A stretch of 55,919 nucleotides of DNA. It comes from a virus. Below, one piece after another: positions 1 to 55,919 of the stretch; positions within the stretch are counted from its first letter, which is position 1, and the number at the start of each line of letters is the position of its first letter. The translations under genes were made by a program, and so were the position numbers. The stretch is from positions 1 to 55,919 of IMG/VR virus record IMGVR_UViG_3300032285_001768; one strand, given 5' to 3'. The notes under the pieces are model-generated. The model did not search any database, was not told the origin of the DNA, and saw nothing but the letters and a program-made list of their open reading frames with translations.

Positions 1-1104
1 TATGATCTCGTGCCTGGCTGGCACCTGCTGGAGGTTTGGCGAAGCCATAGAGAGACGGCCAGTGACGGTTCCGCCGTCGTCAGAGCGCATCTGGTTAACG
101 TGCGGATGGATGCGTCCTGTCTTGGCGGAGAACTCAAGGTAGGGGCGCAGGAACGTGCCGTGAGTCTTGTTCGTCTCGCGCGCTTCCACAATCATTTTGG
201 CAATTGGATGAGGGCAGCTATCCAAAAACCCTTTTGTAAAGCTTGGGAGCCCGTTCTCTGTTTTGCCGTAGGGCACGCTTAACTTATCAAATGCAACAGC
301 AATGCTCTGCGCAGCCCAAATGTCGATAGATGCTCCTGAGAGCCGCTTAAGCTCCTTAATCAGCTCTTGCTCGCGCTTAATCAACTGATCGATCAACTGC
401 TCCGCTTTAGGCCTGTCAAAGCGGATGCCCTTGTAGGTCATATCTAGCAGAACCGGGAAGACGTCCGTCTCCACGTTAAAGATCGACTCCACCTCATCTT
501 TTTTAAGCAAAGGCTTAAAACACTGCCAGAGCTTGAGTGTGAGCGCAGCATCTTGCTCTGCGTATTCTCCTACGTACATCGCTGGGAGCTTCCAGAGTTC
601 CTTCTTTGGATGTACGCCAAAATCGCCAGCGGCTTGTTTAAGGTTGGCTTCTGATTTGGCTTCCTGCAGATAATCAAAGCCCAGAGCGTTGAGCGAGAAG
701 GAAAAGCGATTCTCGTCAAGTAGCGGTGCGGCGAGCATGGTGTCTAGGATTCGGCCGTTGACCTCGAACCCTGATGCACGTAGCCAGCCTAAGTCGTAGG
801 CGGCGTTGTGCATGATCTTGTCTGCGTCGGTTTTTAGGACTCCGCGAATCCAATTATCAACAATTCGACGGTCCAGATTCCCGCCACCAGCGTGAGCAAT
901 CGGAAAATATCCGGACCAACCATCCACAGCAATAGCGTATCCAACAATATACCCGTCATTTCGAGGCCACCCTGGTCCAAAGGATTCAAGATTAGGGTCG
1001 CATGTCTCCAAGTCGATGGCAATCTCTTTAGCCGTTGACAGGTTTGGAAACGACTGCGGAGGCACCCACTCCGTCAGAGTCGGGAACATTGAGATAGTTC
1101 TCAC
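1..1104 (-). CDS. DNA polymerase family A, partial (3'-5' exonuclease plus start of polymerase domain)
   Basis: Replicative phage DNA polymerase of the Pol I family; only the N-terminal part lies in the window and the gene runs off the left edge. The translated minus strand shows exonuclease motif I (AIDLET), motif II (HNAAYD) and motif III (YAEQDAAL), the DEDDy proofreading set. These are followed by the start of the polymerase domain with TGRLSMASPNLQQVPAR near the window edge, the family A template-primer binding motif. I chose a GTG start at 1104 because GTGA overlaps the stop of the upstream helicase and AAAGG lies 9 bases before it; an in-frame ATG at 1089 is the alternative. It closes the visible replication operon (helicase, primase, SSB-like protein). 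The identity is secure; the start is less so. Confidence 0.93.
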   Translation of the reverse strand, partial: MRTISMFPTLTEWVPPQSFPNLSTAKEIAIDLETCDPNLESFGPGWPRNDGYIVGYAIAVDGWSGYFPIAHAGGGNLDRRIVDNWIRGVLKTDADKIMHNAAYDLGWLRASGFEVNGRILDTMLAAPLLDENRFSFSLNALGFDYLQEAKSEANLKQAAGDFGVHPKKELWKLPAMYVGEYAEQDAALTLKLWQCFKPLLKKDEVESIFNVETDVFPVLLDMTYKGIRFDRPKAEQLIDQLIKREQELIKELKRLSGASIDIWAAQSIAVAFDKLSVPYGKTENGLPSFTKGFLDSCPHPIAKMIVEARETNKTHGTFLRPYLEFSAKTGRIHPHVNQMRSDDGGTVTGRLSMASPNLQQVPARHEII

Positions 1105-2600
1105 AGATGAAAGCCTTTCTGCTGATTCTTTGGTAGCACAATGTGCAATTCTTGCTTGGCTCTCGTTATACCGACATACAGCAGTCTGTTGATGTCATCC
1201 GAGTTACGTTCGTACTCTTTTGCAAACCGAGTGGACAGGTCTGACAATAACAAGACCTTGTCCGCCTCGCCACCCTTTGCTCCGTGGATCGTGGACAGTT
1301 TGATAGGAATCTTGCCGGTGATCTTCATGCCGCGGCGCAACATGGCAATGATGTAGTCACGTCGTTCTTCGCCAATCTTGGTCAGAGCCTTGTGCCAGAT
1401 ATCATCAGTCAAAAGCCCGTGCTTTTCTTTAAGCATGTCCATGGTGTAGGACTGCTCCTCACTTGCACCTTTTAGGCCCTTAAAACCGTGCTTCACGAAG
1501 CTTGAGTCAAGGTACTTATAAATTGCTTTGACAGTGATAAAGGGCACGGGATTGCCCCTACGCAAGGATTCCCATCCGGTGACCGCGGAAAGAATGGACT
1601 CAGAAATGCTCCGTTGTCCGTGGCGCTCGAATAAGAGTCCTTGGCTCTTGATCCATGAGTGCATGTCTGTGAGCAGATAGTTCGTGGCGGCCAGGATGAG
1701 CCAGTCGCCAGCTGTAATGTCTACGTGGGTGAAATCGTTGTAGTACTGGACCGATCCCTCTTCTTGGCGTGGGTTCCAAGTTTTGGGCTGCCGTTCGCGA
1801 ATGCGATTGACGACAGTATTGGCCAGTGCATGCACTTTTGCAGGCACCCGATAAGACTGTTCGAGGATGGTGATTTTGCCGGTCAAGTTAAGAAAGCTTT
1901 TGACATCGGCACCCGCCCAGGTGTACACCGCCTGATCATCATCCCCGGCTAAAAAAACTCGGTCAGACCGATCTGCGAGCGCCATGACCACGGCCCATTG
2001 CAAACGGGACAGGTCTTGCGCTTCATCAATAATCAGCACCTCCAGCCGCGGCAAGAGATCAACCGATTCTACGACCCGCTCTAACAGATCGGTGAAGTCC
2101 ATCAAATCGTGCGAGTCTTTGTAGTGCCTGTAGGCACGTTCAACGTACTCGAAGTGGAACCACTCAATCTGCATGGCACTCTGGTTGTAGTGCGTGCGCA
2201 GATCGAGGCCCTTGATCCGTGCGATGTTGATCTCGTTCAGGATGGGGTTATCCACCTTAACCATAAAATCTTCTTCGCCGTTGTCAATACCGATCTCGAT
2301 TCCCGCCTCAAGGGCAAAGGACTTGTAGTCCATGGGAGACATCATGTCTTGCGACTTAACGCTCAAGCAGCGATAGGCAAGGCTGTGTAGCGTCCTAAAC
2401 CACGGGAAATCCGTATCCCGATTGAGATCGGGAAACTTGATGATTGCTCGGTCGCGGGCTTCCGTTGCAGCCTTTTTGGTAAAGCTGAAATAGCCTATTT
2501 GTTGTGGCGATACCCCGTTGGCAAGCTCAAGGTTGACGATGTCGAGCAGGAACGTCGTCTTGCCTGAGCCAGGCGGCCCAAAGATTTTTTCAATTTTCAT
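1101..2600 (-). CDS. UvrD/Rep-like superfamily 1 DNA helicase
   Basis: ATP-dependent DNA unwinding enzyme, about 499 residues, shorter than the roughly 650-730 of bacterial UvrD or Rep. Walker A GPPGSGKTT sits at residues 8-16, motif II DEAQD at 192-196, motif III GDDDQAVYTWAG at 219-230 and motif VI VGITRAKQEL near the C terminus, all typical of SF1A helicases. The open frame extends upstream to 2696, but the ATG at 2600 follows GAGGAG at good spacing and puts the P-loop at the usual place, so I use it. It overlaps the upstream small gene by 11 bases and its stop overlaps the polymerase start, so translation is probably coupled. The likely role is unwinding during phage replication or recombination; which of these cannot be seen. 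Confidence 0.93.
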   Translation of the reverse strand: MKIEKIFGPPGSGKTTFLLDIVNLELANGVSPQQIGYFSFTKKAATEARDRAIIKFPDLNRDTDFPWFRTLHSLAYRCLSVKSQDMMSPMDYKSFALEAGIEIGIDNGEEDFMVKVDNPILNEINIARIKGLDLRTHYNQSAMQIEWFHFEYVERAYRHYKDSHDLMDFTDLLERVVESVDLLPRLEVLIIDEAQDLSRLQWAVVMALADRSDRVFLAGDDDQAVYTWAGADVKSFLNLTGKITILEQSYRVPAKVHALANTVVNRIRERQPKTWNPRQEEGSVQYYNDFTHVDITAGDWLILAATNYLLTDMHSWIKSQGLLFERHGQRSISESILSAVTGWESLRRGNPVPFITVKAIYKYLDSSFVKHGFKGLKGASEEQSYTMDMLKEKHGLLTDDIWHKALTKIGEERRDYIIAMLRRGMKITGKIPIKLSTIHGAKGGEADKVLLLSDLSTRFAKEYERNSDDINRLLYVGITRAKQELHIVLPKNQQKGFHL

Positions 2601-2850
2601 CAAGAAGCTCCTCGGGCACGGGCCAGAGGACGATGGGCGTGGAGTCGCCCATATACGCGGACAGAATGTTGAAGTCCATGTATTCCATCGCATCATCGCG
2701 GCTCATGCCGTTCTCTTCCATCTTGTCCAGCATCTTCTCGCCGTCGTAAATTAAGCGGTCGACCAGCATGTTGCCGTGCCACGTCTGGCCAATCCCGATC
2801 ACGCAATCGTCGTAGTCATCAATCTTCAGGATTTCAGGTTCATCGCTCAA
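2590..2850 (-). CDS. conserved small phage protein in replication operon
   Basis: An 86-residue acidic protein without transmembrane segment. It carries a pattern I recognise from a family of uncharacterised phage proteins: a Met-rich helix, then AMEYMDFNILSAYMGDSTP, comparable to the common EAxEYFxFNxxGAxxGxxTP arrangement. The start is a TTG at 2850 preceded by GGAG with 6-base spacing; TTGA overlaps the primase stop. It sits between primase and helicase, so a replication-linked role is likely, but the biochemical function is unknown. Its coding strand and overlaps with both neighbours make it a convincing gene. Confidence 0.8.
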   Translation of the reverse strand: MSDEPEILKIDDYDDCVIGIGQTWHGNMLVDRLIYDGEKMLDKMEENGMSRDDAMEYMDFNILSAYMGDSTPIVLWPVPEELLDEN

Positions 2851-4373
2851 AATGGACTCCGTTTTTTCTGTTCAGGGGTTTCAAAAGGTGCGGATTGCTT
2901 TACAAAGCCAGGCAGTTTCCAGCACCGTGTTGCGCGGTTTTTGAGAAATAGGCTGATAGGTTCGCCTCCTAAATCACGTAGACGTTGCGCCATCTTTGGA
3001 GCGGTCATGCCTTGAAAGTTATTGCGTTTAAGGTGTGCTTCGAGATCCTTCATGCGGAAGTAGATTCGCCCTTCTTCCTCATCCGTCCAGGGTCGGCCTA
3101 GTAGGATCTCGTCGCGGTCCATTGCCTGCTGGAGGTGAGTACAAAACTCCTCCAACAAGTCCATGAACCTGCCGGTAATGCTTGTGTCCTCGGATGCTTC
3201 TGTAATTTGCTCGGTTTCCACCATCTCTTTCAGGAGCGCATTCAGGAGTTGCTCCCAATCCTGTTTGCGCAGCGTCGGCGGTAGGACGTTGATCTTGTCC
3301 ACACAGGCTTTCTGGAACAGGGACTGGTTGTACAGGTGATCGGTATCGATCTCGATCCGTTTGCCATTGATGTCCAGAAACCATAGCGGTGGCTCCGAGT
3401 TGTACTTGGACAGCGAGGACAACTGAGGGCTATCAGGTCCGTGGGCCCCGATCCCATACTTTCTGGTCCTGCACAGTCCTGAGTTGCAGAAACTATTGAG
3501 AGGTTGATCCTTGCACTTGTAGTGGTAATCCTTCTTGTGCAGTTGCTTTACGATTATCTGCACTTCATTGTTTGGGAGCGGCGGAGCAACATACTTGAAG
3601 TTATGCTCCACGAGCGCATTGTCCCAACTGGTCGGGTGTAGCTGCTTAAGATAGATGCCAATGTTAAACAGCGTGTTGTTTCGACCGCCCTCTGGAACGC
3701 CTTGAGAGCAAAGAGCCTGCAGGCATGGCGGCCCATCCTTAATGGGGGCATCCGGAACCTTTGGGGCTTCTGGAAAAACGAGTTCAGACTGGACGTTGGC
3801 GTTGTAGAGCTCGTAGAACTCTTCCATCGTAGCGGCACTGCCATCCTCACGGATGGCGTAACGCATCGTTTGATCCCCGCCAAAGTAAGGCAGATTCAGG
3901 AAGTTGCCGGTATCTCCTCGGTCGACCAGGATCTCTGATTGCTTGGGGAAGATTTCACGACCAGCTTCTCCCAAGAGTGCAGCGGCACCCTTGAGATAGC
4001 GTTGCATGTCTGCTGCCGGAATGGGGTCCTTCACAAACAGGAACACATGTGCCCCACCTGATTTACTGCGGCATACCACCATTGGCAGGTCAAGGGACTT
4101 TACCTTTTTAACAAGGCCTGCATGGTCCAGAGGGTATTGGTCAATGTCAATACATCCCCAGATGCACGAGTTATCTGCCCGGATCGGGATGATTCCGAGT
4201 GAGGGTTCGACGCCTTCGAGGTGCTTGACCCAGAGGTCGTCGACGGGTGGTTTGCGGATGACAACGGCTTTTCCAGCCTGTTTGCCTGTGTCTTTTGATC
4301 CATGGATTTGATAGGTTCCGTAAGCAATGTCCAAGCCGGTAAAGATCGACTTGAATCGAGTGATGTCCGTCAT
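2847..4373 (-). CDS. archaeo-eukaryotic-type primase (AEP) with C-terminal primase region
   Basis: Primase of about 508 residues that likely makes primers for the phage polymerase. AEP catalytic features are visible: metal-binding DID within GCIDIDQY at residues 76-78, the GGAH of SKSGGAHVFLF around 103-113, and a third motif ending in GNFLNLPYF at about 156-164. A PriCT-like stretch follows (GRNNTLFNIGIYLK, about residue 230), then a cysteine cluster (CKDQPLNSFCNSGLC) that could bind zinc or iron-sulphur. The C-terminal third is helical and unrecognised. The frame extends to 4415, but the ATG at 4373 follows an AGAAAG element and gives a natural N terminus. No replicative DnaB-type helicase is present in the window; the SNF2 and UvrD-like helicases are the only ones seen. 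Confidence 0.87.
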   Translation of the reverse strand: MTDITRFKSIFTGLDIAYGTYQIHGSKDTGKQAGKAVVIRKPPVDDLWVKHLEGVEPSLGIIPIRADNSCIWGCIDIDQYPLDHAGLVKKVKSLDLPMVVCRSKSGGAHVFLFVKDPIPAADMQRYLKGAAALLGEAGREIFPKQSEILVDRGDTGNFLNLPYFGGDQTMRYAIREDGSAATMEEFYELYNANVQSELVFPEAPKVPDAPIKDGPPCLQALCSQGVPEGGRNNTLFNIGIYLKQLHPTSWDNALVEHNFKYVAPPLPNNEVQIIVKQLHKKDYHYKCKDQPLNSFCNSGLCRTRKYGIGAHGPDSPQLSSLSKYNSEPPLWFLDINGKRIEIDTDHLYNQSLFQKACVDKINVLPPTLRKQDWEQLLNALLKEMVETEQITEASEDTSITGRFMDLLEEFCTHLQQAMDRDEILLGRPWTDEEEGRIYFRMKDLEAHLKRNNFQGMTAPKMAQRLRDLGGEPISLFLKNRATRCWKLPGFVKQSAPFETPEQKKRSPF

Positions 4374-4442
4374 TCTGGCTTTCTCGGGCAAGAGGGGCGA
4401 CCCCCTGTTAAGCATTGCTTTACAGTTGACCGCCCCAAGCGA
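4374..4442. other. short gap between SSB-like gene and primase
   Basis: A 69-base gap in the minus-strand replication operon. The longer primase frame starting at 4415 would fill much of it. I see no clear promoter or terminator here. Confidence 0.4.
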
Positions 4443-5228
4443 TTAAAACGGCACGTCGTCCACAGCCTCAACGCGAGGAGAACCTTCCTCCTCATGTTTG
4501 ATCTTGACGTCTCCAGTAGAAATGGACTGAGCAAACGCTTTCGCCGCTTCGTAAACATCTGCACTTTCAACGTCGCCAACGCGGGCGACTTCCCAACCAA
4601 ACCACTTCCCTTTGTCGTTTGATTCCTGGACGGAAGTCAATCGGTAGATCTGGCTATAAATCGCGGGACGAAACATCCGGCCATTCGAGCCTACCTTCTG
4701 AACAGCCTGCATCATGCTGTTCCATTTACGGGACTTCTTGAGCTGGGTCGATTTCATCACAATCAACGCTGGGCTAGGAATTCCGTCCGCGTCCAGAACC
4801 ATAACATAGTAATTAGCCGTGTTTTCCACGTAATTACCGTTGTCAAGGTAGTCCCGATTGTCGCCTGGCTCGCGATGCGTGCGAGACAGAATGTCGCTCG
4901 TGGCGGGATAGATGTGAATCGGTGCGCCCGATCCCTGTCCGCGAGGTGCCCATTCTACGTATTGACGTACATACACACATGGGATGACGTTTAACCCCTG
5001 TTTGCCGTCATACAACGCACCGGATACCGAGTTGTAGAACATGCCTGGACGGGCACCTTCCAAATCTGCAACTTCCGGAGACGTCGTGGTCAACAGGCGC
5101 AGAAACGGGAGCGCGAAATCGTCCCTGTTCATCCCGTCAAACCCGCTCTGGGCATCCTCCTCAAACATGGAGGTGAGTGCGAGTGCGGTACTCTCGCTCT
5201 TCACAACCGCTAGTTCGGCTTTAGCCAT
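4443..5228 (-). CDS. SSB-like single-stranded DNA binding protein candidate
   Basis: A 261-residue protein whose last residues are EAVDDVPF. Bacterial SSB proteins end in a very similar acidic tip (DDDIPF) that recruits replication partners, so this is most simply a phage ssDNA-binding protein. The body has aromatic-rich beta-like segments (VYVRQYVEWAPRG, NYYVMVLDADG, KWFGWEVARVGD) compatible with an OB-like or other ssDNA-binding fold, but I cannot name the fold. The ATG at 5228 follows AAGGATCACGGATC, a ribosome binding site formed by one of the period-7 repeats noted elsewhere. It lies between primase and a conserved unknown, as expected for a replication accessory protein. Confidence 0.65.
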   Translation of the reverse strand: MAKAELAVVKSESTALALTSMFEEDAQSGFDGMNRDDFALPFLRLLTTTSPEVADLEGARPGMFYNSVSGALYDGKQGLNVIPCVYVRQYVEWAPRGQGSGAPIHIYPATSDILSRTHREPGDNRDYLDNGNYVENTANYYVMVLDADGIPSPALIVMKSTQLKKSRKWNSMMQAVQKVGSNGRMFRPAIYSQIYRLTSVQESNDKGKWFGWEVARVGDVESADVYEAAKAFAQSISTGDVKIKHEEEGSPRVEAVDDVPF

Positions 5229-5248
5229 GATCCGTGATCCTTGATTAA

Positions 5249-5800
5249 TTAAGACTTGATAACAGCGCGTTGGCCAATAAAGGCACCAAACAAATCGGAT
5301 GGGAACTCGCTACCTTTCTCCACCCGCTCTTTCACCCATGCCTTAAGGGTCATGGGCTCAACTTTCTCCGACTGCTCCGCGACGTAGCCGCGTTCAGCCA
5401 GAACCTGCAGCAGCCGAGAGCACTGCTCGTCTTCGTTACGTCCAAATCGCACTGAGACGTTGTTCTTTATCAGGTCGCCAAATCCGTTGTCGCGTAGCCA
5501 GGCAAAGGCTTCTGCCCGCTTCTCTTCCTTGATTGACGCACTGTAGAACGGCTTGATGTCAATAGACGATCCGTCAGCCATCTTGAACGATTTCATCCCC
5601 AACTCGGCCAAAGCCTGCGGGAGGACTTCCTCGGTCAGCTTGCGATACTGATCTTTGCGCTCTTTAAGCATCGCTTCCATGTCCTCGATGTCTTTCTCGT
5701 GGAGCTTGGCAAGCTTAGCCAGTTCCGAAATCGCTGACAGGTCGTCGTTCTTGACCGTCAGGGCATCGGCATCCTGCTCAAATAAAGTCGTGAGACTCAT
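5249..5800 (-). CDS. conserved phage protein, N-terminal coiled coil, replication operon
   Basis: A 183-residue protein. Residues 20-65 are charged and helical (LAKLAKLHEKDIEDMEAML and on), likely a coiled coil. A compact middle follows (FKMADGSSIDIKPFYSASI), then a segment with EPMTLKAWVKERVEKG and FPSDLFGAFIGQRA at the C terminus. I recognise the general look of a family often placed beside phage ssDNA-binding proteins, but no activity is assigned. The start ATG at 5800 has a strong AAAGGAG site. The frame overlaps the 114-residue gene by 23 bases. The conserved position next to the SSB-like gene suggests a recombination or replication accessory role. Confidence 0.7.
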   Translation of the reverse strand: MSLTTLFEQDADALTVKNDDLSAISELAKLAKLHEKDIEDMEAMLKERKDQYRKLTEEVLPQALAELGMKSFKMADGSSIDIKPFYSASIKEEKRAEAFAWLRDNGFGDLIKNNVSVRFGRNEDEQCSRLLQVLAERGYVAEQSEKVEPMTLKAWVKERVEKGSEFPSDLFGAFIGQRAVIKS

Positions 5801-6122
5801 CTAACTCTCCTTTCTTAAACAAATCAACCTCGACTGGGATGTAGCGGCGTTCCCGCTTGTCCCACTTAAGGCACTTAAAACGCCCGTTGTTACGGGCGGC
5901 TGCAATTGCGCAGGTGATGCCTATTGCACTTGGGTCACCAATGAGCAACAGCCAATCATCGTCGCAAAACTTCTCCAGCTTGCGCTGGATCCTTCTGATC
6001 GTAGGGACCGTTGAAAATGCAATCTGCGCGTTGGGCGGCAGGATCACCTCAATCGTTCCGAAGTCCTGAGCACTTGCAATGTTATGTTGCAAAGTCTCTT
6101 GGATTACAAACACCTTAGCCAC
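5778..6122 (-). CDS. conserved phage protein of unknown function, first gene of replication operon
   Basis: A 114-residue protein beginning with GTG (6122) after AAGGAG with 6-base spacing. It opens AKVFVIQETLQHNIASAQDFG and contains ALTERNATING hydrophobic strands (DWLLLIGDPSAIGITCAIAAARNNG) and the closing segment FKCLKWDKRERRYIPVEVDL. The start resembles a family of small phage proteins beginning with KVFVIQE found near replication genes; function unknown. It is the promoter-proximal gene of the leftward replication operon and is divergent from the SNF2 helicase, with 82 bases between the two starts. Confidence 0.72.
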   Translation of the reverse strand: MAKVFVIQETLQHNIASAQDFGTIEVILPPNAQIAFSTVPTIRRIQRKLEKFCDDDWLLLIGDPSAIGITCAIAAARNNGRFKCLKWDKRERRYIPVEVDLFKKGELDESHDFI

Positions 6123-6204
6123 AAAATTCTCCTTTCTTGACTGGAAGAGCCACTGTACACTAGCAGTTCTCGGGGCGCAAGCTCCTTCTTCAAGAAAGGC
6201 AGAA
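6123..6204. promoter_or_regulatory. divergent intergenic region (probable bidirectional promoter)
   Basis: An 82-base gap separates the divergent starts of the leftward replication operon and the rightward SNF2 helicase, so promoters for both should lie in or near it. On the minus strand TTGCGC, a 17-base spacer and TACAGT form a weak sigma70-like match. On the plus strand TTGACT is present at 6137-6142, but no good -10 at correct spacing follows. Both starts have AGAAAGG-type ribosome binding sites. The promoter assignment rests mostly on gene orientation. Confidence 0.4.
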
Positions 6205-7656
6205 ATGACCGATTTTTTGACGACCTATCCCTACCGTAACAAGCCCTTTCTGCATCAACAGGCGTACCTTCAGAAATTCTGGGAACGCTCTGTCTGCGCC
6301 CTTTTCGCCGACATGGGAACTGGCAAAAGTTACATGTTAATCAACAACTTCGCCATGCTCTACGACAAGGGTAAGGTGAACGCGGTCCTGATCGTGGCAC
6401 CCAAGGGCGTATACCGAAATTGGTATAACTCCGAGATCCCCAAACACGTACCCGAACACACTCAATACCGCATGGCGCTGTGGTCCCCCTCGCCACGCAA
6501 GGCCGAAAAAGAGGCCCTGGACAAACTCTTCGAGGTCACGGAGGACCTCAAGATTCTGGTCATGAACATCGAGGCGTTTTCCACCGACAAAGGCACGAAG
6601 TTTGCCAGCCGATTCGTCACGTACCACGATACTATGATGATCATCGACGAGAGCACCACGATCAAAACTCACAACTCAGCGCGAAGTAAGAACACTGAGA
6701 AAGTTGGGCGTACTGCCCGGTATAAACGAATAGCGACAGGCTCTCCGGTGACCAAGAGCCCAATGGATCTGTACTCACAGTGCTTGTTCTTAAGCCCAGA
6801 TTGCCTGGACGCTTCAAGCTACTACACGTTTCAGGCGCGGTACGCGGTCCTTGTTGACAGGGCAGTTGGAGCCCACAGCTTCAAGCAGATCGTTGGCTAT
6901 CGCAAGCTTGATGAGCTTAAGGAAAAGCTCGACAGGTTCAGTTTCCGGGTGACCAAAGATGAGTGTTTAGATCTTCCAGCCAAACTATACGTCCGTCGAG
7001 AGGTAGAACTCACGAAAGAGCAAGAAAAGGCCTACACGGAAATGAAGCTTATGGCCATGGCAGAGTTTGACCGCGGACTAATGACCACGGTCAACGCGCT
7101 CACCCAGTTAATGCGGATGCATCAAATTGTGTGCGGCCATATCAAACTTGACACGGGCGAAACGCTTGATCTGCCCAACAAACGGTTGGATGAGCTGATG
7201 CAAGTTGTGTCGGAATGCGACGGCAAGATGATTATTTGGGCCAACTATCGTCACGACATTTTCGCTATCAAAAATGCTCTGCAGGCTGAGTATGGGATGA
7301 ACACCGTGGCGGCTTACTTTGGCGACACAGATAGCGACGAAAGACAACAGATTGTCAGCCGGTTCCAAGATCTTAACGACACCTTACGCTTTTTTGTCGG
7401 AAACCCGAAGACGGGTGGCTACGGCTTGACTCTTACGGCAGCCAACGTAATGGTGTATTACAGCAACTCGTTTGACCTGGAGGTCAGGCTGCAGTCAGAA
7501 GATCGGGCGCACCGAATTGGGCAGACCAAGAATGTGACCTACATCGACCTGATCGCGCCAGGAACCGTTGACGAAAAAATCGTCAAGGCCCTGCGCGACA
7601 AGATCAATATCTCTACCCAGGTCTTGGGCGAAGATATTAAGCAGTGGTTGATCTAA
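6205..7656 (+). CDS. SNF2-family DNA helicase/translocase
   Basis: A 483-residue SF2 helicase of the SNF2 group, the only confident plus-strand gene here. Walker A DMGTGKS is at residues 36-42 and a DEST Walker B (MMIIDESTTIK) at about 144-154. The C-terminal helicase half carries the classic QSEDRAHRIGQTK at about 431-443 and ends with IDLIAPGTVDEKI. The frame extends upstream to 6079, but ATG 6205 follows AGAAAGG and begins MTDFLTTYPYRNKPFLHQQ, the usual N terminus for phage SNF2 proteins. It is divergent from the replication operon and its stop overlaps that of the converging late gene by a few bases, with no terminator visible between them. It probably remodels or translocates on DNA during replication or transcription. 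Confidence 0.93.
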   Translation: MTDFLTTYPYRNKPFLHQQAYLQKFWERSVCALFADMGTGKSYMLINNFAMLYDKGKVNAVLIVAPKGVYRNWYNSEIPKHVPEHTQYRMALWSPSPRKAEKEALDKLFEVTEDLKILVMNIEAFSTDKGTKFASRFVTYHDTMMIIDESTTIKTHNSARSKNTEKVGRTARYKRIATGSPVTKSPMDLYSQCLFLSPDCLDASSYYTFQARYAVLVDRAVGAHSFKQIVGYRKLDELKEKLDRFSFRVTKDECLDLPAKLYVRREVELTKEQEKAYTEMKLMAMAEFDRGLMTTVNALTQLMRMHQIVCGHIKLDTGETLDLPNKRLDELMQVVSECDGKMIIWANYRHDIFAIKNALQAEYGMNTVAAYFGDTDSDERQQIVSRFQDLNDTLRFFVGNPKTGGYGLTLTAANVMVYYSNSFDLEVRLQSEDRAHRIGQTKNVTYIDLIAPGTVDEKIVKALRDKINISTQVLGEDIKQWLI

Positions 7657-10600
7657 CCCGGTTGCGGCTGCTGTTGGCGGGCAGCCAACATCGGGCTGAT
7701 TGAGTCAAACGGGAAGAGCGACTGGAACTCTGACCGACTTTGCGGCGCAGGAGTTCCTCCCGGCTTGGGAGCCGGAGGAGTGCTCGGACCAGGGGGCTTG
7801 CCAAATAGATTGGGCAGACCCGTAGTCGGCGGGGCAGGAGGCAAGGCACGGAGCATCTGACCTGCACCTGGGCCCGTGGGCCGTGGTTCCTGGGGCTCTT
7901 TTTCGTCAAAAGTTGCGAAGTTCAAACCGGCAGCGGCAAGGTACGAATGCAAGCTGCGAGCCATGCGGAACCGTTCGACTTGGGTCTTAGGCTGCGTGAG
8001 CAATCGAGCCATCAGCTCGGGGTCCTGAGAAGCTTCTTGAATGATCTGCTTAATAAAGACCTTGGGCATTTTCTGCACCATGTCTCGCAAGTACTTTGAA
8101 CCCGCAGACGCAGCAACCATAGATGCGCCGCCCCCGCCACCAGGAGTCATTTGCTGGATGCCTCGGCCTATGCCAGAACCCATGATTCGCAGCCCAAGCG
8201 TCACAGCCATGTCTTGCAGGTTCTCTGCGTCATCCGAAAGCATTTGCTTGCTCATCATCGACTTCTCGATGCGCTGCATAGGGTAGATTAAACGCTTAAA
8301 GTTATTGCCTTCTTGCGCGGTCATCAACCCTTGCGTGCGCATGATGTTGACTAGAGAAGGGCCATTAGGCGTAATCTCGTCAAACATGATGTTATAGAAC
8401 TTGGTTGGGCTGAAGTTATCCACGCCTCCCGCTTTTTCAAAAGCGTAATCGTACATCGTCGATTTAAGGCCCTTTACCGCTTCTGGTCCACCTTGCATTG
8501 CAAGTTTGGCCATGTTTTGCACGCCCTTAATTGGCGTTTTGCTGGCAAGGACATCCGCCAGAGCACGAGCAGGGTTGCCTTCGTACTTCAGCACTTGCGC
8601 CCACGCCGCTTGAGAAGCGGCTTCTTGCATCAGCTTACTGTTTTCATTTGTTACCGCACGAAATAGGTTTTCAGAAATAACTGCATTGTTCAAATCAGGC
8701 GTTATATTAAACTTGTCCAAAATGGGTTTATTGGCCAATACAAATTTGTTGAGCTTTTCGACGTTCAAACGGCCAGTCGTCTGGTCAATAGAATCTGCGG
8801 CGGCCAGTCGCATGACGCGCGTCAAAGCATCCGTAATGCCGCCAGGACGGTCTTTATTAGACTTATAAAACGGCTCTAACTGTTTGGCTTGTGGGCTATC
8901 CCGACCAAATCGATTAACGACATCATCGTATGTCGTTTTGATCAGCTTAGAAGCATCCATCAGCTCTTCCATTCGAAGAGCCGTGACGTCCGAATTTGAC
9001 CCAAATGCACGAGTAACTAAAAGTTCCGGCGGCAGCTTTTCTGCGCCTGTTTTGGTCACTGCTCCGGGAGCAGTTTTTGTTGCCTGACCAGCAAAAGTGC
9101 GTGTAAAAACGTCGTTTAATGAGCGTGAGAACTGTCGCGCTGCATTAAAAGCGTCTACTGCTTCTGGATTAGCTGCTTTTTGTCCCGCACCAGCAATGTC
9201 ATCTAGCAAAGATTCAGCCAGTTCCCCGTAAATACGGGCGTTATTTACTTCGCCTTTGCCACCATATTCTCTTGCTATTCGCAGCATGTTGCTGCGCATG
9301 TCAATTAGGTCATAAACAGGAATTGGATCAGCATCAAACCCTTTTCCAGGGCCTGGAACCCCTGATTCCATTCTTCCCGTCCGCTTGTAGTTCTTATAAA
9401 TACTGGTCGTGGCGTCGTTGGCCCCAAGCCTGGTCATTAACTTTTGAATACTAGTCGGTACAAGATCGTTTAATAGCTCAGGCGTAGTTGTAGATACTAA
9501 GTCAAGATATGTATTAAGCGTCTGGTTAGGCCGAATCTTAGGAACTCCCGCCATATAGGCTTCGCCCATTTCCTCAAGAGTGGTTTTTCTTCTAAAGGGG
9601 CTCATTCCAAGAACCATTTTCCCAGTTCTTGGGTCCTTAACTTTTTCAAACCAATTTTCAAACATGACTACTGGTTGTTCAGGCACCCCTATGTTTGGAT
9701 TGCCCGGAATTCTTGCAGTCTTGTGCTCGTAATAAACTTTACCGTCAGATCGTGTTCTTTTAACAAACTCTGATTTTAAAAACTGAAGGTTTTTAGCGGC
9801 TTCTGTTTCGCCACCCATTGCCAGCCTTTTAACGGCATCTTCCCAAAGCAGCTTTTCATAGTCCCGCGAATCGCGCAATGCGCCTTCGGTGTTGTCCTTG
9901 ACAATCTGGCCAATTGCCTGACGCGCTGCTGGTGTATCTTTGCTAATGTTCTTGATCCGTGCAGCAGAGGCCGCGTCCGCTGCCGCAAGACGCCCGTCCA
10001 ACAATGCCTCAAAGCCCTGCTTTTCTAAGGCCGCGGCAGTTTGCAATGCCTCTGGCGTACCAATGTTTTTCATGTTCCGCACCAGGAGGCTGTATGCCTC
10101 CAATGCCTGGCGACCTTGTTCAAGGTTTTCGCCGGCATACTCAGGCATCTTTTTAGCTAACATGCGCTCAAGCATGGTCAACGGCAAGCTGCCTGTTTTT
10201 TGAGCAGCAGTTGGCGTAATTGGCTTGCCCTTGGCATCAACAATGTTCGCTCGAAGACGAGCAACTAGTTTCGGAATGTCTTCGCCACCCTCTTCCAAGA
10301 TACGCTGCAAATACTCCGCGGCCCGTGTTTCACGTGCTCCTTGGCTGTACGTGCTTCGCATCGTGCGCAAGGCATCAATTGCGCTAACCGTTCCATTGGT
10401 CAACCAACGACTGGGCGAAAGAACTCCACCCGCGACTTCGCCCACGAATGCCGGACCCGCTTCTCCGGGGTACATCGATTCCGCGGTCATTGCACCCATG
10501 CCGGCCCCAAGACCGCCATGCAATTCACCAAGCAAGAAGGTTTTTGGGTACTTACGAGCAGCTTCTCCAATACCAGAAATGAACCGTGAAACACGGTTCG

Positions 10601-11084
10601 CGGTCATTACAGGCAACATAAATGCGCCGGGGGCCATGGCAATCGCACCGCCAAACGCCTCTCCGCCACGCCTATAAATCGACGCATCTTCCTTGTTGGT
10701 CATAGGAAATGCTTGGTTGTACAGGTCTTCCAGCGACTTCCCAGTGTACGCGCCTAATCCCGCTCCAATGACTGCGCCAGCGGGGGGCATAAACGGTGCT
10801 GCCGGACCTGTAAATGGCGCGACCATAGAGCCAAGTCGTCCACCAGTAACTGCACCCGCAAGCATAGGAGCAGCGGCAACAAATCCTTGACCCGTGCCTT
10901 TCAGAAACTCTGAGCCGGATTCTTCGAGGGTCGTATCTCTGGCCCCAGGACTTTCGTCGTTGTATACGGGAGTTCCAGGAATATAACCTTCCCCCGTTCC
11001 ACGACCGCGCGAAGGCTCCTCCTGATAAGGAGACGACATCTCATCAAGCTGACGAAGCTGTTCCGCTGCGCTGGGTGGAGGCAT
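7653..11084 (-). CDS. large internal virion protein candidate
   Basis: A 1143-residue protein, last in the late transcript. Around residues 65-125 lies a Gly/Ala-rich hydrophobic stretch (AAAPMLAGAVTGG, PPAGAVIGAGLGAYTG) that could insert into a membrane. The middle is long, charged and helical. The C-terminal 100 residues are Pro/Gly-rich (PPAPPTTGLPNLFGKPPGP). No lytic transglycosylase motif was seen. Size, place at the end of the structural genes and the membrane-active stretch fit an ejection protein comparable in role to the large internal core proteins of podoviruses, but this is inference. ATG 11084 follows AGGAG and shares one base with the upstream stop (TAATG). Confidence 0.65.
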   Translation of the reverse strand: MPPPSAAEQLRQLDEMSSPYQEEPSRGRGTGEGYIPGTPVYNDESPGARDTTLEESGSEFLKGTGQGFVAAAPMLAGAVTGGRLGSMVAPFTGPAAPFMPPAGAVIGAGLGAYTGKSLEDLYNQAFPMTNKEDASIYRRGGEAFGGAIAMAPGAFMLPVMTANRVSRFISGIGEAARKYPKTFLLGELHGGLGAGMGAMTAESMYPGEAGPAFVGEVAGGVLSPSRWLTNGTVSAIDALRTMRSTYSQGARETRAAEYLQRILEEGGEDIPKLVARLRANIVDAKGKPITPTAAQKTGSLPLTMLERMLAKKMPEYAGENLEQGRQALEAYSLLVRNMKNIGTPEALQTAAALEKQGFEALLDGRLAAADAASAARIKNISKDTPAARQAIGQIVKDNTEGALRDSRDYEKLLWEDAVKRLAMGGETEAAKNLQFLKSEFVKRTRSDGKVYYEHKTARIPGNPNIGVPEQPVVMFENWFEKVKDPRTGKMVLGMSPFRRKTTLEEMGEAYMAGVPKIRPNQTLNTYLDLVSTTTPELLNDLVPTSIQKLMTRLGANDATTSIYKNYKRTGRMESGVPGPGKGFDADPIPVYDLIDMRSNMLRIAREYGGKGEVNNARIYGELAESLLDDIAGAGQKAANPEAVDAFNAARQFSRSLNDVFTRTFAGQATKTAPGAVTKTGAEKLPPELLVTRAFGSNSDVTALRMEELMDASKLIKTTYDDVVNRFGRDSPQAKQLEPFYKSNKDRPGGITDALTRVMRLAAADSIDQTTGRLNVEKLNKFVLANKPILDKFNITPDLNNAVISENLFRAVTNENSKLMQEAASQAAWAQVLKYEGNPARALADVLASKTPIKGVQNMAKLAMQGGPEAVKGLKSTMYDYAFEKAGGVDNFSPTKFYNIMFDEITPNGPSLVNIMRTQGLMTAQEGNNFKRLIYPMQRIEKSMMSKQMLSDDAENLQDMAVTLGLRIMGSGIGRGIQQMTPGGGGGASMVAASAGSKYLRDMVQKMPKVFIKQIIQEASQDPELMARLLTQPKTQVERFRMARSLHSYLAAAGLNFATFDEKEPQEPRPTGPGAGQMLRALPPAPPTTGLPNLFGKPPGPSTPPAPKPGGTPAPQSRSEFQSLFPFDSISPMLAARQQQPQPG

Positions 11085-13258
11085 TATTGGGCTCCTGCGT
11101 TGCTGGGCATTTCTTTCTTACGAAGGTCTGTTCCGTTCCAATAGAACAGCGATCCCATTGGCAGCCGGTTTACTTCATCCATGCTGTAGACCCTTGGCGC
11201 ATCATGCCGTTCAATAATTCGTTGCGGGACAAGACGTTGGCGGAAGGCCTGAACATTAGCAATATAACTTAAAGACTGCTTTCGCATATCAACCGACGTA
11301 TTTGGATCGTTGGCAATCGCCCGGTCTTTAGCTAGTTCATCCGCCAAAAACTTATCCACACCGATAATCCGGTTTTGCATGGCCTTGCCAGAATCAAACA
11401 CTTCTGATTTCAAGTCAATAGCCTTCTCAACCCTTTCACGTTCAAACTTGGAGTTGTAGCGAGGATTGTTATCTAACAATGGGAAAAGGCTTTCCATTGT
11501 CGTATTGAAGTAATTCACACCCTGCTGTACTTCTGGCTTGATTTTGCCGCCAATCCCAGGAATCTTAGCTCCCACGCCCACAACGCTTCTAGCTAATGGA
11601 CCAGTAATCTGGGGCGCAAGGTCGTAGATGGTTGCTGACGTGCCAACTCTAGGCGGCATTTGCGGCAAACCCGTATCCGATTCAACAACATTTTCTTGAC
11701 CTTGCGGCTGTAGCACTGTTGGAACGGAACCAGAAGCCCGTGGTCCTTGGGCCGTGCCAGGTGACCCAGGTTTATTACCACCACCTGCAACGGCAGTCGC
11801 CCTAATTTGATTACCAATCTCTTTTTGAATCTCCGGCGAATTGACAATTGCCCGTTCAACGTAGCCCGGCAATTTAGGCTTAAATGTACGAACTATCCGT
11901 TTGCCGGTAACTGGATCGTCGTACCCTTCTTGCTTCTCTTGCGTGTAATTAACAACAGCAGATGCAAAAATGCGCTGCTCTTCAGGGGTAGCAGTTTTGT
12001 CAAGTATTTTTGGAGAAATCAACACAAAATGGTTAAGCTCTGCGTTACCCACGCCAAACGGATTTTCGGCTTTTTTTGCCGCTGCTTTAATTTCCTCTGC
12101 TCTAATTCTTGCCGCGGCGGCTTTATCGGCACGCGACAAGCTTGCATTGGCCGCAATGTTGGCACGCTCCGTGGCTCCCGCGCCTCTAAGAATTTCTTTA
12201 TATGCAGCAACCTGGTCTCGGAACAACTTATCGTTATGACCCTTCGTGCTTTCGACCTCTTTCTCAGCCGCTTGCAACGCAGCCAACTTGATGTTCCTGT
12301 CAATCTTGTCCATCTCAGACATCCGAGCGGACATCTCTGCAGGCAGAGTGCGAGTTGCACCGGCCAAACGACTGACAAATGAGCCACGCAATGGGCGACC
12401 CTGGTCATCCACATTCCCAGCAAATTGCAGAGCACGTTGTCCTAACGAAAACAGCAACTGTGCCTCAGATGCACCTTTGTCTTGGCCCAACAAAGTCTTG
12501 TACAAAGACTCTCGATTTGCCATCGACTTGGTAAGGTCGGGTAATGCAATTGGCTTGCTGTTCATCATATTAAAAAACTTGGTGCGAGCAGCCTCTACCT
12601 GGGCCGGCGAAAAACCGCCCATGGCGCTGACGTTTCCCATGAGACCGAAGCCCCCACCGCCAGACCCGGATTCATCATCCTCATTATCATCAGCGGAGTC
12701 GGCATCTGGAGTCACGCCCGCTGAACCGGACCCCAATTCAAAATGCTGAACGTATCCACCATGCGCCATCTTCATAGGCATCGGAGGCTGACTTCCCGGT
12801 CCGGGAGGCACGGGCGGCGGAGGTAGACCACCTGGCGGCGGACCAGGAGGAGGGCCACCTTGCGGCCCCATCGGAGGAATACCCATCCCAGGAGGCATAG
12901 CAGGTGGCATTGGTGCCTGTGGTCCTTGAGCCATGGGCAACGTACCAAGACCCTGTTGTTTAGCAAGCAAGGGCTGCAACATTGCAAGCACAGAATCCGG
13001 CGTCTCTTTAGCAGCTTTATAGCCCACCATGTCAGCGAGCTCTTCCCGACGAGCGTCGAGTGATCTCATATCGCCTCGAAGGTGATTCATCATGATTTCA
13101 GGCGAGTCGGGTCGACGCTCCGCAACCATTTCATCGCGGTTGTCTTCTTCATAGGAGTCGCGCTCGTCCGGCGCCTCCTCGTCGTCAGGTGCATTCATCA
13201 TGTCCTTAAAACCGGCCATGATGCCGACGTCTTCAAAATCCGCTTTACCCTTTTGCAT
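11084..13258 (-). CDS. large structural protein with Pro-rich segment and GGYVQHF motif
   Basis: A 724-residue protein. The first 60 residues are strongly acidic (DDEEAPDERDSYEEDNRDEM). Residues about 105-160 are very Pro/Gly/Met-rich (PPGPPPGGLPPPPVPPGPG), followed by MAHGGYVQHFELG, the motif shared with two other large late proteins here. The rest is helical, Ala- and charge-rich. It lies among the putative internal or ejection proteins and shares their low-complexity style. Function is inferred only from position. AAGGA nine bases before ATG 13258 supports the start. Confidence 0.62.
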   Translation of the reverse strand: MQKGKADFEDVGIMAGFKDMMNAPDDEEAPDERDSYEEDNRDEMVAERRPDSPEIMMNHLRGDMRSLDARREELADMVGYKAAKETPDSVLAMLQPLLAKQQGLGTLPMAQGPQAPMPPAMPPGMGIPPMGPQGGPPPGPPPGGLPPPPVPPGPGSQPPMPMKMAHGGYVQHFELGSGSAGVTPDADSADDNEDDESGSGGGGFGLMGNVSAMGGFSPAQVEAARTKFFNMMNSKPIALPDLTKSMANRESLYKTLLGQDKGASEAQLLFSLGQRALQFAGNVDDQGRPLRGSFVSRLAGATRTLPAEMSARMSEMDKIDRNIKLAALQAAEKEVESTKGHNDKLFRDQVAAYKEILRGAGATERANIAANASLSRADKAAAARIRAEEIKAAAKKAENPFGVGNAELNHFVLISPKILDKTATPEEQRIFASAVVNYTQEKQEGYDDPVTGKRIVRTFKPKLPGYVERAIVNSPEIQKEIGNQIRATAVAGGGNKPGSPGTAQGPRASGSVPTVLQPQGQENVVESDTGLPQMPPRVGTSATIYDLAPQITGPLARSVVGVGAKIPGIGGKIKPEVQQGVNYFNTTMESLFPLLDNNPRYNSKFERERVEKAIDLKSEVFDSGKAMQNRIIGVDKFLADELAKDRAIANDPNTSVDMRKQSLSYIANVQAFRQRLVPQRIIERHDAPRVYSMDEVNRLPMGSLFYWNGTDLRKKEMPSNAGAQ

Positions 13259-13270
13259 TTCCTTCGATCC

Positions 13271-15085
13271 TTAGAAAAGGTTCGCTTTTTTAGCGCCCGC
13301 CGCAGTTGATAATGCGCCCAATCCGATGCCCACAGCCTGTTGGAACGGGCTTGCGGTGGGCTGACTTGCAACCGCGGTTGACATCTGCGTGGACGGTGCG
13401 CCACGGTAGATGTCGGACAAGAATCCGGCAGCCTGGTACGGTGCATAAGCTTGTTGCAACTGAGTCGCACGCTGCGCATCCAACATTTGTTGATTCAAAG
13501 CCTGTTGGGATTGACCCGTGTTGTACAAGAAGTTGATGTCGTTTTGGTTCATGCCCTGTGCCGTTTGGCCCAATGCAGCCTGATTTATACCAAACTGACC
13601 CGCCTGTGCGCCTAACGCGCCCAAACCAGAAGCCATTTGTTGACCAATGCCAAACTGCTGCGCCGCCAACGTACCTTCTTGACCCGCCAAATTGCCGTAC
13701 AAACCAGCGGCATTTCCATAAATACCCGCCGCGCTTTGACCCAATTGAGCCTGCTGCACGCCTAACTGACCAAGGCCCTGGCCAGCACCAATCTGCTGGC
13801 TCGCCAAATTGCCATATTGCGCTGCAGCACCCTGCCCAAGTTGCGCTTGTTGGATTGCTTGTTGGCCATATGTCTGACCAATATTGGCAAGTTGACTTGC
13901 GCCCTGCAAACCCAATTGTGCTCCTTGTGCCTCCATTCCACCAACCGCTTGTCCCCCCTGCAACCCAAGCTGACCTTGTTGGTTTGCAAGAGCTCCAATA
14001 GTCTGACCAGCCTGCAATCCAAGTTGGGCTTGCTGATTGGTCAACGCACCAATCCCAGTTCCAGCTTGCAACCCACGTTGTTGTTGCTGCTCAAATGCTT
14101 GCTGCGCTTGCGCTTGAGATTGGGTATAGCCTTGGTTAAGCAAATTAGCAATCGTATTGGCTTTTTGGTCCATCAGATTGCGTTCCATTTCCGCTCTCTG
14201 AACGCCCTCACGAGTTCCGCCAAACGCTCCCGCTCTAACCGCATTTGCCGACGCATTTTGTTGCGCGATTTTGCCCTGCCGGTCCATCTCCAGCATGGTC
14301 CGATCAATGACCTGCTGCTGATAGGGATTCATGAAGTTCCCAGCAAGCTGGGGATTATAAAACTGCGTCGAATTGGCCAATGCGCCAAGCCCAACACCTA
14401 ATCCAGCACGCCCTTGCTCTAACCCACCACCAATCAATCCAGACGCAGTAGTCAGCCCTGCTTTGCCCTGAGAAATTCCACCACCAATTAACCCCTGCGC
14501 AGTCCCATAATTGGGTTGGCCCATGTTTTGGGTTTGTTGCGCTGCAGCAGAAAGCAATGCGGTTGACGGCTGCAGGTCCGCGGCCCGTGATTGCAGAGTC
14601 AGACCCTGCGCTTCACCAAGCCCGCCAAGACCTTGTGAAATAGCGGCAGTTGCAGGCGTAAGATTGGCCTGCGAGGATTGCGCCGCCAGGTTTTGCATAC
14701 CTGCAAGCGCGTTGATACCAGAATTGATATCTTGCTGTGGGTTGTAGAATTGACCTCGGGTGTCCGCACCCCTCAGAACGTCTGCTGCTTCAGCCGTAGT
14801 CTGATAACCGGCATTTAATGCAGCATTTGCTGAATTAAGATAGTCCCCAAATGCCCCAATTCCTGTCTGTTGGGCAGCATTTAACGCCGCTTGTTGCGAC
14901 GGCGAAAACCCGGCTACTTGATACCCAGGCAAAGTTGCAGCAAAAGACTGATTTGCTGGTAACGGATTGCCATTTTGATCCAGATTAAACGCAAGATTCC
15001 TTGCGTTTTTTAAAAGATCTAGTTTATAGGCTTCAACTTCCGGGGCTTCCCGGACAATTTGTTGACTAGTGGTTACATCGGCCAT
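13271..15085 (-). CDS. Gln/Ala/Gly-rich repetitive virion protein
   Basis: A 604-residue protein. The N-terminal 70 residues are ordinary (EAPEVEAYKLDLLKNARNLA, then a segment ending PGYQVAGFSPSQQAAL), a start I recognise from other environmental podovirus structural proteins. Residues about 200-500 are an imperfect repeat of Q, A, G and L, for example GALTNQQAQLGLQAGQTIG, GALANQQGQLGLQGGQAVG and related units. Such repeats often form extended helical or fibrous structure. The C terminus is Pro/Thr/Ala-rich (YRGAPSTQMSTAVASQPTAS). GGAG precedes ATG 15085. A structural or internal virion role is inferred from position and composition. Confidence 0.65.
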   Translation of the reverse strand: MADVTTSQQIVREAPEVEAYKLDLLKNARNLAFNLDQNGNPLPANQSFAATLPGYQVAGFSPSQQAALNAAQQTGIGAFGDYLNSANAALNAGYQTTAEAADVLRGADTRGQFYNPQQDINSGINALAGMQNLAAQSSQANLTPATAAISQGLGGLGEAQGLTLQSRAADLQPSTALLSAAAQQTQNMGQPNYGTAQGLIGGGISQGKAGLTTASGLIGGGLEQGRAGLGVGLGALANSTQFYNPQLAGNFMNPYQQQVIDRTMLEMDRQGKIAQQNASANAVRAGAFGGTREGVQRAEMERNLMDQKANTIANLLNQGYTQSQAQAQQAFEQQQQRGLQAGTGIGALTNQQAQLGLQAGQTIGALANQQGQLGLQGGQAVGGMEAQGAQLGLQGASQLANIGQTYGQQAIQQAQLGQGAAAQYGNLASQQIGAGQGLGQLGVQQAQLGQSAAGIYGNAAGLYGNLAGQEGTLAAQQFGIGQQMASGLGALGAQAGQFGINQAALGQTAQGMNQNDINFLYNTGQSQQALNQQMLDAQRATQLQQAYAPYQAAGFLSDIYRGAPSTQMSTAVASQPTASPFQQAVGIGLGALSTAAGAKKANLF

Positions 15086-17152
15086 TTAGTTGCTCCCAAG
15101 AGGGCCGTTTTCTAACGACTTCATTAGCTTGTACATCTTGGCAGCACCCTTGCGACGACTGCCACCACCTGCATTACGAACCGCTTTAGCCGTAAATACA
15201 AACTCCCCGTCCGACAACATGGCCGGAATTGAATCGGACGTCTCGGTTCCAGGACCGTCAATCTGTCCAATTTTGCGAGGGAAATGGTTTACATCTCCAC
15301 CTGTTGCATAAGGGCGATTATACGGCTGCGGCACTCCGCCAGGCATATTAGTTAATGGCCCAGGGGAATACGTTGGCAACATCGGAGCATTTACTTGGGG
15401 CATCGGAATGCCCATTTGAAAGTTGTTTGTTGGGACGGCAATTGGTTGCGTATTTGAAAACTGGCCTGATCTCAGATTGCCACTAAACAATTGCGGGTTA
15501 TCTTTTATGTAATTTGACCCAGTGTATTGGGAATTAAAAGCAGGGTTTTTTTCTGAGGGTTTAGATTTAAACCCACCTGCCAGTGCCGTTGCACCCAATA
15601 CAGCCGCCGCACCAGGACCATATTTTCCAAGCATCGTTGTGGCATTTGGATCGGTGAAGATCTTGCCAAAACTGTCAAACGAAGGCTTGTTATAGAAGTC
15701 CTGGGCCCGGCTAATTAACGAGCTTTCGGTAGATCCTGCTTTTGCTCCAGCGGTTGCTGGGTTTAACCCCTCGTTGTCCCCCATGGTAAATCCGCCCACG
15801 GTCCCGCTACCTGCAGGCGGAAGATTGGTAGTGTATGGGGACGGTGAAACAGAGGTTGTTTGAGCAGGAGCATTTGGCAGGCCTTCTCCTTGAGGAGCAG
15901 GCACATTTTGAACAGCCTCGTAAGATTTAACAACGGAAGGGTGTAAGCCAAAGTCCTTTCCAAGTTGCTCAGCATTTACTTTGGTGTCTAAACTTTGCCC
16001 AAGCTGTTCAGCCGACGGAATTCCCCCAATGCCACTAGTGCCAGAGATTGGAGACAGCTCGCCGTTGATATATTGAGGAGCGTTATTTCCGCCGGTATCG
16101 GGTGTAGTAAATGTCTGATACTGAGAAGGCGAAGCGTTTGGATTAGGGGCCGAAAGCCCCATTCCTTGCAACCCAGCGGTCGTTACCCCAGCCATAGCAC
16201 CAGACTTCAAGGCTTCACCAAGGCTTTGCCCACGCAAAAGCCCGACGCCCATGCCCAACGTGCCAGACGCCAACCCGCTATTGAGCAATGAACCAGCGGT
16301 CCCTGGCATAAACTTGGCAATTTCTCCAAGCGGGCTTACGCCCATGACCGTGCCGCCGCTACCCAAATAGCCCATAGCACCGGAGATCAGCACGTCTTTC
16401 AAGTTTCCACCTGAATACGCGGTCAATCCGGCACTGGCCAGCCAAGGCGGAACACCAATCATGGTGAGACCAATTGTGGCGACTAACCTACCGATAGGGC
16501 TTGCAACTACTTTATGCAGACCATCGTCAACTTTGGCAAGCGCATTTGAAACGCTACTGACCGCGTTTCGGATTTCTTTTAACGGATTAAAAAACTCATG
16601 CAATCCTGTGTCCGGATTGATTGAGCCCGAACCGCCAAAAGCCTTCAAAAGCTGCGCTTCTTCTGGCGTGATATGCGCCAGCATTGTGTCGCCATTGCGA
16701 CCTTGCGATTGCAAATACCGAGTGACATCTGCTAGGCCTCCTTGGGCCATGGGCATGCCTTCCATTGGCATTGACCGCTCTGCAGTATCCTTCTTTAGCT
16801 CATGTAGGGCCGCGAGCCGTGTGCCAATGTACGTCTGGTCAAACTGGTCCGGAAGCATGGACGGAGGAACAATTCCATTTTGTACCAACGTAGACACGAT
16901 TTGCTCGTACTCGTCTTTGTGATCGATTAGGTACTCAAACATCGCAATCAAGATGTCAACCATTTGCGGCGAAATCTCGACATCCGACATTGCCGTGCGC
17001 ATGGCACCGCGATACTCGTTCACGGCTTCAGGGGCCATCTGCCCCACTGCTTCTAGCGTTGCGTCATATAATTCCCCGCTGGGAATACGAGGCAATTTGG
17101 CTGGGGCCTTGGGCAGGGAACCAATCCCTTGAGCTTCGAGTTCAGGATTCAT
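15086..17152 (-). CDS. structural protein with MAQGGL and GGDVNHF motifs and SDGEFV C-terminal motif
   Basis: A 688-residue protein. The N-terminal 140 residues are helical, then AQGGLADVTRYLQSQGR leads to HITPEEAQLLKAFGGSGS. The middle has Gly/Ala-rich hydrophobic stretches (about 225-330). Near the C terminus are YATGGDVNHFPRKIGQ and then ETSDSIPAMLSDGEFVFTA, a motif widely seen at the C-terminal end of phage tail and internal structural proteins. The end is basic (SRRKGAAKMYKLMKSL). The frame also has GTG 17164 and ATG 17158; I use ATG 17152 because TGATG overlaps the stop of the DUF6321-like gene with GGTGG upstream. Probably an internal or tail-associated virion protein. Confidence 0.66.
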   Translation of the reverse strand: MNPELEAQGIGSLPKAPAKLPRIPSGELYDATLEAVGQMAPEAVNEYRGAMRTAMSDVEISPQMVDILIAMFEYLIDHKDEYEQIVSTLVQNGIVPPSMLPDQFDQTYIGTRLAALHELKKDTAERSMPMEGMPMAQGGLADVTRYLQSQGRNGDTMLAHITPEEAQLLKAFGGSGSINPDTGLHEFFNPLKEIRNAVSSVSNALAKVDDGLHKVVASPIGRLVATIGLTMIGVPPWLASAGLTAYSGGNLKDVLISGAMGYLGSGGTVMGVSPLGEIAKFMPGTAGSLLNSGLASGTLGMGVGLLRGQSLGEALKSGAMAGVTTAGLQGMGLSAPNPNASPSQYQTFTTPDTGGNNAPQYINGELSPISGTSGIGGIPSAEQLGQSLDTKVNAEQLGKDFGLHPSVVKSYEAVQNVPAPQGEGLPNAPAQTTSVSPSPYTTNLPPAGSGTVGGFTMGDNEGLNPATAGAKAGSTESSLISRAQDFYNKPSFDSFGKIFTDPNATTMLGKYGPGAAAVLGATALAGGFKSKPSEKNPAFNSQYTGSNYIKDNPQLFSGNLRSGQFSNTQPIAVPTNNFQMGIPMPQVNAPMLPTYSPGPLTNMPGGVPQPYNRPYATGGDVNHFPRKIGQIDGPGTETSDSIPAMLSDGEFVFTAKAVRNAGGGSRRKGAAKMYKLMKSLENGPLGSN

Positions 17153-17409
17153 CAGCATTTCCACCGTTTTAATGACGCTTTGGCGCGTTCAGCATCGCCC
17201 TTCGCGTGTTTAACTACGCCCTCCATGCGGGCGCAAAAGCTTGCTTTCCGGCCTTTGTCCGCTGCAGTCTTAGGACTAGGGGCAGGAGCTTTTAAGTGGC
17301 TGCCTGTAGCGGCATTGTACTTCGCTCTGCCTTTTGCTGTAAGCCCCGCCCCCTCTTTTACCGAGAGTTTTTCTCCACGGCCCACGGACAAAGAGACGAT
17401 CTTCTTCAT
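17152..17409 (-). CDS. DUF6321-like small basic phage protein
   Basis: An 85-residue, strongly basic protein with the features of the DUF6321 family: GRGEKLSVKEGAGLTAKGRAKYN, then NAATGSHLKAP, PKTAADKGRKASFCARMEGV and the end AERAKASLKRWKC. It has no known enzymatic function; basic charge and position among virion genes suggest DNA contact or a minor virion component. ATG 17409 overlaps the stop of the preceding 49-residue gene in ATGA style, and its stop overlaps the next start in TGATG style, so the three are translated together. Confidence 0.82.
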   Translation of the reverse strand: MKKIVSLSVGRGEKLSVKEGAGLTAKGRAKYNAATGSHLKAPAPSPKTAADKGRKASFCARMEGVVKHAKGDAERAKASLKRWKC

Positions 17410-17555
17410 TTCTTCTTCGCCGTTTTGGCCGATTGCTTGAAAGCGTTGGCCGTAGGTGCTCCAGGAGCACCAGGTTTTCTCATTTTTTCGCCAGAGCCAG
17501 CTGCGATACGTGCTTTTTTGGCGTTGATATTTGCATAAAGTCCGGGTTTAGCCAT
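17406..17555 (-). CDS. 49-residue basic phage protein (KPGLYANINAKK)
   Basis: A short frame on the minus strand encoding a 49-residue basic protein. It starts MAKPGLYANINAKKARIAAG, continues with SGEKMRKPGAPGAPTANAF and ends KQSAKTAKKK. I recognise this as a common small protein of environmental phages, often beside DUF6321-like genes. ATG 17555 lies just downstream of the 460-residue tail gene and its stop overlaps the DUF6321-like start (ATGA). Function unknown; the charge suggests nucleic acid or virion contact. Confidence 0.78.
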   Translation of the reverse strand: MAKPGLYANINAKKARIAAGSGEKMRKPGAPGAPTANAFKQSAKTAKKK

Positions 17556-17559
17556 GATT

Positions 17560-18942
17560 TTACTGAGTTAAGTCGTAGAAGGATATGGCGCCAATACCTC
17601 CGCCTGTAGTTGCACCACCTGTTGTCACAGTTCTTGCTACCAAAGTTAAAGTATCGCTAACACCGGCAATAGATGCACCTAATTGCATGTCCCAGTTGTA
17701 CCCTGCGCCAACCGATAAAATACTTCGCCCCGTTTTGCCAGTAGCAAACTCAGCATAAACTAATGTTCCGCCGGTATACGAAGTAGAGCTGATATCCTGT
17801 TCAACATTTGAATCTGATGTTACCGCAGACCATGATGGGGAAGAAAGAGTTGCGTTTTTTACAAGTGCAATTTGAAAATTGTCTGCGGTGGACGGTAAAA
17901 AATTAAGTGTAGTTGGCAATACCACTGCCCCAGTTCTTCCAGAAGCTAGTCGTATAGAGATTAATGGTTTATAGGAAGTTGTTAAATAAGAAGAAGCAGT
18001 AAGATTTGTCATGGAAGCGGAATGCTCAACCGAAGTTGCTTCATACCCACCTTCTGAAATGACGGAAGAACAAATTTGAGTCAAAGTTGCTGCTACAGCA
18101 GACGTTGAAGTGATTTCATAGCGTATAGGCAAAATGGCCGTAGTCATGTAAACGGTAGTCCCATACACGTTCGCGGTATTAAACGTGTGGCAGACAATAT
18201 ACTGCCCGTTAATAATAAAACCACACCGCACAGAACCAACGCCCAACCACTCAAAGTCCATCCACAGAATTTGCGGGTGAGTAAGGTCAAGCGTTAATCC
18301 TGACGCCCCGGTTCCGTCTAGCTTGTCCCCATTCCAGTCTGCCTGTGCGACTGATCGACTGTCGTCCACTGAACCACCAGTGTAAGACCGCAAAGTGAAT
18401 GCATTGGTGCCGTCAACTTTTGAAAAGAAAACGCCGTTTTGAGCGTTAAAGTAGCCAACCTTTTGGCTCAAGTTGGCACTATTGCTGCTATCCATTTGAA
18501 ATGTAGCAAGCACCAACAACCCCTTGCCTGGCTGATATGAGAAGGACCGAAAGGTCTGACGAACAACCGAACCAACCCCACCTCCCGTCACGCTCATGCT
18601 AACACTGGATTGATTGGTATTGAACGTCGTCGACCCTGTGCCAGTAGTGGACGTGTCAAACTGATTGTCCGCCGCATACCGGCTTTGACTATCAAACAAT
18701 GTGTAGGGAGCAGCTACTTGCAATCGCCCAAACGCATCCAAAGAGGTTGCTGGAAAGGTAATCGGCAACGAAGGAGTACTTGCCACAAGCTGCCCCAAAA
18801 TGTTGTTCAGCTGATTGAAGTACAGCCGCAATACGTTATTAAACTGCTCCTGGAAGCGTGCGTCATACAGCTTTGGCGCACTAGGCAGGTTGGGCGGAGT
18901 TACCCTGTTTAAGTCAAATTCCGACGTGACAACCAGAGTCAT
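17560..18942 (-). CDS. tail or head fibre-type structural protein (DAFGRLQV motif)
   Basis: A 460-residue, Ser/Thr/Gly-rich beta-type protein. The N terminus (PSAPKLYDARFQEQFNNVLR) looks like an attachment helix region, followed by SLDAFGRLQVAAPYTLFDSQ, a phrase I know from many phage fibre or tail proteins. The remainder is Ser/Thr-rich with many short strands, as in receptor-binding or particle-surface proteins. Its ATG overlaps the stop of the 694-residue tail gene in ATGA style. Position next to the tail hub-like gene supports a tail role; host receptor binding is a guess. Confidence 0.72.
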   Translation of the reverse strand: MTLVVTSEFDLNRVTPPNLPSAPKLYDARFQEQFNNVLRLYFNQLNNILGQLVASTPSLPITFPATSLDAFGRLQVAAPYTLFDSQSRYAADNQFDTSTTGTGSTTFNTNQSSVSMSVTGGGVGSVVRQTFRSFSYQPGKGLLVLATFQMDSSNSANLSQKVGYFNAQNGVFFSKVDGTNAFTLRSYTGGSVDDSRSVAQADWNGDKLDGTGASGLTLDLTHPQILWMDFEWLGVGSVRCGFIINGQYIVCHTFNTANVYGTTVYMTTAILPIRYEITSTSAVAATLTQICSSVISEGGYEATSVEHSASMTNLTASSYLTTSYKPLISIRLASGRTGAVVLPTTLNFLPSTADNFQIALVKNATLSSPSWSAVTSDSNVEQDISSTSYTGGTLVYAEFATGKTGRSILSVGAGYNWDMQLGASIAGVSDTLTLVARTVTTGGATTGGGIGAISFYDLTQ

Positions 18943-21023
18943 CGTAATCCATCCGGACGGATGTCAATACGAGGAGCACCCAACTGCCAAGCGGTTCCCA
19001 ACGTGTTCGACCGCACCTTGAATATCAACTGCCGCCCACGGACACGGGTGTAAATCTGCCCGGTAAATGTCTCAGGGACCACGTAAGTTGACCCAGAAAT
19101 CACCGATTGAGTAGACGAATCCTGCGTTCCAGAGCCTGAGTTCTGCATCGGATAAAGCGTAATCTCTACCTGCGGAGACGCGGGGGCCGTGGAACTTGAA
19201 CCCTGGAACGAAATATCCGGCAACATGCGCCAAACAAAGCCCACACTGTCACCATCGCCAATGTCAAATTCAGCCGACGAAATAAATGCGTCCATTGGCA
19301 ATGGATTTCCGTCGACGTTGTCATCGACCCCTGATTCATGGCTCAAGAGCCGTTTCCCATACGAAGCCGCAATTGGGGTTGCTTGTAGACCACTATCGAG
19401 CCACGCAGTACGGGCCATGGCCCCGTAATACCATACGTTTTCGAGATAATTGTAGACCACATACTTGTCAATTGTTTCGCTATTGGCTGAGCAATAGAAC
19501 CACCAGACTTCGTTAAATCCTTCGTTTGTCCCCGTAAAAAACTGCTCTGACTGCGACAAATTAATGTCGTTAAACACATATTTGCGCAAATCGCAATTAA
19601 GCGTTTGAACCTGACCGTTGTAGAGATAAAACTTGTCCGTTCCCATCCAGTAGATAACGCCAGAGGCAATCACAGACGCATTTGGTCCCATGATTGAAAT
19701 GTTGTCTCCCAACAATTGAGTTCCCCAAACATAAGGGGCCCCTAAAAATTGCAAGGAGTAAACCGAAGAGTCGGTAAAGACAACAATTTCCTGTCGAGTT
19801 TGCACCGTGCTCACAATCCGTGAGCCATGGGACAAGCGCACACTTCCAGCCTGCGTTGTCGCCGTTGGCTGCCACTCGGTCACAGAATCCTGGTCCGACC
19901 AGCGAATAACCATGGGGTCCAACGTGGTGCTGCCATAATCATTGGTACCAAACAGAATCACAAACCGACTGACGTCGGAAATGGTCATGTAGTTCTGGTA
20001 TAGCGGAACTGAGTTAGCACCTGGCAAGGAGGAGACCAGCATTCCTCGCGGCGAAATGGATTGAGTCCCACTGCCCGAGGAACTGGTATTAATCAGCGCG
20101 CCAGTTGGTGTCGAAGACAAATTGAAAGACGTTCCACCACTTCCCCTGGCGTAATACGTCTGACCCGGAACTAACGGTGTAGGCAGTGCGCCCGTTGTTG
20201 TAAAAGTGATTGGATAGCCATCAGGAATAGTTACTGTGCTGGTAACGACAGCAGGAGAAGCATTGCTGATGCCAACCGAAGAAGGACGATAGCCAATGCT
20301 CGCGCTCCAATAGTAAAGAGGACCGCCTTGTGGCCCAAACACGAGGTCCTGGCCATAGTTCATCTGATTCCAAATTCGAATGGCATCAGTAGACTGCGAG
20401 GAATTTCCCCAGGTTCCAGAGCTCCAAGTACCTGAACTCCATCCGCTAAGTGGAACCGCGTAAGCTGGACCTGTATTGATCTGATAGGTAGCGTAGACCG
20501 TTCCGCCACCCGTAGTTGAGGACGATGCAGTGCCTGTTACTTCAATCGAATATGAATTTGCGTTGATATACGTTAGTTCGTACTCGCCGCTGATTGTTAC
20601 CCCACCAACCGCAGACCCACCATAAAAAGTGACAAAGTCCCCGTTTATTGCTCCGTGCGAGCTATCCGACACCGTGACAATAGTTGTCGTTGCCGTATTT
20701 GTAGCCGTGTTAGTTGTAAAGGGGTTACTGAGTGTGCTTGTCTTTCGGATGGGCGTTATATCGTAGTAATAGCCACCGTTTTGTATGTAAAACTTGAGAT
20801 TTGTGCCCACTCCAATCAGGTTCTGGGCACCCAGGGTCACCCAGTTCCACAGAGATCGGCAAGTGCCGAGAAAGGTCTGAGAAGAAAACGGGGTCCATCC
20901 CCCAATCTTTTCCGGCGTGCCTTGACGAAACCGGACTTTGTCCGACTCGTACCAACCCCCTTCGTTGGTATAACGAGTGTTTTCGCGATTAACGCCAGGC
21001 TTAAAGATGATCTTCTGCAGCAT
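18939..21023 (-). CDS. tail tube/nozzle-like structural protein
   Basis: A 694-residue protein starting LQKIIFKPGVNRENTRYTNE and continuing GGWYESDKVRFRQGTPEKIG, then TCRSLWNWVTLGAQNLIGVG. I recognise this as the conserved tail protein of marine and freshwater podoviruses, usually annotated as a tail tubular or stabilisation protein, comparable in position to P22 gp10 or T7 gp12. It is beta-rich throughout with ending RIDIRPDGLR. It lies between the lysis genes and the fibre-type protein. The exact place in the tail is not visible from sequence. Confidence 0.72.
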   Translation of the reverse strand: MLQKIIFKPGVNRENTRYTNEGGWYESDKVRFRQGTPEKIGGWTPFSSQTFLGTCRSLWNWVTLGAQNLIGVGTNLKFYIQNGGYYYDITPIRKTSTLSNPFTTNTATNTATTTIVTVSDSSHGAINGDFVTFYGGSAVGGVTISGEYELTYINANSYSIEVTGTASSSTTGGGTVYATYQINTGPAYAVPLSGWSSGTWSSGTWGNSSQSTDAIRIWNQMNYGQDLVFGPQGGPLYYWSASIGYRPSSVGISNASPAVVTSTVTIPDGYPITFTTTGALPTPLVPGQTYYARGSGGTSFNLSSTPTGALINTSSSGSGTQSISPRGMLVSSLPGANSVPLYQNYMTISDVSRFVILFGTNDYGSTTLDPMVIRWSDQDSVTEWQPTATTQAGSVRLSHGSRIVSTVQTRQEIVVFTDSSVYSLQFLGAPYVWGTQLLGDNISIMGPNASVIASGVIYWMGTDKFYLYNGQVQTLNCDLRKYVFNDINLSQSEQFFTGTNEGFNEVWWFYCSANSETIDKYVVYNYLENVWYYGAMARTAWLDSGLQATPIAASYGKRLLSHESGVDDNVDGNPLPMDAFISSAEFDIGDGDSVGFVWRMLPDISFQGSSSTAPASPQVEITLYPMQNSGSGTQDSSTQSVISGSTYVVPETFTGQIYTRVRGRQLIFKVRSNTLGTAWQLGAPRIDIRPDGLR

Positions 21024-21460
21024 TACTTGCTCGCTACACCCTTATGCTTCTCAAAAGACCGCATACCACCAAAACCAAGCAAGCCAGACAGAAGAACCAT
21101 CAATTGTTCAGTCTGCAAATCAAGCGGAGGCTGTAACCCTTTAGGGATTATATCCATTCCTTGCCCCACCGCCCAACACCATTGCATCAGTGGGTAGCCC
21201 AGAAATTGGTAACCCAAACCTGCAACCCCAACCCAACCCACAGCAGGACGCCAACCACTGACAAATACGCTAGATGAACCGGCTTCAATCTTATTGACTT
21301 CGATCTGCGCAAGATCGGTTTGTTGGTCAATCTTTTTTTCTTCCAAATCCAGTTTGCGCTCTTCCAACGCCATCTGAAGGCGTTCTTTATCCGTTGTGAT
21401 GAGCGAGTCCGCAACCTTGCCAACGCCTTCGATGATTGAACCGATGCCGATCAAGTCCAT
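21023..21460 (-). CDS. GTA-type holin (3TM family)
   Basis: A 145-residue membrane protein. Residues 20-60 form a charged coiled coil (LQMALEERKLDLEEKKID), followed by FVSGWRPAVGWVGVAGLGYQ and a further hydrophobic segment, then LMVLLSGLLGFGGMRSFEKH near the C terminus. This order matches the GTA_holin_3TM family. It would form the membrane lesion that releases the adjacent GH108 endolysin. Start and stop overlap both neighbours by one base, so the lysis genes are translationally linked. Confidence 0.86.
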   Translation of the reverse strand: MDLIGIGSIIEGVGKVADSLITTDKERLQMALEERKLDLEEKKIDQQTDLAQIEVNKIEAGSSSVFVSGWRPAVGWVGVAGLGYQFLGYPLMQWCWAVGQGMDIIPKGLQPPLDLQTEQLMVLLSGLLGFGGMRSFEKHKGVASK

Positions 21461-21969
21461 TATTTGAGTCCTTCAAGAGCGCGCCGAATCCAGCCCAGCA
21501 AAAATTTAGACTGCGAACGATCTTTCATGCAGATATTCACGTACCGCTGAATCTTGGCTAACGCATAAGCTGGCACAAACTTTTCTGCAGTACATAGGTT
21601 CAACCGTTCAACGGTTTTTGGTCCGATTGCGCCGTCGGGAGTGACTCCGACAATGAGTTGGGCGAGCTTGATGGCAACTCCGATACCGGCGTTGACACCA
21701 AAGTTGTAGATGGTCTCCGCAATAGCTTGGTTTGTAAGCTCGTCACCTCTGATGCGATCCCAGAAATTAGTTTTGTAAAACTCACGAACCAGCGGCGTAG
21801 CCAACCCAAACTCTTTGCGATCAATGAAGTGCCATCCTGCCCATTGGGGGTTTGGATTTCTTGCGATTCCTGCATACGTTTGTCCTCCCCGGTCGCCCGG
21901 AATGTCGGTCAATTGATAACCACCTTCGTCCGCAATAACTTTTTCAAACGCTGGCTCAAAATTAGCCAT
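21460..21969 (-). CDS. GH108-family endolysin (muramidase)
   Basis: A 169-residue peptidoglycan-degrading enzyme. The N-terminal FEKVIADEGGYQLT carries the catalytic Glu of the EGGY motif (residue 15), followed by DRGGQTYAGIAR, then IAETIYNFGVNAGIGVAI and the C-terminal VTPDGAIGPKTVERLN typical of the attached peptidoglycan-binding part. No signal peptide is seen, so export depends on the holin encoded next to it. The length fits the family. The frame overlaps the small membrane protein upstream by 8 bases. Confidence 0.92.
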   Translation of the reverse strand: MANFEPAFEKVIADEGGYQLTDIPGDRGGQTYAGIARNPNPQWAGWHFIDRKEFGLATPLVREFYKTNFWDRIRGDELTNQAIAETIYNFGVNAGIGVAIKLAQLIVGVTPDGAIGPKTVERLNLCTAEKFVPAYALAKIQRYVNICMKDRSQSKFLLGWIRRALEGLK

Positions 21970-22123
21970 TTTTATCCCTCATCTTGTTGATGATCTCAAA
22001 CGCAGACTTCACTTTCTCTTCCAACACCGCTACCCGCAAATCCAACTTCGACAGCACAACAATCAAGGTCACAATACCAAGCAGCACGGGCCACGCTTTT
22101 AGAAACAGCTCAACTATCTCCAT
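21962..22123 (-). CDS. small one-pass membrane protein in lysis cassette
   Basis: A 53-residue protein: MEIVELFLKAWP, a hydrophobic helix (VLLGIVTLIVVL), then a charged amphipathic tail (LRVAVLEEKVKSAFEIINK). AGGAGG lies 7 bases before ATG 22123, better than the ATG at 22129 or the open-frame start at 22192. It overlaps both endonuclease VII and endolysin. The shape resembles XhlA-like lysis accessory or holin-like proteins. Its place directly before the endolysin supports a lysis role; the family is not certain. Confidence 0.68.
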   Translation of the reverse strand: MEIVELFLKAWPVLLGIVTLIVVLSKLDLRVAVLEEKVKSAFEIINKMRDKNG

Positions 22124-22550
22124 TTCCATGCCTCCTGGTGTACTCGTCTCGAAGAAACGTGACCTTCTTTCGACCATCATGCCGTTTGACAACCCCCAAC
22201 GCCGGAGGATTGTTCAAGTATTCTGCGGCCCGCAACATCAGATCCGGATCATCGTCAAAAATACCAAGCGCCGTGTTGCACCGCTTGCACAACACCCCCC
22301 GGACATCGTCCGAATCATGGCAATGATCCACCGCAAACTTATACTGCTTAAGCTTTAGGGGTTGTTGACAAACAGCGCAATTATACCCTTGAAGCTTCAA
22401 AAGGAGCTCAAAATCCGTAGGGGACAGCCCAAAACGCGAAAGGCGGTTCACATCCGCCTTACATGCACTACACAGGAAATAATCCTTGCGACCGTGAATT
22501 ATTAAATCATCCTTGGAAAACTGACCAAGGCACACGGCGCAGGAAGGCAT
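22110..22550 (-). CDS. recombination endonuclease VII-like (HNH) protein
   Basis: A 146-residue nuclease. The core YNCAVCQQPLK, then AVDHCHDSDDVRGVLC and CNTALGIFDDDP is the endonuclease VII zinc/His-Me finger, related to T4 gp49, which cuts branched DNA such as Holliday junctions before packaging. An extra N-terminal zinc-ribbon-like part has CAVCLG and CSACKA. ATG 22550 follows AGGAAATAG, which overlaps the end of a mini-ORF. The position inside the lysis/tail cluster is unusual but in the same transcript. Confidence 0.88.
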   Translation of the reverse strand: MPSCAVCLGQFSKDDLIIHGRKDYFLCSACKADVNRLSRFGLSPTDFELLLKLQGYNCAVCQQPLKLKQYKFAVDHCHDSDDVRGVLCKRCNTALGIFDDDPDLMLRAAEYLNNPPALGVVKRHDGRKKVTFLRDEYTRRHGNGDS

Positions 22551-22619
22551 CTATTTCCTCATGCGCTCTTCAAGGATCACGATCTGGAGTTGAGATTTGG
22601 TTTCCAGCTTCTCAGTCAT
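22551..22619 (-). CDS. 22-residue mini-ORF between two phage genes
   Basis: A minus-strand frame of 22 codons encoding a charged helix, MTEKLETKSQLQIVILEERM and two further residues. Its ATG overlaps the stop of the 60-residue gene (ATGA), and its TAG directly abuts the ATG of the endonuclease VII gene. It carries the AGGAAATAG used as ribosome binding site by that gene. The tight fit suggests it is translated, perhaps as a coupling leader, but 22 codons is too short to be sure it has a product of its own. Confidence 0.35.
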   Translation of the reverse strand: MTEKLETKSQLQIVILEERMRK

Positions 22620-22798
22620 TTTTTCAAACCTTTGAGCGTTTCCGCTAGTCGCGCACGCTGCCCTAGTTTGCCAGGAGCCTTTGCTGCCTTGGCTAACTTT
22701 TTCTCTGGGATTGGCTTGCCGGGTTTGGCCCCAAGTTCAGAACGAAGCGAACCCTTTGTTTTTGGGTTAAGAACCTTCTGAATCCATTTCTCAGCCAT
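22616..22798 (-). CDS. 60-residue basic phage protein
   Basis: A Lys-rich 60-residue protein beginning MAEKWIQKVLNPKTKGSLRS, with KPGKPIPEKKLAKAAKAPGK and the end LGQRARLAETLKGLKK. I recognise this as a common small protein of environmental phages whose ends are well conserved; function unknown. The charge suggests it may accompany DNA in the virion. It sits between the tail-assembly chaperone and the endonuclease VII cluster. Confidence 0.75.
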   Translation of the reverse strand: MAEKWIQKVLNPKTKGSLRSELGAKPGKPIPEKKLAKAAKAPGKLGQRARLAETLKGLKK

Positions 22799-22807
22799 GA
22801 TTGTTCC

Positions 22808-23302
22808 TTATGGCGCATCAGGCCATGTTACTGTCCAAGGGAATCCAGCCTGTGTAGGTACGTCACGCAACGCTTGACGATAAGACGCCCACTGGAAGTC
22901 CTGCGGTATGTTGCTTTCCAACGCCTTGATGACGCGCCAGTCGCATTCCTTTAGCTTGTCGTCACGGCTTTGGCGAACGGCTTTTGCTTGCTCCGCATCT
23001 TTCATGGCCTTGTACTCAGCCTCTTGCTCTGCGGCGGTCTTTTCTGGCGTGTCAACAAACACCGGCCCAAGGATGTACTTGGTGTACCACTTGCCGTCAA
23101 TCTGCTCTACACCGATACGCTGGCTGTACTGATAGACCGTTCCACCTGAAGCCTGTGGACCTTCCAACACTGGGTCAACCCCCACTGCTTCCATAACTTC
23201 AGGAGTCAATAGGTCGTAGGATGGACCATTGTTGGCTTGCAGATAAGAACGAAGTTCGCTCTCGTACATCACCGCGCCAGTTTCTCTAACTCTGATTTCC
23301 AT
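22808..23302 (-). CDS. phage tail assembly chaperone-like protein
   Basis: A 164-residue protein. The C-terminal third has the pattern RDDKLKECDWRVIKALES, then WASYRQALRDVPTQAGFPWT and VTWPDAP at the end, characteristic of the Phage_tail_APC type of tail (fibre) assembly chaperones. The N-terminal half is a separate small domain. It follows two fibre genes in the transcript, which supports a role in folding or assembling fibres rather than being part of the mature virion. Confidence 0.82.
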   Translation of the reverse strand: MEIRVRETGAVMYESELRSYLQANNGPSYDLLTPEVMEAVGVDPVLEGPQASGGTVYQYSQRIGVEQIDGKWYTKYILGPVFVDTPEKTAAEQEAEYKAMKDAEQAKAVRQSRDDKLKECDWRVIKALESNIPQDFQWASYRQALRDVPTQAGFPWTVTWPDAP

Positions 23303-23311
23303 TATGATTCC

Positions 23312-25303
23312 TTAAGCAACTGCTAAGAAGATGTAGGTCCCACCGCTTTCGTTGATACCTGCGGCAGTGGTAACAATTTGAAAACCAACACCTGTTGTAT
23401 ATACGTAGTCTGCATTAAATTCAGCATTCTGTAGATTCAACCTTAACACTGGGTCAGTTCCAGAAACCATTCCACGCGCCGTGTCCCAAACGTACCAACT
23501 ACCATTTGTGTCGGTGCGTTTGATAAGAACAAAACGAGCGCCACCAGTAAACCCGCAATTGATGGTCTGTGTTGCGCCTGTGCCTGTATATGAGCCTACT
23601 TTGGAAACGCCGGGGCAAGATGCAAATAAATATGCAATATAGGTGGTACCGTTAACATTAGGTGGATTTCCGGATTCGTCCAATGTTCTATATGGATAAA
23701 CAAGCGTCGGAGTGTAATAACTAGAATACCCAGTTTGAGTAGTTGGCGAATCTGTATTTAAACTCCACCGACTCGCATCGCCACCGCCGGGATACCCAAC
23801 TGCACACCAAGTAAACCACCCACTAGTTGAGCTACGCGCTCTAATAAAACTTAATTCTGGAGTTACTGTTAAATTATGATTAAATGAAAAACCAAGATTT
23901 ACGGCTCCAGTTCCCGTATAACAAACCTCATCAAAGAAACCGGGGACGCGTCGGAAGTTCCAATTAACATAAGTACCACTGTAATTTATTTCAGCAGTGG
24001 TTGTGTCTGCACCTGCTGTATAACCAGTCATAGATGCAAAATCAGTTAACGAGTTTGTCCCAGTTTGTTCAGGAGACAAACCAAAAGTTTCTAAAACCTT
24101 TGTGGGTCCGCGAAGACGGTCAAAAAATGAACCGCCATATCCGCCGCTACGCGAGTACGTTAGAATTGAATCAATAGGAAAGCCAGCCGCAGTAGATACT
24201 CTAACTGCGTTTGTGCCTGTATACGTCACGGGCGTAAACACACTCGTCCCAACTGTAGGCACCTTCATTGGCCCACGGCGAATTGCTATGTAGATGCCTG
24301 TGTACCCGGAAAGTCCAATAGAATATGTAAATCCAGTTGATGTTGGCGTTACGCCTGAAGGATAAGTGTTTCCTTCTGCATCAGTTCTATCAGCAAACAA
24401 CTGATTGCTTTGCGTCATGCTCATGCCGCGCAGTACATCACTCATCCACCAGTCATCGCCTGCACTTGAAAGGCGATATAAAACCCATTGCGGTTCGTAA
24501 CCTAAATTTACAGTTGCGTTGCCGCTACCGTCAGTAGTAAACGACCCACACGAAATCACATTGTCTGTGCCAGTCAGCCCAAACCCGCCACTATTTGAAG
24601 CGAACAAATAAGCAACAAATGATTGCCCGGAACTATTTATACCGGGGTCGTCACTTATTGTAAATACTGTGCTAGTAGGGGCTGTATTAAGCCATGCCGT
24701 ATCATTAAAAGCGGGGTTTGTTGAATTTAATACTATAAGTTTGGTTGCGCCTAATGATTGGTGATAAACATACCATGCCGACCCACCAGTGCTTGTTCTT
24801 TTAATAATTATGCAACCAGGAACGGACCCAAGATTGTGAGCAATTGTTCTTCCCGATCCGTTACCGGTATAAGTTACAATATCAAAGAACTTTGGTTGCT
24901 TGCGGAATGTCCATGAAACGTATCTATCGCCACTTAAATTGACCGTGTTCGAGCCGTCGTTACCTAACGAAAATCCGCTGGTCGTAAATCCAGTTAATGT
25001 ATTTATAAACGCGCTTTGGGCTGAAGTTAAGTTTGATTGCAATCCATTCAATGCGCCCCTAGCAGTGTCATATAGCCCGTGGTCAGTCGCCCTACCTCTG
25101 TTTTTTATCCAAACCAAACCGCCTTTCGTAGATAAATCTACATTATTTGTAATGGTTGCAACTGTTCCTGTTGTCCCTGACCCATTGCCAGTGCCGGTGT
25201 AAAGATATGTACTAAACACATCCTCAATGTAAACTGGGGCAGCCGCCGCCCCGCCTCCATAAGCGTCAAACGTGTTGTTCCCAGATCTTTGTTGTAATGG
25301 CAT
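23312..25303 (-). CDS. tail fibre-type protein with repeated modules (DUF7483-like)
   Basis: A 663-residue beta-rich protein. Modules of the type VTYTGNGSGRTIAHNLG... WYVYH and, near the C terminus, ARFVLIKRTDTNGSWYVWDT recur about four times. Each joins a TGTG strand to a WxVW segment and ends in YLFAS or YIFLAVA. I know this arrangement from phage proteins grouped as DUF7483. It probably forms a fibre or a virion surface protein. It lies between a long fibre gene and the tail-assembly chaperone. No enzymatic motif was seen. Confidence 0.77.
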   Translation of the reverse strand: MPLQQRSGNNTFDAYGGGAAAAPVYIEDVFSTYLYTGTGNGSGTTGTVATITNNVDLSTKGGLVWIKNRGRATDHGLYDTARGALNGLQSNLTSAQSAFINTLTGFTTSGFSLGNDGSNTVNLSGDRYVSWTFRKQPKFFDIVTYTGNGSGRTIAHNLGSVPGCIIIKRTSTGGSAWYVYHQSLGATKLIVLNSTNPAFNDTAWLNTAPTSTVFTISDDPGINSSGQSFVAYLFASNSGGFGLTGTDNVISCGSFTTDGSGNATVNLGYEPQWVLYRLSSAGDDWWMSDVLRGMSMTQSNQLFADRTDAEGNTYPSGVTPTSTGFTYSIGLSGYTGIYIAIRRGPMKVPTVGTSVFTPVTYTGTNAVRVSTAAGFPIDSILTYSRSGGYGGSFFDRLRGPTKVLETFGLSPEQTGTNSLTDFASMTGYTAGADTTTAEINYSGTYVNWNFRRVPGFFDEVCYTGTGAVNLGFSFNHNLTVTPELSFIRARSSTSGWFTWCAVGYPGGGDASRWSLNTDSPTTQTGYSSYYTPTLVYPYRTLDESGNPPNVNGTTYIAYLFASCPGVSKVGSYTGTGATQTINCGFTGGARFVLIKRTDTNGSWYVWDTARGMVSGTDPVLRLNLQNAEFNADYVYTTGVGFQIVTTAAGINESGGTYIFLAVA

Positions 25304-25304
25304 T

Positions 25305-27260
25305 TTATTTGTACTGAGTTAGGGAAGCCAAAACGGTGTACGTTGCGCTTGCGGTTTTAATAACTGCAAAACGATACACATCTAATCCAGACGCATTTCC
25401 AGCGGTTGGCGCACCACCAATCCACTTTGGCGTCACAGACGTTCCGTCAATCGTTACCGCACTATTGTAATAGGCGGTAGAGCCTTGCGTTGTCACCAAG
25501 GCAAACGTCACAGATTGCCCTACAGCGAGCGCCGAATTCATGCTTGTGCCGCTACTAAACGCAATGTTTAGCGTCCAGTTGTTAGCGGCATTGCTTGTGT
25601 AGTATTGAACAGAACCGGACTGAACGTAAAAGTTAGTTGTTGACGAAGGTGCGGCGGCTACTACGTTGACTGTTTCGTTTGAATCTAAAAACGATGATCC
25701 AAAAATACTTGATGAACCGCTAAACGTCTGCGTTCCCGTCCATGTATTGTTTGCAGACAACGACACACCAGCCGCTGGTGTAGTGCTTTGCCAAGTAGTA
25801 CCGTTAGACGTTAGCACGTTGCCGTTCGTTCCGGGGGCAACCACTTGAAACGCTGAAGTGCCGTTCCCAAGCAATACGTTGTTTGCCGTAAACGTAGCCG
25901 CTCCAGTACCGCCGTTGCCAACAGGAAGCGTTCCTGTCACACCTGCTGTCAAACTTACTTGCCCCCAAGACGGGGCCGAACTTGTCGTCGCCAACAACGA
26001 TTGCCCAGTTGTTCCTGCAGCTGTTGCCACCGGAGCGGCACCAGCTCCACCGCCATACACAACGCCGTACTGGGTCAATGCCGCACTAGATGCCCAAGTA
26101 GTTCCACTAGAAAAATAAGGCACTCCGCCGCTAGTTCCTGCAACTGTCAATGCAAGAGTGCCAGAAGACGTAATCGGCGACCCAGCAACTGAAACTATGC
26201 CGCCAGTAAAAGACTGCGCTACGGATGTGACCGTACCGCCAGTGCCCGTTGCGGCAATTGTGATTGTTCCACTGCCGTTAGTGATGGTCACCCCAGAACC
26301 CTGCGTCAACGTAGTACGGGTAAACCCTGTGCCGTTACCAATATCTAACGCACCGTTTGCAGGGGTTGTAGTCAGTCCCGTTCCCCCATTAGCAATGGGC
26401 AAAGTTCCCGTAACGCCGGTGGTTAAAGGCAGCCCAGTAACATTCGTAAGCGTTCCGCTCACAGGCGTACCAAGCGCAGGAGTCACCAACGTGGGGTTGT
26501 TAGCAAACACTAACGCTCCCGTACCCGTCTCATCCGTAACCGCTGCCGCCAGGTTTGCACTGGAAGGAGTGCCTAAAAACGTAGCAACCCCCGTGCCTAA
26601 ACCAGAAACACCCGTAGAAATAGGAAGCCCAGTAGCATTCGTAAGCGTTCCGCTCGCAGGCGTACCAAGCGCAGGTGTTACAAGCGTTGGGCTGGTCGCA
26701 AATACCAACGCCCCCGAACCCGTCTCATCCGTAACCGCTGCCGATAGGTTTGCACTGGAAGGAGTGCCTAAAAATGTAGCAATCCCGGTTCCTAATGAGT
26801 TTATTCCGGTGCCACCATAAGCAACCGCTAAAGTCCCGGAATTAATTGTAGAGGCCGAGGTAGAAGCAACTTTTACAAAATCAGAGCCATTCCAAGCAAC
26901 AATTGCTTTTTCACTGGCAAGGAGCGTTACCCCCGTCGTGGGCCCCGCACCGACAATCTTGACCGTGTACGTTGCGGACGTATTGTTGATAACATAGGTT
27001 TTGCTTGCTGCTGGAGCCGTTACAGTAATGTTGGCTGACGCCGGGGACGCGATAATAATCGCATATTGAGATGACGTTGATCCAAGGCTTGAGCCTGTCG
27101 TTTTAGTCAGCGTGGTGTCCGCAGTAAGCGTGACTGCACCCGCAACAGCAGAATCAATGTAATTTGAAATGTAGTTGTTGACTGTGTCGCCCCAGGTGCC
27201 CGAAAGTTCCCCAGTAGCAGGAAGGGCCAGGCCCAGGAGAGAGGTATATGCGGTTGACAT
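25305..27260 (-). CDS. tail fibre protein with internal duplication
   Basis: A 651-residue, Thr/Ser/Gly/Ala-rich fibre. The N terminus (STAYTSLLGLALPATGELSG) is a virion-attachment start I have seen in many podovirus fibres and is followed by TWGDTVNNYISNYIDSA. Residues about 160-290 hold two copies of a 65-residue module (FLGTPSSANLxAAVTDETG, then LVTPALGTPxSGTLTNxTG). The C terminus ends in a globular region rather than a known endosialidase or chaperone. It is likely host-range determining, although that is inference. Confidence 0.82.
   Translation of the reverse strand: MSTAYTSLLGLALPATGELSGTWGDTVNNYISNYIDSAVAGAVTLTADTTLTKTTGSSLGSTSSQYAIIIASPASANITVTAPAASKTYVINNTSATYTVKIVGAGPTTGVTLLASEKAIVAWNGSDFVKVASTSASTINSGTLAVAYGGTGINSLGTGIATFLGTPSSANLSAAVTDETGSGALVFATSPTLVTPALGTPASGTLTNATGLPISTGVSGLGTGVATFLGTPSSANLAAAVTDETGTGALVFANNPTLVTPALGTPVSGTLTNVTGLPLTTGVTGTLPIANGGTGLTTTPANGALDIGNGTGFTRTTLTQGSGVTITNGSGTITIAATGTGGTVTSVAQSFTGGIVSVAGSPITSSGTLALTVAGTSGGVPYFSSGTTWASSAALTQYGVVYGGGAGAAPVATAAGTTGQSLLATTSSAPSWGQVSLTAGVTGTLPVGNGGTGAATFTANNVLLGNGTSAFQVVAPGTNGNVLTSNGTTWQSTTPAAGVSLSANNTWTGTQTFSGSSSIFGSSFLDSNETVNVVAAAPSSTTNFYVQSGSVQYYTSNAANNWTLNIAFSSGTSMNSALAVGQSVTFALVTTQGSTAYYNSAVTIDGTSVTPKWIGGAPTAGNASGLDVYRFAVIKTASATYTVLASLTQYK
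26431..26785 (-). repeat. 195-bp in-frame direct repeat within fibre gene
   Basis: Two near-identical DNA blocks begin at about 26431 and 26626, period 195 bases (65 codons), inside the fibre gene. Both encode the same module (TDETG, ALVFA, TLVTPALGTP). The DNA similarity is high, so the duplication is recent or maintained by recombination. Copy number may vary between relatives. Confidence 0.8.
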
Positions 27261-27269
27261 TTCTAATCC

Positions 27270-27938
27270 TTAGATGGTTGTAACGACTGTCCAATTGGGA
27301 GACTGCGTATTAGTAACATCCGTCCAGTTTGGTGTCTGGGAGTCATCGACCAACGTCCAATAAACGTAATTGACATTACCCAAAATTCCAGCTGCAATGC
27401 TACCAGCTAAAACTGCTGAAGAACTTGCCACAACTGCCCCCGCTACTCCTGTTGCTCCCGCCCCAGTTATTAGTGCGGATTTACCAGGAGCAATTGATCC
27501 GCTAAAACCCGATCCAACGGCCCCTGTAATTGCAGAAGATCTAGTTGGAATAATGTTTCCAACACGCCCTTCACCAATATTGTTACTAATTCCTACGGAA
27601 TTAGCTGCTAATAATGACCCAACTGCCCCGGATCCGGAAACCCCGCTAAGATTAAACGCTTTGCCTGCTTCTACTGAACCTACTACTCCAACCCCAGCCA
27701 CCCCAGTCAAGGCAATAGCTATTGTTACTTCAGAACTTCCAACCAAGCCCGTAGCAATAACACCACTAAGCGCCGGTAATACACCCCCTAATACTCCAGA
27801 CGCATTAACCCCAGTTAATGGTATGGATTTATCAACACCTACGGCTCCAACAACACCTGTAGCGACAGTCCCCGTTTCCGAAAGAGTGCCGCCCCAACCA
27901 TTAGCCCCCCAAGTATCTCCACCCCAACCGAGAGCCAC
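27270..27938 (-). CDS. Gly/Val/Ala-rich repetitive fibre-like protein
   Basis: A 222-residue protein. The start is Trp/Gly-rich (LGWGGDTWGANGWGGTL). Residues about 25-190 repeat a unit close to LTGVxAxGxVGSVxxxx at roughly 18-22-residue spacing, for example TGVVGAVGVDKSIPLTGV and GLVGSSEVTIAIALTGVAG. The end contains two tandem copies of a TPNWTDV-like phrase (TPNWTDVTN, SPNWTVVTT). The regular spacing suggests a stacked beta structure. It lies between fibre and surface protein genes and is a likely tail or surface component. The opposite strand also has a long open frame, but it is Pro/Thr-only and a shadow. Confidence 0.65.
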   Translation of the reverse strand: MALGWGGDTWGANGWGGTLSETGTVATGVVGAVGVDKSIPLTGVNASGVLGGVLPALSGVIATGLVGSSEVTIAIALTGVAGVGVVGSVEAGKAFNLSGVSGSGAVGSLLAANSVGISNNIGEGRVGNIIPTRSSAITGAVGSGFSGSIAPGKSALITGAGATGVAGAVVASSSAVLAGSIAAGILGNVNYVYWTLVDDSQTPNWTDVTNTQSPNWTVVTTI

Positions 27939-27946
27939 ACATCACC

Positions 27947-28423
27947 TTATGTTGTCGACAAACGAAGCAGAGCAGAAGAAGTCGTATTCGATGGCATCGT
28001 CAGCGTAAAATTTCCAGCAGTAATCGTCTGTGACCCAAAGGTATGAGCCGAAACCGCTTTGTTACTCTGCGTTGAGTTATACAACAACATTGTGTCAAAC
28101 GCGGTCCCCAACGTGACGTTTGTGTACGTAATGGAAGCTGAAGGAGTCCAATATCCAACGCCCGCAGTAGACGAAGTATTGGTCGACGCCGGAACCGTGG
28201 CATTGGTGACTGCTACACCCCCAGCCGTATAATTTGTACCAGTAACTTCACCAGACGTGGTATACGCAGTGGTTGCAGCATTAATTGTAGCTGTCGTGAG
28301 ATACAACGCGGCCTTAAATGTGTCCGCTGAGGTTGTACCACGAGTGGGCGCTACGCCAAAATTATGAGTTGCAGTCATCAGTTCCCCAAGGAACGATGTA
28401 CACATGGATTGGGTATTGGCCAT
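27947..28423 (-). CDS. phage surface/structural protein, paralogue of the 28622-29062 gene
   Basis: A 158-residue, Thr/Ala-rich protein. The order SMCTSFLGELMTATHNFG, then TFKAALYLTTATINAATTAYT, YTAGGVAVT and the end TSSALLRLSTT matches the protein encoded 0.2 kb upstream (ICTSFKVQLLKGVHNF, TFKLALYDQNATFNADTTAYT, YTTGGVALT). The family is common in environmental podoviruses and lies with tail genes; function unknown. AAGGATAAATC-like sequence precedes the ATG. Confidence 0.7.
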   Translation of the reverse strand: MANTQSMCTSFLGELMTATHNFGVAPTRGTTSADTFKAALYLTTATINAATTAYTTSGEVTGTNYTAGGVAVTNATVPASTNTSSTAGVGYWTPSASITYTNVTLGTAFDTMLLYNSTQSNKAVSAHTFGSQTITAGNFTLTMPSNTTSSALLRLSTT

Positions 28424-28426
28424 GAT

Positions 28427-28618
28427 TTATCCTATTGAAGCGGCTTCCAGAGCCGTAAACGGAGAAGTTTTCAATGTTACGTGAGCTGAACGATGCACCA
28501 ACTCATCATTGAGCCAATACTCAGTCCAAGTAGTAAATTCAATGTCATTATCTACCGAACCCTCTTTTTTGACCAGAAGAGAGTCGTCCATCTCGCCGTG
28601 AATTGTGTTAACTAGCAT
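28427..28618 (-). CDS. 63-residue conserved phage protein
   Basis: A 63-residue acidic protein: MLVNTIHGEMDDSLLVKKEG, then FTTWTEYWLNDELVHRSAHV. It sits between two paralogous surface-type genes and resembles small conserved phage proteins at this place that carry a similar WxEYxxxxxLVHRSxHV segment. Function unknown. The start ATG immediately follows the stop of the preceding gene. Confidence 0.65.
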   Translation of the reverse strand: MLVNTIHGEMDDSLLVKKEGSVDNDIEFTTWTEYWLNDELVHRSAHVTLKTSPFTALEAASIG

Positions 28619-28621
28619 GGC

Positions 28622-29062
28622 TTAATACACCCGAATGATTGCAGACGTAATATCGTCTGTTGGGAAAACAATGTTCAAGACCCCGCCTGCGGTTGTTGTC
28701 CTCTGGCCGCCAAAATCCAAAACGCAAACCGCAGGGTTACCTGACACGGAGCTATTGTAAATCAACGCTCCAAAAGTGGTAATGGTCACGCCAGTCAACG
28801 ACAAGTCCACAAAATCCACGTAAGCCGTCGTATTGGCTGACGTCGGAATATATGGGGTCAACGCCACCCCTCCCGTGGTGTACGAACCAGAAGCCGCAAT
28901 CTCATTTGTAGCCGTGTACGCAGTCGTGTCGGCGTTGAACGTGGCGTTTTGGTCGTACAACGCCAGCTTAAAAGTATTGCCAGTGACCGGCGTAAAGTTA
29001 TGCACGCCTTTCAAAAGCTGCACCTTGAAACTGGTGCAAATGTAATTGCCGGTAAATGCCAT
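28622..29062 (-). CDS. phage surface/structural protein, paralogue of the 27947-28423 gene
   Basis: A 146-residue beta-rich protein with the same architecture as the 158-residue gene two places downstream: CTSFKVQLLKGVHNF, TFKLALYDQNATFNADTTAYT, SYTTGGVALTPYIPT, then a strand-rich C terminus ending in SAIIRVY. The pair looks like an old duplication split by the 63-residue gene. Its ATG shares a base with the adaptor stop. Probably a virion surface or tail protein. Confidence 0.7.
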   Translation of the reverse strand: MAFTGNYICTSFKVQLLKGVHNFTPVTGNTFKLALYDQNATFNADTTAYTATNEIAASGSYTTGGVALTPYIPTSANTTAYVDFVDLSLTGVTITTFGALIYNSSVSGNPAVCVLDFGGQRTTTAGGVLNIVFPTDDITSAIIRVY

Positions 29063-29724
29063 TACGGACCTGGCGAATCGGATTTAAGAGGAATGCGCAT
29101 CATGCCATCGCGGTACTCATCGCGGCGGCGGCGGCCCTGCTGTTCAACACCCAGACCACTGACAGCCTGCTTATAACTATTTTCAAAATAAGCTTGCATG
29201 TCGGCCGGCCCTTTCAAATAGCTATACGCCTGGATCATGCAGGCGTAAAACAACGCTTCTGGGGCATTCGTGCTAATCCAAGTCGTCGTGTTGGTCGACG
29301 ACAACTGAGTGGGCCGATAAATAAAACCCAGTTCAACAATGTAGTTCTGGTTAGGCGTCGGAGCCACATAAAACGTGTTCTGATCCCAAACGCCAAAGTA
29401 TTTTGGAGTGCCGGTCACCGTTTGGTCTTTCCAATACTCTTTCATAAAAGAAGTATCCCGAAAGTCCAAAAATACTTGCGTTGAACCAGTATAGCTTTTA
29501 AGCAACATGTACCTGTGCGTCAACAGGTCCGTAGGGGCAGTCAAAAATCTATTCCCCGACGTCATGTTGCCAGTCATCTCTTTTTTAAACACGTCGAGGT
29601 CAATCTCACGCATGATGCGGTTTTCCGCAAACGTGATGAACGTGTTGATAACAGGCAGGGTGAACTCACTGTCCCCTACCTGCGCGTAATTTCGAATGTT
29701 TGTGACCAGTTCGTCGTAGGTCAT
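29062..29724 (-). CDS. head-tail adaptor protein (gp4-like)
   Basis: A 220-residue protein: TYDELVTNIRNYAQVGD at the N terminus, FITFAENRIMREIDLDVFKK, then EYWKDQTVTGTPKYFGVWDQ and TTTWISTNAPEALFYACMIQ. This is the pattern of podovirus adaptors that join portal and tail, comparable to P22 gp4. The C terminus is Arg/Asp-rich (GRRRRDEYRDGMM). The gene is one codon apart from a small zinc-ribbon gene and near a second adaptor-type gene. Confidence 0.8.
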   Translation of the reverse strand: MTYDELVTNIRNYAQVGDSEFTLPVINTFITFAENRIMREIDLDVFKKEMTGNMTSGNRFLTAPTDLLTHRYMLLKSYTGSTQVFLDFRDTSFMKEYWKDQTVTGTPKYFGVWDQNTFYVAPTPNQNYIVELGFIYRPTQLSSTNTTTWISTNAPEALFYACMIQAYSYLKGPADMQAYFENSYKQAVSGLGVEQQGRRRRDEYRDGMMRIPLKSDSPGP

Positions 29725-30074
29725 GTTGTTGTCACCGTCACAGAACCAACCACGACCCGCGAGATCAACGCAGGACCAACAATGTACGGCCGCATATCAT
29801 TTGTGTTACGCGCCGTCCCGAAACTTTGAAAGGCTGAGAAGCCTGGAGCACCAACAAACACGGATAATGGCTCCCTACGATCTGGCCGCGGCCCATCAAG
29901 TGCAATCGCATCGCCATGATACTTCAATGGCTGAATTTGCGGCTCTTTTGGCTCGTAATCGTCCGGGCAAACCTTAAACCCACGCCAATTGATGCGAAGC
30001 TGAGTCAGCCTGTACCGCTGACCACAGTAATCGCAAAGGGCTAAGGCATATTTACCTGCCGCGGTAGTAGGCAT
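29721..30074 (-). CDS. small zinc-ribbon phage protein
   Basis: A 117-residue protein with CDYCGQRYRLTQLRINWRGFK followed by VCPDDYEPKEPQ. Cys pair spacing fits a reduced zinc ribbon in which the last ligand is not clearly a Cys (C-P-D-D instead of CxxC). The rest is Pro-rich and ends in a Val/Thr strand. I know this protein from phages where it stands between two adaptor genes; its function is not known. ATGA overlap with the downstream adaptor is present. Confidence 0.7.
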   Translation of the reverse strand: MPTTAAGKYALALCDYCGQRYRLTQLRINWRGFKVCPDDYEPKEPQIQPLKYHGDAIALDGPRPDRREPLSVFVGAPGFSAFQSFGTARNTNDMRPYIVGPALISRVVVGSVTVTTT

Positions 30075-30075
30075 T

Positions 30076-30747
30076 TTAAATCGTCGCTATCTGCGGCACA
30101 AAATATGTGCTGGCGGTATCCCTATCCTCATCTGCCGCACGTTTGAAGTCCTCTTCATAAAGATTCTTCAAAGCACCAATCCGGTCTGGGGCAAACTTTA
30201 AAGACAGGAAATACGCAAGACCAGATGCCAGGCAAGGCAAGAAACGCCAATTGACATCCGAAGTATTGGTGTACGCCCCAGCGTCCTGAATCCGTCGAAT
30301 CCGGTAATACACCAGCTTGTACTGGCTGTTTGGAGGAACGGGGTACAGATAAATCTGCGGGATATTCTGACGCTGTACGTACAACTGAGACGGGCGAGAC
30401 TGAAAGTCCTTATTTGGAATGTCCAAGTACTCGTTTCGGCTAACCCGTTGAATAATAATGTCGTTATACGGTGTCGTGGTCAAATCCCGAATCACCGCAC
30501 CCAACACATTGACCGTGTCCGGGTCCAAATTAAGGACCCGATCTCCTTGGGTTAACTGAATTTCTTTCTGTTCAATTGTCCACAGGTTCAACCCGCGGTT
30601 TGCCCAATCAAGAAACACCAAGTTGAGCGAGCGGCGTGCCGTCGTCAGCTGATACCCATTGGTGGGTCTCATGCCGCATCGCTCAAATGCTTCTTCGATT
30701 AGTTCATCAATCGACAGATCAAAATCAGTCGTGCCCGAGGTGGTCAT
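30076..30747 (-). CDS. tail accessory/adaptor protein (P22 gp4-like)
   Basis: A 223-residue helical protein: SGTTDFDLSIDELIEEAFER, then TARRSLNLVFLDWANRGLNL, WTIEQKEIQL and later FLPCLASGLAYFLSLKFAPD. This matches the tail accessory factor type that docks to the portal ring after DNA packaging. It is separate from but close to the 220-residue adaptor, so the phage appears to have two connector layers. ATG 30747 abuts the 64-residue gene. Confidence 0.82.
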   Translation of the reverse strand: MTTSGTTDFDLSIDELIEEAFERCGMRPTNGYQLTTARRSLNLVFLDWANRGLNLWTIEQKEIQLTQGDRVLNLDPDTVNVLGAVIRDLTTTPYNDIIIQRVSRNEYLDIPNKDFQSRPSQLYVQRQNIPQIYLYPVPPNSQYKLVYYRIRRIQDAGAYTNTSDVNWRFLPCLASGLAYFLSLKFAPDRIGALKNLYEEDFKRAADEDRDTASTYFVPQIATI

Positions 30748-30942
30748 TTAGCACATGCCGCCTTTTTTGTAGGCCTTCATCTTGCCTTTTTTGACCATGC
30801 CGCCTTTAGCCATCTTGGCAGTTCCAGGCTTTACAGACTCATCGCCTTTCATCGAGTCGTAGTTGTAATCGACTTTAGGCGTTTCGCCGCTCATCACGCA
30901 GCCGCCGCCACGAACCGCGGCACCCATTCCACGTCCAGCCAT
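30748..30942 (-). CDS. small Gly/Lys-rich virion-type protein
   Basis: A 64-residue protein: MAGRGMGAAVRGGGCVMSG at the start and KMAKGGMVKKGKMKAYKKGG near the end. The basic, Gly-rich C terminus with KGGMV is similar to the neighbouring 89-residue protein and to the GGxV motif of large late proteins. Small proteins of this type are common between adaptor and head genes in environmental podoviruses. Function unknown, probably a minor virion component. Confidence 0.7.
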   Translation of the reverse strand: MAGRGMGAAVRGGGCVMSGETPKVDYNYDSMKGDESVKPGTAKMAKGGMVKKGKMKAYKKGGMC

Positions 30943-30944
30943 GA

Positions 30945-31214
30945 TTATTTCCCCTTCATCAGAGCACGACCTTTTGCATCAGCCGTAGTACGCATCAAGG
31001 CACGTCCATAAACCGGAGCTTTAGAGCCCGATTTGACCGTGCCACCCATTGCCTTCTTAACGGCACCGCCCTTTTTCATCTTCTCTTCCATTTTCTCACC
31101 AGCAGCATATTGCTCCGGCGAGATTTTGCCAGACTTAATGGCCCGAGCTTCTTTCAGCTCTTCGCCCTTAGTCTCTTTGTTCTTAAACAGTTTTTTAAGA
31201 TCAGCCTTAGCCAT
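30945..31214 (-). CDS. small basic virion-type protein
   Basis: An 89-residue Lys-rich protein: KADLKKLFKNKETKGEELKE, AIKSGKISPEQYAAGEKMEE, then KKGGAVKKAMGGTVKSGSKA. The AIKSGKISPxQYAxGE stretch is recognisable from small phage proteins of unknown function. It shares the GGxV element with neighbours. Located between the membrane protein and the 64-residue protein in the late transcript. Confidence 0.7.
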   Translation of the reverse strand: MAKADLKKLFKNKETKGEELKEARAIKSGKISPEQYAAGEKMEEKMKKGGAVKKAMGGTVKSGSKAPVYGRALMRTTADAKGRALMKGK

Positions 31215-31225
31215 TTCAATATCCT

Positions 31226-31465
31226 TTAGTGTGTGGAAATCAGACGATCAATCTTCTCTTCCAACTTGTTAAACCTGGCGTCAATATGTTCCATGATTTT
31301 AACAACTTCTGCCCTGGTAATCAGATCACGGGCCATTTCTTCTCGTGTCTTATTCAAGAGAATACTGACCCGAGAAAGTTCGTTGAATTTTTCACGAAGC
31401 ACAAACCCAGCAAGAGCAAAGACCACCGTCAAACCCGCTGACCAGAGTTCTGCTGCACTCATCAT
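31226..31465 (-). CDS. small membrane protein with coiled-coil tail
   Basis: A 79-residue protein with one N-terminal hydrophobic helix (LWSAGLTVVFALAGFVL) followed by a charged coiled coil (LLNKTREEMARDLITRAEV, then HIDARFNKLEEKIDRLI). It has the same plan as the 53-residue membrane protein in the lysis cassette. A lysis accessory (XhlA-like, spanin-like) or virion membrane contact role is possible. Its ATG overlaps the stop of the 97-residue gene (ATGA). Confidence 0.66.
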   Translation of the reverse strand: MMSAAELWSAGLTVVFALAGFVLREKFNELSRVSILLNKTREEMARDLITRAEVVKIMEHIDARFNKLEEKIDRLISTH

Positions 31466-31755
31466 GCTCCACCATAGTAGAACAAAGTGATTGAAGTTAC
31501 CCCTGCCCCACTAAACGTGACATGAATTCCACTATCAAACAAGACCCCCATATCGGTAATCTTGATGTACTGGGACCCAATCACAGGTGGAGATGTCAAG
31601 GTAAGTTTCGTTGTGCCACTTGCTCCGCCACTTTTAAAAGTCAGCGTTGCAGCAGTTGCCGTAGACACAAAGTAGACACCAACCAAGCGACTCCGACCAC
31701 TGACAACTTGTGCGGTTGTCGTGGCCGAAGCCGAGTAAATATTACTATTACTCAT
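31462..31755 (-). CDS. 97-residue phage structural-type protein
   Basis: A 97-residue Ser/Thr/Gly-rich beta protein: NSNIYSASATTTAQVVSGRS, then LVGVYFVSTATAATLTFKSG and HVTFSGAGVTSITLFYYGGA at the C terminus. I recognise it as a small virion-type protein of environmental podoviruses. Function unknown. It follows the 154-residue protein in the transcript. Confidence 0.66.
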   Translation of the reverse strand: MSNSNIYSASATTTAQVVSGRSRLVGVYFVSTATAATLTFKSGGASGTTKLTLTSPPVIGSQYIKITDMGVLFDSGIHVTFSGAGVTSITLFYYGGA

Positions 31756-31781
31756 GGCCCTTCCCCTTAATCAAAAATTAT

Positions 31782-32246
31782 TTAAGGGATCAGGTTTGCG
31801 GCCTGCTGGTAAACGACCGAGATGTAACCCACACCGCCGCCTGCACCAGGCGTGGTTGATGTCACGACAATCTTGACGTCTGTAGTGCCAACGTCAACAA
31901 AAGCCGCCGTGCGGGTAGCGTCCGTGCCGGGAGTAACCGAAACAATGCCAACTGCGGCCGTCGAAACAGCACCAGCTGCCGTGTACGCAGTAGCCAGTGC
32001 GGTGTTACCCACACCGACAGTTGCCGTGGCACCCCAAACGGTGGTGACATAGAGAAAAATGTTCAGAATCTGACTGTTTGCAGGGATGACAATAGTCGTA
32101 TTCCCGCCGCCAGAAAGCTGAGTGATTTTTTCAGTTTGAACCATGACCACTTGACCGACGTTCTTGACGTTCTGACCAAGCGTTGTGCCAGTGGTGTTAA
32201 AAATGTTACCCGCCCGTACTGGGCCGGAGAACGTAGTGCGTGCCAT
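31782..32246 (-). CDS. 154-residue phage virion-type protein
   Basis: A 154-residue Val/Thr/Ala-rich protein: ARTTFSGPVRAGNIFNTTGT, then LSGGGNTTIVIPANSQILNI and WGATATVGVGNTALATAYTA, with YISVVYQQAANLIP at the end. The start (RTTFSGPVR) is characteristic of a head-associated protein next to the capsid gene in related environmental phages. It is the first gene after the terminator behind the major capsid gene, so it probably has its own promoter in the 147-base gap. Confidence 0.7.
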   Translation of the reverse strand: MARTTFSGPVRAGNIFNTTGTTLGQNVKNVGQVVMVQTEKITQLSGGGNTTIVIPANSQILNIFLYVTTVWGATATVGVGNTALATAYTAAGAVSTAAVGIVSVTPGTDATRTAAFVDVGTTDVKIVVTSTTPGAGGGVGYISVVYQQAANLIP

Positions 32247-32355
32247 GTTAGCCTCTCATGCTAATAAGCATATCTGTCTGCATGTCGTCAGCCGGGACTG
32301 TCAGATATGCCGGAAACCCCGGAATACAATAACTATACACCCTATTCGCAAAAAG
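32247..32355 (-). promoter_or_regulatory. possible promoter region downstream of the capsid terminator
   Basis: The gap between capsid terminator and the 154-residue gene reads, on the minus strand, TTGCGAATAGGGTGTATAGTTATTGTATTCC. TATAGT matches the -10 consensus in five of six positions, but its -35 would fall in the T-tract of the terminator and is poor. Gene order requires some way to express the genes behind the terminator, either read-through or a promoter here. Confidence 0.35.
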
Positions 32356-32379
32356 AAAAGGCCCCAAAAGGGGCCTTTT
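32351..32379 (-). terminator. intrinsic terminator after major capsid gene
   Basis: A perfect inverted repeat AAAAGGCCCC-AAAA-GGGGCCTTTT lies at 32356-32379. Read on the minus strand it forms a GC-rich stem with a 4-base loop followed by TTTTCTTTTTG, a standard Rho-independent terminator. It lies 15 bases downstream of the capsid stop, so it would raise capsid (and upstream head gene) mRNA relative to the genes behind it. Confidence 0.88.
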
Positions 32380-32393
32380 CAAGTTGCCGGTAA

Positions 32394-33299
32394 TTAGGCT
32401 CCAGGGCAGCCGTAAATACCACGCCAATCGCTGAACCCGAAGCTGTAACGCTCACGAGCCTTGTAGCGCACGTTACCAGTATCGAAGTCGCCTTCGAAAC
32501 CAGTGCGGATTGCAACACGCTCGAACATCTTCATGCCGTTAGGAGCGTCGGTCTTGATAAACCAGCCGTTCGTATCGGTCAAGAAGTGGTTAACGGTGTA
32601 ACCCTGGGGGATCATGCCCATGTTCTTGATCGCGTTGATGTCGTTATCTGCAGTTCCGACACGAAGCGTAGACTTCAGGATCCGGTCAGCAGTAAACATC
32701 AGCTCTTTCGGGATGATCAACTTCAGACCCTGCATGGCGATCTTCAGGCCACGTTCGTCGGTGAACGCAGCGATGTCGATCAGAGCCTGCTCAAGCGAAG
32801 TCTCGCTCAAGTCGGCATCCACAGCCAAACGGTTGGAACCGTTAGGGCCGCCCAGCGTTGGGTGAGCAGTCGAGCACAAAGGCTGGCCATCGCCACCAAT
32901 CGAGGTCGTAAATGCACCGTTCAGAACAGCAGCACCTTTAATCTGCTTGGTCTGAGCCATGGAACGAGCCAGGGCCTTGGTGTAACGAGCCGATAGACGA
33001 TCATACAGGTTGTCTTCCACTGCCTCTTCAGTCAGAGAAAACGCCAGCGCAATCGTTTCGTGGGTGTAGCGAGCCGTAAAGACTTCCTGCGCCTGATCGT
33101 AGAACACGCCAGAGCCTTCAGTCTTAACCGGAGCGGTTGAGAACCCAGACAGCATCACTTCTTCTTCGAAAGCACGGTCCGAAGACTCGACTTCGTAGAT
33201 TTCAAGATGCTCGTTCTCGTAGTTTTTGTACTCAAGGCCGAAGAGGGCATTTAGACCCGGCTCAAGCTCTTTCGTAAGTTGGGCACGTGAAATTGCCAT
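32394..33299 (-). CDS. major capsid protein
   Basis: A 301-residue head shell protein. It opens AQLTKELEPGLNALFGLEYK and continues with HLEIYEVESSDRAFEEEVML, ARYTHETIALAFSLTEEAVE, LCSTAHPTLGG and NDINAIKNMGMIPQGYTVNH, ending YKARERYSFGFSDWRGIYG. I recognise this as the major capsid protein type of environmental podoviruses, related to Mu gpT-like and HK97-fold capsids. It is preceded by scaffold and decoration genes and followed by a terminator, which fits a highly expressed gene. Confidence 0.9.
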   Translation of the reverse strand: MAISRAQLTKELEPGLNALFGLEYKNYENEHLEIYEVESSDRAFEEEVMLSGFSTAPVKTEGSGVFYDQAQEVFTARYTHETIALAFSLTEEAVEDNLYDRLSARYTKALARSMAQTKQIKGAAVLNGAFTTSIGGDGQPLCSTAHPTLGGPNGSNRLAVDADLSETSLEQALIDIAAFTDERGLKIAMQGLKLIIPKELMFTADRILKSTLRVGTADNDINAIKNMGMIPQGYTVNHFLTDTNGWFIKTDAPNGMKMFERVAIRTGFEGDFDTGNVRYKARERYSFGFSDWRGIYGCPGA

Positions 33300-33301
33300 G
33301 A

Positions 33302-33892
33302 TTAAGCTCCAAGTCCAGCCACGCCAGCACTTCCGTACTGATGCGTGTTGATTTTAACCACCAGGATCTCGTAAGCACCAAAGTCATTGCCAGACTGGTT
33401 GTACAGTCCAACAACTTTCAGGGCCAGAGTGCTGGTCTTTGCGACGTTTGCAGAGTCAATTGTCATGTTCGACAAGCCGGTAGTCGTGCTACCAGTTGTG
33501 CTAGTCGAGATCGGCGCATTCCAGCCAATCTTAGTCTGATCAATTGCCGTGCTGCTGGTCGACTGAATCAAGAACAACTGGTTGGGATCGTCAATGACGT
33601 CGGCCTGGATGATGCCAGCGGTGATGTCAACACTACCAGGGTAGTAATTGCTCCACCGTTGCTTACCAGTTGTCGGGTCAATGTACGTACAACCGTTGAA
33701 CACGCCCACAGCCGAAGAGTGAGTCGCCGCCACAAATTTATAAATGTAGCCGTCATAGTTGGTGACTAGGTCACCCAAATAGATCGCCCCGGACTGGTTA
33801 TCGGCAATCTGATATCCGTACTGTTTCTGTGCTCCAGTAGCGGACAGGTTGCCCATAGGACGCAGACCAAAGGGCTTATTTACGTTAGCCAT
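33302..33892 (-). CDS. head decoration/stabilisation protein
   Basis: A 196-residue beta-rich protein: ANVNKPFGLRPMGNLSATGA, then YQIADNQSGAIYLGDLVTNY and NGCTYIDPTTGKQRWSNYYP. The start (PFGLRPxGxL) and the GDLV segment recur in capsid-associated proteins encoded just before the major capsid gene. It probably binds the outside of the shell. Two bases separate it from the capsid start on the transcript. Confidence 0.75.
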   Translation of the reverse strand: MANVNKPFGLRPMGNLSATGAQKQYGYQIADNQSGAIYLGDLVTNYDGYIYKFVAATHSSAVGVFNGCTYIDPTTGKQRWSNYYPGSVDITAGIIQADVIDDPNQLFLIQSTSSTAIDQTKIGWNAPISTSTTGSTTTGLSNMTIDSANVAKTSTLALKVVGLYNQSGNDFGAYEILVVKINTHQYGSAGVAGLGA

Positions 33893-33913
33893 TTGTCAAT
33901 TCCTTAAAAAAGT

Positions 33914-34396
33914 TTATTCCCCGGATGCACCAGGGCTACCAAATGTGACCCGCGACTGACGCGAAGGGCTTTCGATCCGCATGCTGTTGTGAGCATTGCT
34001 TTTCATTAGCTCATTATCAATCGCTAAAACCTGATCAATTGCGCGACGATTGTAGTATGCCTGTCGCTCTTCAACTGTTTCCAAAGGAATACGGGCTAAC
34101 AGAACGTCTCCCACGCTGATAATGCCAGCGTGTCGACCGTCTTCCACGGAGGGAACAGGAAAGTCTGGGTACTCTTCCGAACGGACGAGCTCATAACCTT
34201 CACGGACTTTGGTGGCAATATTCATACGGTCCTCTTGATTGGCCGTAAATGCCCGAATCCATCTGTGTTTGTATCCCGGAGGAGCAGGAGGCGCATCAAG
34301 ACGTGACGGAGGAGTCCAAGGTTTCCGGCGTGCCGCCTTCTCGCGGGTATCCGCGGAACGCGCTTCACGATTAACGGTGGTAGTAGCCTTTTCCAT
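33914..34396 (-). CDS. conserved head-module protein
   Basis: A 160-residue protein: RSADTREKAARRKPWTPPSR near the N terminus, then GYKHRWIRAFTANQEDRMNI and LVRSEEYPDFPVPSVEDGRH, LLARIPLETVEERQAYYNRR. I recognise the TREK...WxPPSxLDxPPAPxGYxHRWIR pattern from head modules of environmental phages. Function unknown; its place between scaffold and decoration genes suggests capsid assembly. Confidence 0.75.
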   Translation of the reverse strand: MEKATTTVNREARSADTREKAARRKPWTPPSRLDAPPAPPGYKHRWIRAFTANQEDRMNIATKVREGYELVRSEEYPDFPVPSVEDGRHAGIISVGDVLLARIPLETVEERQAYYNRRAIDQVLAIDNELMKSNAHNSMRIESPSRQSRVTFGSPGASGE

Positions 34397-34398
34397 AA

Positions 34399-35262
34399 TC
34401 AGTCCTTGACGTATTTGGCATATTCCTCAATCGGAACGCCGAGTTTTTTCGCAATCGCTACCTGACTTGCAGTCAGTTTAACAACGCGGCGTGCATTATT
34501 TACCCCGGAAGACCGGGTTGCAGGTGCCACCGTTTGCACGGTTCTAGTGGTCCTGTCTTTATTAAATCGACCTGGAAAGGATGATTTAAGTCGACGATCC
34601 AGCTCATCATAGTACTCATCTGAACTGCCGTCAAATCCTTCAACTTCAATTAGCTGTCGATGAATGCCCCAAGCGGCAGATGTGAGCACAGTATCGCGCC
34701 CATACCACGAGTTTTTATCGACCCAATTAGCCGCTTTTTCATCCACAACTGGCCGAGCTTGCTGAACAACCGGCTGCTGGGGACGCTGCTGCTGTTGCAC
34801 CAGCTGCTCTTGATATGACTGACGATGCGCATTAGCTTCAGCAATTTGACGCTGCTCGTGAATTAGCGAAGTCAACCGAGTACTGGCTTCAATCTCAGTC
34901 GAAATATCACCCTCTTCACGGGCTTTTTGAATGATTTGCTTTAGCGCAACAAGTTGGGTCTCTACCCGACCACTTGCCTCATACAAACGCTCTTCATCCG
35001 TGCGAACAACTTTTTGTTCCAACTGCTGCAGTCTGGCTTGCATGCCCTGAGCCAATTCCAACGCAGCCTGCTCTCGACGCTCCGTCTCGCGCAAGCGAGC
35101 CGTCATCTTGTCAATGCGCTTCTTGACCTTGTCGCTGTAATCATCCAGTTCCTGGTCTTGATTAACAGCAGCTGTCGTGTTCTGCCCTTCCGTCTCGGTC
35201 ACTGTGACCGACATGGGCTGTTCGTCCTCTCCGACGTTGTAATCCAACTCTTGATCTGACAT
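34399..35262 (-). CDS. capsid scaffolding protein
   Basis: A 287-residue protein. The first 45 residues are acidic and disordered. Residues about 45-165 form a charged coiled coil (MTARLRETERREQAALELAQ, then Gln-rich LVQQQQRPQQPVVQQ). The C-terminal part is basic with FPGRFNKDRTTRT and a small helical end (LTASQVAIAKKLGVPIEEYA). Acidic start, helical core and basic capsid-binding end are typical for podovirus scaffolds, as is the place just upstream of the capsid genes. Confidence 0.82.
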   Translation of the reverse strand: MSDQELDYNVGEDEQPMSVTVTETEGQNTTAAVNQDQELDDYSDKVKKRIDKMTARLRETERREQAALELAQGMQARLQQLEQKVVRTDEERLYEASGRVETQLVALKQIIQKAREEGDISTEIEASTRLTSLIHEQRQIAEANAHRQSYQEQLVQQQQRPQQPVVQQARPVVDEKAANWVDKNSWYGRDTVLTSAAWGIHRQLIEVEGFDGSSDEYYDELDRRLKSSFPGRFNKDRTTRTVQTVAPATRSSGVNNARRVVKLTASQVAIAKKLGVPIEEYAKYVKD

Positions 35263-35272
35263 TGTCTACTCC

Positions 35273-35722
35273 TTACATGTGCAAAATGTCATCAGGGTCC
35301 GAAATCACACCCAGAACTTCATCGTCGTTAATAAACCGGATCTCGCCACCATCAATAGGAATGCGAGCCCCCGCATAACGACCAAAAATAATCCACTCTC
35401 CCTCCTCGCACCACGGTCCGGTAGGGAATTTGGTTTCGTCTGAGTAAGCCAGGCTGCCCATTTTCAAGACATACCCGCACACGGTATTTAAAACCGCGCG
35501 TTTTTGTGTTTCTTCCGCAAGGACAATCCCGCCTTTTGTCTTGTCTGCACCCCGATAAGGCAGAATCGCAATCCGCCAACCTGATGGTTCAGGGATTCGA
35601 TCCATTACAGCTGGCGGAATCTTGTCCGGGTCAAAAACCCCGTCGACATATGCATCATCCAACACGGGCTCTGCAGCTTCAGCTTTCCATTTGCGCTCTA
35701 GCGCAGTGATAGGCTCTTCCAT
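35273..35722 (-). CDS. GroES-like co-chaperonin
   Basis: A 149-residue protein with the Cpn10 fold pattern. After about 45 extra N-terminal residues come GWRIAILPYRGADKTKGGIV (first strand and mobile loop start), LAEETQKRAVLNTVCGYVLK, then WCEEGEWIIFGRYAGARIPI and EIRFINDDEVLGVISDPDDI. These are the GroES landmarks KxGGIxL, VxxVG, V(I)xFxxYAGxxI and FxxxDDVLGVI. It would replace or supplement host GroES for folding the phage capsid protein in GroEL, as T4 gp31 does. It is placed between scaffold and portal. The N-terminal extension is not part of host GroES. Confidence 0.87.
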   Translation of the reverse strand: MEEPITALERKWKAEAAEPVLDDAYVDGVFDPDKIPPAVMDRIPEPSGWRIAILPYRGADKTKGGIVLAEETQKRAVLNTVCGYVLKMGSLAYSDETKFPTGPWCEEGEWIIFGRYAGARIPIDGGEIRFINDDEVLGVISDPDDILHM

Positions 35723-35737
35723 ACGACCTCCTTTGAG

Positions 35738-35926
35738 TTAAAAATCAGGATCTTTGCGGCGAAGTAAAGACTTGACCACATCTTCAACAAGATTCAAACC
35801 TTCCAGACGGCCCATCATGAAGCGATAGCGTTCCATGTCGGAAATGCCACCACTCAAAATGATTGCCTCAGAGTCCGCTTTAAGCTTTCTGATTTCTTTC
35901 AGCACAGCTTCTGTAAATTCAAGCAT
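35738..35926 (-). CDS. 62-residue conserved small phage protein
   Basis: A 62-residue charged helical protein: LEFTEAVLKEIRKLKADSEA, then GGISDMERYRFMMGRLEGLN and VVKSLLRRKDPDF. The phrase GISDMExYxxxMGRLEGL is recognisable from small proteins beside portal genes in environmental podoviruses. Function unknown. There is no strong ribosome binding site (GGGGTTTCC), and a hairpin lies just upstream. Confidence 0.72.
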   Translation of the reverse strand: MLEFTEAVLKEIRKLKADSEAIILSGGISDMERYRFMMGRLEGLNLVEDVVKSLLRRKDPDF

Positions 35927-35943
35927 GGAAACCCCATGAAAAG

Positions 35944-35965
35944 CAGACGGAATGCGCCCCGTCTG
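35944..35965 (-). terminator. possible weak terminator or attenuator hairpin
   Basis: CAGACGG and CCGTCTG form a 7-bp stem with an 8-base loop. On the minus strand it is followed by CTTTTC, a weak T-tract. It lies between the small gene after portal and the 62-residue gene and could reduce read-through from portal to head genes. An mRNA processing hairpin is equally possible. Confidence 0.35.
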
Positions 35966-35979
35966 TAGGCTTGTGTCAA

Positions 35980-36246
35980 TCAGTATATACCAACAGGATC
36001 ATTGCCGTCACGTTTGCGAATGACTTTTGCAGGCCCGTTTTTGCCTTTTTTAAGCTCTTTTTTAGGTGCATTACTTGGATTATTCTGTCCAGCCTTGCTG
36101 TAAGCAATTGCCGCAGCCTGTTTTACAGCCGCTGCGGTGCTTTTTGGCTTGCTTGTACCAATCTTCCCCTTCTCTTTAAAGGAATGCACCATCTCCCCAA
36201 TGTTTGAGCTAATGGTTTTTTGACTTTTACCAGATTTAAGAGGCAT
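35980..36246 (-). CDS. small basic head-module protein (DUF6496-like)
   Basis: An 88-residue Lys-rich protein: MPLKSGKSQKTISSNIGEMV, then TSKPKSTAAAVKQAAAIAYS, KAGQNNPSNAPKK and VIRKRDGNDPVGIY at the end. The KSQKTISSNI...QAxAIAxSKA pattern recalls DUF6496-type small virion proteins. The open frame extends much further upstream (36492) inside the portal gene, but the ATG at 36246 overlaps the portal stop by 11 bases and is followed by natural-looking sequence. Function unknown. Confidence 0.75.
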   Translation of the reverse strand: MPLKSGKSQKTISSNIGEMVHSFKEKGKIGTSKPKSTAAAVKQAAAIAYSKAGQNNPSNAPKKELKKGKNGPAKVIRKRDGNDPVGIY

Positions 36247-38605
36247 TTTGGTTCCTTGTAGGCTGGTTTGTAGTGATGTGCGTGCGCTCCCTGGCAATAC
36301 CGCCCCTGAACTGGGCAATATTCTCTTGTGAACGCATTCTTTCTTGCGCAACTTGTGCATTTTGCTGCAACTTCTGCTGATCCAATTGCAACGACTGCGC
36401 TTCCAACGCCAATTTCTGTTGGTCGTTCTGCGCACGCTGCGCCAACTCCTGCTTCTTAAGCTCAACAATCGGATCAGGCTGCTCGTTACCACCGTTAAGT
36501 TGATCCTGCAGATCTCTCATGTCCTTTATGTACTGCGCAATCTTTAGCGCAATCATGCTTTCCTTCTGAATAGCTGAAACCATTCGGTCAGGATCGCTTC
36601 CATATGACTGGAACAGCTCCGCTTCCACGGTTTCCTCCGCTTTTAAGCGAACATGCTCCATGATGTGTTGCTGGAACGCAACGGCGACGCCAACATTTGA
36701 CTGAACCGTAGGCGACATGCCAAACATCAAGTGAGCAGCAATGTGCGCATCATGCTGTTGCCCCGCAAACGCTTTAACCTTCATGGTATCCATGATGTGC
36801 GCGTTTTCTGTCGCCGGATCTTTCGGGAACTGAGCATTTTGAGGCTTCAACAACCCCGAAATATCCCGAACATTCAACGCCGCATACACCCGATAGTACG
36901 CTTCGTACATGTCGTGCATCTGCGGAGCACTCTGCGCTAACTGCAGTTGCGTTTGCGCCAGAGTGATTCTTTGCGTGGTCGAAAAAATGTTGGGGTCAGA
37001 TACCGGAAGGACCGCAACCAAGCTGTTAAAGTCCTTGCGCTTGATCGACCGACTGGCTCCAGGGACGTCATACGGATAGTTTTCCGGTAAATAGTCAGCA
37101 AAACCTTCCGCCAGGAGCTCAAACTCCATCGCCTGCGCATAATGCAGCCGCTTATGGATCGCGCTCATCACCATGGAGCCACGCTCAAGCAGCGCCATCG
37201 TTGTTCCTACCTGCGCATTCTGGTTACCATCCCCAACCATCATGTCCGCAGTACTGGCCAACCGCTTTCCAGCGTCAACCAAGAACCCAAGCAGCTGAAA
37301 CAACGTCTGACTCGGCTCTTTGTACGGCAAAGGCAACAAAGATGCCGACAATTCCGCACCACCCGCGTCAATATCGCGCCATTCACCCGGCTGAATCGGA
37401 TTATCACTGTCCGCGATCCGCGCACCCTTCGCCTTGAAGCCCGCCGGCAGGTTTGACAACGTCCCCGCATCCAACAGCTGGCGCAAAGCCGACGTCGCAC
37501 CCTTCGACAAACTGCCAATCAGGTGAACAAACCCCAAGCCATACGCACCAAGGCCCTCGACAAGCACGTAATGGACAAAATAATTGCGCCGACGCTTTAA
37601 TTTGTCGCTTTCTTTCCAATTCCGACGCACGCCAACCACTTGCAACGAGTCTTCCGAGAACGTCACAACATACGGAAGCTTGATTTTTGTCGGCTCGCCG
37701 TCCTCATCCTTGTCCTCAAACCCCGGAATCTCCAAATCGACCTGCATTTCCAGCAAAAAGATTTCTTCCGCTTGGTCCGTTGGCCGAACTCCAACAATTT
37801 TGTCCGTTGCTTTTGCAATTTGAGTTGAATCAGTGGGCTGTTGCTCGGCTTCCAAGTCCACATCCAAGTACTCACCGGCCACTACGCGCTTGCGAAACTC
37901 ATTCGCATCCATCGCAATCCGGTGCGTGACCCGCGGACACTGAGCAATCACGCTCGATCCGTTGTATGGAATATACAAATCATTAGCCAAAACCAGCTTA
38001 CTGACCATCCGCCCCAACTGAGCGTCGTAATAAACCTTTTTGAACGTCGAACCACCGTAGCCGGTATAGAACAACAACTGATCAAACTCGGGCGTGTACT
38101 CACGCATCACGTGAGTAATCTGATAATTCATGAAATCCTGGACGCGACCGGCCTGCTGGACCTTGTCCGCAGTCTCTTTGCCCATAATCTCCGTGCGCAC
38201 AGGCCCGCCCGCAGGCATCAATTCCTTAAACGCTTGCGCCTGGAACTGAACAATCGCCTCTGTCAGCAACGGATGCGCCGCATTTGACGCGCCACGGAAT
38301 GGCTTGGTCTTCTCTTCAAGCTTCAAGCCCAACAGATCAAGGCCCTTGGCGTACATCTGCTCCCAATCCGAGCGCGAGGACTTGTCTGCTTCATACATCT
38401 GAAGCAACTCCATCGCGATCTTTCCAAGGTCCTGCTCGTCAATGACCTCCGCCAGGTTGGCGTAAAAATCTACTTCGTCCTCTTCCCCTATTTCAACGGT
38501 CGCCCCACCGTCATCCTCCAGGACAACTTCAATGTCCGGGGCCTGCTCATCAAGGACCGCGATGCCCGTACTCGGAGCTTCTGAGAAGGATTTTTCAATT
38601 GACAT
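36236..38605 (-). CDS. portal protein (P22 type)
   Basis: A 789-residue protein that forms the dodecameric entry ring for DNA. After an acidic N terminus it has EADKSSRSDWEQMYAKGLDL, then KTKPFRGASNAAHPLLTEAI and FKELMPAGGPVRTEIMGKET, DFMNYQITHVMREYTPEFDQ and LFYTGYGGSTFKKVYYDAQL, all hallmarks of the P22-like portal family. The C terminus is a Gln-rich coiled coil (QNDQQKLALEAQSLQLDQQK), comparable to the barrel domain of long portals. Portal length fits the family (about 700-800). Confidence 0.92.
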   Translation of the reverse strand: MSIEKSFSEAPSTGIAVLDEQAPDIEVVLEDDGGATVEIGEEDEVDFYANLAEVIDEQDLGKIAMELLQMYEADKSSRSDWEQMYAKGLDLLGLKLEEKTKPFRGASNAAHPLLTEAIVQFQAQAFKELMPAGGPVRTEIMGKETADKVQQAGRVQDFMNYQITHVMREYTPEFDQLLFYTGYGGSTFKKVYYDAQLGRMVSKLVLANDLYIPYNGSSVIAQCPRVTHRIAMDANEFRKRVVAGEYLDVDLEAEQQPTDSTQIAKATDKIVGVRPTDQAEEIFLLEMQVDLEIPGFEDKDEDGEPTKIKLPYVVTFSEDSLQVVGVRRNWKESDKLKRRRNYFVHYVLVEGLGAYGLGFVHLIGSLSKGATSALRQLLDAGTLSNLPAGFKAKGARIADSDNPIQPGEWRDIDAGGAELSASLLPLPYKEPSQTLFQLLGFLVDAGKRLASTADMMVGDGNQNAQVGTTMALLERGSMVMSAIHKRLHYAQAMEFELLAEGFADYLPENYPYDVPGASRSIKRKDFNSLVAVLPVSDPNIFSTTQRITLAQTQLQLAQSAPQMHDMYEAYYRVYAALNVRDISGLLKPQNAQFPKDPATENAHIMDTMKVKAFAGQQHDAHIAAHLMFGMSPTVQSNVGVAVAFQQHIMEHVRLKAEETVEAELFQSYGSDPDRMVSAIQKESMIALKIAQYIKDMRDLQDQLNGGNEQPDPIVELKKQELAQRAQNDQQKLALEAQSLQLDQQKLQQNAQVAQERMRSQENIAQFRGGIARERTHITTNQPTRNQNAS

Positions 38606-38617
38606 GTTTTAGTCCGG

Positions 38618-41600
38618 TTATTCTTCACGAGGCCCTGGAAGACCTAGTCTTGCACGAATTGCTTGTGCTCTGGCTCGCAATCGTTCGCGAGCATTGGGAG
38701 GAGCAGGAGCATCAGCAGGAGGAGGAATCCCCTGACCACCTTCTCTCGCTTGTCGACGTGCAATTATACGTTCAAGGGCCTGCAGTGCATTCTCGCCTGG
38801 ACGAAGAAATAAATTGGGATGGGCTTCAATTGCAGCCATCATAAGCTCTTGACCCGGAGGAACTCCTTCAAGAAGGTTTACGTTTCTAGGTAAAGGAGTT
38901 TGGGTCACAGCCCGCGGACCACGGTTAGGACGAGCTTCTAGGTAAGCGTTTTTCCACGAGAATCCTTCCCCACCACCGTAATGGCTTGGAATAGAGTTTA
39001 CATCTAGATTAGGAATGCTGTCTAAAAATTTAAAAATTGCTTCTTTATTGTCAAGTGGATTGCTGTTAGTGGGGCCTTGAATTTGATTAATTTTTACTAA
39101 GCCATTTGGAGAATCCGCAAGATCTATTGTGACTTCAGGCTTGTCCATTTTTGGACGGAAACTATAAACGCGGGTAGTGCCTGCCTCAAAAGCAGGTCTA
39201 CCACCCAGGTTATAATCTTCTTTTGTTGAATACCCGCCAACAGAATGCCTCATTTGGGCACCTTCAACCTCAACTGCCTTTTTTGTTCCAACTTGATACC
39301 AGCCAGGAACGTCTTCTACAGGTTTAAGGCCCTCTCTTAATATGTCATTGACGGCCTTTTTGGGGTAGGATTGACCATTTCGAATTGCAAGTATAAGTTG
39401 TGGAAATTCCCTGCTTTTTTGCCATTGCGGGTATGCGGAAATAAGTGCTTCATCAGCATTCATTTTTGACAATTTGTCAGCTGGAATAGATGCTAACAAG
39501 GAAGCCGCTTCAGAGCCACTCATGCCTGGCAAAGGCAATTGAGCCATGTCATATACTGGCTCATTTCTTTGGATTGCGTCAATAATCCATTGATAATTAG
39601 GGTCTCCGGCCCTAACTGCTTCAACTAGTTTTTGAGCGGGAACTTCTTTGTTATCAAATATTTGTTTTGCATAATTTTCCAGCGATAACGCATCATAGGT
39701 TGGTGGAAGTGTTTGATATTCGTCTGGAACCCCTGCCTCGGTCAACTGCTTGGCTATTAAATCCCTTGTTCGTTCTGCCGCCTTATTTTGATTGTTGTAG
39801 CCCACCATCCAATCATTAGTTGGATTTGGAAGATCCATGATTGTGGTTGGCCTAACCGTAGAAGCGCGGTCATAAAAAGTATGGAAATCTTCTAGGGCCT
39901 GTTCTTTTTCGGCAAAAGACTTCTTTTGGGTATTTGAATAAGGCAGTGTTTTTTGAAGTTCTTTTAGTTCAGTTTTAATTTTTGCAGCTTCGTCTTTAAG
40001 GCCCTGTTCCTGCGCAGCTTGCGCGGCCTGCTTTAGCTCATTAATTCTTGGTTGGGCGGCGGCAACTTTGTTTTGAAGTTCCAAGCCTTCTTTGGCCGCA
40101 TCAATCATGTACGGACGGAACGCATCGCTTTGTGGTGCCGGAGTACTAGCAGACCCTTCCACCCGTCTATTAAGCAACGCCATTCGAAGGGGGTCTTCAT
40201 GCGTTCCCAGTGATTTTTTAATAAATGGGGCAAGTTTGTCCGCAAGAAAAGTTATAACGTCTGCCCGGCCACTGGGTACGGCTTGCATTGCGTCTTTAAT
40301 AAACGATTCCAGCCCAGTAAGATTTGATTTAACGGGACCTTCCGGCGTATCAACAGTGACTGAACGCTTCCACTGCCCGCCAGGGATTTTGACAGCCATG
40401 CCCAGCGAACCAGCCGGGGCTTTGCCCGTTGCCAGGCTTGCAAGCGACGTATTTATCGCCGCCTCTGGCACCTTCTCCTCGTCAAACCGACCAGTTGTTA
40501 ACGCCTGACTGGACAGGTTGTACGGCAACAAGAGATCTTTCACGATGTTTGGCGCAATAAACTCGGTCTTGCCATTTCGCTTGATTGGCATTGGCAAGAA
40601 CGTGCCCCGCTTCTCGTTCACCGAAGGGTCAAAGCCCATGGTGCGCTGGATAAACTCGTCCGTCGTCTCGCCACCCGCCTCGTCCAGGGCCGGGGTCCGC
40701 GCAACTTTCTCTCGCGCCGCCGCTACTCGCGAGCGTTCCGCTATCTCAGCACGTTGCCTGGCCTGATTGGCCGCCTGTCTGCCAAAAGGATTTGGTGGTG
40801 CGACATACCCCTCGCCCTCTTCCGGGCTGCCATCGGCACGTTTAGGCAAGTTCACCAGCACGTCCCGTCCCTGACCAGGAGGCATCTTCCGACCCGCATA
40901 CTCGCGCAACCGTCCATACGGACCTTCCGTCACCACAGATGGGACAGCATCCAAAGCTTCTGACCCAACCCGCGGATTAAAGTCGTACTTGTCCTTGATG
41001 ACAAAGTTCCCTTCCGGCCCAAGACCATACTTAAACTGCCCAAGCGACGTGGCCAACGACTCCGTAGGGGTCTTTCCACCAGACAAGCTGCGACTTTCCT
41101 GGACCACGCCCTTTGGATAGTCAGAGTACTTCACTTCCGGCAAAATCTTCCCAAGCTTGGCAAGATCTCCTGCCGCACCAGACATTACCAACCCACGGCG
41201 ACGAGCATTAGAAGGCTCTTCGCCTTCCGCCAAAGCCATCAAACCAGGCGTAAACTGCCCCGCCTGAAACTTCTTGATCATGTCCAAGTCAGATTGGTAT
41301 TGCGACTTCTCTTCTTTAGACAACTTTCCCTTTAAAGCCGCTTCCAAATGCTGACCATACTTGGTCAAAGGCTCTTCCAAACCCTTATACCGACCACGAA
41401 CCATCTCATCCATCTGCGCTAACTCAGCTGGATTGAAATTCTTCTCGGTGATCTGACTCCGATCCCCGCCCCGAACACTCTCTAAAAAGATTCTCTTGTT
41501 CGAGGGCAGTGATCCTTGGTCCATGATCCTTGAATACAGATCCAAGGCCGGCTCAACAAGGTACTTGTCGCCAAACGTCAGCTTTTCGTCCGGGGCACCC

Positions 41601-43747
41601 GCTTTAGCAGATGCCCCGCCCGTAAAATTTGAGGCCTCTCCCCCCTCCGCAAATCTTCGCTTAGATAGATTCTGTCGCATTAGGTTCGACAACATGGCCT
41701 TTGCAGTCGCCATCTGCTCCGGAGTGGCCTGGCTTGGTCCTTGGGCCGTGGACATTGAACTATAGTTCATGGCCATCCCAGCAGGACGACCCTGCCTATC
41801 CACAATCTGACTGGCCTGCTGCGTGCGCACCGCCTGACGATTCGGGGAACTCACAACCTGCGTCTTTCGCGGACCCGTCAACTGCTCATACCCCTTGAGC
41901 ATCTGCTTCGCCCCAGACGCTTCGTTATCATCGTCCTCCTCAACAAGCCCACCTTCCGCTTTTGTAACAGGCTGCTGAATAAACGACTGAAACGTCAACG
42001 GATTAATTGTCGGAATAGCAATTAAATTGCCCATCCGATCATACGTCTGCTTGTATTGCCCTAAACTAGTCGGAGTTAAATTAGGACTAGCCGCTATTTT
42101 AGTTTGCGCTGGAGACGTTGAAAAATACTTACTTGGGTCAAAACTAAACCCGGACGGCAAATAGCCAATCAAAGAATTTAAATTTTGATTGTTATTGTAT
42201 GCCGTATTGAACTTACTTAAATCAACCTGGGCCGGAGTAAACGAACCCTGAGCAACTCCATAAGAAATGGGTGCTGTTACATTTGGGGTTCCACCAGCCG
42301 TCGGAACTACAGTTGGAGACGATAACGGCACATACGGAATGTTCGTATTGCCCAAGGTTCCCGTATCAAGGCCCGTTATGGGCTGATACGGAATGTTTGT
42401 ACCCGTTTGGGTCGGAACATTTGTCGCCGTATTAACATTTGTCTGCGTGACAATCTGTTTTGGGAGTGTTGTGGTCGTTACGTTAGTGCCGCCAGTACCT
42501 CCAGTACCGCCCGTTCCACCCGTTCCGCCTGTTCCACCCGTTCCGCCTGTTCCACCCGTCTGCACTTGACCAGCAGATGGAATAACAAAATAACTCTCGC
42601 TAGGCGTCATCGCCTTAAGCGCCGCGGCCTCCTGTGCAGTAGTCATGGCCCGCGGGTCCATGCCCGCGCGATTCAAAGCGTTTTCCGCTATCGCCTCACC
42701 AATAACATTCACTCCAGGATGCGCATGCGCATACGCAAGCGCCGCCGCATCATTAAACGTCGGATTAGCTGGAGGCAACACCATTACCTGGTCGCCACTT
42801 AACCTACTAACCTCGGCGGCCAACTGATCCGAACTCATGCCGGACGTATTAACCCCCTGCCCATTCAAAAACGATTGCGCCACGTCCATTCCAATCGTAT
42901 TGACCGCAGGTCCGCCACCAGCAAAATGCTGCACTGCACCACCCTTGGCATACGCGCGATTAACCGCATTAGGGTCATACTGGAACGGCAAAAAATTCCT
43001 ATTGTTCTTCGGATCGTACATAATCGGATCCGTATACCGCCCTAACGCCGGCAAGTTCTTATTGGACCGCGCTATAAAATCAGCGGTGGTCGGAGTCTGC
43101 GGCTTAACAGGTGCTTTATAAGGAATCTTGTTCAACGCAGCACTATAGTCATCCCACATCCGCTTGGAAGAAATCGCCGGATCTTCCATCTGCGGTGCCG
43201 GAGGCCCCATCTGCCCAGGCGCAAGTTCGGGAATATAAGAACGAAAATACGACCGAACATCCTTTGGGGCCCCAGTCGCCGGGTCAATCGGCAAAGTCGG
43301 CACACCCGCCTGATAATTCTGATACCCGCTACTCGCATACGGGTTATTGTTTAGCCTAGAACCACTACCTCTATTAAAATAGTTGTTAAGCTCGACCATC
43401 CGCGACGATTCCTGCCCAACATACTGGTCCGGATCAACCGTAGTACCCGGCGGCGCAAAATATGTTGTTCCCACCGTACCGCCAGTGACAGGAGGACCCG
43501 ACGTGGTTGAAGGACCACTTGTAGCCGGGGGCGCAGATCCACCGCCGCCCGCGGCAGTGTCAGGAACCCAAACCTGATAAACACTCCCACCACTCTGCGA
43601 GTTGTCTACCGTCTCGTAATGGCCACCACTTCCGCCGCCACTACTTACATCTCCACCCTGCAAAAAGTGCTGAACAGGCATCCCCTGCTCCTCGTCATCC
43701 ACCGACGGATCATAAGGACGAGAAAGCGCGTTGATGTCCATTTCCAT
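38618..43747 (-). CDS. giant late protein with GGxVQHF motifs, Gly-Gly-Thr repeat and PcfJ-like C-terminal region
   Basis: A 1709-residue protein between terminase and portal. Residues 23-32 (MPVQHFLQGG) and about 264-278 (AKGGAVQHFAGGG) carry the motif shared with other large late proteins. Residues 398-421 are eight Gly-Gly-Thr units. The first 700 residues are Pro/Gly/Gln/Thr-rich. Residues about 1200-1350 are helical with a coiled coil. From about 1496 the text MRHSVGGY, then GTTRVYSFRPKMDKPEVTID and INQIQGPTNSNP matches the order of a PcfJ-like domain (MxHCVxxY, hYSLR, TIE, QIKGxxN), with Ser where Cys is usual. The end is Pro/Arg-rich. It could be a virion protein injected with DNA; the place in the transcript supports a structural role. 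Confidence 0.62.
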   Translation of the reverse strand: MEMDINALSRPYDPSVDDEEQGMPVQHFLQGGDVSSGGGSGGHYETVDNSQSGGSVYQVWVPDTAAGGGGSAPPATSGPSTTSGPPVTGGTVGTTYFAPPGTTVDPDQYVGQESSRMVELNNYFNRGSGSRLNNNPYASSGYQNYQAGVPTLPIDPATGAPKDVRSYFRSYIPELAPGQMGPPAPQMEDPAISSKRMWDDYSAALNKIPYKAPVKPQTPTTADFIARSNKNLPALGRYTDPIMYDPKNNRNFLPFQYDPNAVNRAYAKGGAVQHFAGGGPAVNTIGMDVAQSFLNGQGVNTSGMSSDQLAAEVSRLSGDQVMVLPPANPTFNDAAALAYAHAHPGVNVIGEAIAENALNRAGMDPRAMTTAQEAAALKAMTPSESYFVIPSAGQVQTGGTGGTGGTGGTGGTGGTGGTGGTNVTTTTLPKQIVTQTNVNTATNVPTQTGTNIPYQPITGLDTGTLGNTNIPYVPLSSPTVVPTAGGTPNVTAPISYGVAQGSFTPAQVDLSKFNTAYNNNQNLNSLIGYLPSGFSFDPSKYFSTSPAQTKIAASPNLTPTSLGQYKQTYDRMGNLIAIPTINPLTFQSFIQQPVTKAEGGLVEEDDDNEASGAKQMLKGYEQLTGPRKTQVVSSPNRQAVRTQQASQIVDRQGRPAGMAMNYSSMSTAQGPSQATPEQMATAKAMLSNLMRQNLSKRRFAEGGEASNFTGGASAKAGAPDEKLTFGDKYLVEPALDLYSRIMDQGSLPSNKRIFLESVRGGDRSQITEKNFNPAELAQMDEMVRGRYKGLEEPLTKYGQHLEAALKGKLSKEEKSQYQSDLDMIKKFQAGQFTPGLMALAEGEEPSNARRRGLVMSGAAGDLAKLGKILPEVKYSDYPKGVVQESRSLSGGKTPTESLATSLGQFKYGLGPEGNFVIKDKYDFNPRVGSEALDAVPSVVTEGPYGRLREYAGRKMPPGQGRDVLVNLPKRADGSPEEGEGYVAPPNPFGRQAANQARQRAEIAERSRVAAAREKVARTPALDEAGGETTDEFIQRTMGFDPSVNEKRGTFLPMPIKRNGKTEFIAPNIVKDLLLPYNLSSQALTTGRFDEEKVPEAAINTSLASLATGKAPAGSLGMAVKIPGGQWKRSVTVDTPEGPVKSNLTGLESFIKDAMQAVPSGRADVITFLADKLAPFIKKSLGTHEDPLRMALLNRRVEGSASTPAPQSDAFRPYMIDAAKEGLELQNKVAAAQPRINELKQAAQAAQEQGLKDEAAKIKTELKELQKTLPYSNTQKKSFAEKEQALEDFHTFYDRASTVRPTTIMDLPNPTNDWMVGYNNQNKAAERTRDLIAKQLTEAGVPDEYQTLPPTYDALSLENYAKQIFDNKEVPAQKLVEAVRAGDPNYQWIIDAIQRNEPVYDMAQLPLPGMSGSEAASLLASIPADKLSKMNADEALISAYPQWQKSREFPQLILAIRNGQSYPKKAVNDILREGLKPVEDVPGWYQVGTKKAVEVEGAQMRHSVGGYSTKEDYNLGGRPAFEAGTTRVYSFRPKMDKPEVTIDLADSPNGLVKINQIQGPTNSNPLDNKEAIFKFLDSIPNLDVNSIPSHYGGGEGFSWKNAYLEARPNRGPRAVTQTPLPRNVNLLEGVPPGQELMMAAIEAHPNLFLRPGENALQALERIIARRQAREGGQGIPPPADAPAPPNARERLRARAQAIRARLGLPGPREE
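42485..42556 (-). repeat. 9-bp tandem repeat coding for eight Gly-Gly-Thr units
   Basis: Eight consecutive 9-base units of the form GGN GGN ACN (minus strand) encode (Gly-Gly-Thr)x8 in the giant protein. Third positions differ between units, so the peptide rather than the DNA seems to be preserved, although some adjacent units alternate GGTGGAACA and GGCGGAACG. Slippage could change its length. Confidence 0.85.
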
Positions 43748-43788
43748 GAGATTCCCTGGCCAGGGTTAAAGTTCCCACATTTTAATCT

Positions 43789-45246
43789 CTAATAGTACTC
43801 CGTCACAAGCTCCTGCGATCCCGGCTCATCCGCTTCATCCGTCTCCAACGCAATAAAGTTACCCGCACGAAACCTCATCAAAGCCTGCGTCGTGCTGTCC
43901 ACCATGTCATCATTGTCCCCATTCGGAAATGCCGCGCACTCCTCAACAAGAGCCTCCGCCCAATCCGTGTCCGGTGCCCACACCATCCCCGCCTCCAACA
44001 TCGGCGCAACAGAATTGGCCCTCGAAATCTTGTCCGTACCCGCCCGCCGTCCTCCCGGAGAGTACATCGTCACAGGTATCCCCACCCGCCGCAACTCCTG
44101 CTGCAACGTCACACCCGTCGCCTTCGCCTCAATCAAAACATTATCCGGCTTCCAATAATCATACTGCGCCTTCGCCACACGCTTTAACTCCGGGAAATCC
44201 CACCTCCCCTTCTTCACATCCATCAAAACAATATTAGGACCCGAGTCCTGATCAGGATGAAACACGCCCCACGTCGTAATCACACTATAGTCAGCCGTTT
44301 CCTTCTTTGAATACGCCGTGTCATACGACTGAATAATGTAATCCACAGCAGGCGGATTCTCCGAAGGCCAAACCTTCCACCACTCCCTCTTCAAAATCGC
44401 ACCCTCATCATTCGTAGGCTGCTGCTGCCACTGCGCCTGCCACTTCTGCACGGACAACGCTGCACGCACACTCTGCAACTCCGACAACTGCCAAAACTGC
44501 GGCCACAACGGATTGCCAGACGGCAAAATCGCCGGAAACTCAATCACCTCCCAACTGTCAGCCTTGTGCGACGTCTGCTGCTTCACCAACCTGGCAGTCA
44601 AATCCTTCGTCCCCCAGCGCGTCATCACCACAACAATCGCACCACCAGGCTGCAACCGCTGCCGCGGACCCGATGTGTACCACTCCCACGCATTGTCCAA
44701 CGCCATCTCACTCAACGCATCCTGCTCCGAATGCGGATCATCAATCACCAAAAGATCCGCACCCCGCCCAGTCATCGCACCACCCACACCAACAGCAAAG
44801 TACTCCCCGCCCTTGTCCGTCTCCCACCGGCCCGCCGCCTTGCTATCAGCCTGCAACGTCACCTTCGGAAACACCTCCTTGTACTCCGTCGAATCCATCA
44901 AGTTCCGCACCTTCCGGCCAAACCGCACAGCTAACTCACCCGTGTGCGTCGCCTGAATGATCTTGGTCCGCGGACGATGGCCCATGACATACGCCGGCAG
45001 CAAATAGGACGCGAACTCAGACTTTGTATGCCGCGGCGGCATATTAATAATTAGCCTTTTTAAAGAGCCGTCAACAACTCTATTAAAGGCATTGGCCATC
45101 TTTTCATGGTGCGAGCCAATGATTGCCTCGGGCCAAACATAACGGACAAAGGAAAGAAAGTCTCCTTGTGCCTTGTCTAATACCTCAAGCTTCGCGAGCC
45201 GGTATTCAAGTCTTAGTCGTTGGGCTTCTGCTTCTTCAGGGGTCAT
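43789..45246 (-). CDS. terminase large subunit
   Basis: A 485-residue DNA-packaging motor. Walker A-like MPPRHTKSE is at about residues 69-77 and Walker B LLVIDDPHSEQD at about 165-176, followed by the coupling motif VVMTRWGTKDL. The C-terminal nuclease has IIQSYDTAYS, VLIEAKATGV and DDMVDSTTQAL with the expected acidic residues. This is the P22/Sf6-like large terminase group. ATG 45246 has no clear ribosome binding site, only AAAGCAATTGGCC. Unusually, the small subunit is not adjacent but about 5.3 kb away. Confidence 0.94.
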   Translation of the reverse strand: MTPEEAEAQRLRLEYRLAKLEVLDKAQGDFLSFVRYVWPEAIIGSHHEKMANAFNRVVDGSLKRLIINMPPRHTKSEFASYLLPAYVMGHRPRTKIIQATHTGELAVRFGRKVRNLMDSTEYKEVFPKVTLQADSKAAGRWETDKGGEYFAVGVGGAMTGRGADLLVIDDPHSEQDALSEMALDNAWEWYTSGPRQRLQPGGAIVVVMTRWGTKDLTARLVKQQTSHKADSWEVIEFPAILPSGNPLWPQFWQLSELQSVRAALSVQKWQAQWQQQPTNDEGAILKREWWKVWPSENPPAVDYIIQSYDTAYSKKETADYSVITTWGVFHPDQDSGPNIVLMDVKKGRWDFPELKRVAKAQYDYWKPDNVLIEAKATGVTLQQELRRVGIPVTMYSPGGRRAGTDKISRANSVAPMLEAGMVWAPDTDWAEALVEECAAFPNGDNDDMVDSTTQALMRFRAGNFIALETDEADEPGSQELVTEYY

Positions 45247-45720
45247 TGGCCAATTGCTTTAAAAATTTGCAAAAAATTTTTTTAGAAACATGATTGTAAC
45301 CAAAGGGGGCCTGTTTCTGCCAATTCATTTTTCGGTCGTCATCCATTGTGTGAAATCGGGCTAAAGCCTGCGAAGCCCGGGCGGGGGCCCAAAAACCGGG
45401 GGCCGGGGTCCAAGCAAGCGCCGTGCCATGCGACATTCGGGGCCGGGGATCCTCGGGCCATGCTGCAGTGCACAATGCCCGCGACCCGCGCCAATCCTAG
45501 CATTGTCCACGATCCATGTTGCATTGCACAATCGGCCATCGATGCCTGAACGATCGCGCGCGATCCATGCCCGCATGCCACATGCGACACAATGCCACGG
45601 CCCACGGCCCACGGCCCACGCGTCATATACACGGAACAATCAAGCATTCACCACGGCCCGCGGCCCACGGTCAAGCTTGAGCCCGACGCGTGCCAATCGG
45701 GCCGGCCTATGTTGGGGGCA
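45247..45720. other. non-coding, repeat-rich region upstream of large terminase
   Basis: About 470 bases without a convincing gene. The first 50 bases are AT-rich (runs of A and T around 45260-45285) and hold a weak minus-strand promoter candidate: TGCCAA (TTGGCA) at 45318-45323 and ATTGTA (TACAAT) at 45293-45298, spacer 19. The rest is GC-rich, full of GGCC, CGATCG, GCATGC and CCATG words and contains tandem 7-base units of CCACGGC at 45595-45620. Open frames on both strands here are Cys/Trp/Gly/Pro-rich artefacts of the repeats. It may be a decayed gene or a packaging/regulatory site. Confidence 0.6.
45595..45620. repeat. tandem heptamer CCACGGC array
   Basis: CCACGGC is repeated three times in exact tandem followed by a partial fourth copy, and a related CCACGGCCCGCGGCCCACGG lies 50 bases later. 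This is the cleanest case of the period-7 repeats that occur elsewhere in the window. Confidence 0.85.
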
Positions 45721-45749
45721 TAAAAAAACCCGGGCATCGGCCCGGGTTC
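45721..45749 (-). terminator. intrinsic terminator after 89-residue gene
   Basis: AACCCGGGC and GCCCGGGTT (45727-45735 and 45740-45748) form a 9-bp stem with a 4-base loop. On the minus strand it is followed by seven T residues. It ends the transcript of the accessory island 20 bases after the last small gene, isolating it from the large terminase gene. Confidence 0.88.
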
Positions 45750-45768
45750 GAATGGCCAATGGCCTAGT

Positions 45769-46038
45769 CTATGGCGCGATCGATGCCCGGGCCGCAAGAT
45801 CGTCCGCAAGATCAAGCTCAAGCTCAGGTATACGCAACGCGGCCGCAAGCTCAAGCTCGCCGGTAGCGATCGCATCGGCGAGGTCATCCGTGTAATAACT
45901 CGCAATAACGGCCGGCCGGCCCGGGTTAGCTGGATTAGGGCCGCGAATGACCGCGTTGTAATCGCCACAATCCCGATCGTGGCCAATTCGCAGCACATAG
46001 CCCCGATGCGAGCGTACGTAAACAGCTATCGATTCCAT
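45769..46038 (-). CDS. hypothetical 89-residue protein, accessory island
   Basis: An acidic Ala/Leu/Asp-rich protein: MESIAVYVRSHRGYVLRIGH, then GDYNAVIRGPNPANPGRPAV, YTDDLADAIATGELELAAAL and LELDLADDLAARASIAP. No family recognised. ATG 46038 is preceded by GGAGAAAGTGAGA, the leader shared by neighbouring genes; a GTG at 46044 is the alternative start. A CGGGCCCG-ATC-CGGGCCCG hairpin lies upstream of the leader. It is the last gene before a strong terminator. Confidence 0.68.
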   Translation of the reverse strand: MESIAVYVRSHRGYVLRIGHDRDCGDYNAVIRGPNPANPGRPAVIASYYTDDLADAIATGELELAAALRIPELELDLADDLAARASIAP

Positions 46039-46048
46039 TCTCACTTTC

Positions 46049-46082
46049 TCCGATTAAATCGGGCCCGGATCGGGCCCGGGCC
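46049..46082 (-). promoter_or_regulatory. 5' leader hairpin of the 89-residue gene
   Basis: Minus-strand leader with CGGGCCCG, three bases and CGGGCCCG, which can pair as an 8-bp hairpin (or each half with itself), then GATTTAATCGGAGAAAGTGAG and the start. A -10-like TTTATGTG is upstream, but no good -35 is visible. It shares the hairpin plus AGAAAGTGAG plan with the other island genes. Confidence 0.5.
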
Positions 46083-46132
46083 AATGATGGCACATAAACA
46101 CGAATGCAACAAAAAAACGGCGAGCCCGATCA

Positions 46133-46843
46133 TTACGCGGCCCGTCCAATATCGCCGGCAATATGGTGACGCAAGAGTGAGCCCGCGGGTAGATCGGCCG
46201 CGAATGCCAATAGGGCCCGCGCGTCATCCGATCGGCCATTGGCCCGCGTGCCATGCCATTGAATCGCCGTCGGGCCACTCGCCGCGTAGCATCCGCCCGA
46301 TTTAGTCGCATCCTCAGCAAGTTTCCGGCCCGTGCCATGCGCCAAAAACACGATCACATAATCGCGATTCGGACGCGCGCACAATGGCACGCCATTGCCG
46401 CACGATTGACACGTAAACCCTGAGCCCGCGGGGCTCAATTGTTCAGGGCAAACTACAAACTTAACGCCATCCTCGATTCGCGGCCATTGGTCGCGACTAT
46501 CGGCCGGGGCCGCGGCCAATACGGCCGGCTTACCCGCACGAACTGATGCGATCGCATCGGCCATGGTATCGGCCGAAAAATTAATCACCGTCCGGCCGGC
46601 TTGCGGCCGCGGCAATCTAGACCAATGAAAATGCGAAAATGCCCACGCATGGCCCGATGGCGGCACGGCCCGGGAAACGGCCCGCATATATGCAATATCG
46701 ATTGCGGCCGAGCTATCGGCCGGCTTAGGGTTTAAGGGGCACGTCGCGGGGCACGTCGCGAACGTGGCATGCTGCCCCGCGCGGTACGTTACCGCGATAG
46801 GGCCGGTCTTAGCGTTACTAGATTTAACTACGGTCTTTAGCAT
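46133..46843 (-). CDS. Cys-rich phage protein (DUF7227-like candidate)
   Basis: A 236-residue protein. Cysteines come in pairs: ATCPATCPLNP at about residues 30-40, FTCQSCGNGVPLCA in the middle and GGCYAASGP toward the C terminus. The early part SSNAKTGPIAVTYRAGQHAT followed by CPxxCPL and a later CYA resembles the DUF7227-type phage proteins; I am moderately sure. The Cys groups could bind a metal or iron-sulphur cluster. The gene has its own leader: -10-like TATGAT, hairpin and AGAAAGTGAG. GC content is higher than in the late genes. Confidence 0.65.
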   Translation of the reverse strand: MLKTVVKSSNAKTGPIAVTYRAGQHATFATCPATCPLNPKPADSSAAIDIAYMRAVSRAVPPSGHAWAFSHFHWSRLPRPQAGRTVINFSADTMADAIASVRAGKPAVLAAAPADSRDQWPRIEDGVKFVVCPEQLSPAGSGFTCQSCGNGVPLCARPNRDYVIVFLAHGTGRKLAEDATKSGGCYAASGPTAIQWHGTRANGRSDDARALLAFAADLPAGSLLRHHIAGDIGRAA

Positions 46844-46859
46844 GTCATTCTCACTTTCT

Positions 46860-46894
46860 GATCGGGCCCGGGATAGGCCCGCACGGCAATCATA
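46860..46894 (-). promoter_or_regulatory. promoter -10 and 5' hairpin of the Cys-rich gene
   Basis: On the minus strand TATGAT (46889-46894, five of six matches) is followed by TGCCGTG and a hairpin made of CGGGCC and GGCCCG with a 7-base loop, then ATCAGAAAGTGAGAATGAC and the start ATG. The -35 region is occupied by the stem of the upstream terminator and shows no match, so the promoter is weak or activator-dependent. Confidence 0.5.
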
Positions 46895-46898
46895 AACG

Positions 46899-46923
46899 AA
46901 AAAACCCGGCCGGGGCCGGGTTT
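46899..46923 (-). terminator. intrinsic terminator after 95-residue gene
   Basis: AAACCCGGCC-GG-GGCCGGGTTT forms a very stable stem with two-base loop; on the minus strand six T residues follow. It ends the 95-residue gene unit directly before the next promoter. Confidence 0.85.
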
Positions 46924-46957
46924 CTGCAGATAGGACGCTCGAATCGTCCAGGAGTGG

Positions 46958-47245
46958 TTAGTCGCTTGCGGTCTCCACCTCGCGGGCCGCGTCCTGTTCG
47001 CGCACGTACTGTTTTTTTGCGTTTTCGGCGGCCTCTTCGTTTTCGTATACCCGCTGGGTCCCGAATGCAATCTGAGTGCCTCCATGGTCCGAAACGTAAT
47101 CGAAGGTTTTCCACGGGTTACTGCAGTAGGTGCTCCGAATCGCCTGCAGGCCAATAAGGGCCAGCAAGTCTGCAAGCTTAGTACCATTCGGGATAGCGAA
47201 CGATTGCGAACCAATGGTGATGGTTTGAACGGTTTTTTGGGTCAT
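46958..47245 (-). CDS. hypothetical 95-residue protein, accessory island
   Basis: A soluble 95-residue protein: TQKTVQTITIGSQSFAIPNG, then LADLLALIGLQAIRSTYCSN, VYENEEAAENAKKQYVREQD. No family recognised. The C-terminal third is a charged helix. It has its own promoter, hairpin and AGAAAGTGAGAAT leader, and is followed by a strong terminator, so it is a single-gene unit. Confidence 0.68.
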   Translation of the reverse strand: MTQKTVQTITIGSQSFAIPNGTKLADLLALIGLQAIRSTYCSNPWKTFDYVSDHGGTQIAFGTQRVYENEEAAENAKKQYVREQDAAREVETASD

Positions 47246-47275
47246 GATCGATTCTCACTTTCTGAGGGTTAAAAA

Positions 47276-47329
47276 CCCGGCCGGCTGGCCGGGATGCAAA
47301 CTATAAAACGAGTCAGGCGGGCAATGCAA
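47276..47329 (-). promoter_or_regulatory. promoter and 5' hairpin of the 95-residue gene
   Basis: Minus strand: TTGCAT (47324-47329), 18-base spacer, TATAGT (47300-47305), then a hairpin CCCGGCC-AGCC-GGCCGGG (47276-47293) and five T residues, then the AGAAAGTGAG ribosome binding site. The hairpin starts within about 7 bases of the -10, so it would form the extreme 5' end of the mRNA. With its T-run it could also terminate the upstream DUF932 transcript. Confidence 0.65.
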
Positions 47330-48326
47330 GCATGTCGATGGCGCGAGCCTTAATCGCGGCCCCAGTCCCGAACCAAGCACTTTCGAGCCGGGTATTGTCA
47401 GACCGTCCGCGCTCGTGATCGACCAGCTGGGTGACTGCATTCAGCATCGCCCAGCGCGAGCCGGCGACGCCCGGGATATCGGCCCCGATTGCGTTGCCAT
47501 TGAATAACTCAATGGTGCGCTTGAATGCTTTCGACTCGCGAATGTCCGACTTGCCCTGATGGTAGGGGGCCAGCAATGCCTGGACGAATTCGTCCGCCTG
47601 TTCTGCAGTCATGGGCTCGCCGGCCAGCTGGCGCGACTCAACCATAAAGCGTTCAAACTGCGACGTGACAATGCCCAGCTGGAGCCGGACCTCGTCGGCG
47701 TCGAACCGTTCCGAGTGCAACACGCGCACGGCCGATTTAAGGTAACCCTTGTCGGTCTCCGCCTCGCCTTTAACGCCGCGGCCATAAACGGTCCCGCCAA
47801 CCGCGGCCGTTATAGTGTTATTACATACCACCCTGATCGCGGTGAACTTCGCGACCGTGGCCATGGTTCCGTCATAGGACGTGCCCAGCAATAAATAAGG
47901 CTTGACCAAGTCTCCGTCGACGACTGGCGCGGCCTCGCCGACTTGCGCCAGCGCCCACACTCGTTTCCCGTCGCTGAGTGCGCCCGCGGTCTCCAGCTGG
48001 AAGCCGCCGACGTCGACCAACCTCGCGAAAAAATCCATCACTTGGGCCGGCTGGACGACATGATAATCCTTGCTGACTACGGCCAACGGTGCGCCCGTGT
48101 CCGAGCGGTGCAGGACTTTGCGGGCCGGCCACACTTGGTGCCCAGTCACGGCTGGCGTCTGATATTCCACGGCCGATTCCAGAACGGTGTATTCAAGTCC
48201 AGCTTGCCGCGTCCACTCTTCAATGCTGGCCCCAGCGGTCAGGGCCCGGCCGAGTCCGTGCCATGGGGTATGCCCGGTGTATGCCATCGCGGCCCGCCCG
48301 GTAGTTTCATCGATCATATGAGCCAT
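47313..48326 (-). CDS. DUF932 family phage/plasmid-like protein
   Basis: A 337-residue protein: MAHMIDETTGRAAMAYTGHT, PWHGLGRAL, then AVEYQTPAVTGHQVWPARKV, VVSKDYHVVQPAQVMDFFAR and LLLGTSYDGTMATVAKFTAI, RVVCNNTITAAV. This is the DUF932 pattern (WHGLG, Y.vvqp.e, vvCxNTL) found on phages and plasmids; its function is not established. ATG 48326 after AGAAAGGGATAGCAAA gives the conserved start; the frame extends to 48380 without a site. It has its own TTGACC/TATTGT promoter. Confidence 0.88.
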   Translation of the reverse strand: MAHMIDETTGRAAMAYTGHTPWHGLGRALTAGASIEEWTRQAGLEYTVLESAVEYQTPAVTGHQVWPARKVLHRSDTGAPLAVVSKDYHVVQPAQVMDFFARLVDVGGFQLETAGALSDGKRVWALAQVGEAAPVVDGDLVKPYLLLGTSYDGTMATVAKFTAIRVVCNNTITAAVGGTVYGRGVKGEAETDKGYLKSAVRVLHSERFDADEVRLQLGIVTSQFERFMVESRQLAGEPMTAEQADEFVQALLAPYHQGKSDIRESKAFKRTIELFNGNAIGADIPGVAGSRWAMLNAVTQLVDHERGRSDNTRLESAWFGTGAAIKARAIDMLALPA

Positions 48327-48350
48327 TTTGCTATCCCTTTCTGTGTTGAG

Positions 48351-48406
48351 CCGGGCAACGTGCCCGGCGAGTGCGAACAATAAACTAATGTCGTGAATCG
48401 GGTCAA
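48351..48406 (-). promoter_or_regulatory. promoter and 5' hairpin of the DUF932 gene
   Basis: Minus strand: TTGACC (48401-48406), 18-base spacer, TATTGT (48377-48382), then hairpin CCGGGCA-CGT-TGCCCGG (48351-48367) at the predicted 5' end and AGAAAGGG before the start. The -35 overlaps the TGA of the preceding gene. Confidence 0.7.
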
Positions 48407-49065
48407 GTCGGCGTTACAGGAGTGAGCCGGAGCTCCCCTAAATCGATCCGGTCTCCCGGAGCTGGTGAACCGGACACGGCGATGACGAGCTCAATCAGGA
48501 CGCGGCGAACTTCTTTCCTAACCAGCTGACTGGCAATTTCCCCGATAAAGTCCCGCATGTCGTCGCTCTGCTTGAGCCGATCCGCCACGTCCGTGGCCAG
48601 TACGGCCCGCCGGGCCTCCGGGATCAGAAAGTCAGTCACCGACGCAATCCGATCATCGGCGATCTGGCCCATGGTCTCCAGCAGTAAGTCCGAGCGGGCA
48701 AGATGCCCTGCCACTTCGACTGCCAGTTCGTCCGCGTGATTATTGCGAATTGTTCTCGCAATTTTCTCAACGTCCAGATTGTCCGCAATGTCCTCGAGGT
48801 CGAGCTCGTCGCTCACCTCGCGGGCCAAGTCCGACATGTCCAGATTGCTGGCGATGTCCGTATAGTCAAGATGATTGAGCACCTCATTGGCCAGATCCGT
48901 GTAATCCAGCTCGGCCGTGGTTTTTTCAGCGATTGCGGAGTAATCCAATTTGTCCGCAATGATATCGGTCAAGTCCATTTCAATGATGGCCTTGTCGGCA
49001 ACATCCTTCGCCAGCTGGGTGGAAAGTTGCTCGAACAGTTCTGATGATTTAACTGACATTTTCAT
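48403..49065 (-). CDS. 220-residue protein with LDYxDIA repeats
   Basis: No family recognised. Residues about 30-110 contain six tandem copies of LDxxDLA: LDYSAIAEKTTAE, LDYTDLANEVLNH, LDYTDIASN, LDMSDLAREVSDE, LDLEDIADN and LDVEKIART, with periods of 13 or 9 residues. The repeats are acidic and helical and look like a coiled or solenoid arrangement. The C-terminal half is helical with RKEVRRVLIELVIAV. It has the strongest promoter of the island and should be well expressed early. Confidence 0.72.
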   Translation of the reverse strand: MKMSVKSSELFEQLSTQLAKDVADKAIIEMDLTDIIADKLDYSAIAEKTTAELDYTDLANEVLNHLDYTDIASNLDMSDLAREVSDELDLEDIADNLDVEKIARTIRNNHADELAVEVAGHLARSDLLLETMGQIADDRIASVTDFLIPEARRAVLATDVADRLKQSDDMRDFIGEIASQLVRKEVRRVLIELVIAVSGSPAPGDRIDLGELRLTPVTPT

Positions 49066-49067
49066 TT

Positions 49068-49140
49068 CTCACTTTCTAAGGTTGAATGCCCGGACGGCGT
49101 CCGGTCCGGAGAATATAAAGACTATTGTGCGGCCTGTCAA
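49068..49140 (-). promoter_or_regulatory. strong sigma70-type promoter and 5' hairpin of the LDY-repeat gene
   Basis: Minus strand: TTGACA (49135-49140, perfect), 17-base spacer, TATATT (49112-49117, five of six). The predicted mRNA begins near CCGGACCGG and folds CCGGAC-GGC loop-GTCCGG (49090-49104), followed by TTAGAAAGTGAGAA as the ribosome binding site. This is the best promoter in the window. Confidence 0.85.
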
Positions 49141-49144
49141 GCGG

Positions 49145-49357
49145 CTATTTGAACATACCCCCAATCAGGGACCGGAAGGCCAGCCAGCGGGCCAAATAGG
49201 TCATCGCGGCCCGGAAGTCGGCTTTCTGGCGCTCCAGTCGACGGCGACGGAGCTCGTCCCGGGGCAGGGCATTCGTCCTGGCGTCACCCCCCAATCGCGC
49301 AGGGGGTTTTTTCATGGTTTTGCTGGCCCAACGCGGGGCCTTTCCTTTGAGTCTCAT
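49145..49357 (-). CDS. hypothetical 70-residue basic protein
   Basis: A strongly basic protein: MRLKGKAPRWASKTMKKPPA, LPRDELRRRRLERQKADFRA and AMTYLARWLAFRSLIGGMFK with a hydrophobic, possibly membrane-seeking C terminus. The open frame extends to 49510 over the 137-residue gene, but ATG 49357 with AAAGG nine bases before it, just after that gene's stop, is the natural start. No family recognised. Confidence 0.6.
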   Translation of the reverse strand: MRLKGKAPRWASKTMKKPPARLGGDARTNALPRDELRRRRLERQKADFRAAMTYLARWLAFRSLIGGMFK

Positions 49358-49370
49358 TCTGATTGGCCTT

Positions 49371-49784
49371 TCAATAATCGTCGCGAAGCGCACCGGGGTA
49401 TTTCTGCTCGAGCTCGACAGCCCGGGCATCCGCGGCTTCCCAAGTCTCAAAATCCTCGTCTTCAAGAAGGTCAACAAGGCCCCCATCGGAGTATTCTCGA
49501 ACATGCACATTGAATAGGACTGGCTGACCCTCTTTGATTGCCCGAGGATTCACGTAGGTGTAGCCGTTGCCTCCCTCCAGCTCGATCATACTAATCACCG
49601 AAACCTCATGAGTAGGCGGCGGACTCACCGCGGGTTCAGCTAGGTTCACGGCGAGAATCGTCCATTTGCCCTCGAAATTGTCTTCCGCGGCCTCAAAGGC
49701 ATTTGCAATCGCGTCGGGTTTTGTTTCCCCTTCGACCTCAAGCGTCACCAGCGATTTGTATTCCATTACGACCGTGTATTTCAT
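49371..49784 (-). CDS. hypothetical 137-residue protein, accessory island
   Basis: An acidic protein: MKYTVVMEYKSLVTLEVEGE, TKPDAIANAFEAAEDNFEGK, then a linker and ALFNVHVREYSDGG-like strands, ending EQKYPGALRDDY. The N-terminal beta-alpha unit resembles small phage proteins of the kind that start with YTV...VEAxxxxxAxxxA, but I cannot name a family. Its ATG overlaps the stop of the 110-residue gene (ATGA). Confidence 0.68.
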   Translation of the reverse strand: MKYTVVMEYKSLVTLEVEGETKPDAIANAFEAAEDNFEGKWTILAVNLAEPAVSPPPTHEVSVISMIELEGGNGYTYVNPRAIKEGQPVLFNVHVREYSDGGLVDLLEDEDFETWEAADARAVELEQKYPGALRDDY

Positions 49785-50113
49785 TTTTGATCCCCTTTAA
49801 TTAAGCCCTTCGCCTTGAATGCCCAGCGCCAGTACTTGGCGCTTCGCGGGAGGTTTTTTTGTGAATAGTGCAAGGTGTTCGATTCCCAAACCCCGGTATG
49901 CATATCCATGATCTCGCTGGTCGTCAGATGTTCATTTGGATGACCCTCCGCCGGATAGCAGGACGACCACCTAAATCCGTCGTCTTCCATCATCCAGATC
50001 AGCTCTTTGAACGTGACCGGCTGATCCTCGAAATGGAAACCGTCATCCTCAAGGTCGACTTCGCCGTCGTCAGCGACGGAGTAGTTTTCCCAGCACTTCG
50101 TAACCAAAATCAT
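49781..50113 (-). CDS. hypothetical 110-residue phage protein
   Basis: An acidic, Trp-rich protein: MILVTKCWENYSVADDGEVD, then FEDQPVTFKELIWMMEDDGF, RWSSCYPAEGHPNEHLTTSE and EIMDMHTGVWESNTLHYSQK. I recognise the order FEDxxVxFxELxxxxxxxxxxxSxxxxxxxxxxWxSxxxxxxY from uncharacterised phage proteins. Function unknown. It has its own TTGACG/TATAGT promoter and AGAAAGGAG site. Confidence 0.75.
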   Translation of the reverse strand: MILVTKCWENYSVADDGEVDLEDDGFHFEDQPVTFKELIWMMEDDGFRWSSCYPAEGHPNEHLTTSEIMDMHTGVWESNTLHYSQKNLPRSAKYWRWAFKAKGLIKGDQK

Positions 50114-50132
50114 CGCTTTCTCCTTTCTAAGT

Positions 50133-50188
50133 CGGGCTCAACCGCTGAACCCGAGCCGCAACTATAACTGGTTTTTTTACTCCGTCAA
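50133..50188 (-). promoter_or_regulatory. promoter and 5' hairpin of the 110-residue gene
   Basis: Minus strand: TTGACG (50183-50188), 16-base spacer with an A-run, TATAGT (50161-50166), then hairpin CGGGTTCA-GCGGT-TGAGCCCG (50133-50153, one G-U pair) near the predicted 5' end and TTAGAAAGGAG before the start. The -35 overlaps the end of the nuclease gene. Confidence 0.75.
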
Positions 50189-50590
50189 CCGCAAGTGCAT
50201 CATGTTCCAGATTGGGCCGTTGGCCGGCCACGACTCTAGCGGCTCAAGGTCAATCCCGTCACGGAGCAATGCCGCGGCCTGACTTCCACGGTAGAGCATA
50301 AGCTCTGCTTTTGCGACGTTAGTTGTCCCGGGCGGGTGATACTGGACCAGTATGAACGTCGGGCAACCAACTTCCGCATGCGCCATGTGGAAGGAAACTT
50401 GGTGAGGGCTTAGGGACACTTGCCTACCCCGCTTCACGACCTTCAACTCAAGCAGCACGAACTTCGCGGGTTTACGAAACGCGATCAGAACGTCCGGTAT
50501 CCCAAGATTGACGCGGGATTCAATCCGGGTCATCCGACTCAAGGGCAGGTTCTCCCTCAGCCGGTTGTACAACGATTGCTCGGGCTTCAC
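50177..50590 (-). CDS. PD-(D/E)XK / VRR-NUC-like nuclease
   Basis: A 137-residue protein with the nuclease core RIESRVNLGIPDVLIAF, then FVLLELKVVKRGRQVSLSPH and QVSFHMAHAEVGCPTFILVQ: the catalytic PD and ELK are spaced as in small phage endonucleases related to Holliday junction resolvases. The N-terminal KPEQSLYNRLRENL is typical of the group. Start GTG 50590 overlaps the small terminase by 71 bases; ATG 50533 would cut off conserved sequence. It may resolve branched DNA before or during packaging, next to the small terminase. Confidence 0.82.
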   Translation of the reverse strand: MKPEQSLYNRLRENLPLSRMTRIESRVNLGIPDVLIAFRKPAKFVLLELKVVKRGRQVSLSPHQVSFHMAHAEVGCPTFILVQYHPPGTTNVAKAELMLYRGSQAAALLRDGIDLEPLESWPANGPIWNMMHLRLTE

Positions 50591-51242
50591 TTAGGTCCTT
50601 CAGGGTTTGAGTTGGGTCGAAGGGCGGGTCGACTTCAAGAGACTTGCCAATTTCCGTCATGGGAAGGTCAATGATCTCTTTAGGCGGCGGTCCGCCATAC
50701 AAGGCTTTTAGTTCTGCCAGCTTGCGCTCTACTTCCTCGCGGCTCATCGAGTCAATGGTGCCGTGTCGGATCTCCTTCCTATCCACGTAGATCGTCCCTA
50801 AAGCCTGTCCACGGCGATATTCAGCCTGTACGGCAGCGCCGTATGCCCCCGCGGCGAGGGCCGCGTCACGGATCGTCTGCATATCGCGCATATGCCGTTC
50901 ATATGTCGTCCCGTACCGTTGCGCCAGTTGGCTACGGTATTCCTGGATCGCAGCAACAATATGCGGGTTTTTTTTCGGGTTAGTTAGGTCGTTGCCGCTT
51001 TGACTAGCGCGGACCTCGGTATACCCCGCACGGATCGCGGCTTCTTTTAAAGTGACCTCTCCGCAGCCCGCTACAAACTCCTGTACAAATTTCCACTCCT
51101 TTGGGGACAGGGGCTTGTTTTGGTCTTCAAATTTGGCAACGGGTGTCGCTAATTTGTCATTTACCGCCCCCGCAACGGTCTTTGGGATGGTTTTCTGGGT
51201 CAAAACCTTGCTGACCCGGGTTGGACGACCGCCTTTGTTCAT
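50520..51242 (-). CDS. terminase small subunit
   Basis: A 240-residue DNA-recognition subunit of the packaging motor. LSPKEWKFVQEFVAGCG, then VTLKEAAIRAGYTE, SGNDLTNPKKNPHIVAAIQE is the Terminase_2-type helix-turn-helix core (about residues 45-105), followed by a helical oligomerisation region (RDMQTIRDAALAAGAYGAAV) and a C-terminal acidic tail with SMSREEVERKLAEL. It is separated from the large subunit by the accessory island. The intergenic repeats directly upstream could be its packaging site. Confidence 0.88.
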   Translation of the reverse strand: MNKGGRPTRVSKVLTQKTIPKTVAGAVNDKLATPVAKFEDQNKPLSPKEWKFVQEFVAGCGEVTLKEAAIRAGYTEVRASQSGNDLTNPKKNPHIVAAIQEYRSQLAQRYGTTYERHMRDMQTIRDAALAAGAYGAAVQAEYRRGQALGTIYVDRKEIRHGTIDSMSREEVERKLAELKALYGGPPPKEIIDLPMTEIGKSLEVDPPFDPTQTLKDLSEARAIVVQPAEGEPALESDDPD

Positions 51243-51543
51243 TTTTTCAGGTTCCTATAGAGTTTTTTACCCAAGAGTAAGTTTTTTTTTTTTCAAAAAA
51301 GAGGTGCGCGCGATTTTTATAAGAATTACGTCTGTAGACATAGTGTGATGGAGTGTGTAGTCGTAACCTATTGTTTTCATTCACTTATTACGTCATTACG
51401 TCTATTACGTCTATTCCCACAAAAAAAATATTTTTTTTTAAATTCTAGCCAGCAGTCTATGTAAACCCCCTTTTGCCGTAAGCCCCGTGGTCCGTGGTCC
51501 GTGATCTCTCAACCTAACCCCTTGATCCATAACGACTTCCCTC
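51243..51543. other. AT-rich intergenic region upstream of small terminase with iteron-like repeats
   Basis: 301 bases without a gene, with homopolymer runs (thirteen T around 51283-51295, A and T runs at 51420-51440). ATTACGTC is repeated: tandem copies at 51387-51394, 51395-51403 and 51404-51412 and a further copy at 51325-51333. A period-7 repeat (cccgtggtccgtggtccgtgatc) is at 51484-51506. No clear sigma70 promoter was found for the terminase direction. Candidate roles are packaging (pac) site, replication origin or regulator site. Confidence 0.6.
51325..51412. repeat. ATTACGTC(T) iteron-like repeats
   Basis: Four copies of ATTACGTC, three of them in tandem with 8- and 9-base periods, within 88 bases. 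Such short tandem copies in an AT-rich gap typically bind a protein repeatedly. The partner is not known; the small terminase gene begins 80-160 bases away. Confidence 0.75.
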
Positions 51544-51813
51544 CTACTGCATCCATTCTCTGTTCCGTTCCTCTGTTTCCCGTCTGGCTATCAGGCGTAG
51601 GGATCGCAGTAGTGTTTCGGCTGGGATGAGTTCGCCGACTTGGAAGTTTTGGATGTTTGCTGTGAGGGTTTCGGGTTTTAGTGTAAGAGGTGGGCCGAAA
51701 AGGAGGTAGTCGATGTCGTTGACTTTGATGCGGTAGAGCTGGAGGAGCCCTGGGTATTCGGAGGGTTCTTCGTCGTCCTTTGGCGGGTCTGGGGGTTTGG
51801 TTCGGGGTTTCAT
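51544..51813 (-). CDS. hypothetical 89-residue phage protein
   Basis: An 89-residue protein with Pro/acidic start (PRTKPPDPPKDDEEPSEYPG), a strand (LLQLYRIKVNDIDYLLFGPP) and a helical end with LLRSLRLIARRETEERNREW. No family recognised. Its start overlaps the stop of the preceding small gene in ATGA style with no own ribosome site, which indicates coupled translation. Confidence 0.66.
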   Translation of the reverse strand: MKPRTKPPDPPKDDEEPSEYPGLLQLYRIKVNDIDYLLFGPPLTLKPETLTANIQNFQVGELIPAETLLRSLRLIARRETEERNREWMQ

Positions 51814-52040
51814 TTGTTGAGCTTGTGCATGTCCGCTTGGAGTTGTCGGACGTTTTGGTAGAAGAGTTCGGTCATGGCGTTTTTGAGCTTTCTGGCCTCG
51901 TGGACTTGGCTAGCTAAGGTATCCATTTGGCAGTTTTGGACCTCGATTCGTCGGCGAAGACTGTTGATGTATTCCTTGAGGGAAATATCGGTGATTTCGA
52001 CGGGGGGTTCATCGGTGGAGAAGATGGCGGGTCTAAGCAT
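51810..52040 (-). CDS. hypothetical 76-residue coiled-coil protein
   Basis: A 76-residue helical protein: PVEITDISLKEYINSLRRRI, then EVQNCQMDTLASQVHEARKL and MTELFYQNVRQLQADMHKLN. The heptad pattern suggests a coiled coil. ATG 52040 after AGGACAACCAAA is the likely start; the longer frame to 52229 overlaps the zinc-ribbon gene and reads Thr/Arg/Asn shadow sequence. Overlaps both neighbours. Confidence 0.62.
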   Translation of the reverse strand: MLRPAIFSTDEPPVEITDISLKEYINSLRRRIEVQNCQMDTLASQVHEARKLKNAMTELFYQNVRQLQADMHKLNK

Positions 52041-52284
52041 TTTGGTTGTCCTGTTCCTGTTGTTCCTGTTCGTCGTCGGTGTCGGTGTCGTCGGACGAGT
52101 GGTTAGCGTTGTAGAAGTTAAAAACCTTGGTCCATGTTTCTTGGGGCACTTCGACTGTGCGGGTAATGGTGAGGCATTCACCGCATCGGGTGCGGCGGAA
52201 GACCCAGAAGAAGTCCGCGTTGGGTTCAATGTATTGGCGGGTGTCTATGGTCCGGGTTTTGGCTGAACAGTTTGGGCATTTCAT
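52033..52284 (-). CDS. NrdR-type zinc-ribbon protein (small)
   Basis: An 83-residue protein. MKCPNCSAKTRTIDTRQY and, after about 15 residues, VFRRTRCGECLTITRTVEV give a CxxC-x25-CxxC zinc ribbon of the NrdR N-terminal type (CPxC ... T.V.DSR ... RRRxCxxC). The rest is an acidic tail with Asp/Gln. It has no ATP-cone. Its ATG overlaps the stop of an upstream micro-ORF that repeats the same first nine residues. A DNA-binding regulatory role is possible. Confidence 0.75.
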   Translation of the reverse strand: MKCPNCSAKTRTIDTRQYIEPNADFFWVFRRTRCGECLTITRTVEVPQETWTKVFNFYNANHSSDDTDTDDEQEQQEQDNQNA

Positions 52285-52334
52285 AGCGGCTCCCGGGCCT
52301 GTTCATTCTTGGCTGAACAATTGGGGCATTTCAT
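52281..52334 (-). CDS. 17-residue micro-ORF duplicating a zinc knuckle start
   Basis: Minus-strand frame MKCPNCSAKNEQAREPL. Its first nine residues are identical to those of the downstream zinc-ribbon gene, and the DNA of the two starts is similar over about 25 bases. Its ATG overlaps the stop of the upstream gene (ATGA) and its TGA overlaps the start of the downstream gene (ATGA), so a ribosome could pass through all three. It may be a leader created by duplication, or the remains of a second zinc-ribbon copy. Confidence 0.4.
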   Translation of the reverse strand: MKCPNCSAKNEQAREPL

Positions 52335-52771
52335 TCCAGTTCCAGTTCTGGATAGCCTTCAAACGGCGGCAGGGGGAGCGTGCGCAGGAGTTTGTAGTGT
52401 TCTGGCTCTTGGTCCATGGTCCATGAATCTGGATCGGTTGAGGCGCGTCTGGAGTGTTCGTGGCTGCGGTCGCGGTCGCGTGGCGGGGATGGGTTTTTTG
52501 GTCGGCTGGGGGCGGGAGTGAAGGTGACGAGGGATTCTTTTTGGTTGGTGAGGCGGTAGGCCCATAGGACGCGGGAGCTGCCTTCTTTGATGCAGACTTG
52601 TCGTCGGGTGATGAGTTTGTGTCGCATGAGGCGTTGGAGTGCGCTTTCGAGGGCGATGACGCTTGTGCCTTGTACGTAGATCATCCCGAGGGTGCTTTCG
52701 CCGTTGGTTTGGAAGTAGGCTTGGATGCGGTCGAGGACGGCGTTGTATTTGTGGTTAGGGTTGAGTTTCAT
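52331..52771 (-). CDS. winged-helix-like DNA-binding protein candidate
   Basis: A 146-residue protein. The first 70 residues (KYNAVLDRIQAYFQTNGEST, then GTSVIALESALQRLMRHKLI, RRQVCIKEGSSRVLWAYRLT) look like a winged helix: a helical triplet followed by a beta hairpin. The C-terminal half is Pro/Arg/Ser-rich and probably disordered. ATG 52771 overlaps the upstream stop (ATGA). Probably a small early regulator; no specific family recognised. Confidence 0.65.
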   Translation of the reverse strand: MKLNPNHKYNAVLDRIQAYFQTNGESTLGMIYVQGTSVIALESALQRLMRHKLITRRQVCIKEGSSRVLWAYRLTNQKESLVTFTPAPSRPKNPSPPRDRDRSHEHSRRASTDPDSWTMDQEPEHYKLLRTLPLPPFEGYPELELE

Positions 52772-53292
52772 TTCATGATCCCTGTGCGGAAGAGGAGCGC
52801 CGTGAGCCATGATTTCTGGCACTGGTCGAGATCGCGTTGGGTTTTTTTGAGTGCGGCTTCGAGTTTGGAGCTGTGTTCGCAGACGATGGAGTAGCTGGCC
52901 TCTAGCTCGGCGAGTTTTTGTTGGAGTTGTTCTGTCCCTCTTTTGTAGAGGTTGTATTCGGTTTGGACGTCGGCGGGGTGGCGCGTAGAAGTCTGGGGGT
53001 AGATGTTCCGTGCTTGGTCTTGGAATGGAGGAATGCTGGCTTTGGCGCGGTTGAGTGCGCGTTCGAGGTCTTCGAAGGCTTCGTCTTCGGGGGTTTTGTC
53101 TGTGAATTTGGCGGTAAACATGAGTTCTTCCTTTCTATAGAGTGGGATGAGTTGCGCGTGAGTCAGTAGTGTAGGGGAAAACCAGCTTTTGTGCATGGCC
53201 AGGGCTTGAACGTGGAGGTGTTCCGTGGTCCGTGGTTCGATGACCGCGAGCCAGGCGGTGGGTTCAGGGTCTAGAAGGGTGCTTCTTGGCAT
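52768..53292 (-). CDS. early protein with EPTAW/PLYR module and coiled coil
   Basis: A protein of about 174 residues. The first 55 residues (LLDPEPTAWLAVIEPRTTEH, then QLIPLYRKEEL) match the EPxAW...PLY plan seen in Ea22-like small phage proteins. A helical, charged part follows (EDEAFEDLERALNRAKASIP, then KRGTEQLQQKLAELEASYSI) with coiled coil to the end. An internal ATG at 53121 has a strong AGAAAGGAAG site and could produce a shorter 117-residue form; the EPxAW match favours the longer start at 53292, whose own site is poor. Confidence 0.55.
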   Translation of the reverse strand: MPRSTLLDPEPTAWLAVIEPRTTEHLHVQALAMHKSWFSPTLLTHAQLIPLYRKEELMFTAKFTDKTPEDEAFEDLERALNRAKASIPPFQDQARNIYPQTSTRHPADVQTEYNLYKRGTEQLQQKLAELEASYSIVCEHSSKLEAALKKTQRDLDQCQKSWLTALLFRTGIMK

Positions 53293-53420
53293 TGGGACAG
53301 GTCGAGTTTGGGTTTGCGTTGGCGTTTGATTTTCTGCACGATGTGAGGATATGGCGGCATATGCCAGACCCACCGTACTACATTGCCTTCGTCGTCGAGG
53401 ATTCCGTATTTAAGGAGCAT
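53271..53420 (-). CDS. hypothetical 49-residue early protein
   Basis: A short protein: MLLKYGILDDEGNVVRWVWH, then PPYPHIVQKIKRQRKPKLDL. ATG 53420 follows AAGGAGAAGAACA. The frame opens further upstream but runs over the preceding gene. It overlaps genes on both sides. The LDDEGNVVRW start recalls small phage proteins that read VLxDEGxVVRxxxxxxxA; function unknown. Confidence 0.6.
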   Translation of the reverse strand: MLLKYGILDDEGNVVRWVWHMPPYPHIVQKIKRQRKPKLDLSQCQEAPF

Positions 53421-53760
53421 TGTTCTTCTCCTTGAGTTTGGCCTCAAGGGCTTGGTAAATATTTCTGATGTTGTATGTTCCCATGAACCAAGTTTTAAGT
53501 TTGTTATGCACGTTATCAATCTCCTCGTCTGTTAGCCCGACCCACTGGCGCTGTGAATCAAAGCTTTTATTAGCTAACTCAAGCGCGTTCTTCAGCCGGT
53601 GCAACTCAATCTCAATGTCCTTAAGTTTTCTAATTGCTTCAAATGTTTTGTCGTGTTGCATATCATCTCCTTTAAAGCTTACGTCTTCGTACCAACTGTT
53701 AGGGTAAGCTTGTTTAAAATTATCTAAAACATTCCATGCACTGCGTAGCAGGTCAACCAC
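53410..53760 (-). CDS. early protein with RQWVGLTDEE C-terminal module
   Basis: A protein of about 116 residues, start GTG 53760 after AAGGAG. Its N-terminal part is a charged helix (SFKGDDMQHDKTFEAIRKLK). The C-terminal 50 residues, QRQWVGLTDEEIDNVHNKLK to QALEAKLKEKN, repeat the same module present in the neighbouring 97-residue gene. The QWVGLTDEE phrase occurs in many small phage proteins; its function is not known. A longer ATG start at 53808 would overlap the neighbour by 56 bases. Confidence 0.65.
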   Translation of the reverse strand: MVDLLRSAWNVLDNFKQAYPNSWYEDVSFKGDDMQHDKTFEAIRKLKDIEIELHRLKNALELANKSFDSQRQWVGLTDEEIDNVHNKLKTWFMGTYNIRNIYQALEAKLKEKNNAP

Positions 53761-54046
53761 CGTTTTTCTCCTTGAGCTTGGCTTCGATGGCTTGAACAAC
53801 CATTTCAATGTGCTGAGGTGGAATTACAAACAGTTCCAACATGTGTTTGACTTCCTCATCCGTCAGCCCGACCCACTGGCGCGGGGCAGCGTAAAGAGGT
53901 CTAATACCTTCAAACGGGTCATGCGTGACCATTCCGTGTTTGTCATACCACGCAGCCGGCTCCTGCTTATAAACCTCAGACTCAGGGATTTCCTGCATCA
54001 CTACCTTCTCTCCATCGAACCATGTCTTTGTGATGTGCGTTGTCAT
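53753..54046 (-). CDS. early protein with EPAAW/PLY and RQWVGLTDEE modules
   Basis: A 97-residue protein: after a short start (TTHITKTWFDGEKVVMQEIP) comes QEPAAWYDKHG and GIRPLYAAPRQWVGLTDEEV, then a helix with QAIEAKLKEKNGG. It combines the EPxAW...PLY plan of Ea22-like proteins with the QWVGLTDEE end found again in the downstream gene. ATG 54046 follows GAGGAG. Function unknown; such genes are typical of early phage regions. Confidence 0.72.
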   Translation of the reverse strand: MTTHITKTWFDGEKVVMQEIPESEVYKQEPAAWYDKHGMVTHDPFEGIRPLYAAPRQWVGLTDEEVKHMLELFVIPPQHIEMVVQAIEAKLKEKNGG

Positions 54047-54300
54047 GTGCTCTTCTCCTCGTTGGGCCACTGCGCCCACATAATCGGTTTGCCAACCAAA
54101 TGCTCTTTCTCAAGCACCGCCGTCACAAATTCCAACGGTGATACTTGAACCAGTTCTGTTTGCGCCAGCCTATCGCGCAGGGCGTTGATGGCTACGCTTT
54201 TGCGAAACACCATGTGACCTTCCGCATCAAAAATCATGTCATCTGGGTCAGCAGCCATTAACGCCTCTAGCGCCTGTTGCATAAGTTCGCGGTCAGTCAT
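54043..54300 (-). CDS. hypothetical 85-residue early protein
   Basis: An 85-residue protein: TDRELMQQALEALMAADPDD, then RKSVAINALRDRLAQTELVQ, FVTAVLEKEHLVGKP. The start TDRELMxxALxALxxxD and INALRxRLA are common in small early phage proteins of unknown function. ATG 54300 after AGGGAG is used; a TTG at 54306 is possible. ATGA overlaps with the next gene. Confidence 0.7.
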   Translation of the reverse strand: MTDRELMQQALEALMAADPDDMIFDAEGHMVFRKSVAINALRDRLAQTELVQVSPLEFVTAVLEKEHLVGKPIMWAQWPNEEKST

Positions 54301-54500
54301 AGCCAACTCCCTTGCAAAACATACGCCTTCTTGCCCATTTGACGCACATCAATCTGGCGCACTTTGAGCTTTAGTTTCTTGGCGTAATACCGCGCTCGGC
54401 CCAGTGATGGGGTACGGATAAAGTTTCTGCCGCCGCCTTTGGGGTAATCAATCCAACGACAACATACGTAGTACAGTTTCTTGGGCCAGCAGTGTTTCAT
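54297..54500 (-). CDS. hypothetical 67-residue basic early protein
   Basis: A basic protein: MKHCWPKKLYYVCCRWIDYP, KGGGRNFIRTPSLGRARYYA and KKLKLKVRQIDVRQMGKKAY. ATG 54500 overlaps the upstream stop (ATGA). It has Cys and Trp residues near the start but no recognisable zinc site. No family recognised. Confidence 0.62.
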   Translation of the reverse strand: MKHCWPKKLYYVCCRWIDYPKGGGRNFIRTPSLGRARYYAKKLKLKVRQIDVRQMGKKAYVLQGSWL

Positions 54501-54802
54501 GGCTGCTTGGTCCGTGAAGCGTGTTGCACGGCCCATGCAAAGGCGTAGATGTCCCCGTCGACCACTGTGAGCCCGTACTCTGTGATGAGCTTGTTGATAT
54601 CCGACTCTGTCAGGTCGAATGTTTCCTGCGGGATGACGTAGTTGGGCTTATTGCCGGAAAAGGTTTTGACTGGTTTAGCCATTTGGCCAGCAAGATATGC
54701 GGCTTTGAGGACATCCTGTTGGTTGCCAACGCGCAATAGTTGCTGTTGAAGGCCGGCAATAATTGCCTTCAGCGTTTCAATTTCTTCGATTAACTCGTTC
54801 AC
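54497..54802 (-). CDS. hypothetical 101-residue early protein
   Basis: A 101-residue protein with an N-terminal coiled coil (ELIEEIETLKAIIAGLQQQL) and a compact rest (YVIPQETFDLTESDINKLIT, DGDIYAFAWAVQHASRTKQP). The end with FAxAV...A resembles small early phage proteins (often ending FARAI). It is the first gene after a strong terminator; a ribosome site (AGGAGAAAG) precedes it. Function unknown. Confidence 0.67.
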   Translation of the reverse strand: MNELIEEIETLKAIIAGLQQQLLRVGNQQDVLKAAYLAGQMAKPVKTFSGNKPNYVIPQETFDLTESDINKLITEYGLTVVDGDIYAFAWAVQHASRTKQP

Positions 54803-54818
54803 TCTTCTTTCTCCTGGT

Positions 54819-54849
54819 TAAAAAACGGAGCGGGGAGGTCCCCGCTCCG
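54819..54849 (-). terminator. strong intrinsic terminator in early region
   Basis: CGGAGCGGGGA and TCCCCGCTCCG (54826-54836, 54839-54849) make an 11-bp perfect stem with a 2-base loop; on the minus strand six T residues follow. It ends the transcript of the acidic-tail protein and its upstream genes. Confidence 0.9.
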
Positions 54850-54864
54850 GCCTTGCAGACTTAA

Positions 54865-55101
54865 TTACTGGTCGGTCTGCTCGTCTTCTTCAGCAACTTC
54901 GCCTTCGACTTCTTCAGCTTCAGCGTCGTAGCCCTCTGCATCCTCTTCGCCTTCTTCAGCGTCATCAAGTCCGTATTCGGCTTCGATACGCTCTGAGTAG
55001 ATCTTGACGGTGTCTTTGTGGTTGATGCCGTCCACGAAGTCCTGCAAGCTTGCCATGTCGACGTCTTGGACGTCTGCTTCAAAAGTGATTGTGACCTTCA
55101 T
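54865..55101 (-). CDS. early protein with strongly acidic tail
   Basis: A 78-residue protein: MKVTITFEADVQDVDMASLQ, DFVDGINHKDTVKIYSERIE, followed by about 30 residues dominated by Glu/Asp/Ala. ATG 55101 follows GGAG with good spacing; the frame opens to 55164 (GTG overlapping the upstream stop). DNA-mimic or protein-binding functions have been found for acidic phage proteins, but nothing specific can be claimed. It directly precedes a terminator. Confidence 0.67.
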   Translation of the reverse strand: MKVTITFEADVQDVDMASLQDFVDGINHKDTVKIYSERIEAEYGLDDAEEGEEDAEGYDAEAEEVEGEVAEEDEQTDQ

Positions 55102-55160
55102 CTGAAACTCCAAAAATGGTGCCGGATCGGCCTTGTTAGGATCGCAGATGAATGTTGCAG

Positions 55161-55346
55161 TCACATATCGGACGTGATATCTAGTTTACGGTAGTAGCGA
55201 TCCGCCTCTTCCCAAGCTTTGCGCAGTTCATCTGACCATGCTAGGTCATGCTGGATCAGGAAGTCACTTAGGATTAACCCTAGCTTCTCTACGGGGTTGT
55301 AGTTGACTTTGATGGTGTCGGCAGTCGCGTTCGAACGTGGTCGCAT
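55161..55346 (-). CDS. hypothetical 61-residue early protein
   Basis: A 61-residue protein: RPRSNATADTIKVNYNPVEK, LGLILSDFLIQHDLAWSDEL, then RKAWEEADRYYRKLDITSDM. ATG 55346 after AAGGACTGAC gives a natural start; the open frame further upstream runs over the zinc-ribbon gene. No family recognised. It overlaps the stop of that gene by one base set (GACTGACATG). Confidence 0.6.
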   Translation of the reverse strand: MRPRSNATADTIKVNYNPVEKLGLILSDFLIQHDLAWSDELRKAWEEADRYYRKLDITSDM

Positions 55347-55347
55347 G

Positions 55348-55509
55348 TCAGTCCTTGTTGGTGTCGGTGTTGAAGCCCTCGGGGCGTTTGCGCAGGAAGC
55401 ACGGCTCGCACTTCCATCGAAACCCTTTGCCGGGGGCAAGCATCACTTTATAGGTGCCTGGCATGCGCATGCAAACCTGACACATTGGCGGTGCTTTGAC
55501 GGGCTCCAT
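55348..55509 (-). CDS. 53-residue zinc-ribbon early protein
   Basis: A short frame coding for a small zinc-ribbon protein: MEPVKAPPMCQVCMRMPGTY, then KGFRWKCEPCFLRKRPEGFN. Two CxxC pairs (CQVC and CEPC) about 21 residues apart give a four-Cys metal site. ATG 55509 directly follows the TAA of the upstream gene. Many phage early proteins have such a site; the target is not known. Confidence 0.72.
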   Translation of the reverse strand: MEPVKAPPMCQVCMRMPGTYKVMLAPGKGFRWKCEPCFLRKRPEGFNTDTNKD

Positions 55510-55704
55510 TTATTGGATACCGTCTCGTTGCACAGGCGTCCAGCCAAACTTGCGCCACGTCCGGGTCACGTCAGTCGCCGCGGCCGGGTAATAGACAAAG
55601 TCTGGATGACTCAAAGGGATTGTGGGGACTGCCTTGGAGTGATAGCGGATGACGGGTTGTGCCTCGTCGGTGCTGTCACGGGTGATGTCATCGAATAGGT
55701 TCAT
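55510..55704 (-). CDS. conserved 64-residue early phage protein
   Basis: A 64-residue protein: MNLFDDITRDSTDEAQPVIR, then FVYYPAAATDVTRTWRKFGW. The end F(K)Y.PAAxTDVxxTWRRFGWxP is a pattern known from many small phage proteins of unknown function. ATG 55704 follows GAGGAG. Likely an early gene. Confidence 0.78.
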   Translation of the reverse strand: MNLFDDITRDSTDEAQPVIRYHSKAVPTIPLSHPDFVYYPAAATDVTRTWRKFGWTPVQRDGIQ

Positions 55705-55748
55705 GTGTTACTCCTCGTTTAGGTTATTGAACGTGTTCTGGCGATGCG

Positions 55749-55919
55749 TTAAAACGTACACCACTTTTTATACATCTCCTCAAGCTTAACGATGTAGTGG
55801 TTGCACTTCTGGGAGTCGACCTCCCCGCGCACACCCTGGCGCATCGAGTACTTAATGATGTTGCCCTTCAGAAAGCCAATGAATTCAGTCTTCGTGAGCG
55901 TTGCTTCCATGACGTCCCA
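55749..55919 (-). CDS. DUF3310-like protein, partial (5' end beyond window)
   Basis: The last 57 codons of a minus-strand gene that enters from the right edge. They read EATLTKTEFIGFLKGNIIKY, then SMRQGVRGEVDSQKCNHYIV and KLEEMYKKWCTF. The EFxGFLKGNIIKYxxR core is the DUF3310 signature, found in small phage nucleotide-metabolism-like proteins without proven function. The open frame continues beyond the window, so the true start is not visible; an internal ATG lies at 55910. Confidence 0.75.
   Translation of the reverse strand, partial: WDVMEATLTKTEFIGFLKGNIIKYSMRQGVRGEVDSQKCNHYIVKLEEMYKKWCTF

Follow-up and report, generated by a model that had tools for sequence, protein, structure and literature searches.

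PcfJ proteins (PF14284) occur widely, on conjugative plasmids and in hundreds of phage records; neither an account of PcfJ function nor an earlier report of its fold was found in open-licence papers. The canonical proteins (Enterococcus plasmid pCF10, Listeria B054 gp62, and Streptococcus SM1 gp23) are about 450 aa long and have a C-terminal core that runs E..(M/L)xH(C/S)VxxY, then a strand (YSLR/VFxR), T(I/L)E, and QxxGxxN; in the phage genes we looked at, PcfJ lies in the early or replication region beside an AcrIIA9/PcfK-type gene. The polyvalent proteins, which are large multidomain phage proteins encoded near portal and terminase, have been described as entering the virion and being injected; most belong to portal-terminase phages, and one of their GNAT families usually adjoins the ART domain in the same polypeptide (Iyer 2017, PMC5512222). 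The first-pass annotation of the locus described here had taken PcfJ to be an established polyvalent domain, a premise we do not share: PcfJ is absent from the main text of that paper (PMC5512222), and because canonical PcfJ genes are early or replication-region genes, the presence of the domain is in itself no sign of delivery.

The sequence analysed (the window), 55,919 bases long and recorded as a virus in IMG/VR, carries a PcfJ-like sequence in quite another setting, at the C-terminal end of a very long protein encoded between the terminase large subunit and portal genes, a place that we call the slot:

43789-45246, minus strand: terminase large subunit gene (terL), the upstream neighbour (phrog_38, E 1.1e-113)
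38618-43747, minus strand: slot gene, an open reading frame for a 1709-aa protein with a PcfJ-like C-terminal end, lying between terL and portal in a position shared with relatives
36236-38605, minus strand: portal protein gene, the downstream neighbour (phrog_1216, E 7.7e-32; annotated as portal in DSL-LC04)
32394-33299, minus strand: major capsid protein gene, further downstream in the late module (phrog_371)

Only 41 nt separate terL from the slot gene and 12 nt the slot gene from portal, and the slot gene lies on the same strand as the terL, portal, major capsid, and tail genes. The same terL-portal slot is occupied in phage DSL-LC04, whose portal and terL are 72% and 76% related to those of the window, by a protein annotated as PcfJ-like (WJZ48068.1) which differs from the window protein in being 825 aa long, in keeping HCVGGY, and in having a long insertion in the domain. 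The N-terminal half of the window protein is long and of low complexity, and includes GGT tripeptide repeats (GGTGGTGGT...) at residues 398-421 (nt ~42485-42556). Scanned in full against Pfam and PHROG, the 1709 residues returned nothing useful, and a whole-protein tblastn search against annotated phages gave no match. Besides a C-terminal module of about 320 aa that is common to most PcfJ-type slot proteins, the window's included, conserved blocks lie at residues ~480-760 and ~900-1140, neither with a family name. The features of the C-terminal module are:

38951-39994, minus strand: stretch modelled by AlphaFold2 (residues 1252-1599), containing the ~320-aa conserved C-terminal module
39002-39313 (approximate), minus strand: PcfJ-like domain (residues ~1479-1582), placed by the trimmed PF14284 match, the profile-profile comparison, and the high-confidence part of the model
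39230-39250, minus strand: RHSVGGY motif (residues 1500-1506), the counterpart of HCVxxY
39056-39091, minus strand: INQIQGPTNSNP motif (residues 1553-1564), a strand end and the loop ahead of the last helix

The first-pass annotation had recognized a PcfJ-like region from its motifs, and these are indeed present in the order it gave, within residues 1499-1564: MRHSVGGY (1499-1506), TRVYSFRP (1525-1532), and PEVTIDL (1537-1543) precede the last motif listed above, so that the series EG..H(C)VxxY, FxR/YSLR, TxE, QxxGxxN is present, Ser replacing Cys and Asp replacing Glu. The span it assigned, 38618-39270, clips the start of the domain and adds a tail of about 120 aa.

Taken alone, the window domain is a borderline case. 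PF14284 matches neither the whole 1709-aa protein nor the raw window, and matches the trimmed sequence weakly (E 0.088) over profile positions 75-143, which are the motif half, at 13.1 bits where the curated cut-off is 25; a PcfJ HMM built from 7 sequences gave no significant match to the window, and a scan of viral contigs with the window C-terminus alone found nothing. On these values the PcfJ resemblance could be read as a chance string of motifs; it is the relatives that decide. A portal-anchored scan yielded 80 viral contigs, a scan by domain pattern alone yielded 72 new loci, and iterative HMM searching located the PcfJ-like domain at the same place in more than 40 loci. Specifically, i) 16 of 34 aligned family members match PF14284, with a best E of 1.9e-10, and no other family is common to more than 2; ii) same-slot orthologues pass the 25-bit cut-off, namely those of DSL-LC04 (36.4 bits) and of related locus L019 (34.5 bits); iii) the family profile matches canonical PcfJ in hhalign with a probability of 97.0-97.5 (best run E 4.9e-12, score 79.7), compared with scores of at most 17.1 for 60 column shuffles and 12.1 for the reversed profile; and iv) the predicted topologies agree and a structure search retrieves PcfJ proteins, as described below. 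A chance resemblance is thus very improbable. Scans for further canonical PcfJ types found nothing, and PDB sequence searches with the slot family and with PcfJ gave nothing meaningful. We conclude that the window domain is homologous to PcfJ, and that the protein as a whole is not a PcfJ protein, since it is 1709 aa long and encoded between terL and portal in the packaging module, rather than about 450 aa long and encoded beside a PcfK/AcrIIA9-type gene; upstream of the core, no similarity to PcfJ was detected.

The Ser found in place of the usual Cys had been singled out in the first-pass annotation; the Ser is there, but it is no peculiarity of this protein. Among 91 unique domains, the position of the HCV-motif Cys is occupied by Ser in the window and in 80 of the 91 relatives, and by Cys in 10, so that Ser, judging from the aligned domains, is the norm for this phage branch of the PcfJ family. 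The less usual substitution is TID for TIE, found in 3 of the 91. The conserved positions are E (86 of 91), H (86), V (88), Y (84), R (84), T (90), E (82), Q (85), G (79), and N (79). That these polar residues are retained speaks for a functional site, and we have dropped the idea that Ser signals a loss of activity, the set being kept in about 79-86 of the 91 domains. A clade of four relatives (L007, L008, L009, and L016) has MNNSVGSY where EGxxMxHSVGGY is usual and departs from the polar set; these are possibly inactive copies. Three slot proteins, those of L013 (5276-9982), L017 (607-4986), and L019 (1-2799), contain two PcfJ-like domains per chain, and in L019 one copy reads HCVGGY and the other HSVGGY.

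Residues 1252-1599 were modelled by AlphaFold2 with 60 relatives (mean pLDDT 85, and ~94-98 across most of the PcfJ-like domain), and canonical PcfJ was modelled independently from nine relatives. Compared by the order of their elements, the two models have the same succession of strands and helices: two short strands, two helices, three strands, and a helix. A BFVD search with the window model retrieves PcfJ-like viral proteins with E down to 8e-7, the best match (2e-14) being a protein named DUF6973, and the structure prediction thus bears out the first-pass assignment to PcfJ. Compared with solved structures by VIA-align, the window model finds GNAT acetyltransferases or GNAT-domain proteins in all 50 of the 50 matches listed (best listed Z 6.4, rmsd 3.3 over 99 residues, model residues ~230-348), and the matches listed for canonical PcfJ are nearly all of GNAT fold (best Z 8.1, rmsd 2.9 over 101 residues); the predicted window fold superposes on the first strand to the third helix of GNATs such as RibT, HAT1, RimL, and TacT. 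Foldseek matches to GNATs are weak (E 0.07 for the window model and 0.045 for canonical PcfJ), and profile similarity to GNATs, tried against 20 GNAT-locus sequences of which some are in wrong reading frames, gave hhalign scores of 13.0 and 12.5, within those of shuffles. Nor does the window domain contain the Q/RxxGxG/A string of the acetyl-CoA loop, reading QIQGPT there; the string occurs in 62 of the 91 relatives as a string match only, not placed against GNAT structures, and we do not rely on QxxGxG resemblance as evidence for GNATs. We do not claim membership of the GNAT family, the sequence-level link being no stronger than shuffled controls. Because the Z scores lie in a range that unrelated folds also reach, Foldseek is weak, and a profile signal is absent, the GNAT resemblance of the models is best taken as a consistent structural lead, and not as a demonstrated relationship or activity.

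The place of the slot gene is nearly invariable: portal is the very next gene after 107 of 115 open reading frames with the PcfJ domain, the majority of which belong to loci that the domain pattern by itself had detected. The contents of the slot vary strongly in size and kind. Pfam names ART-PolyVal in 7, DUF7178 in 3, DUF6973 in 3, LPD23 in 1, and SLT in 1 of 35 slot proteins, beside PcfJ, and the slot protein of L100 combines a PcfJ-like domain (1393-1542) with ART-PolyVal (1676-1820) in one chain. In the window protein itself a Pfam search found no second domain, and the PcfJ-like domain is the only one that can be named, a difference from the multidomain polyvalent proteins. The first-pass suggestion that the protein is of polyvalent type and belongs to a late operon is nevertheless well founded, same-slot relatives carrying ART-PolyVal, LPD23, and DUF6973.

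At the DNA level, related locus L001 and the window share 4855 bp with 98.0% identity, in a match that starts 5 bp before the slot stop codon, and the 1148 bp of L001 upstream of it, still within the slot gene, have no DNA similarity to the window; L020 is 90% identical across terL and the initial ~100 bp of the slot gene, then matches only in patches, and is 84% identical from the start of portal. More generally, DNA identity of 84-98% between the window and L001, L002, L005, and L020 stops where the slot gene ends. Among 107 pairs whose portals have 95% identity or more (pairs which are not mutually independent), the C-terminal 300 residues of the slot proteins are less than 35% identical in 55. 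The slot is hypervariable and swaps its contents fast, and judged by these comparisons the slot gene is an apparent hot spot of recombination, with conserved terL and portal on either side. The very close portal relatives L004 (slot ORF 1-2217) and L020 (4744-9210) have other C-termini, both containing HELTH, which follows the HExxH pattern characteristic of zinc metallopeptidases; in the C-terminal part of the L020 slot ORF, Pfam recognizes no named domain.

The near-invariable place between terL and portal and the long low-complexity half would suit a structural or assembly factor, such as an internal core or a portal-proximal scaffold, whose PcfJ-like domain binds portal or DNA and is not injected. 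We think this unlikely in view of the wholesale slot swaps among phages with nearly identical portals, the presence in the slot of enzyme domains such as ART-PolyVal, and the Roseobacter and cyanobacterial relatives in which portal comes shortly after terL and no large gene separates the two. Another reading is that the slot product acts late inside the producing cell, for example against competing phages or late defence, and is not packaged; canonical PcfJ genes do adjoin replication genes. This too we regard as rather improbable, given that the polyvalent repertoire found at the same slot belongs to a class proposed as injected (PMC5512222), and that the gene sits within the head and packaging module.

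Slot proteins with otherwise unrelated modules have in common a short motif, which we searched for as [FY][AKRDSNE]xGGx[VILA] (typically FAEGGEV or YAKGGAV; in short form [FY]AxGGx[VA]) and refer to as FAxGG. The window protein has these copies:

42932-42952, minus strand: YAKGGAV (residues 266-272)
42905-42925, minus strand: FAGGGPA (residues 275-281)
41633-41653, minus strand: FAEGGEA (residues 699-705)

In 97 non-redundant slot ORFs the motif occurs 165 times, compared with 6.7 times in shuffles (maximum 13), and its density is 1.63 per 1000 aa, compared with 0.047 for 814 non-slot ORFs from these loci (about 35-fold); several of the few matches outside the slot are in slot ORFs that the portal criterion had missed. 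The enrichment is descriptive, because the motif was picked after slot sequences had been viewed. Copies sit between modules and, in a further 20 instances, close to the C-terminus (within 60 aa of it), and the motif is perhaps a delivery or processing tag. A tie to the 'L(S/T)xGEF' region of tape-measure proteins was dropped, that string occurring in 1 of 147 slot proteins. GG motifs (YATGGDV, YRRGGEA) are also present in candidate tape-measure or ejection-type proteins of the window (15086-17164 and 7653-11084, minus strand), and in the first of these families in 3 of 3 sequences, the window's included.

The best explanation of the locus is that it is a cargo slot among the packaging and head genes of DSL-LC04 and HTVC023P relatives, a group of phages abundant in water. 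We favour, with a probability of roughly 0.55, the reading that the window's slot gene encodes a cargo protein of the polyvalent type, which is delivered with the DNA and bears a PcfJ-like module that may have the GNAT fold, because the gene keeps its place ahead of portal, slot contents are swapped, slot relatives carry a polyvalent repertoire, and the motif is enriched. Such a protein, built from a low-complexity N-terminal half with FAxGG motifs, exchangeable modules, and the ~320-aa C-terminal module, would be made late; would be built into the head near the portal; would enter the next host with the DNA; and would there act, through a transferase or binding activity of its PcfJ-like domain, on a host or DNA-entry target. 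Its site of action would be built from the conserved residues E, H, S/C, R, E, Q, and N, and the scaffold that bears them is predicted to be similar to the N-terminal portion of a GNAT fold. The proposal in the first-pass annotation that a late PcfJ-like protein is co-injected and acts at the start of infection is partly supported, packaging and co-injection being what we infer from the analysis. A more specific version, which makes the terL-portal slot an exchangeable gene dedicated to cargo in a phage group that ranks with the most abundant in water, FAxGG a delivery or processing tag of its products regardless of the effector modules in them, and the PcfJ-like module a GNAT-fold effector, is speculative, and we would not bet on it.

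We wish to stress what this locus may offer for a family as widespread as PcfJ. The presence of PcfJ as an exchangeable cargo module of a head operon, alongside ADP-ribosyltransferases, points to a role in cell entry; the predicted GNAT-like fold makes such a role testable; and the short FAxGG motif provides a handle for finding cargo of this kind. If true, the GNAT-fold effector reading would be the first mechanistic lead for plasmid PcfJ.

Follow-up and report, generated by a model that had tools for sequence, protein, structure and literature searches.

Modular 5'-terminal hairpin leaders probably prolong the life of small-gene messages in a family of uncultured bacterial viruses from fresh water

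Stem-loops at the 5' terminus of bacterial messages are known to raise expression and to hinder RppH and RNase E (PMC3997798, PMC6146998). When a stem begins right at the 5' end, RppH converts the message less readily and an mRNA that decays by the 5'-tethered RNase E route can be stabilised, but some E. coli mRNAs, such as rpsO and T7-transcribed lacZ, gain no stability from 5' structure (PMC3997798). Placed before the ribosome-binding site, the T7 g10 stem-loop increased reporter output 1.5–3-fold and made the mRNA more abundant in Cupriavidus necator (PMC6146998). The ompA and papA 5' UTRs and the T7 gene 10 leader, each known as a single leader, carry the hairpin at the 5' end and the ribosome site downstream of it. 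Promoter-early stem-loops (PeSLs) of T4-like phages are reportedly short intergenic cassettes of a sigma70 promoter and a stem-loop; they are said to stand on small genes in hyperplastic regions and to be associated with gene exchange. Their two founding papers (Arbiol 2010; Comeau 2014) are cited in PMC4503421. The SAS/ESAS elements of cluster K mycobacteriophages combine a start-associated ribosome-site repeat with an upstream inverted repeat and a SigA-like promoter at many genes (PMC3203893, PMC11373665); the ESAS repeats are conserved in sequence, and mRNA hairpins were considered little supported by those who described them (PMC3203893). Finally, the put RNA of HK022 acts in cis and, on early phage genes, suppresses both pausing and termination (PMC9378689).

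The window analysed here covers all 55 919 bases of one record of an uncultured virus. This 55.9 kb phage is related to the proposed 'Dishuiviridae', a family suggested for the lake phage DSL-LC04, which was assembled from a metagenome (PMC10611076); the two large terminases share 75.6% identity. The window had no direct DNA match among known phages, no match to a curated Rfam family at the gathering score and no hit in a tRNA search. No published account of the leaders described below was found for these phages in a literature search that was thin on subscription journals; the words promoter and hairpin are absent from the DSL-LC04 paper (PMC10611076). Between the small and large terminase genes lies a minus-strand island, mostly of genes without an assigned function, with the following features. 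Genes are named by their start positions, related loci carry L numbers, and hairpin energies cover the full leader, beginning at its predicted start.

50520–51242, small terminase gene
50161–50188, minus strand, sigma70-type promoter TTGACG-16-TATAGT of gene 50113, kept in relatives L214–L218
50132–50154, minus strand, +1 hairpin TCGGGTTCA-GCGGT-TGAGCCCGA of gene 50113, 9 bp, −13.8 kcal/mol
49781–50113, minus strand, ORF of 110 aa, no assigned function, heading an apparent three-ORF unit
49112–49140, minus strand, promoter TTGACA-17-TATATT of gene 49065
49090–49104, minus strand, +1 hairpin CCGGAC-GCC-GTCCGG of gene 49065, 6 bp, −11.1 kcal/mol
48403–49065, minus strand, ORF of 220 aa, no assigned function, eight relatives in viral contigs
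48377–48406, minus strand, promoter TTGACC-18-TATTGT of the DUF932 gene 48326, kept in relatives L007–L016
48350–48368, minus strand, +1 hairpin GCCGGGCA-CGT-TGCCCGGC of the DUF932 gene 48326, 8 bp, −16.7 kcal/mol
47313–48326, minus strand, DUF932 protein (PF06067), 337 aa
47300–47329, minus strand, promoter TTGCAT-18-TATAGT of gene 47245, kept in relatives L209–L213
47276–47293, minus strand, +1 hairpin CCCGGCC-AGCC-GGCCGGG of gene 47245, 7 bp, −19.0 kcal/mol
46958–47245, minus strand, ORF of 95 aa, no assigned function
46900–46925, minus strand, intrinsic terminator of gene 47245, at the expected −35 place of the 46843 promoter
46889–46894, minus strand, TATGAT −10 of gene 46843 without a recognisable −35, kept in relatives L124–L128
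46863–46881, minus strand, +1 hairpin CGGGCC-TATCCCG-GGCCCG of gene 46843, 6–7 bp, −13.9 kcal/mol
46133–46843, minus strand, DUF7227 protein (PF23872), 236 aa
46060–46078, minus strand, hairpin CGGGCCCG-ATC-CGGGCCCG of gene 46038, 8 bp, −17.1 kcal/mol
45769–46038, minus strand, ORF of 89 aa, no assigned function, relatives in several contigs
45726–45749, minus strand, intrinsic terminator closing the island
43789–45246, large terminase gene

An earlier note on this DNA had proposed that six small minus-strand genes (starts at 50113, 49065, 48326, 47245, 46843 and 46038) share a leader of a GC-rich hairpin and a common ribosome site, with a promoter in several cases. All six leaders were present where it had placed them, each in the order −10, hairpin, short spacer, unpaired AGAAAG-type ribosome site and ATG. 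Four genes have AGAAAGTGAGAA as the ribosome site, whereas 50113 has AGAAAGGAGAAAG and 48326 has AGAAAGGGATAG; 'small' does not suit the DUF932 gene, whose protein has 337 aa. The proposed promoters TTGACA-17-TATATT, TTGACG-16-TATAGT and TTGACC-18-TATTGT were recovered exactly. Two others had been called weaker: this holds for the TATGAT of gene 46843, where no −35 can be recognised, its place being taken by the upstream gene's terminator, and was revised for TTGCAT-18-TATAGT of gene 47245, which ranks as good. Good sigma70 promoters thus stand at four of the six leaders (50113, 49065, 48326 and 47245) and weak ones at 46843 and 46038; for the latter, TTGTTG-17-CATCAT is a weak guess. The hairpin had also been said to follow closely on the −10, and the first paired base indeed lies 6, 7, 8, 6, 7 and 5 nt beyond the end of the −10 (genes in the order 50113, 49065, 48326, 47245, 46843, 46038), each of the six hairpins folding well.

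The window contains eight copies of the motif AGAAAGNGA where 1.6 would be expected, and none of 100 shuffles reached eight. A combined scan for a promoter, a hairpin at +1, a ribosome site and a start codon, counted at its stricter setting, returned six window sites, of which four are named leaders; 30 shuffles averaged 1.1 and never exceeded three. The ribosome-site motif is kept within a genome and differs between genomes (AGAAAGTGAGAA here, ACATACAGGAGAAA in DSL-LC04). In having a well conserved start-associated ribosome-site motif within the genome (AGAAAGTGAGAA at four genes), the leaders resemble SAS/ESAS. Assignment to the ESAS was nevertheless rejected, since ESAS conserve sequence whereas the leaders conserve pairing: most of the stem sequence here is not conserved, stems differ from gene to gene, and the pairs covary.

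Individual stems vary among relatives. The 50113 hairpin appears as TCGGGCTCAA-CGG-TTGAGCCCGA and TCGGGATCAA-CGG-TTGATCCCGA, the 49065 hairpin as CCGGGC-GCC-GTCCGG (L202, with a G.U pair) and CCGGG..CCCGG (L205), and the 46843 hairpin as CGGGCCCAGCCCGGGCCCG (L125/L128); L124 has a compensated variant of the terminator of gene 47245. For the DUF932 gene, 331 relatives were present in viral contigs, and upstream of it most of 80 fetched loci combine a box resembling TTGACA with a −10, a hairpin and a ribosome site of the AGAAAG or a similar type. The stems are diverse (GCCGGGCA/TGCCCGGC, GTCGCTGC/GCAGCGGC, CCGAGCC/GGCTCGG). Among 60 distinct DUF932 leaders the hairpin structure is kept in most, the ribosome site is mostly unpaired and the first paired base lies 4–8 nt past the −10 in 50, with a mean fold z of −2.1.

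The same kind of scan over 693 kb of related loci gave 244 sites, near-identical contigs included, and 20 once the sequence was shuffled; all counts from here on use distinct leaders only. Because DUF932, DUF7227 and further genes of the island were the route by which relatives were collected, the counts describe the phages of these relatives rather than phages at large. From relatives 465 distinct promoter/ribosome-site leaders were gathered blind to hairpins, and the strongest hairpin was sought from the −35 to the ribosome site. Of 284 strong hairpins found, 176 start 4–9 nt after the −10 (shuffled control, about 15). The mode of the offset is 6 nt, which makes the first paired base the seventh, the canonical +1.

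Pairing was then assessed in 26 aligned DUF932 leaders, in which 92.4% of cells are paired (84.2% after shuffling; 34–61% in slid controls). Five pairs of the stem show double changes, with 19 double-changed cells against 6.7 in shuffles, and the covariation score of 0.315 (shuffled, 0.201) was reached by none of 500 shuffles, all slid controls lying below it. The stems are thus kept as pairs in relatives, the check that the earlier note had proposed, and its claim of selected structure is strongly supported by this covariation and by the sharp hairpin peak at the expected +1 in the 465 leaders. The CGGG/CCCG core of the DUF932 stems is conserved in sequence, so that lineage memory or a role of the sequence itself may contribute, a point against the stabilisation proposed below.

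With one internal mismatch allowed, 117 distinct hairpins contained 28 G.U and 6 A.C oppositions, which are about equal in shuffled hairpins (two-sided binomial P = 0.0002, a guide only because related sequences are not independent). The two oppositions are mirror images of each other at the DNA level, so their unequal numbers suggest that selection works on the strand that is transcribed. This bears on whether the palindromes are DNA operators for a repressor bound just downstream of the promoter. An operator acting as a roadblock could well sit at +1 to +20, and a divergent-operon palindrome of relatives, TTGTCAATT..AATTGACAA, looks operator-like, but stem sequences differ among genes of one genome and the 28 to 6 excess of G.U on the transcribed strand largely refutes the proposal, which we regard as highly improbable. 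At the level of sequence, selection acts on the transcribed RNA and not on a DNA operator. Chance, in the form of a composition artefact of GC-rich intergenic DNA, hardly merits credence: the region is GC-rich and the six window leaders, taken singly, have fold z values against shuffles of only −1.3 to −3.1, but the sharp offset peak, the covariation, the strand-asymmetric mismatches and the persistence of the design in dozens of contigs refute it.

In 131 distinct hairpins the bases +1 to +4 have an unpaired probability of 0.17, that is, the first four nucleotides are 83% paired on average, and the ribosome site is unpaired at 0.84 compared with 0.71 when the upstream sequence is shuffled. 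The median 5' UTR is 44 nt with a narrow spread of lengths. Loops are 3–8 nt long, the commonest occur six times, and no loop or stem sequence is common to the set. A hairpin near a ribosome site that is itself kept open could be the site of a ribosome-associated or regulatory RNA-binding protein, of phage or host, that enhances or represses translation; the absence of a common loop or stem sequence speaks against this and makes it unlikely, although a protein may read only a generic 5'-terminal duplex. Similarly, a nascent-RNA element acting on RNA polymerase, by put-like antitermination or a promoter-proximal effect, has a precedent in HK022 put, likewise a structured RNA that lies shortly after the early promoters of the phage. 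That element is a specific antitermination element of defined structure, whereas the hairpins here are plain, single and free in sequence, and at least some of the units are short, each with a terminator of its own at the end; we hold this explanation to be very unlikely.

A U tract follows the hairpin in only 11 of the 131 (8%), so most +1 hairpins do not appear from their sequence to be terminators. The exception in the window is gene 47245, the hairpin of which is followed by TTTTT and is also terminator-like; its relative L209 has a hairpin of another sequence without the U tract. Such a hairpin could belong to a PeSL-like composite terminator/promoter cassette that stops transcription arriving from upstream and is also a site of recombination. 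The exchange of genes behind conserved leaders (below) and the palindromes that lie over the −10 instead of +1 in some related leaders (the DUF7227 group L136–L184; L020/L036/L065) would fit this too. Weighing against it are the rarity of U tracts and the arrangement at gene 46843, in which a terminator precedes the −10 and a second, U-less hairpin stands at +1. A further argument comes from RB49 itself. With a general ribosome-site pattern, the hairpin lies near +1 in all four window leaders found (4 to 8 nt after the −10) and in 16 of 25 strong hairpins of complete or long relatives, but in RB49 in four of 28, most being inside the promoter: 20 of the 28 start 13–24 nt before the end of the −10. 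In control segments of lambda, T4 and E. coli the strongest hairpin lay 3–9 nt after the −10 in one of 23 promoter–SD leaders. The PeSL hairpins of RB49 thus sit in the promoter spacer or about the −10, outside the new mRNA, and those here run from +1, mostly without a U tract. Overall, a terminator/promoter cassette seems decidedly unlikely. Membership of the PeSLs was rejected on the promoter overlap, lacking in four of four window leaders (+4 to +8), and, judged by sequence only, the terminator property is also wanting, with 11 U tracts in 131. The likeness that does hold is that small promoter/stem-loop cassettes accompany the exchange of unrelated genes in both.

The closest described class is the 5'-terminal stabilising stem-loop, which is present here as a standard part: the stem is at the predicted +1, pairing and not sequence is kept on the RNA strand, and the ribosome site is unpaired. 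Unlike the single leaders of ompA, papA and T7 gene 10, these are carried by many genes of one genome, every gene having a stem of its own, and recur throughout a phage family. We consider it likely that they are modules whose 5'-terminal stem-loop blocks mRNA decay that depends on the 5' end (RppH/RNase E) while leaving the ribosome site open, and that in this family of uncultured freshwater bacterial viruses the leader probably keeps each small-gene message alive longer. Stabilisation is the reading best supported because the leaders have the structure it would require, namely paired first nucleotides, a free ribosome site and a narrowly distributed 5' UTR of ∼44 nt; the preference for G.U over A.C, the lack of a shared stem or loop sequence and the scarcity of U tracts also make a protective role fit best. 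Each leader would be a compact expression module of a host sigma70-type promoter, a 5' UTR of ∼44 nt and a start codon. Transcription would begin at the first paired base, and the first transcribed bases would fold into a GC-rich hairpin of 5–12 bp, followed by an unpaired spacer and an open AGAAAG/GGAG-type ribosome site. Such a hairpin would leave no single-stranded 5' end for an RppH-type pyrophosphohydrolase and 5'-monophosphate-dependent RNase E, and the short message would live longer and yield more protein. Two of the six window promoters are weak and some related leaders have the palindrome over the −10; both count against stabilisation, as do the E. coli mRNAs mentioned above that gain nothing from 5' structure.

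Genes of about 40 unrelated protein families stand behind such leaders. At one island slot, compared in ten loci, the upstream 450 nt are 79–96% identical and the leader 77–99% identical, and the ORFs behind it, mostly of 52–121 aa, are mostly without detectable DNA similarity; one is a NinX homologue. Counting all sites, leaders are at least 80% identical between 28 pairs of families. The sequences show the design at these families in many phages, and genes exchanged behind a fixed leader, both of them beyond the view of the earlier note. With every control element placed before the start codon, small genes would be swappable without loss of expression. It is possible, though we put it somewhat below an even chance, that the leader is a family-wide plug-in cassette which protects any message and also supplies homology for the exchange of small accessory genes, the leader being the conserved unit. 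If stabilisation is correct, 5'-terminal mRNA hairpins would be a standard part of phages on dozens of gene families and not an occasional feature, and the leader alone would mark gene-exchange slots that hold small accessory genes. The more than 100 different natural stems at one position would be a ready-made set for testing the rules by which 5' ends of mRNA are protected, as well as expression leaders in proteobacteria.

A tie of the leader to DUF932 as such was rejected, since the design is absent from most of the plasmid, chromosome and distant phage copies examined. The Azohydromonas locus L091 does have it.

Both palindromes around the −10 and palindromes from +1 occur in the related phages (L and G sequences; position after the colon). 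The former are present in:

L136, L150 and L158–L184, around the −10, 5′ of the DUF7227 gene
L020, L036 and L065, around the −10

In these sequences the −10 lies within the palindrome, as opposed to the palindrome starting at +1, which is nearer to the layout of PeSL (the promoter-early stem-loop of T4-like phages). At window 46900–46925 an intrinsic terminator occupies the expected −35 position of the next promoter; its counterpart in L124 carries compensated changes, and the downstream TATGAT −10 is conserved without a −35.

Near-identical leaders with long palindromes (CGGTACTGG-CTAG-CCAGTACCG) are paralogous cassettes, and the genes behind them differ within one contig:

L054:6258, 6581 and 7173, leaders with long palindromes
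L050, L053 and L074, likewise

In phage DSL-LC04 (L087), ACATACAGGAGAAA or a near variant, common to several gene starts at 7080–9650, is a genome-specific ribosome leader unlike that of the window.

A divergent operon is present in the relatives at:

L022:974 (−)
L045:230 (−)
G001:20322 (+)
G004:35751 (−)
G006:30078 (+)

It opens with a consensus promoter, followed by a hairpin, e.g. TTGTCAATT-AGATA-AATTGACAA, and then by TGTTCTTTAACA, which resembles rRNA boxA; this is possibly a Nus-type antitermination leader.

Long GC-rich intergenic DNA (window 45400–45720) with repeated GGGCCGTG motifs precedes the large terminase gene, and a similar stretch is found at the equivalent position in DSL-LC04.
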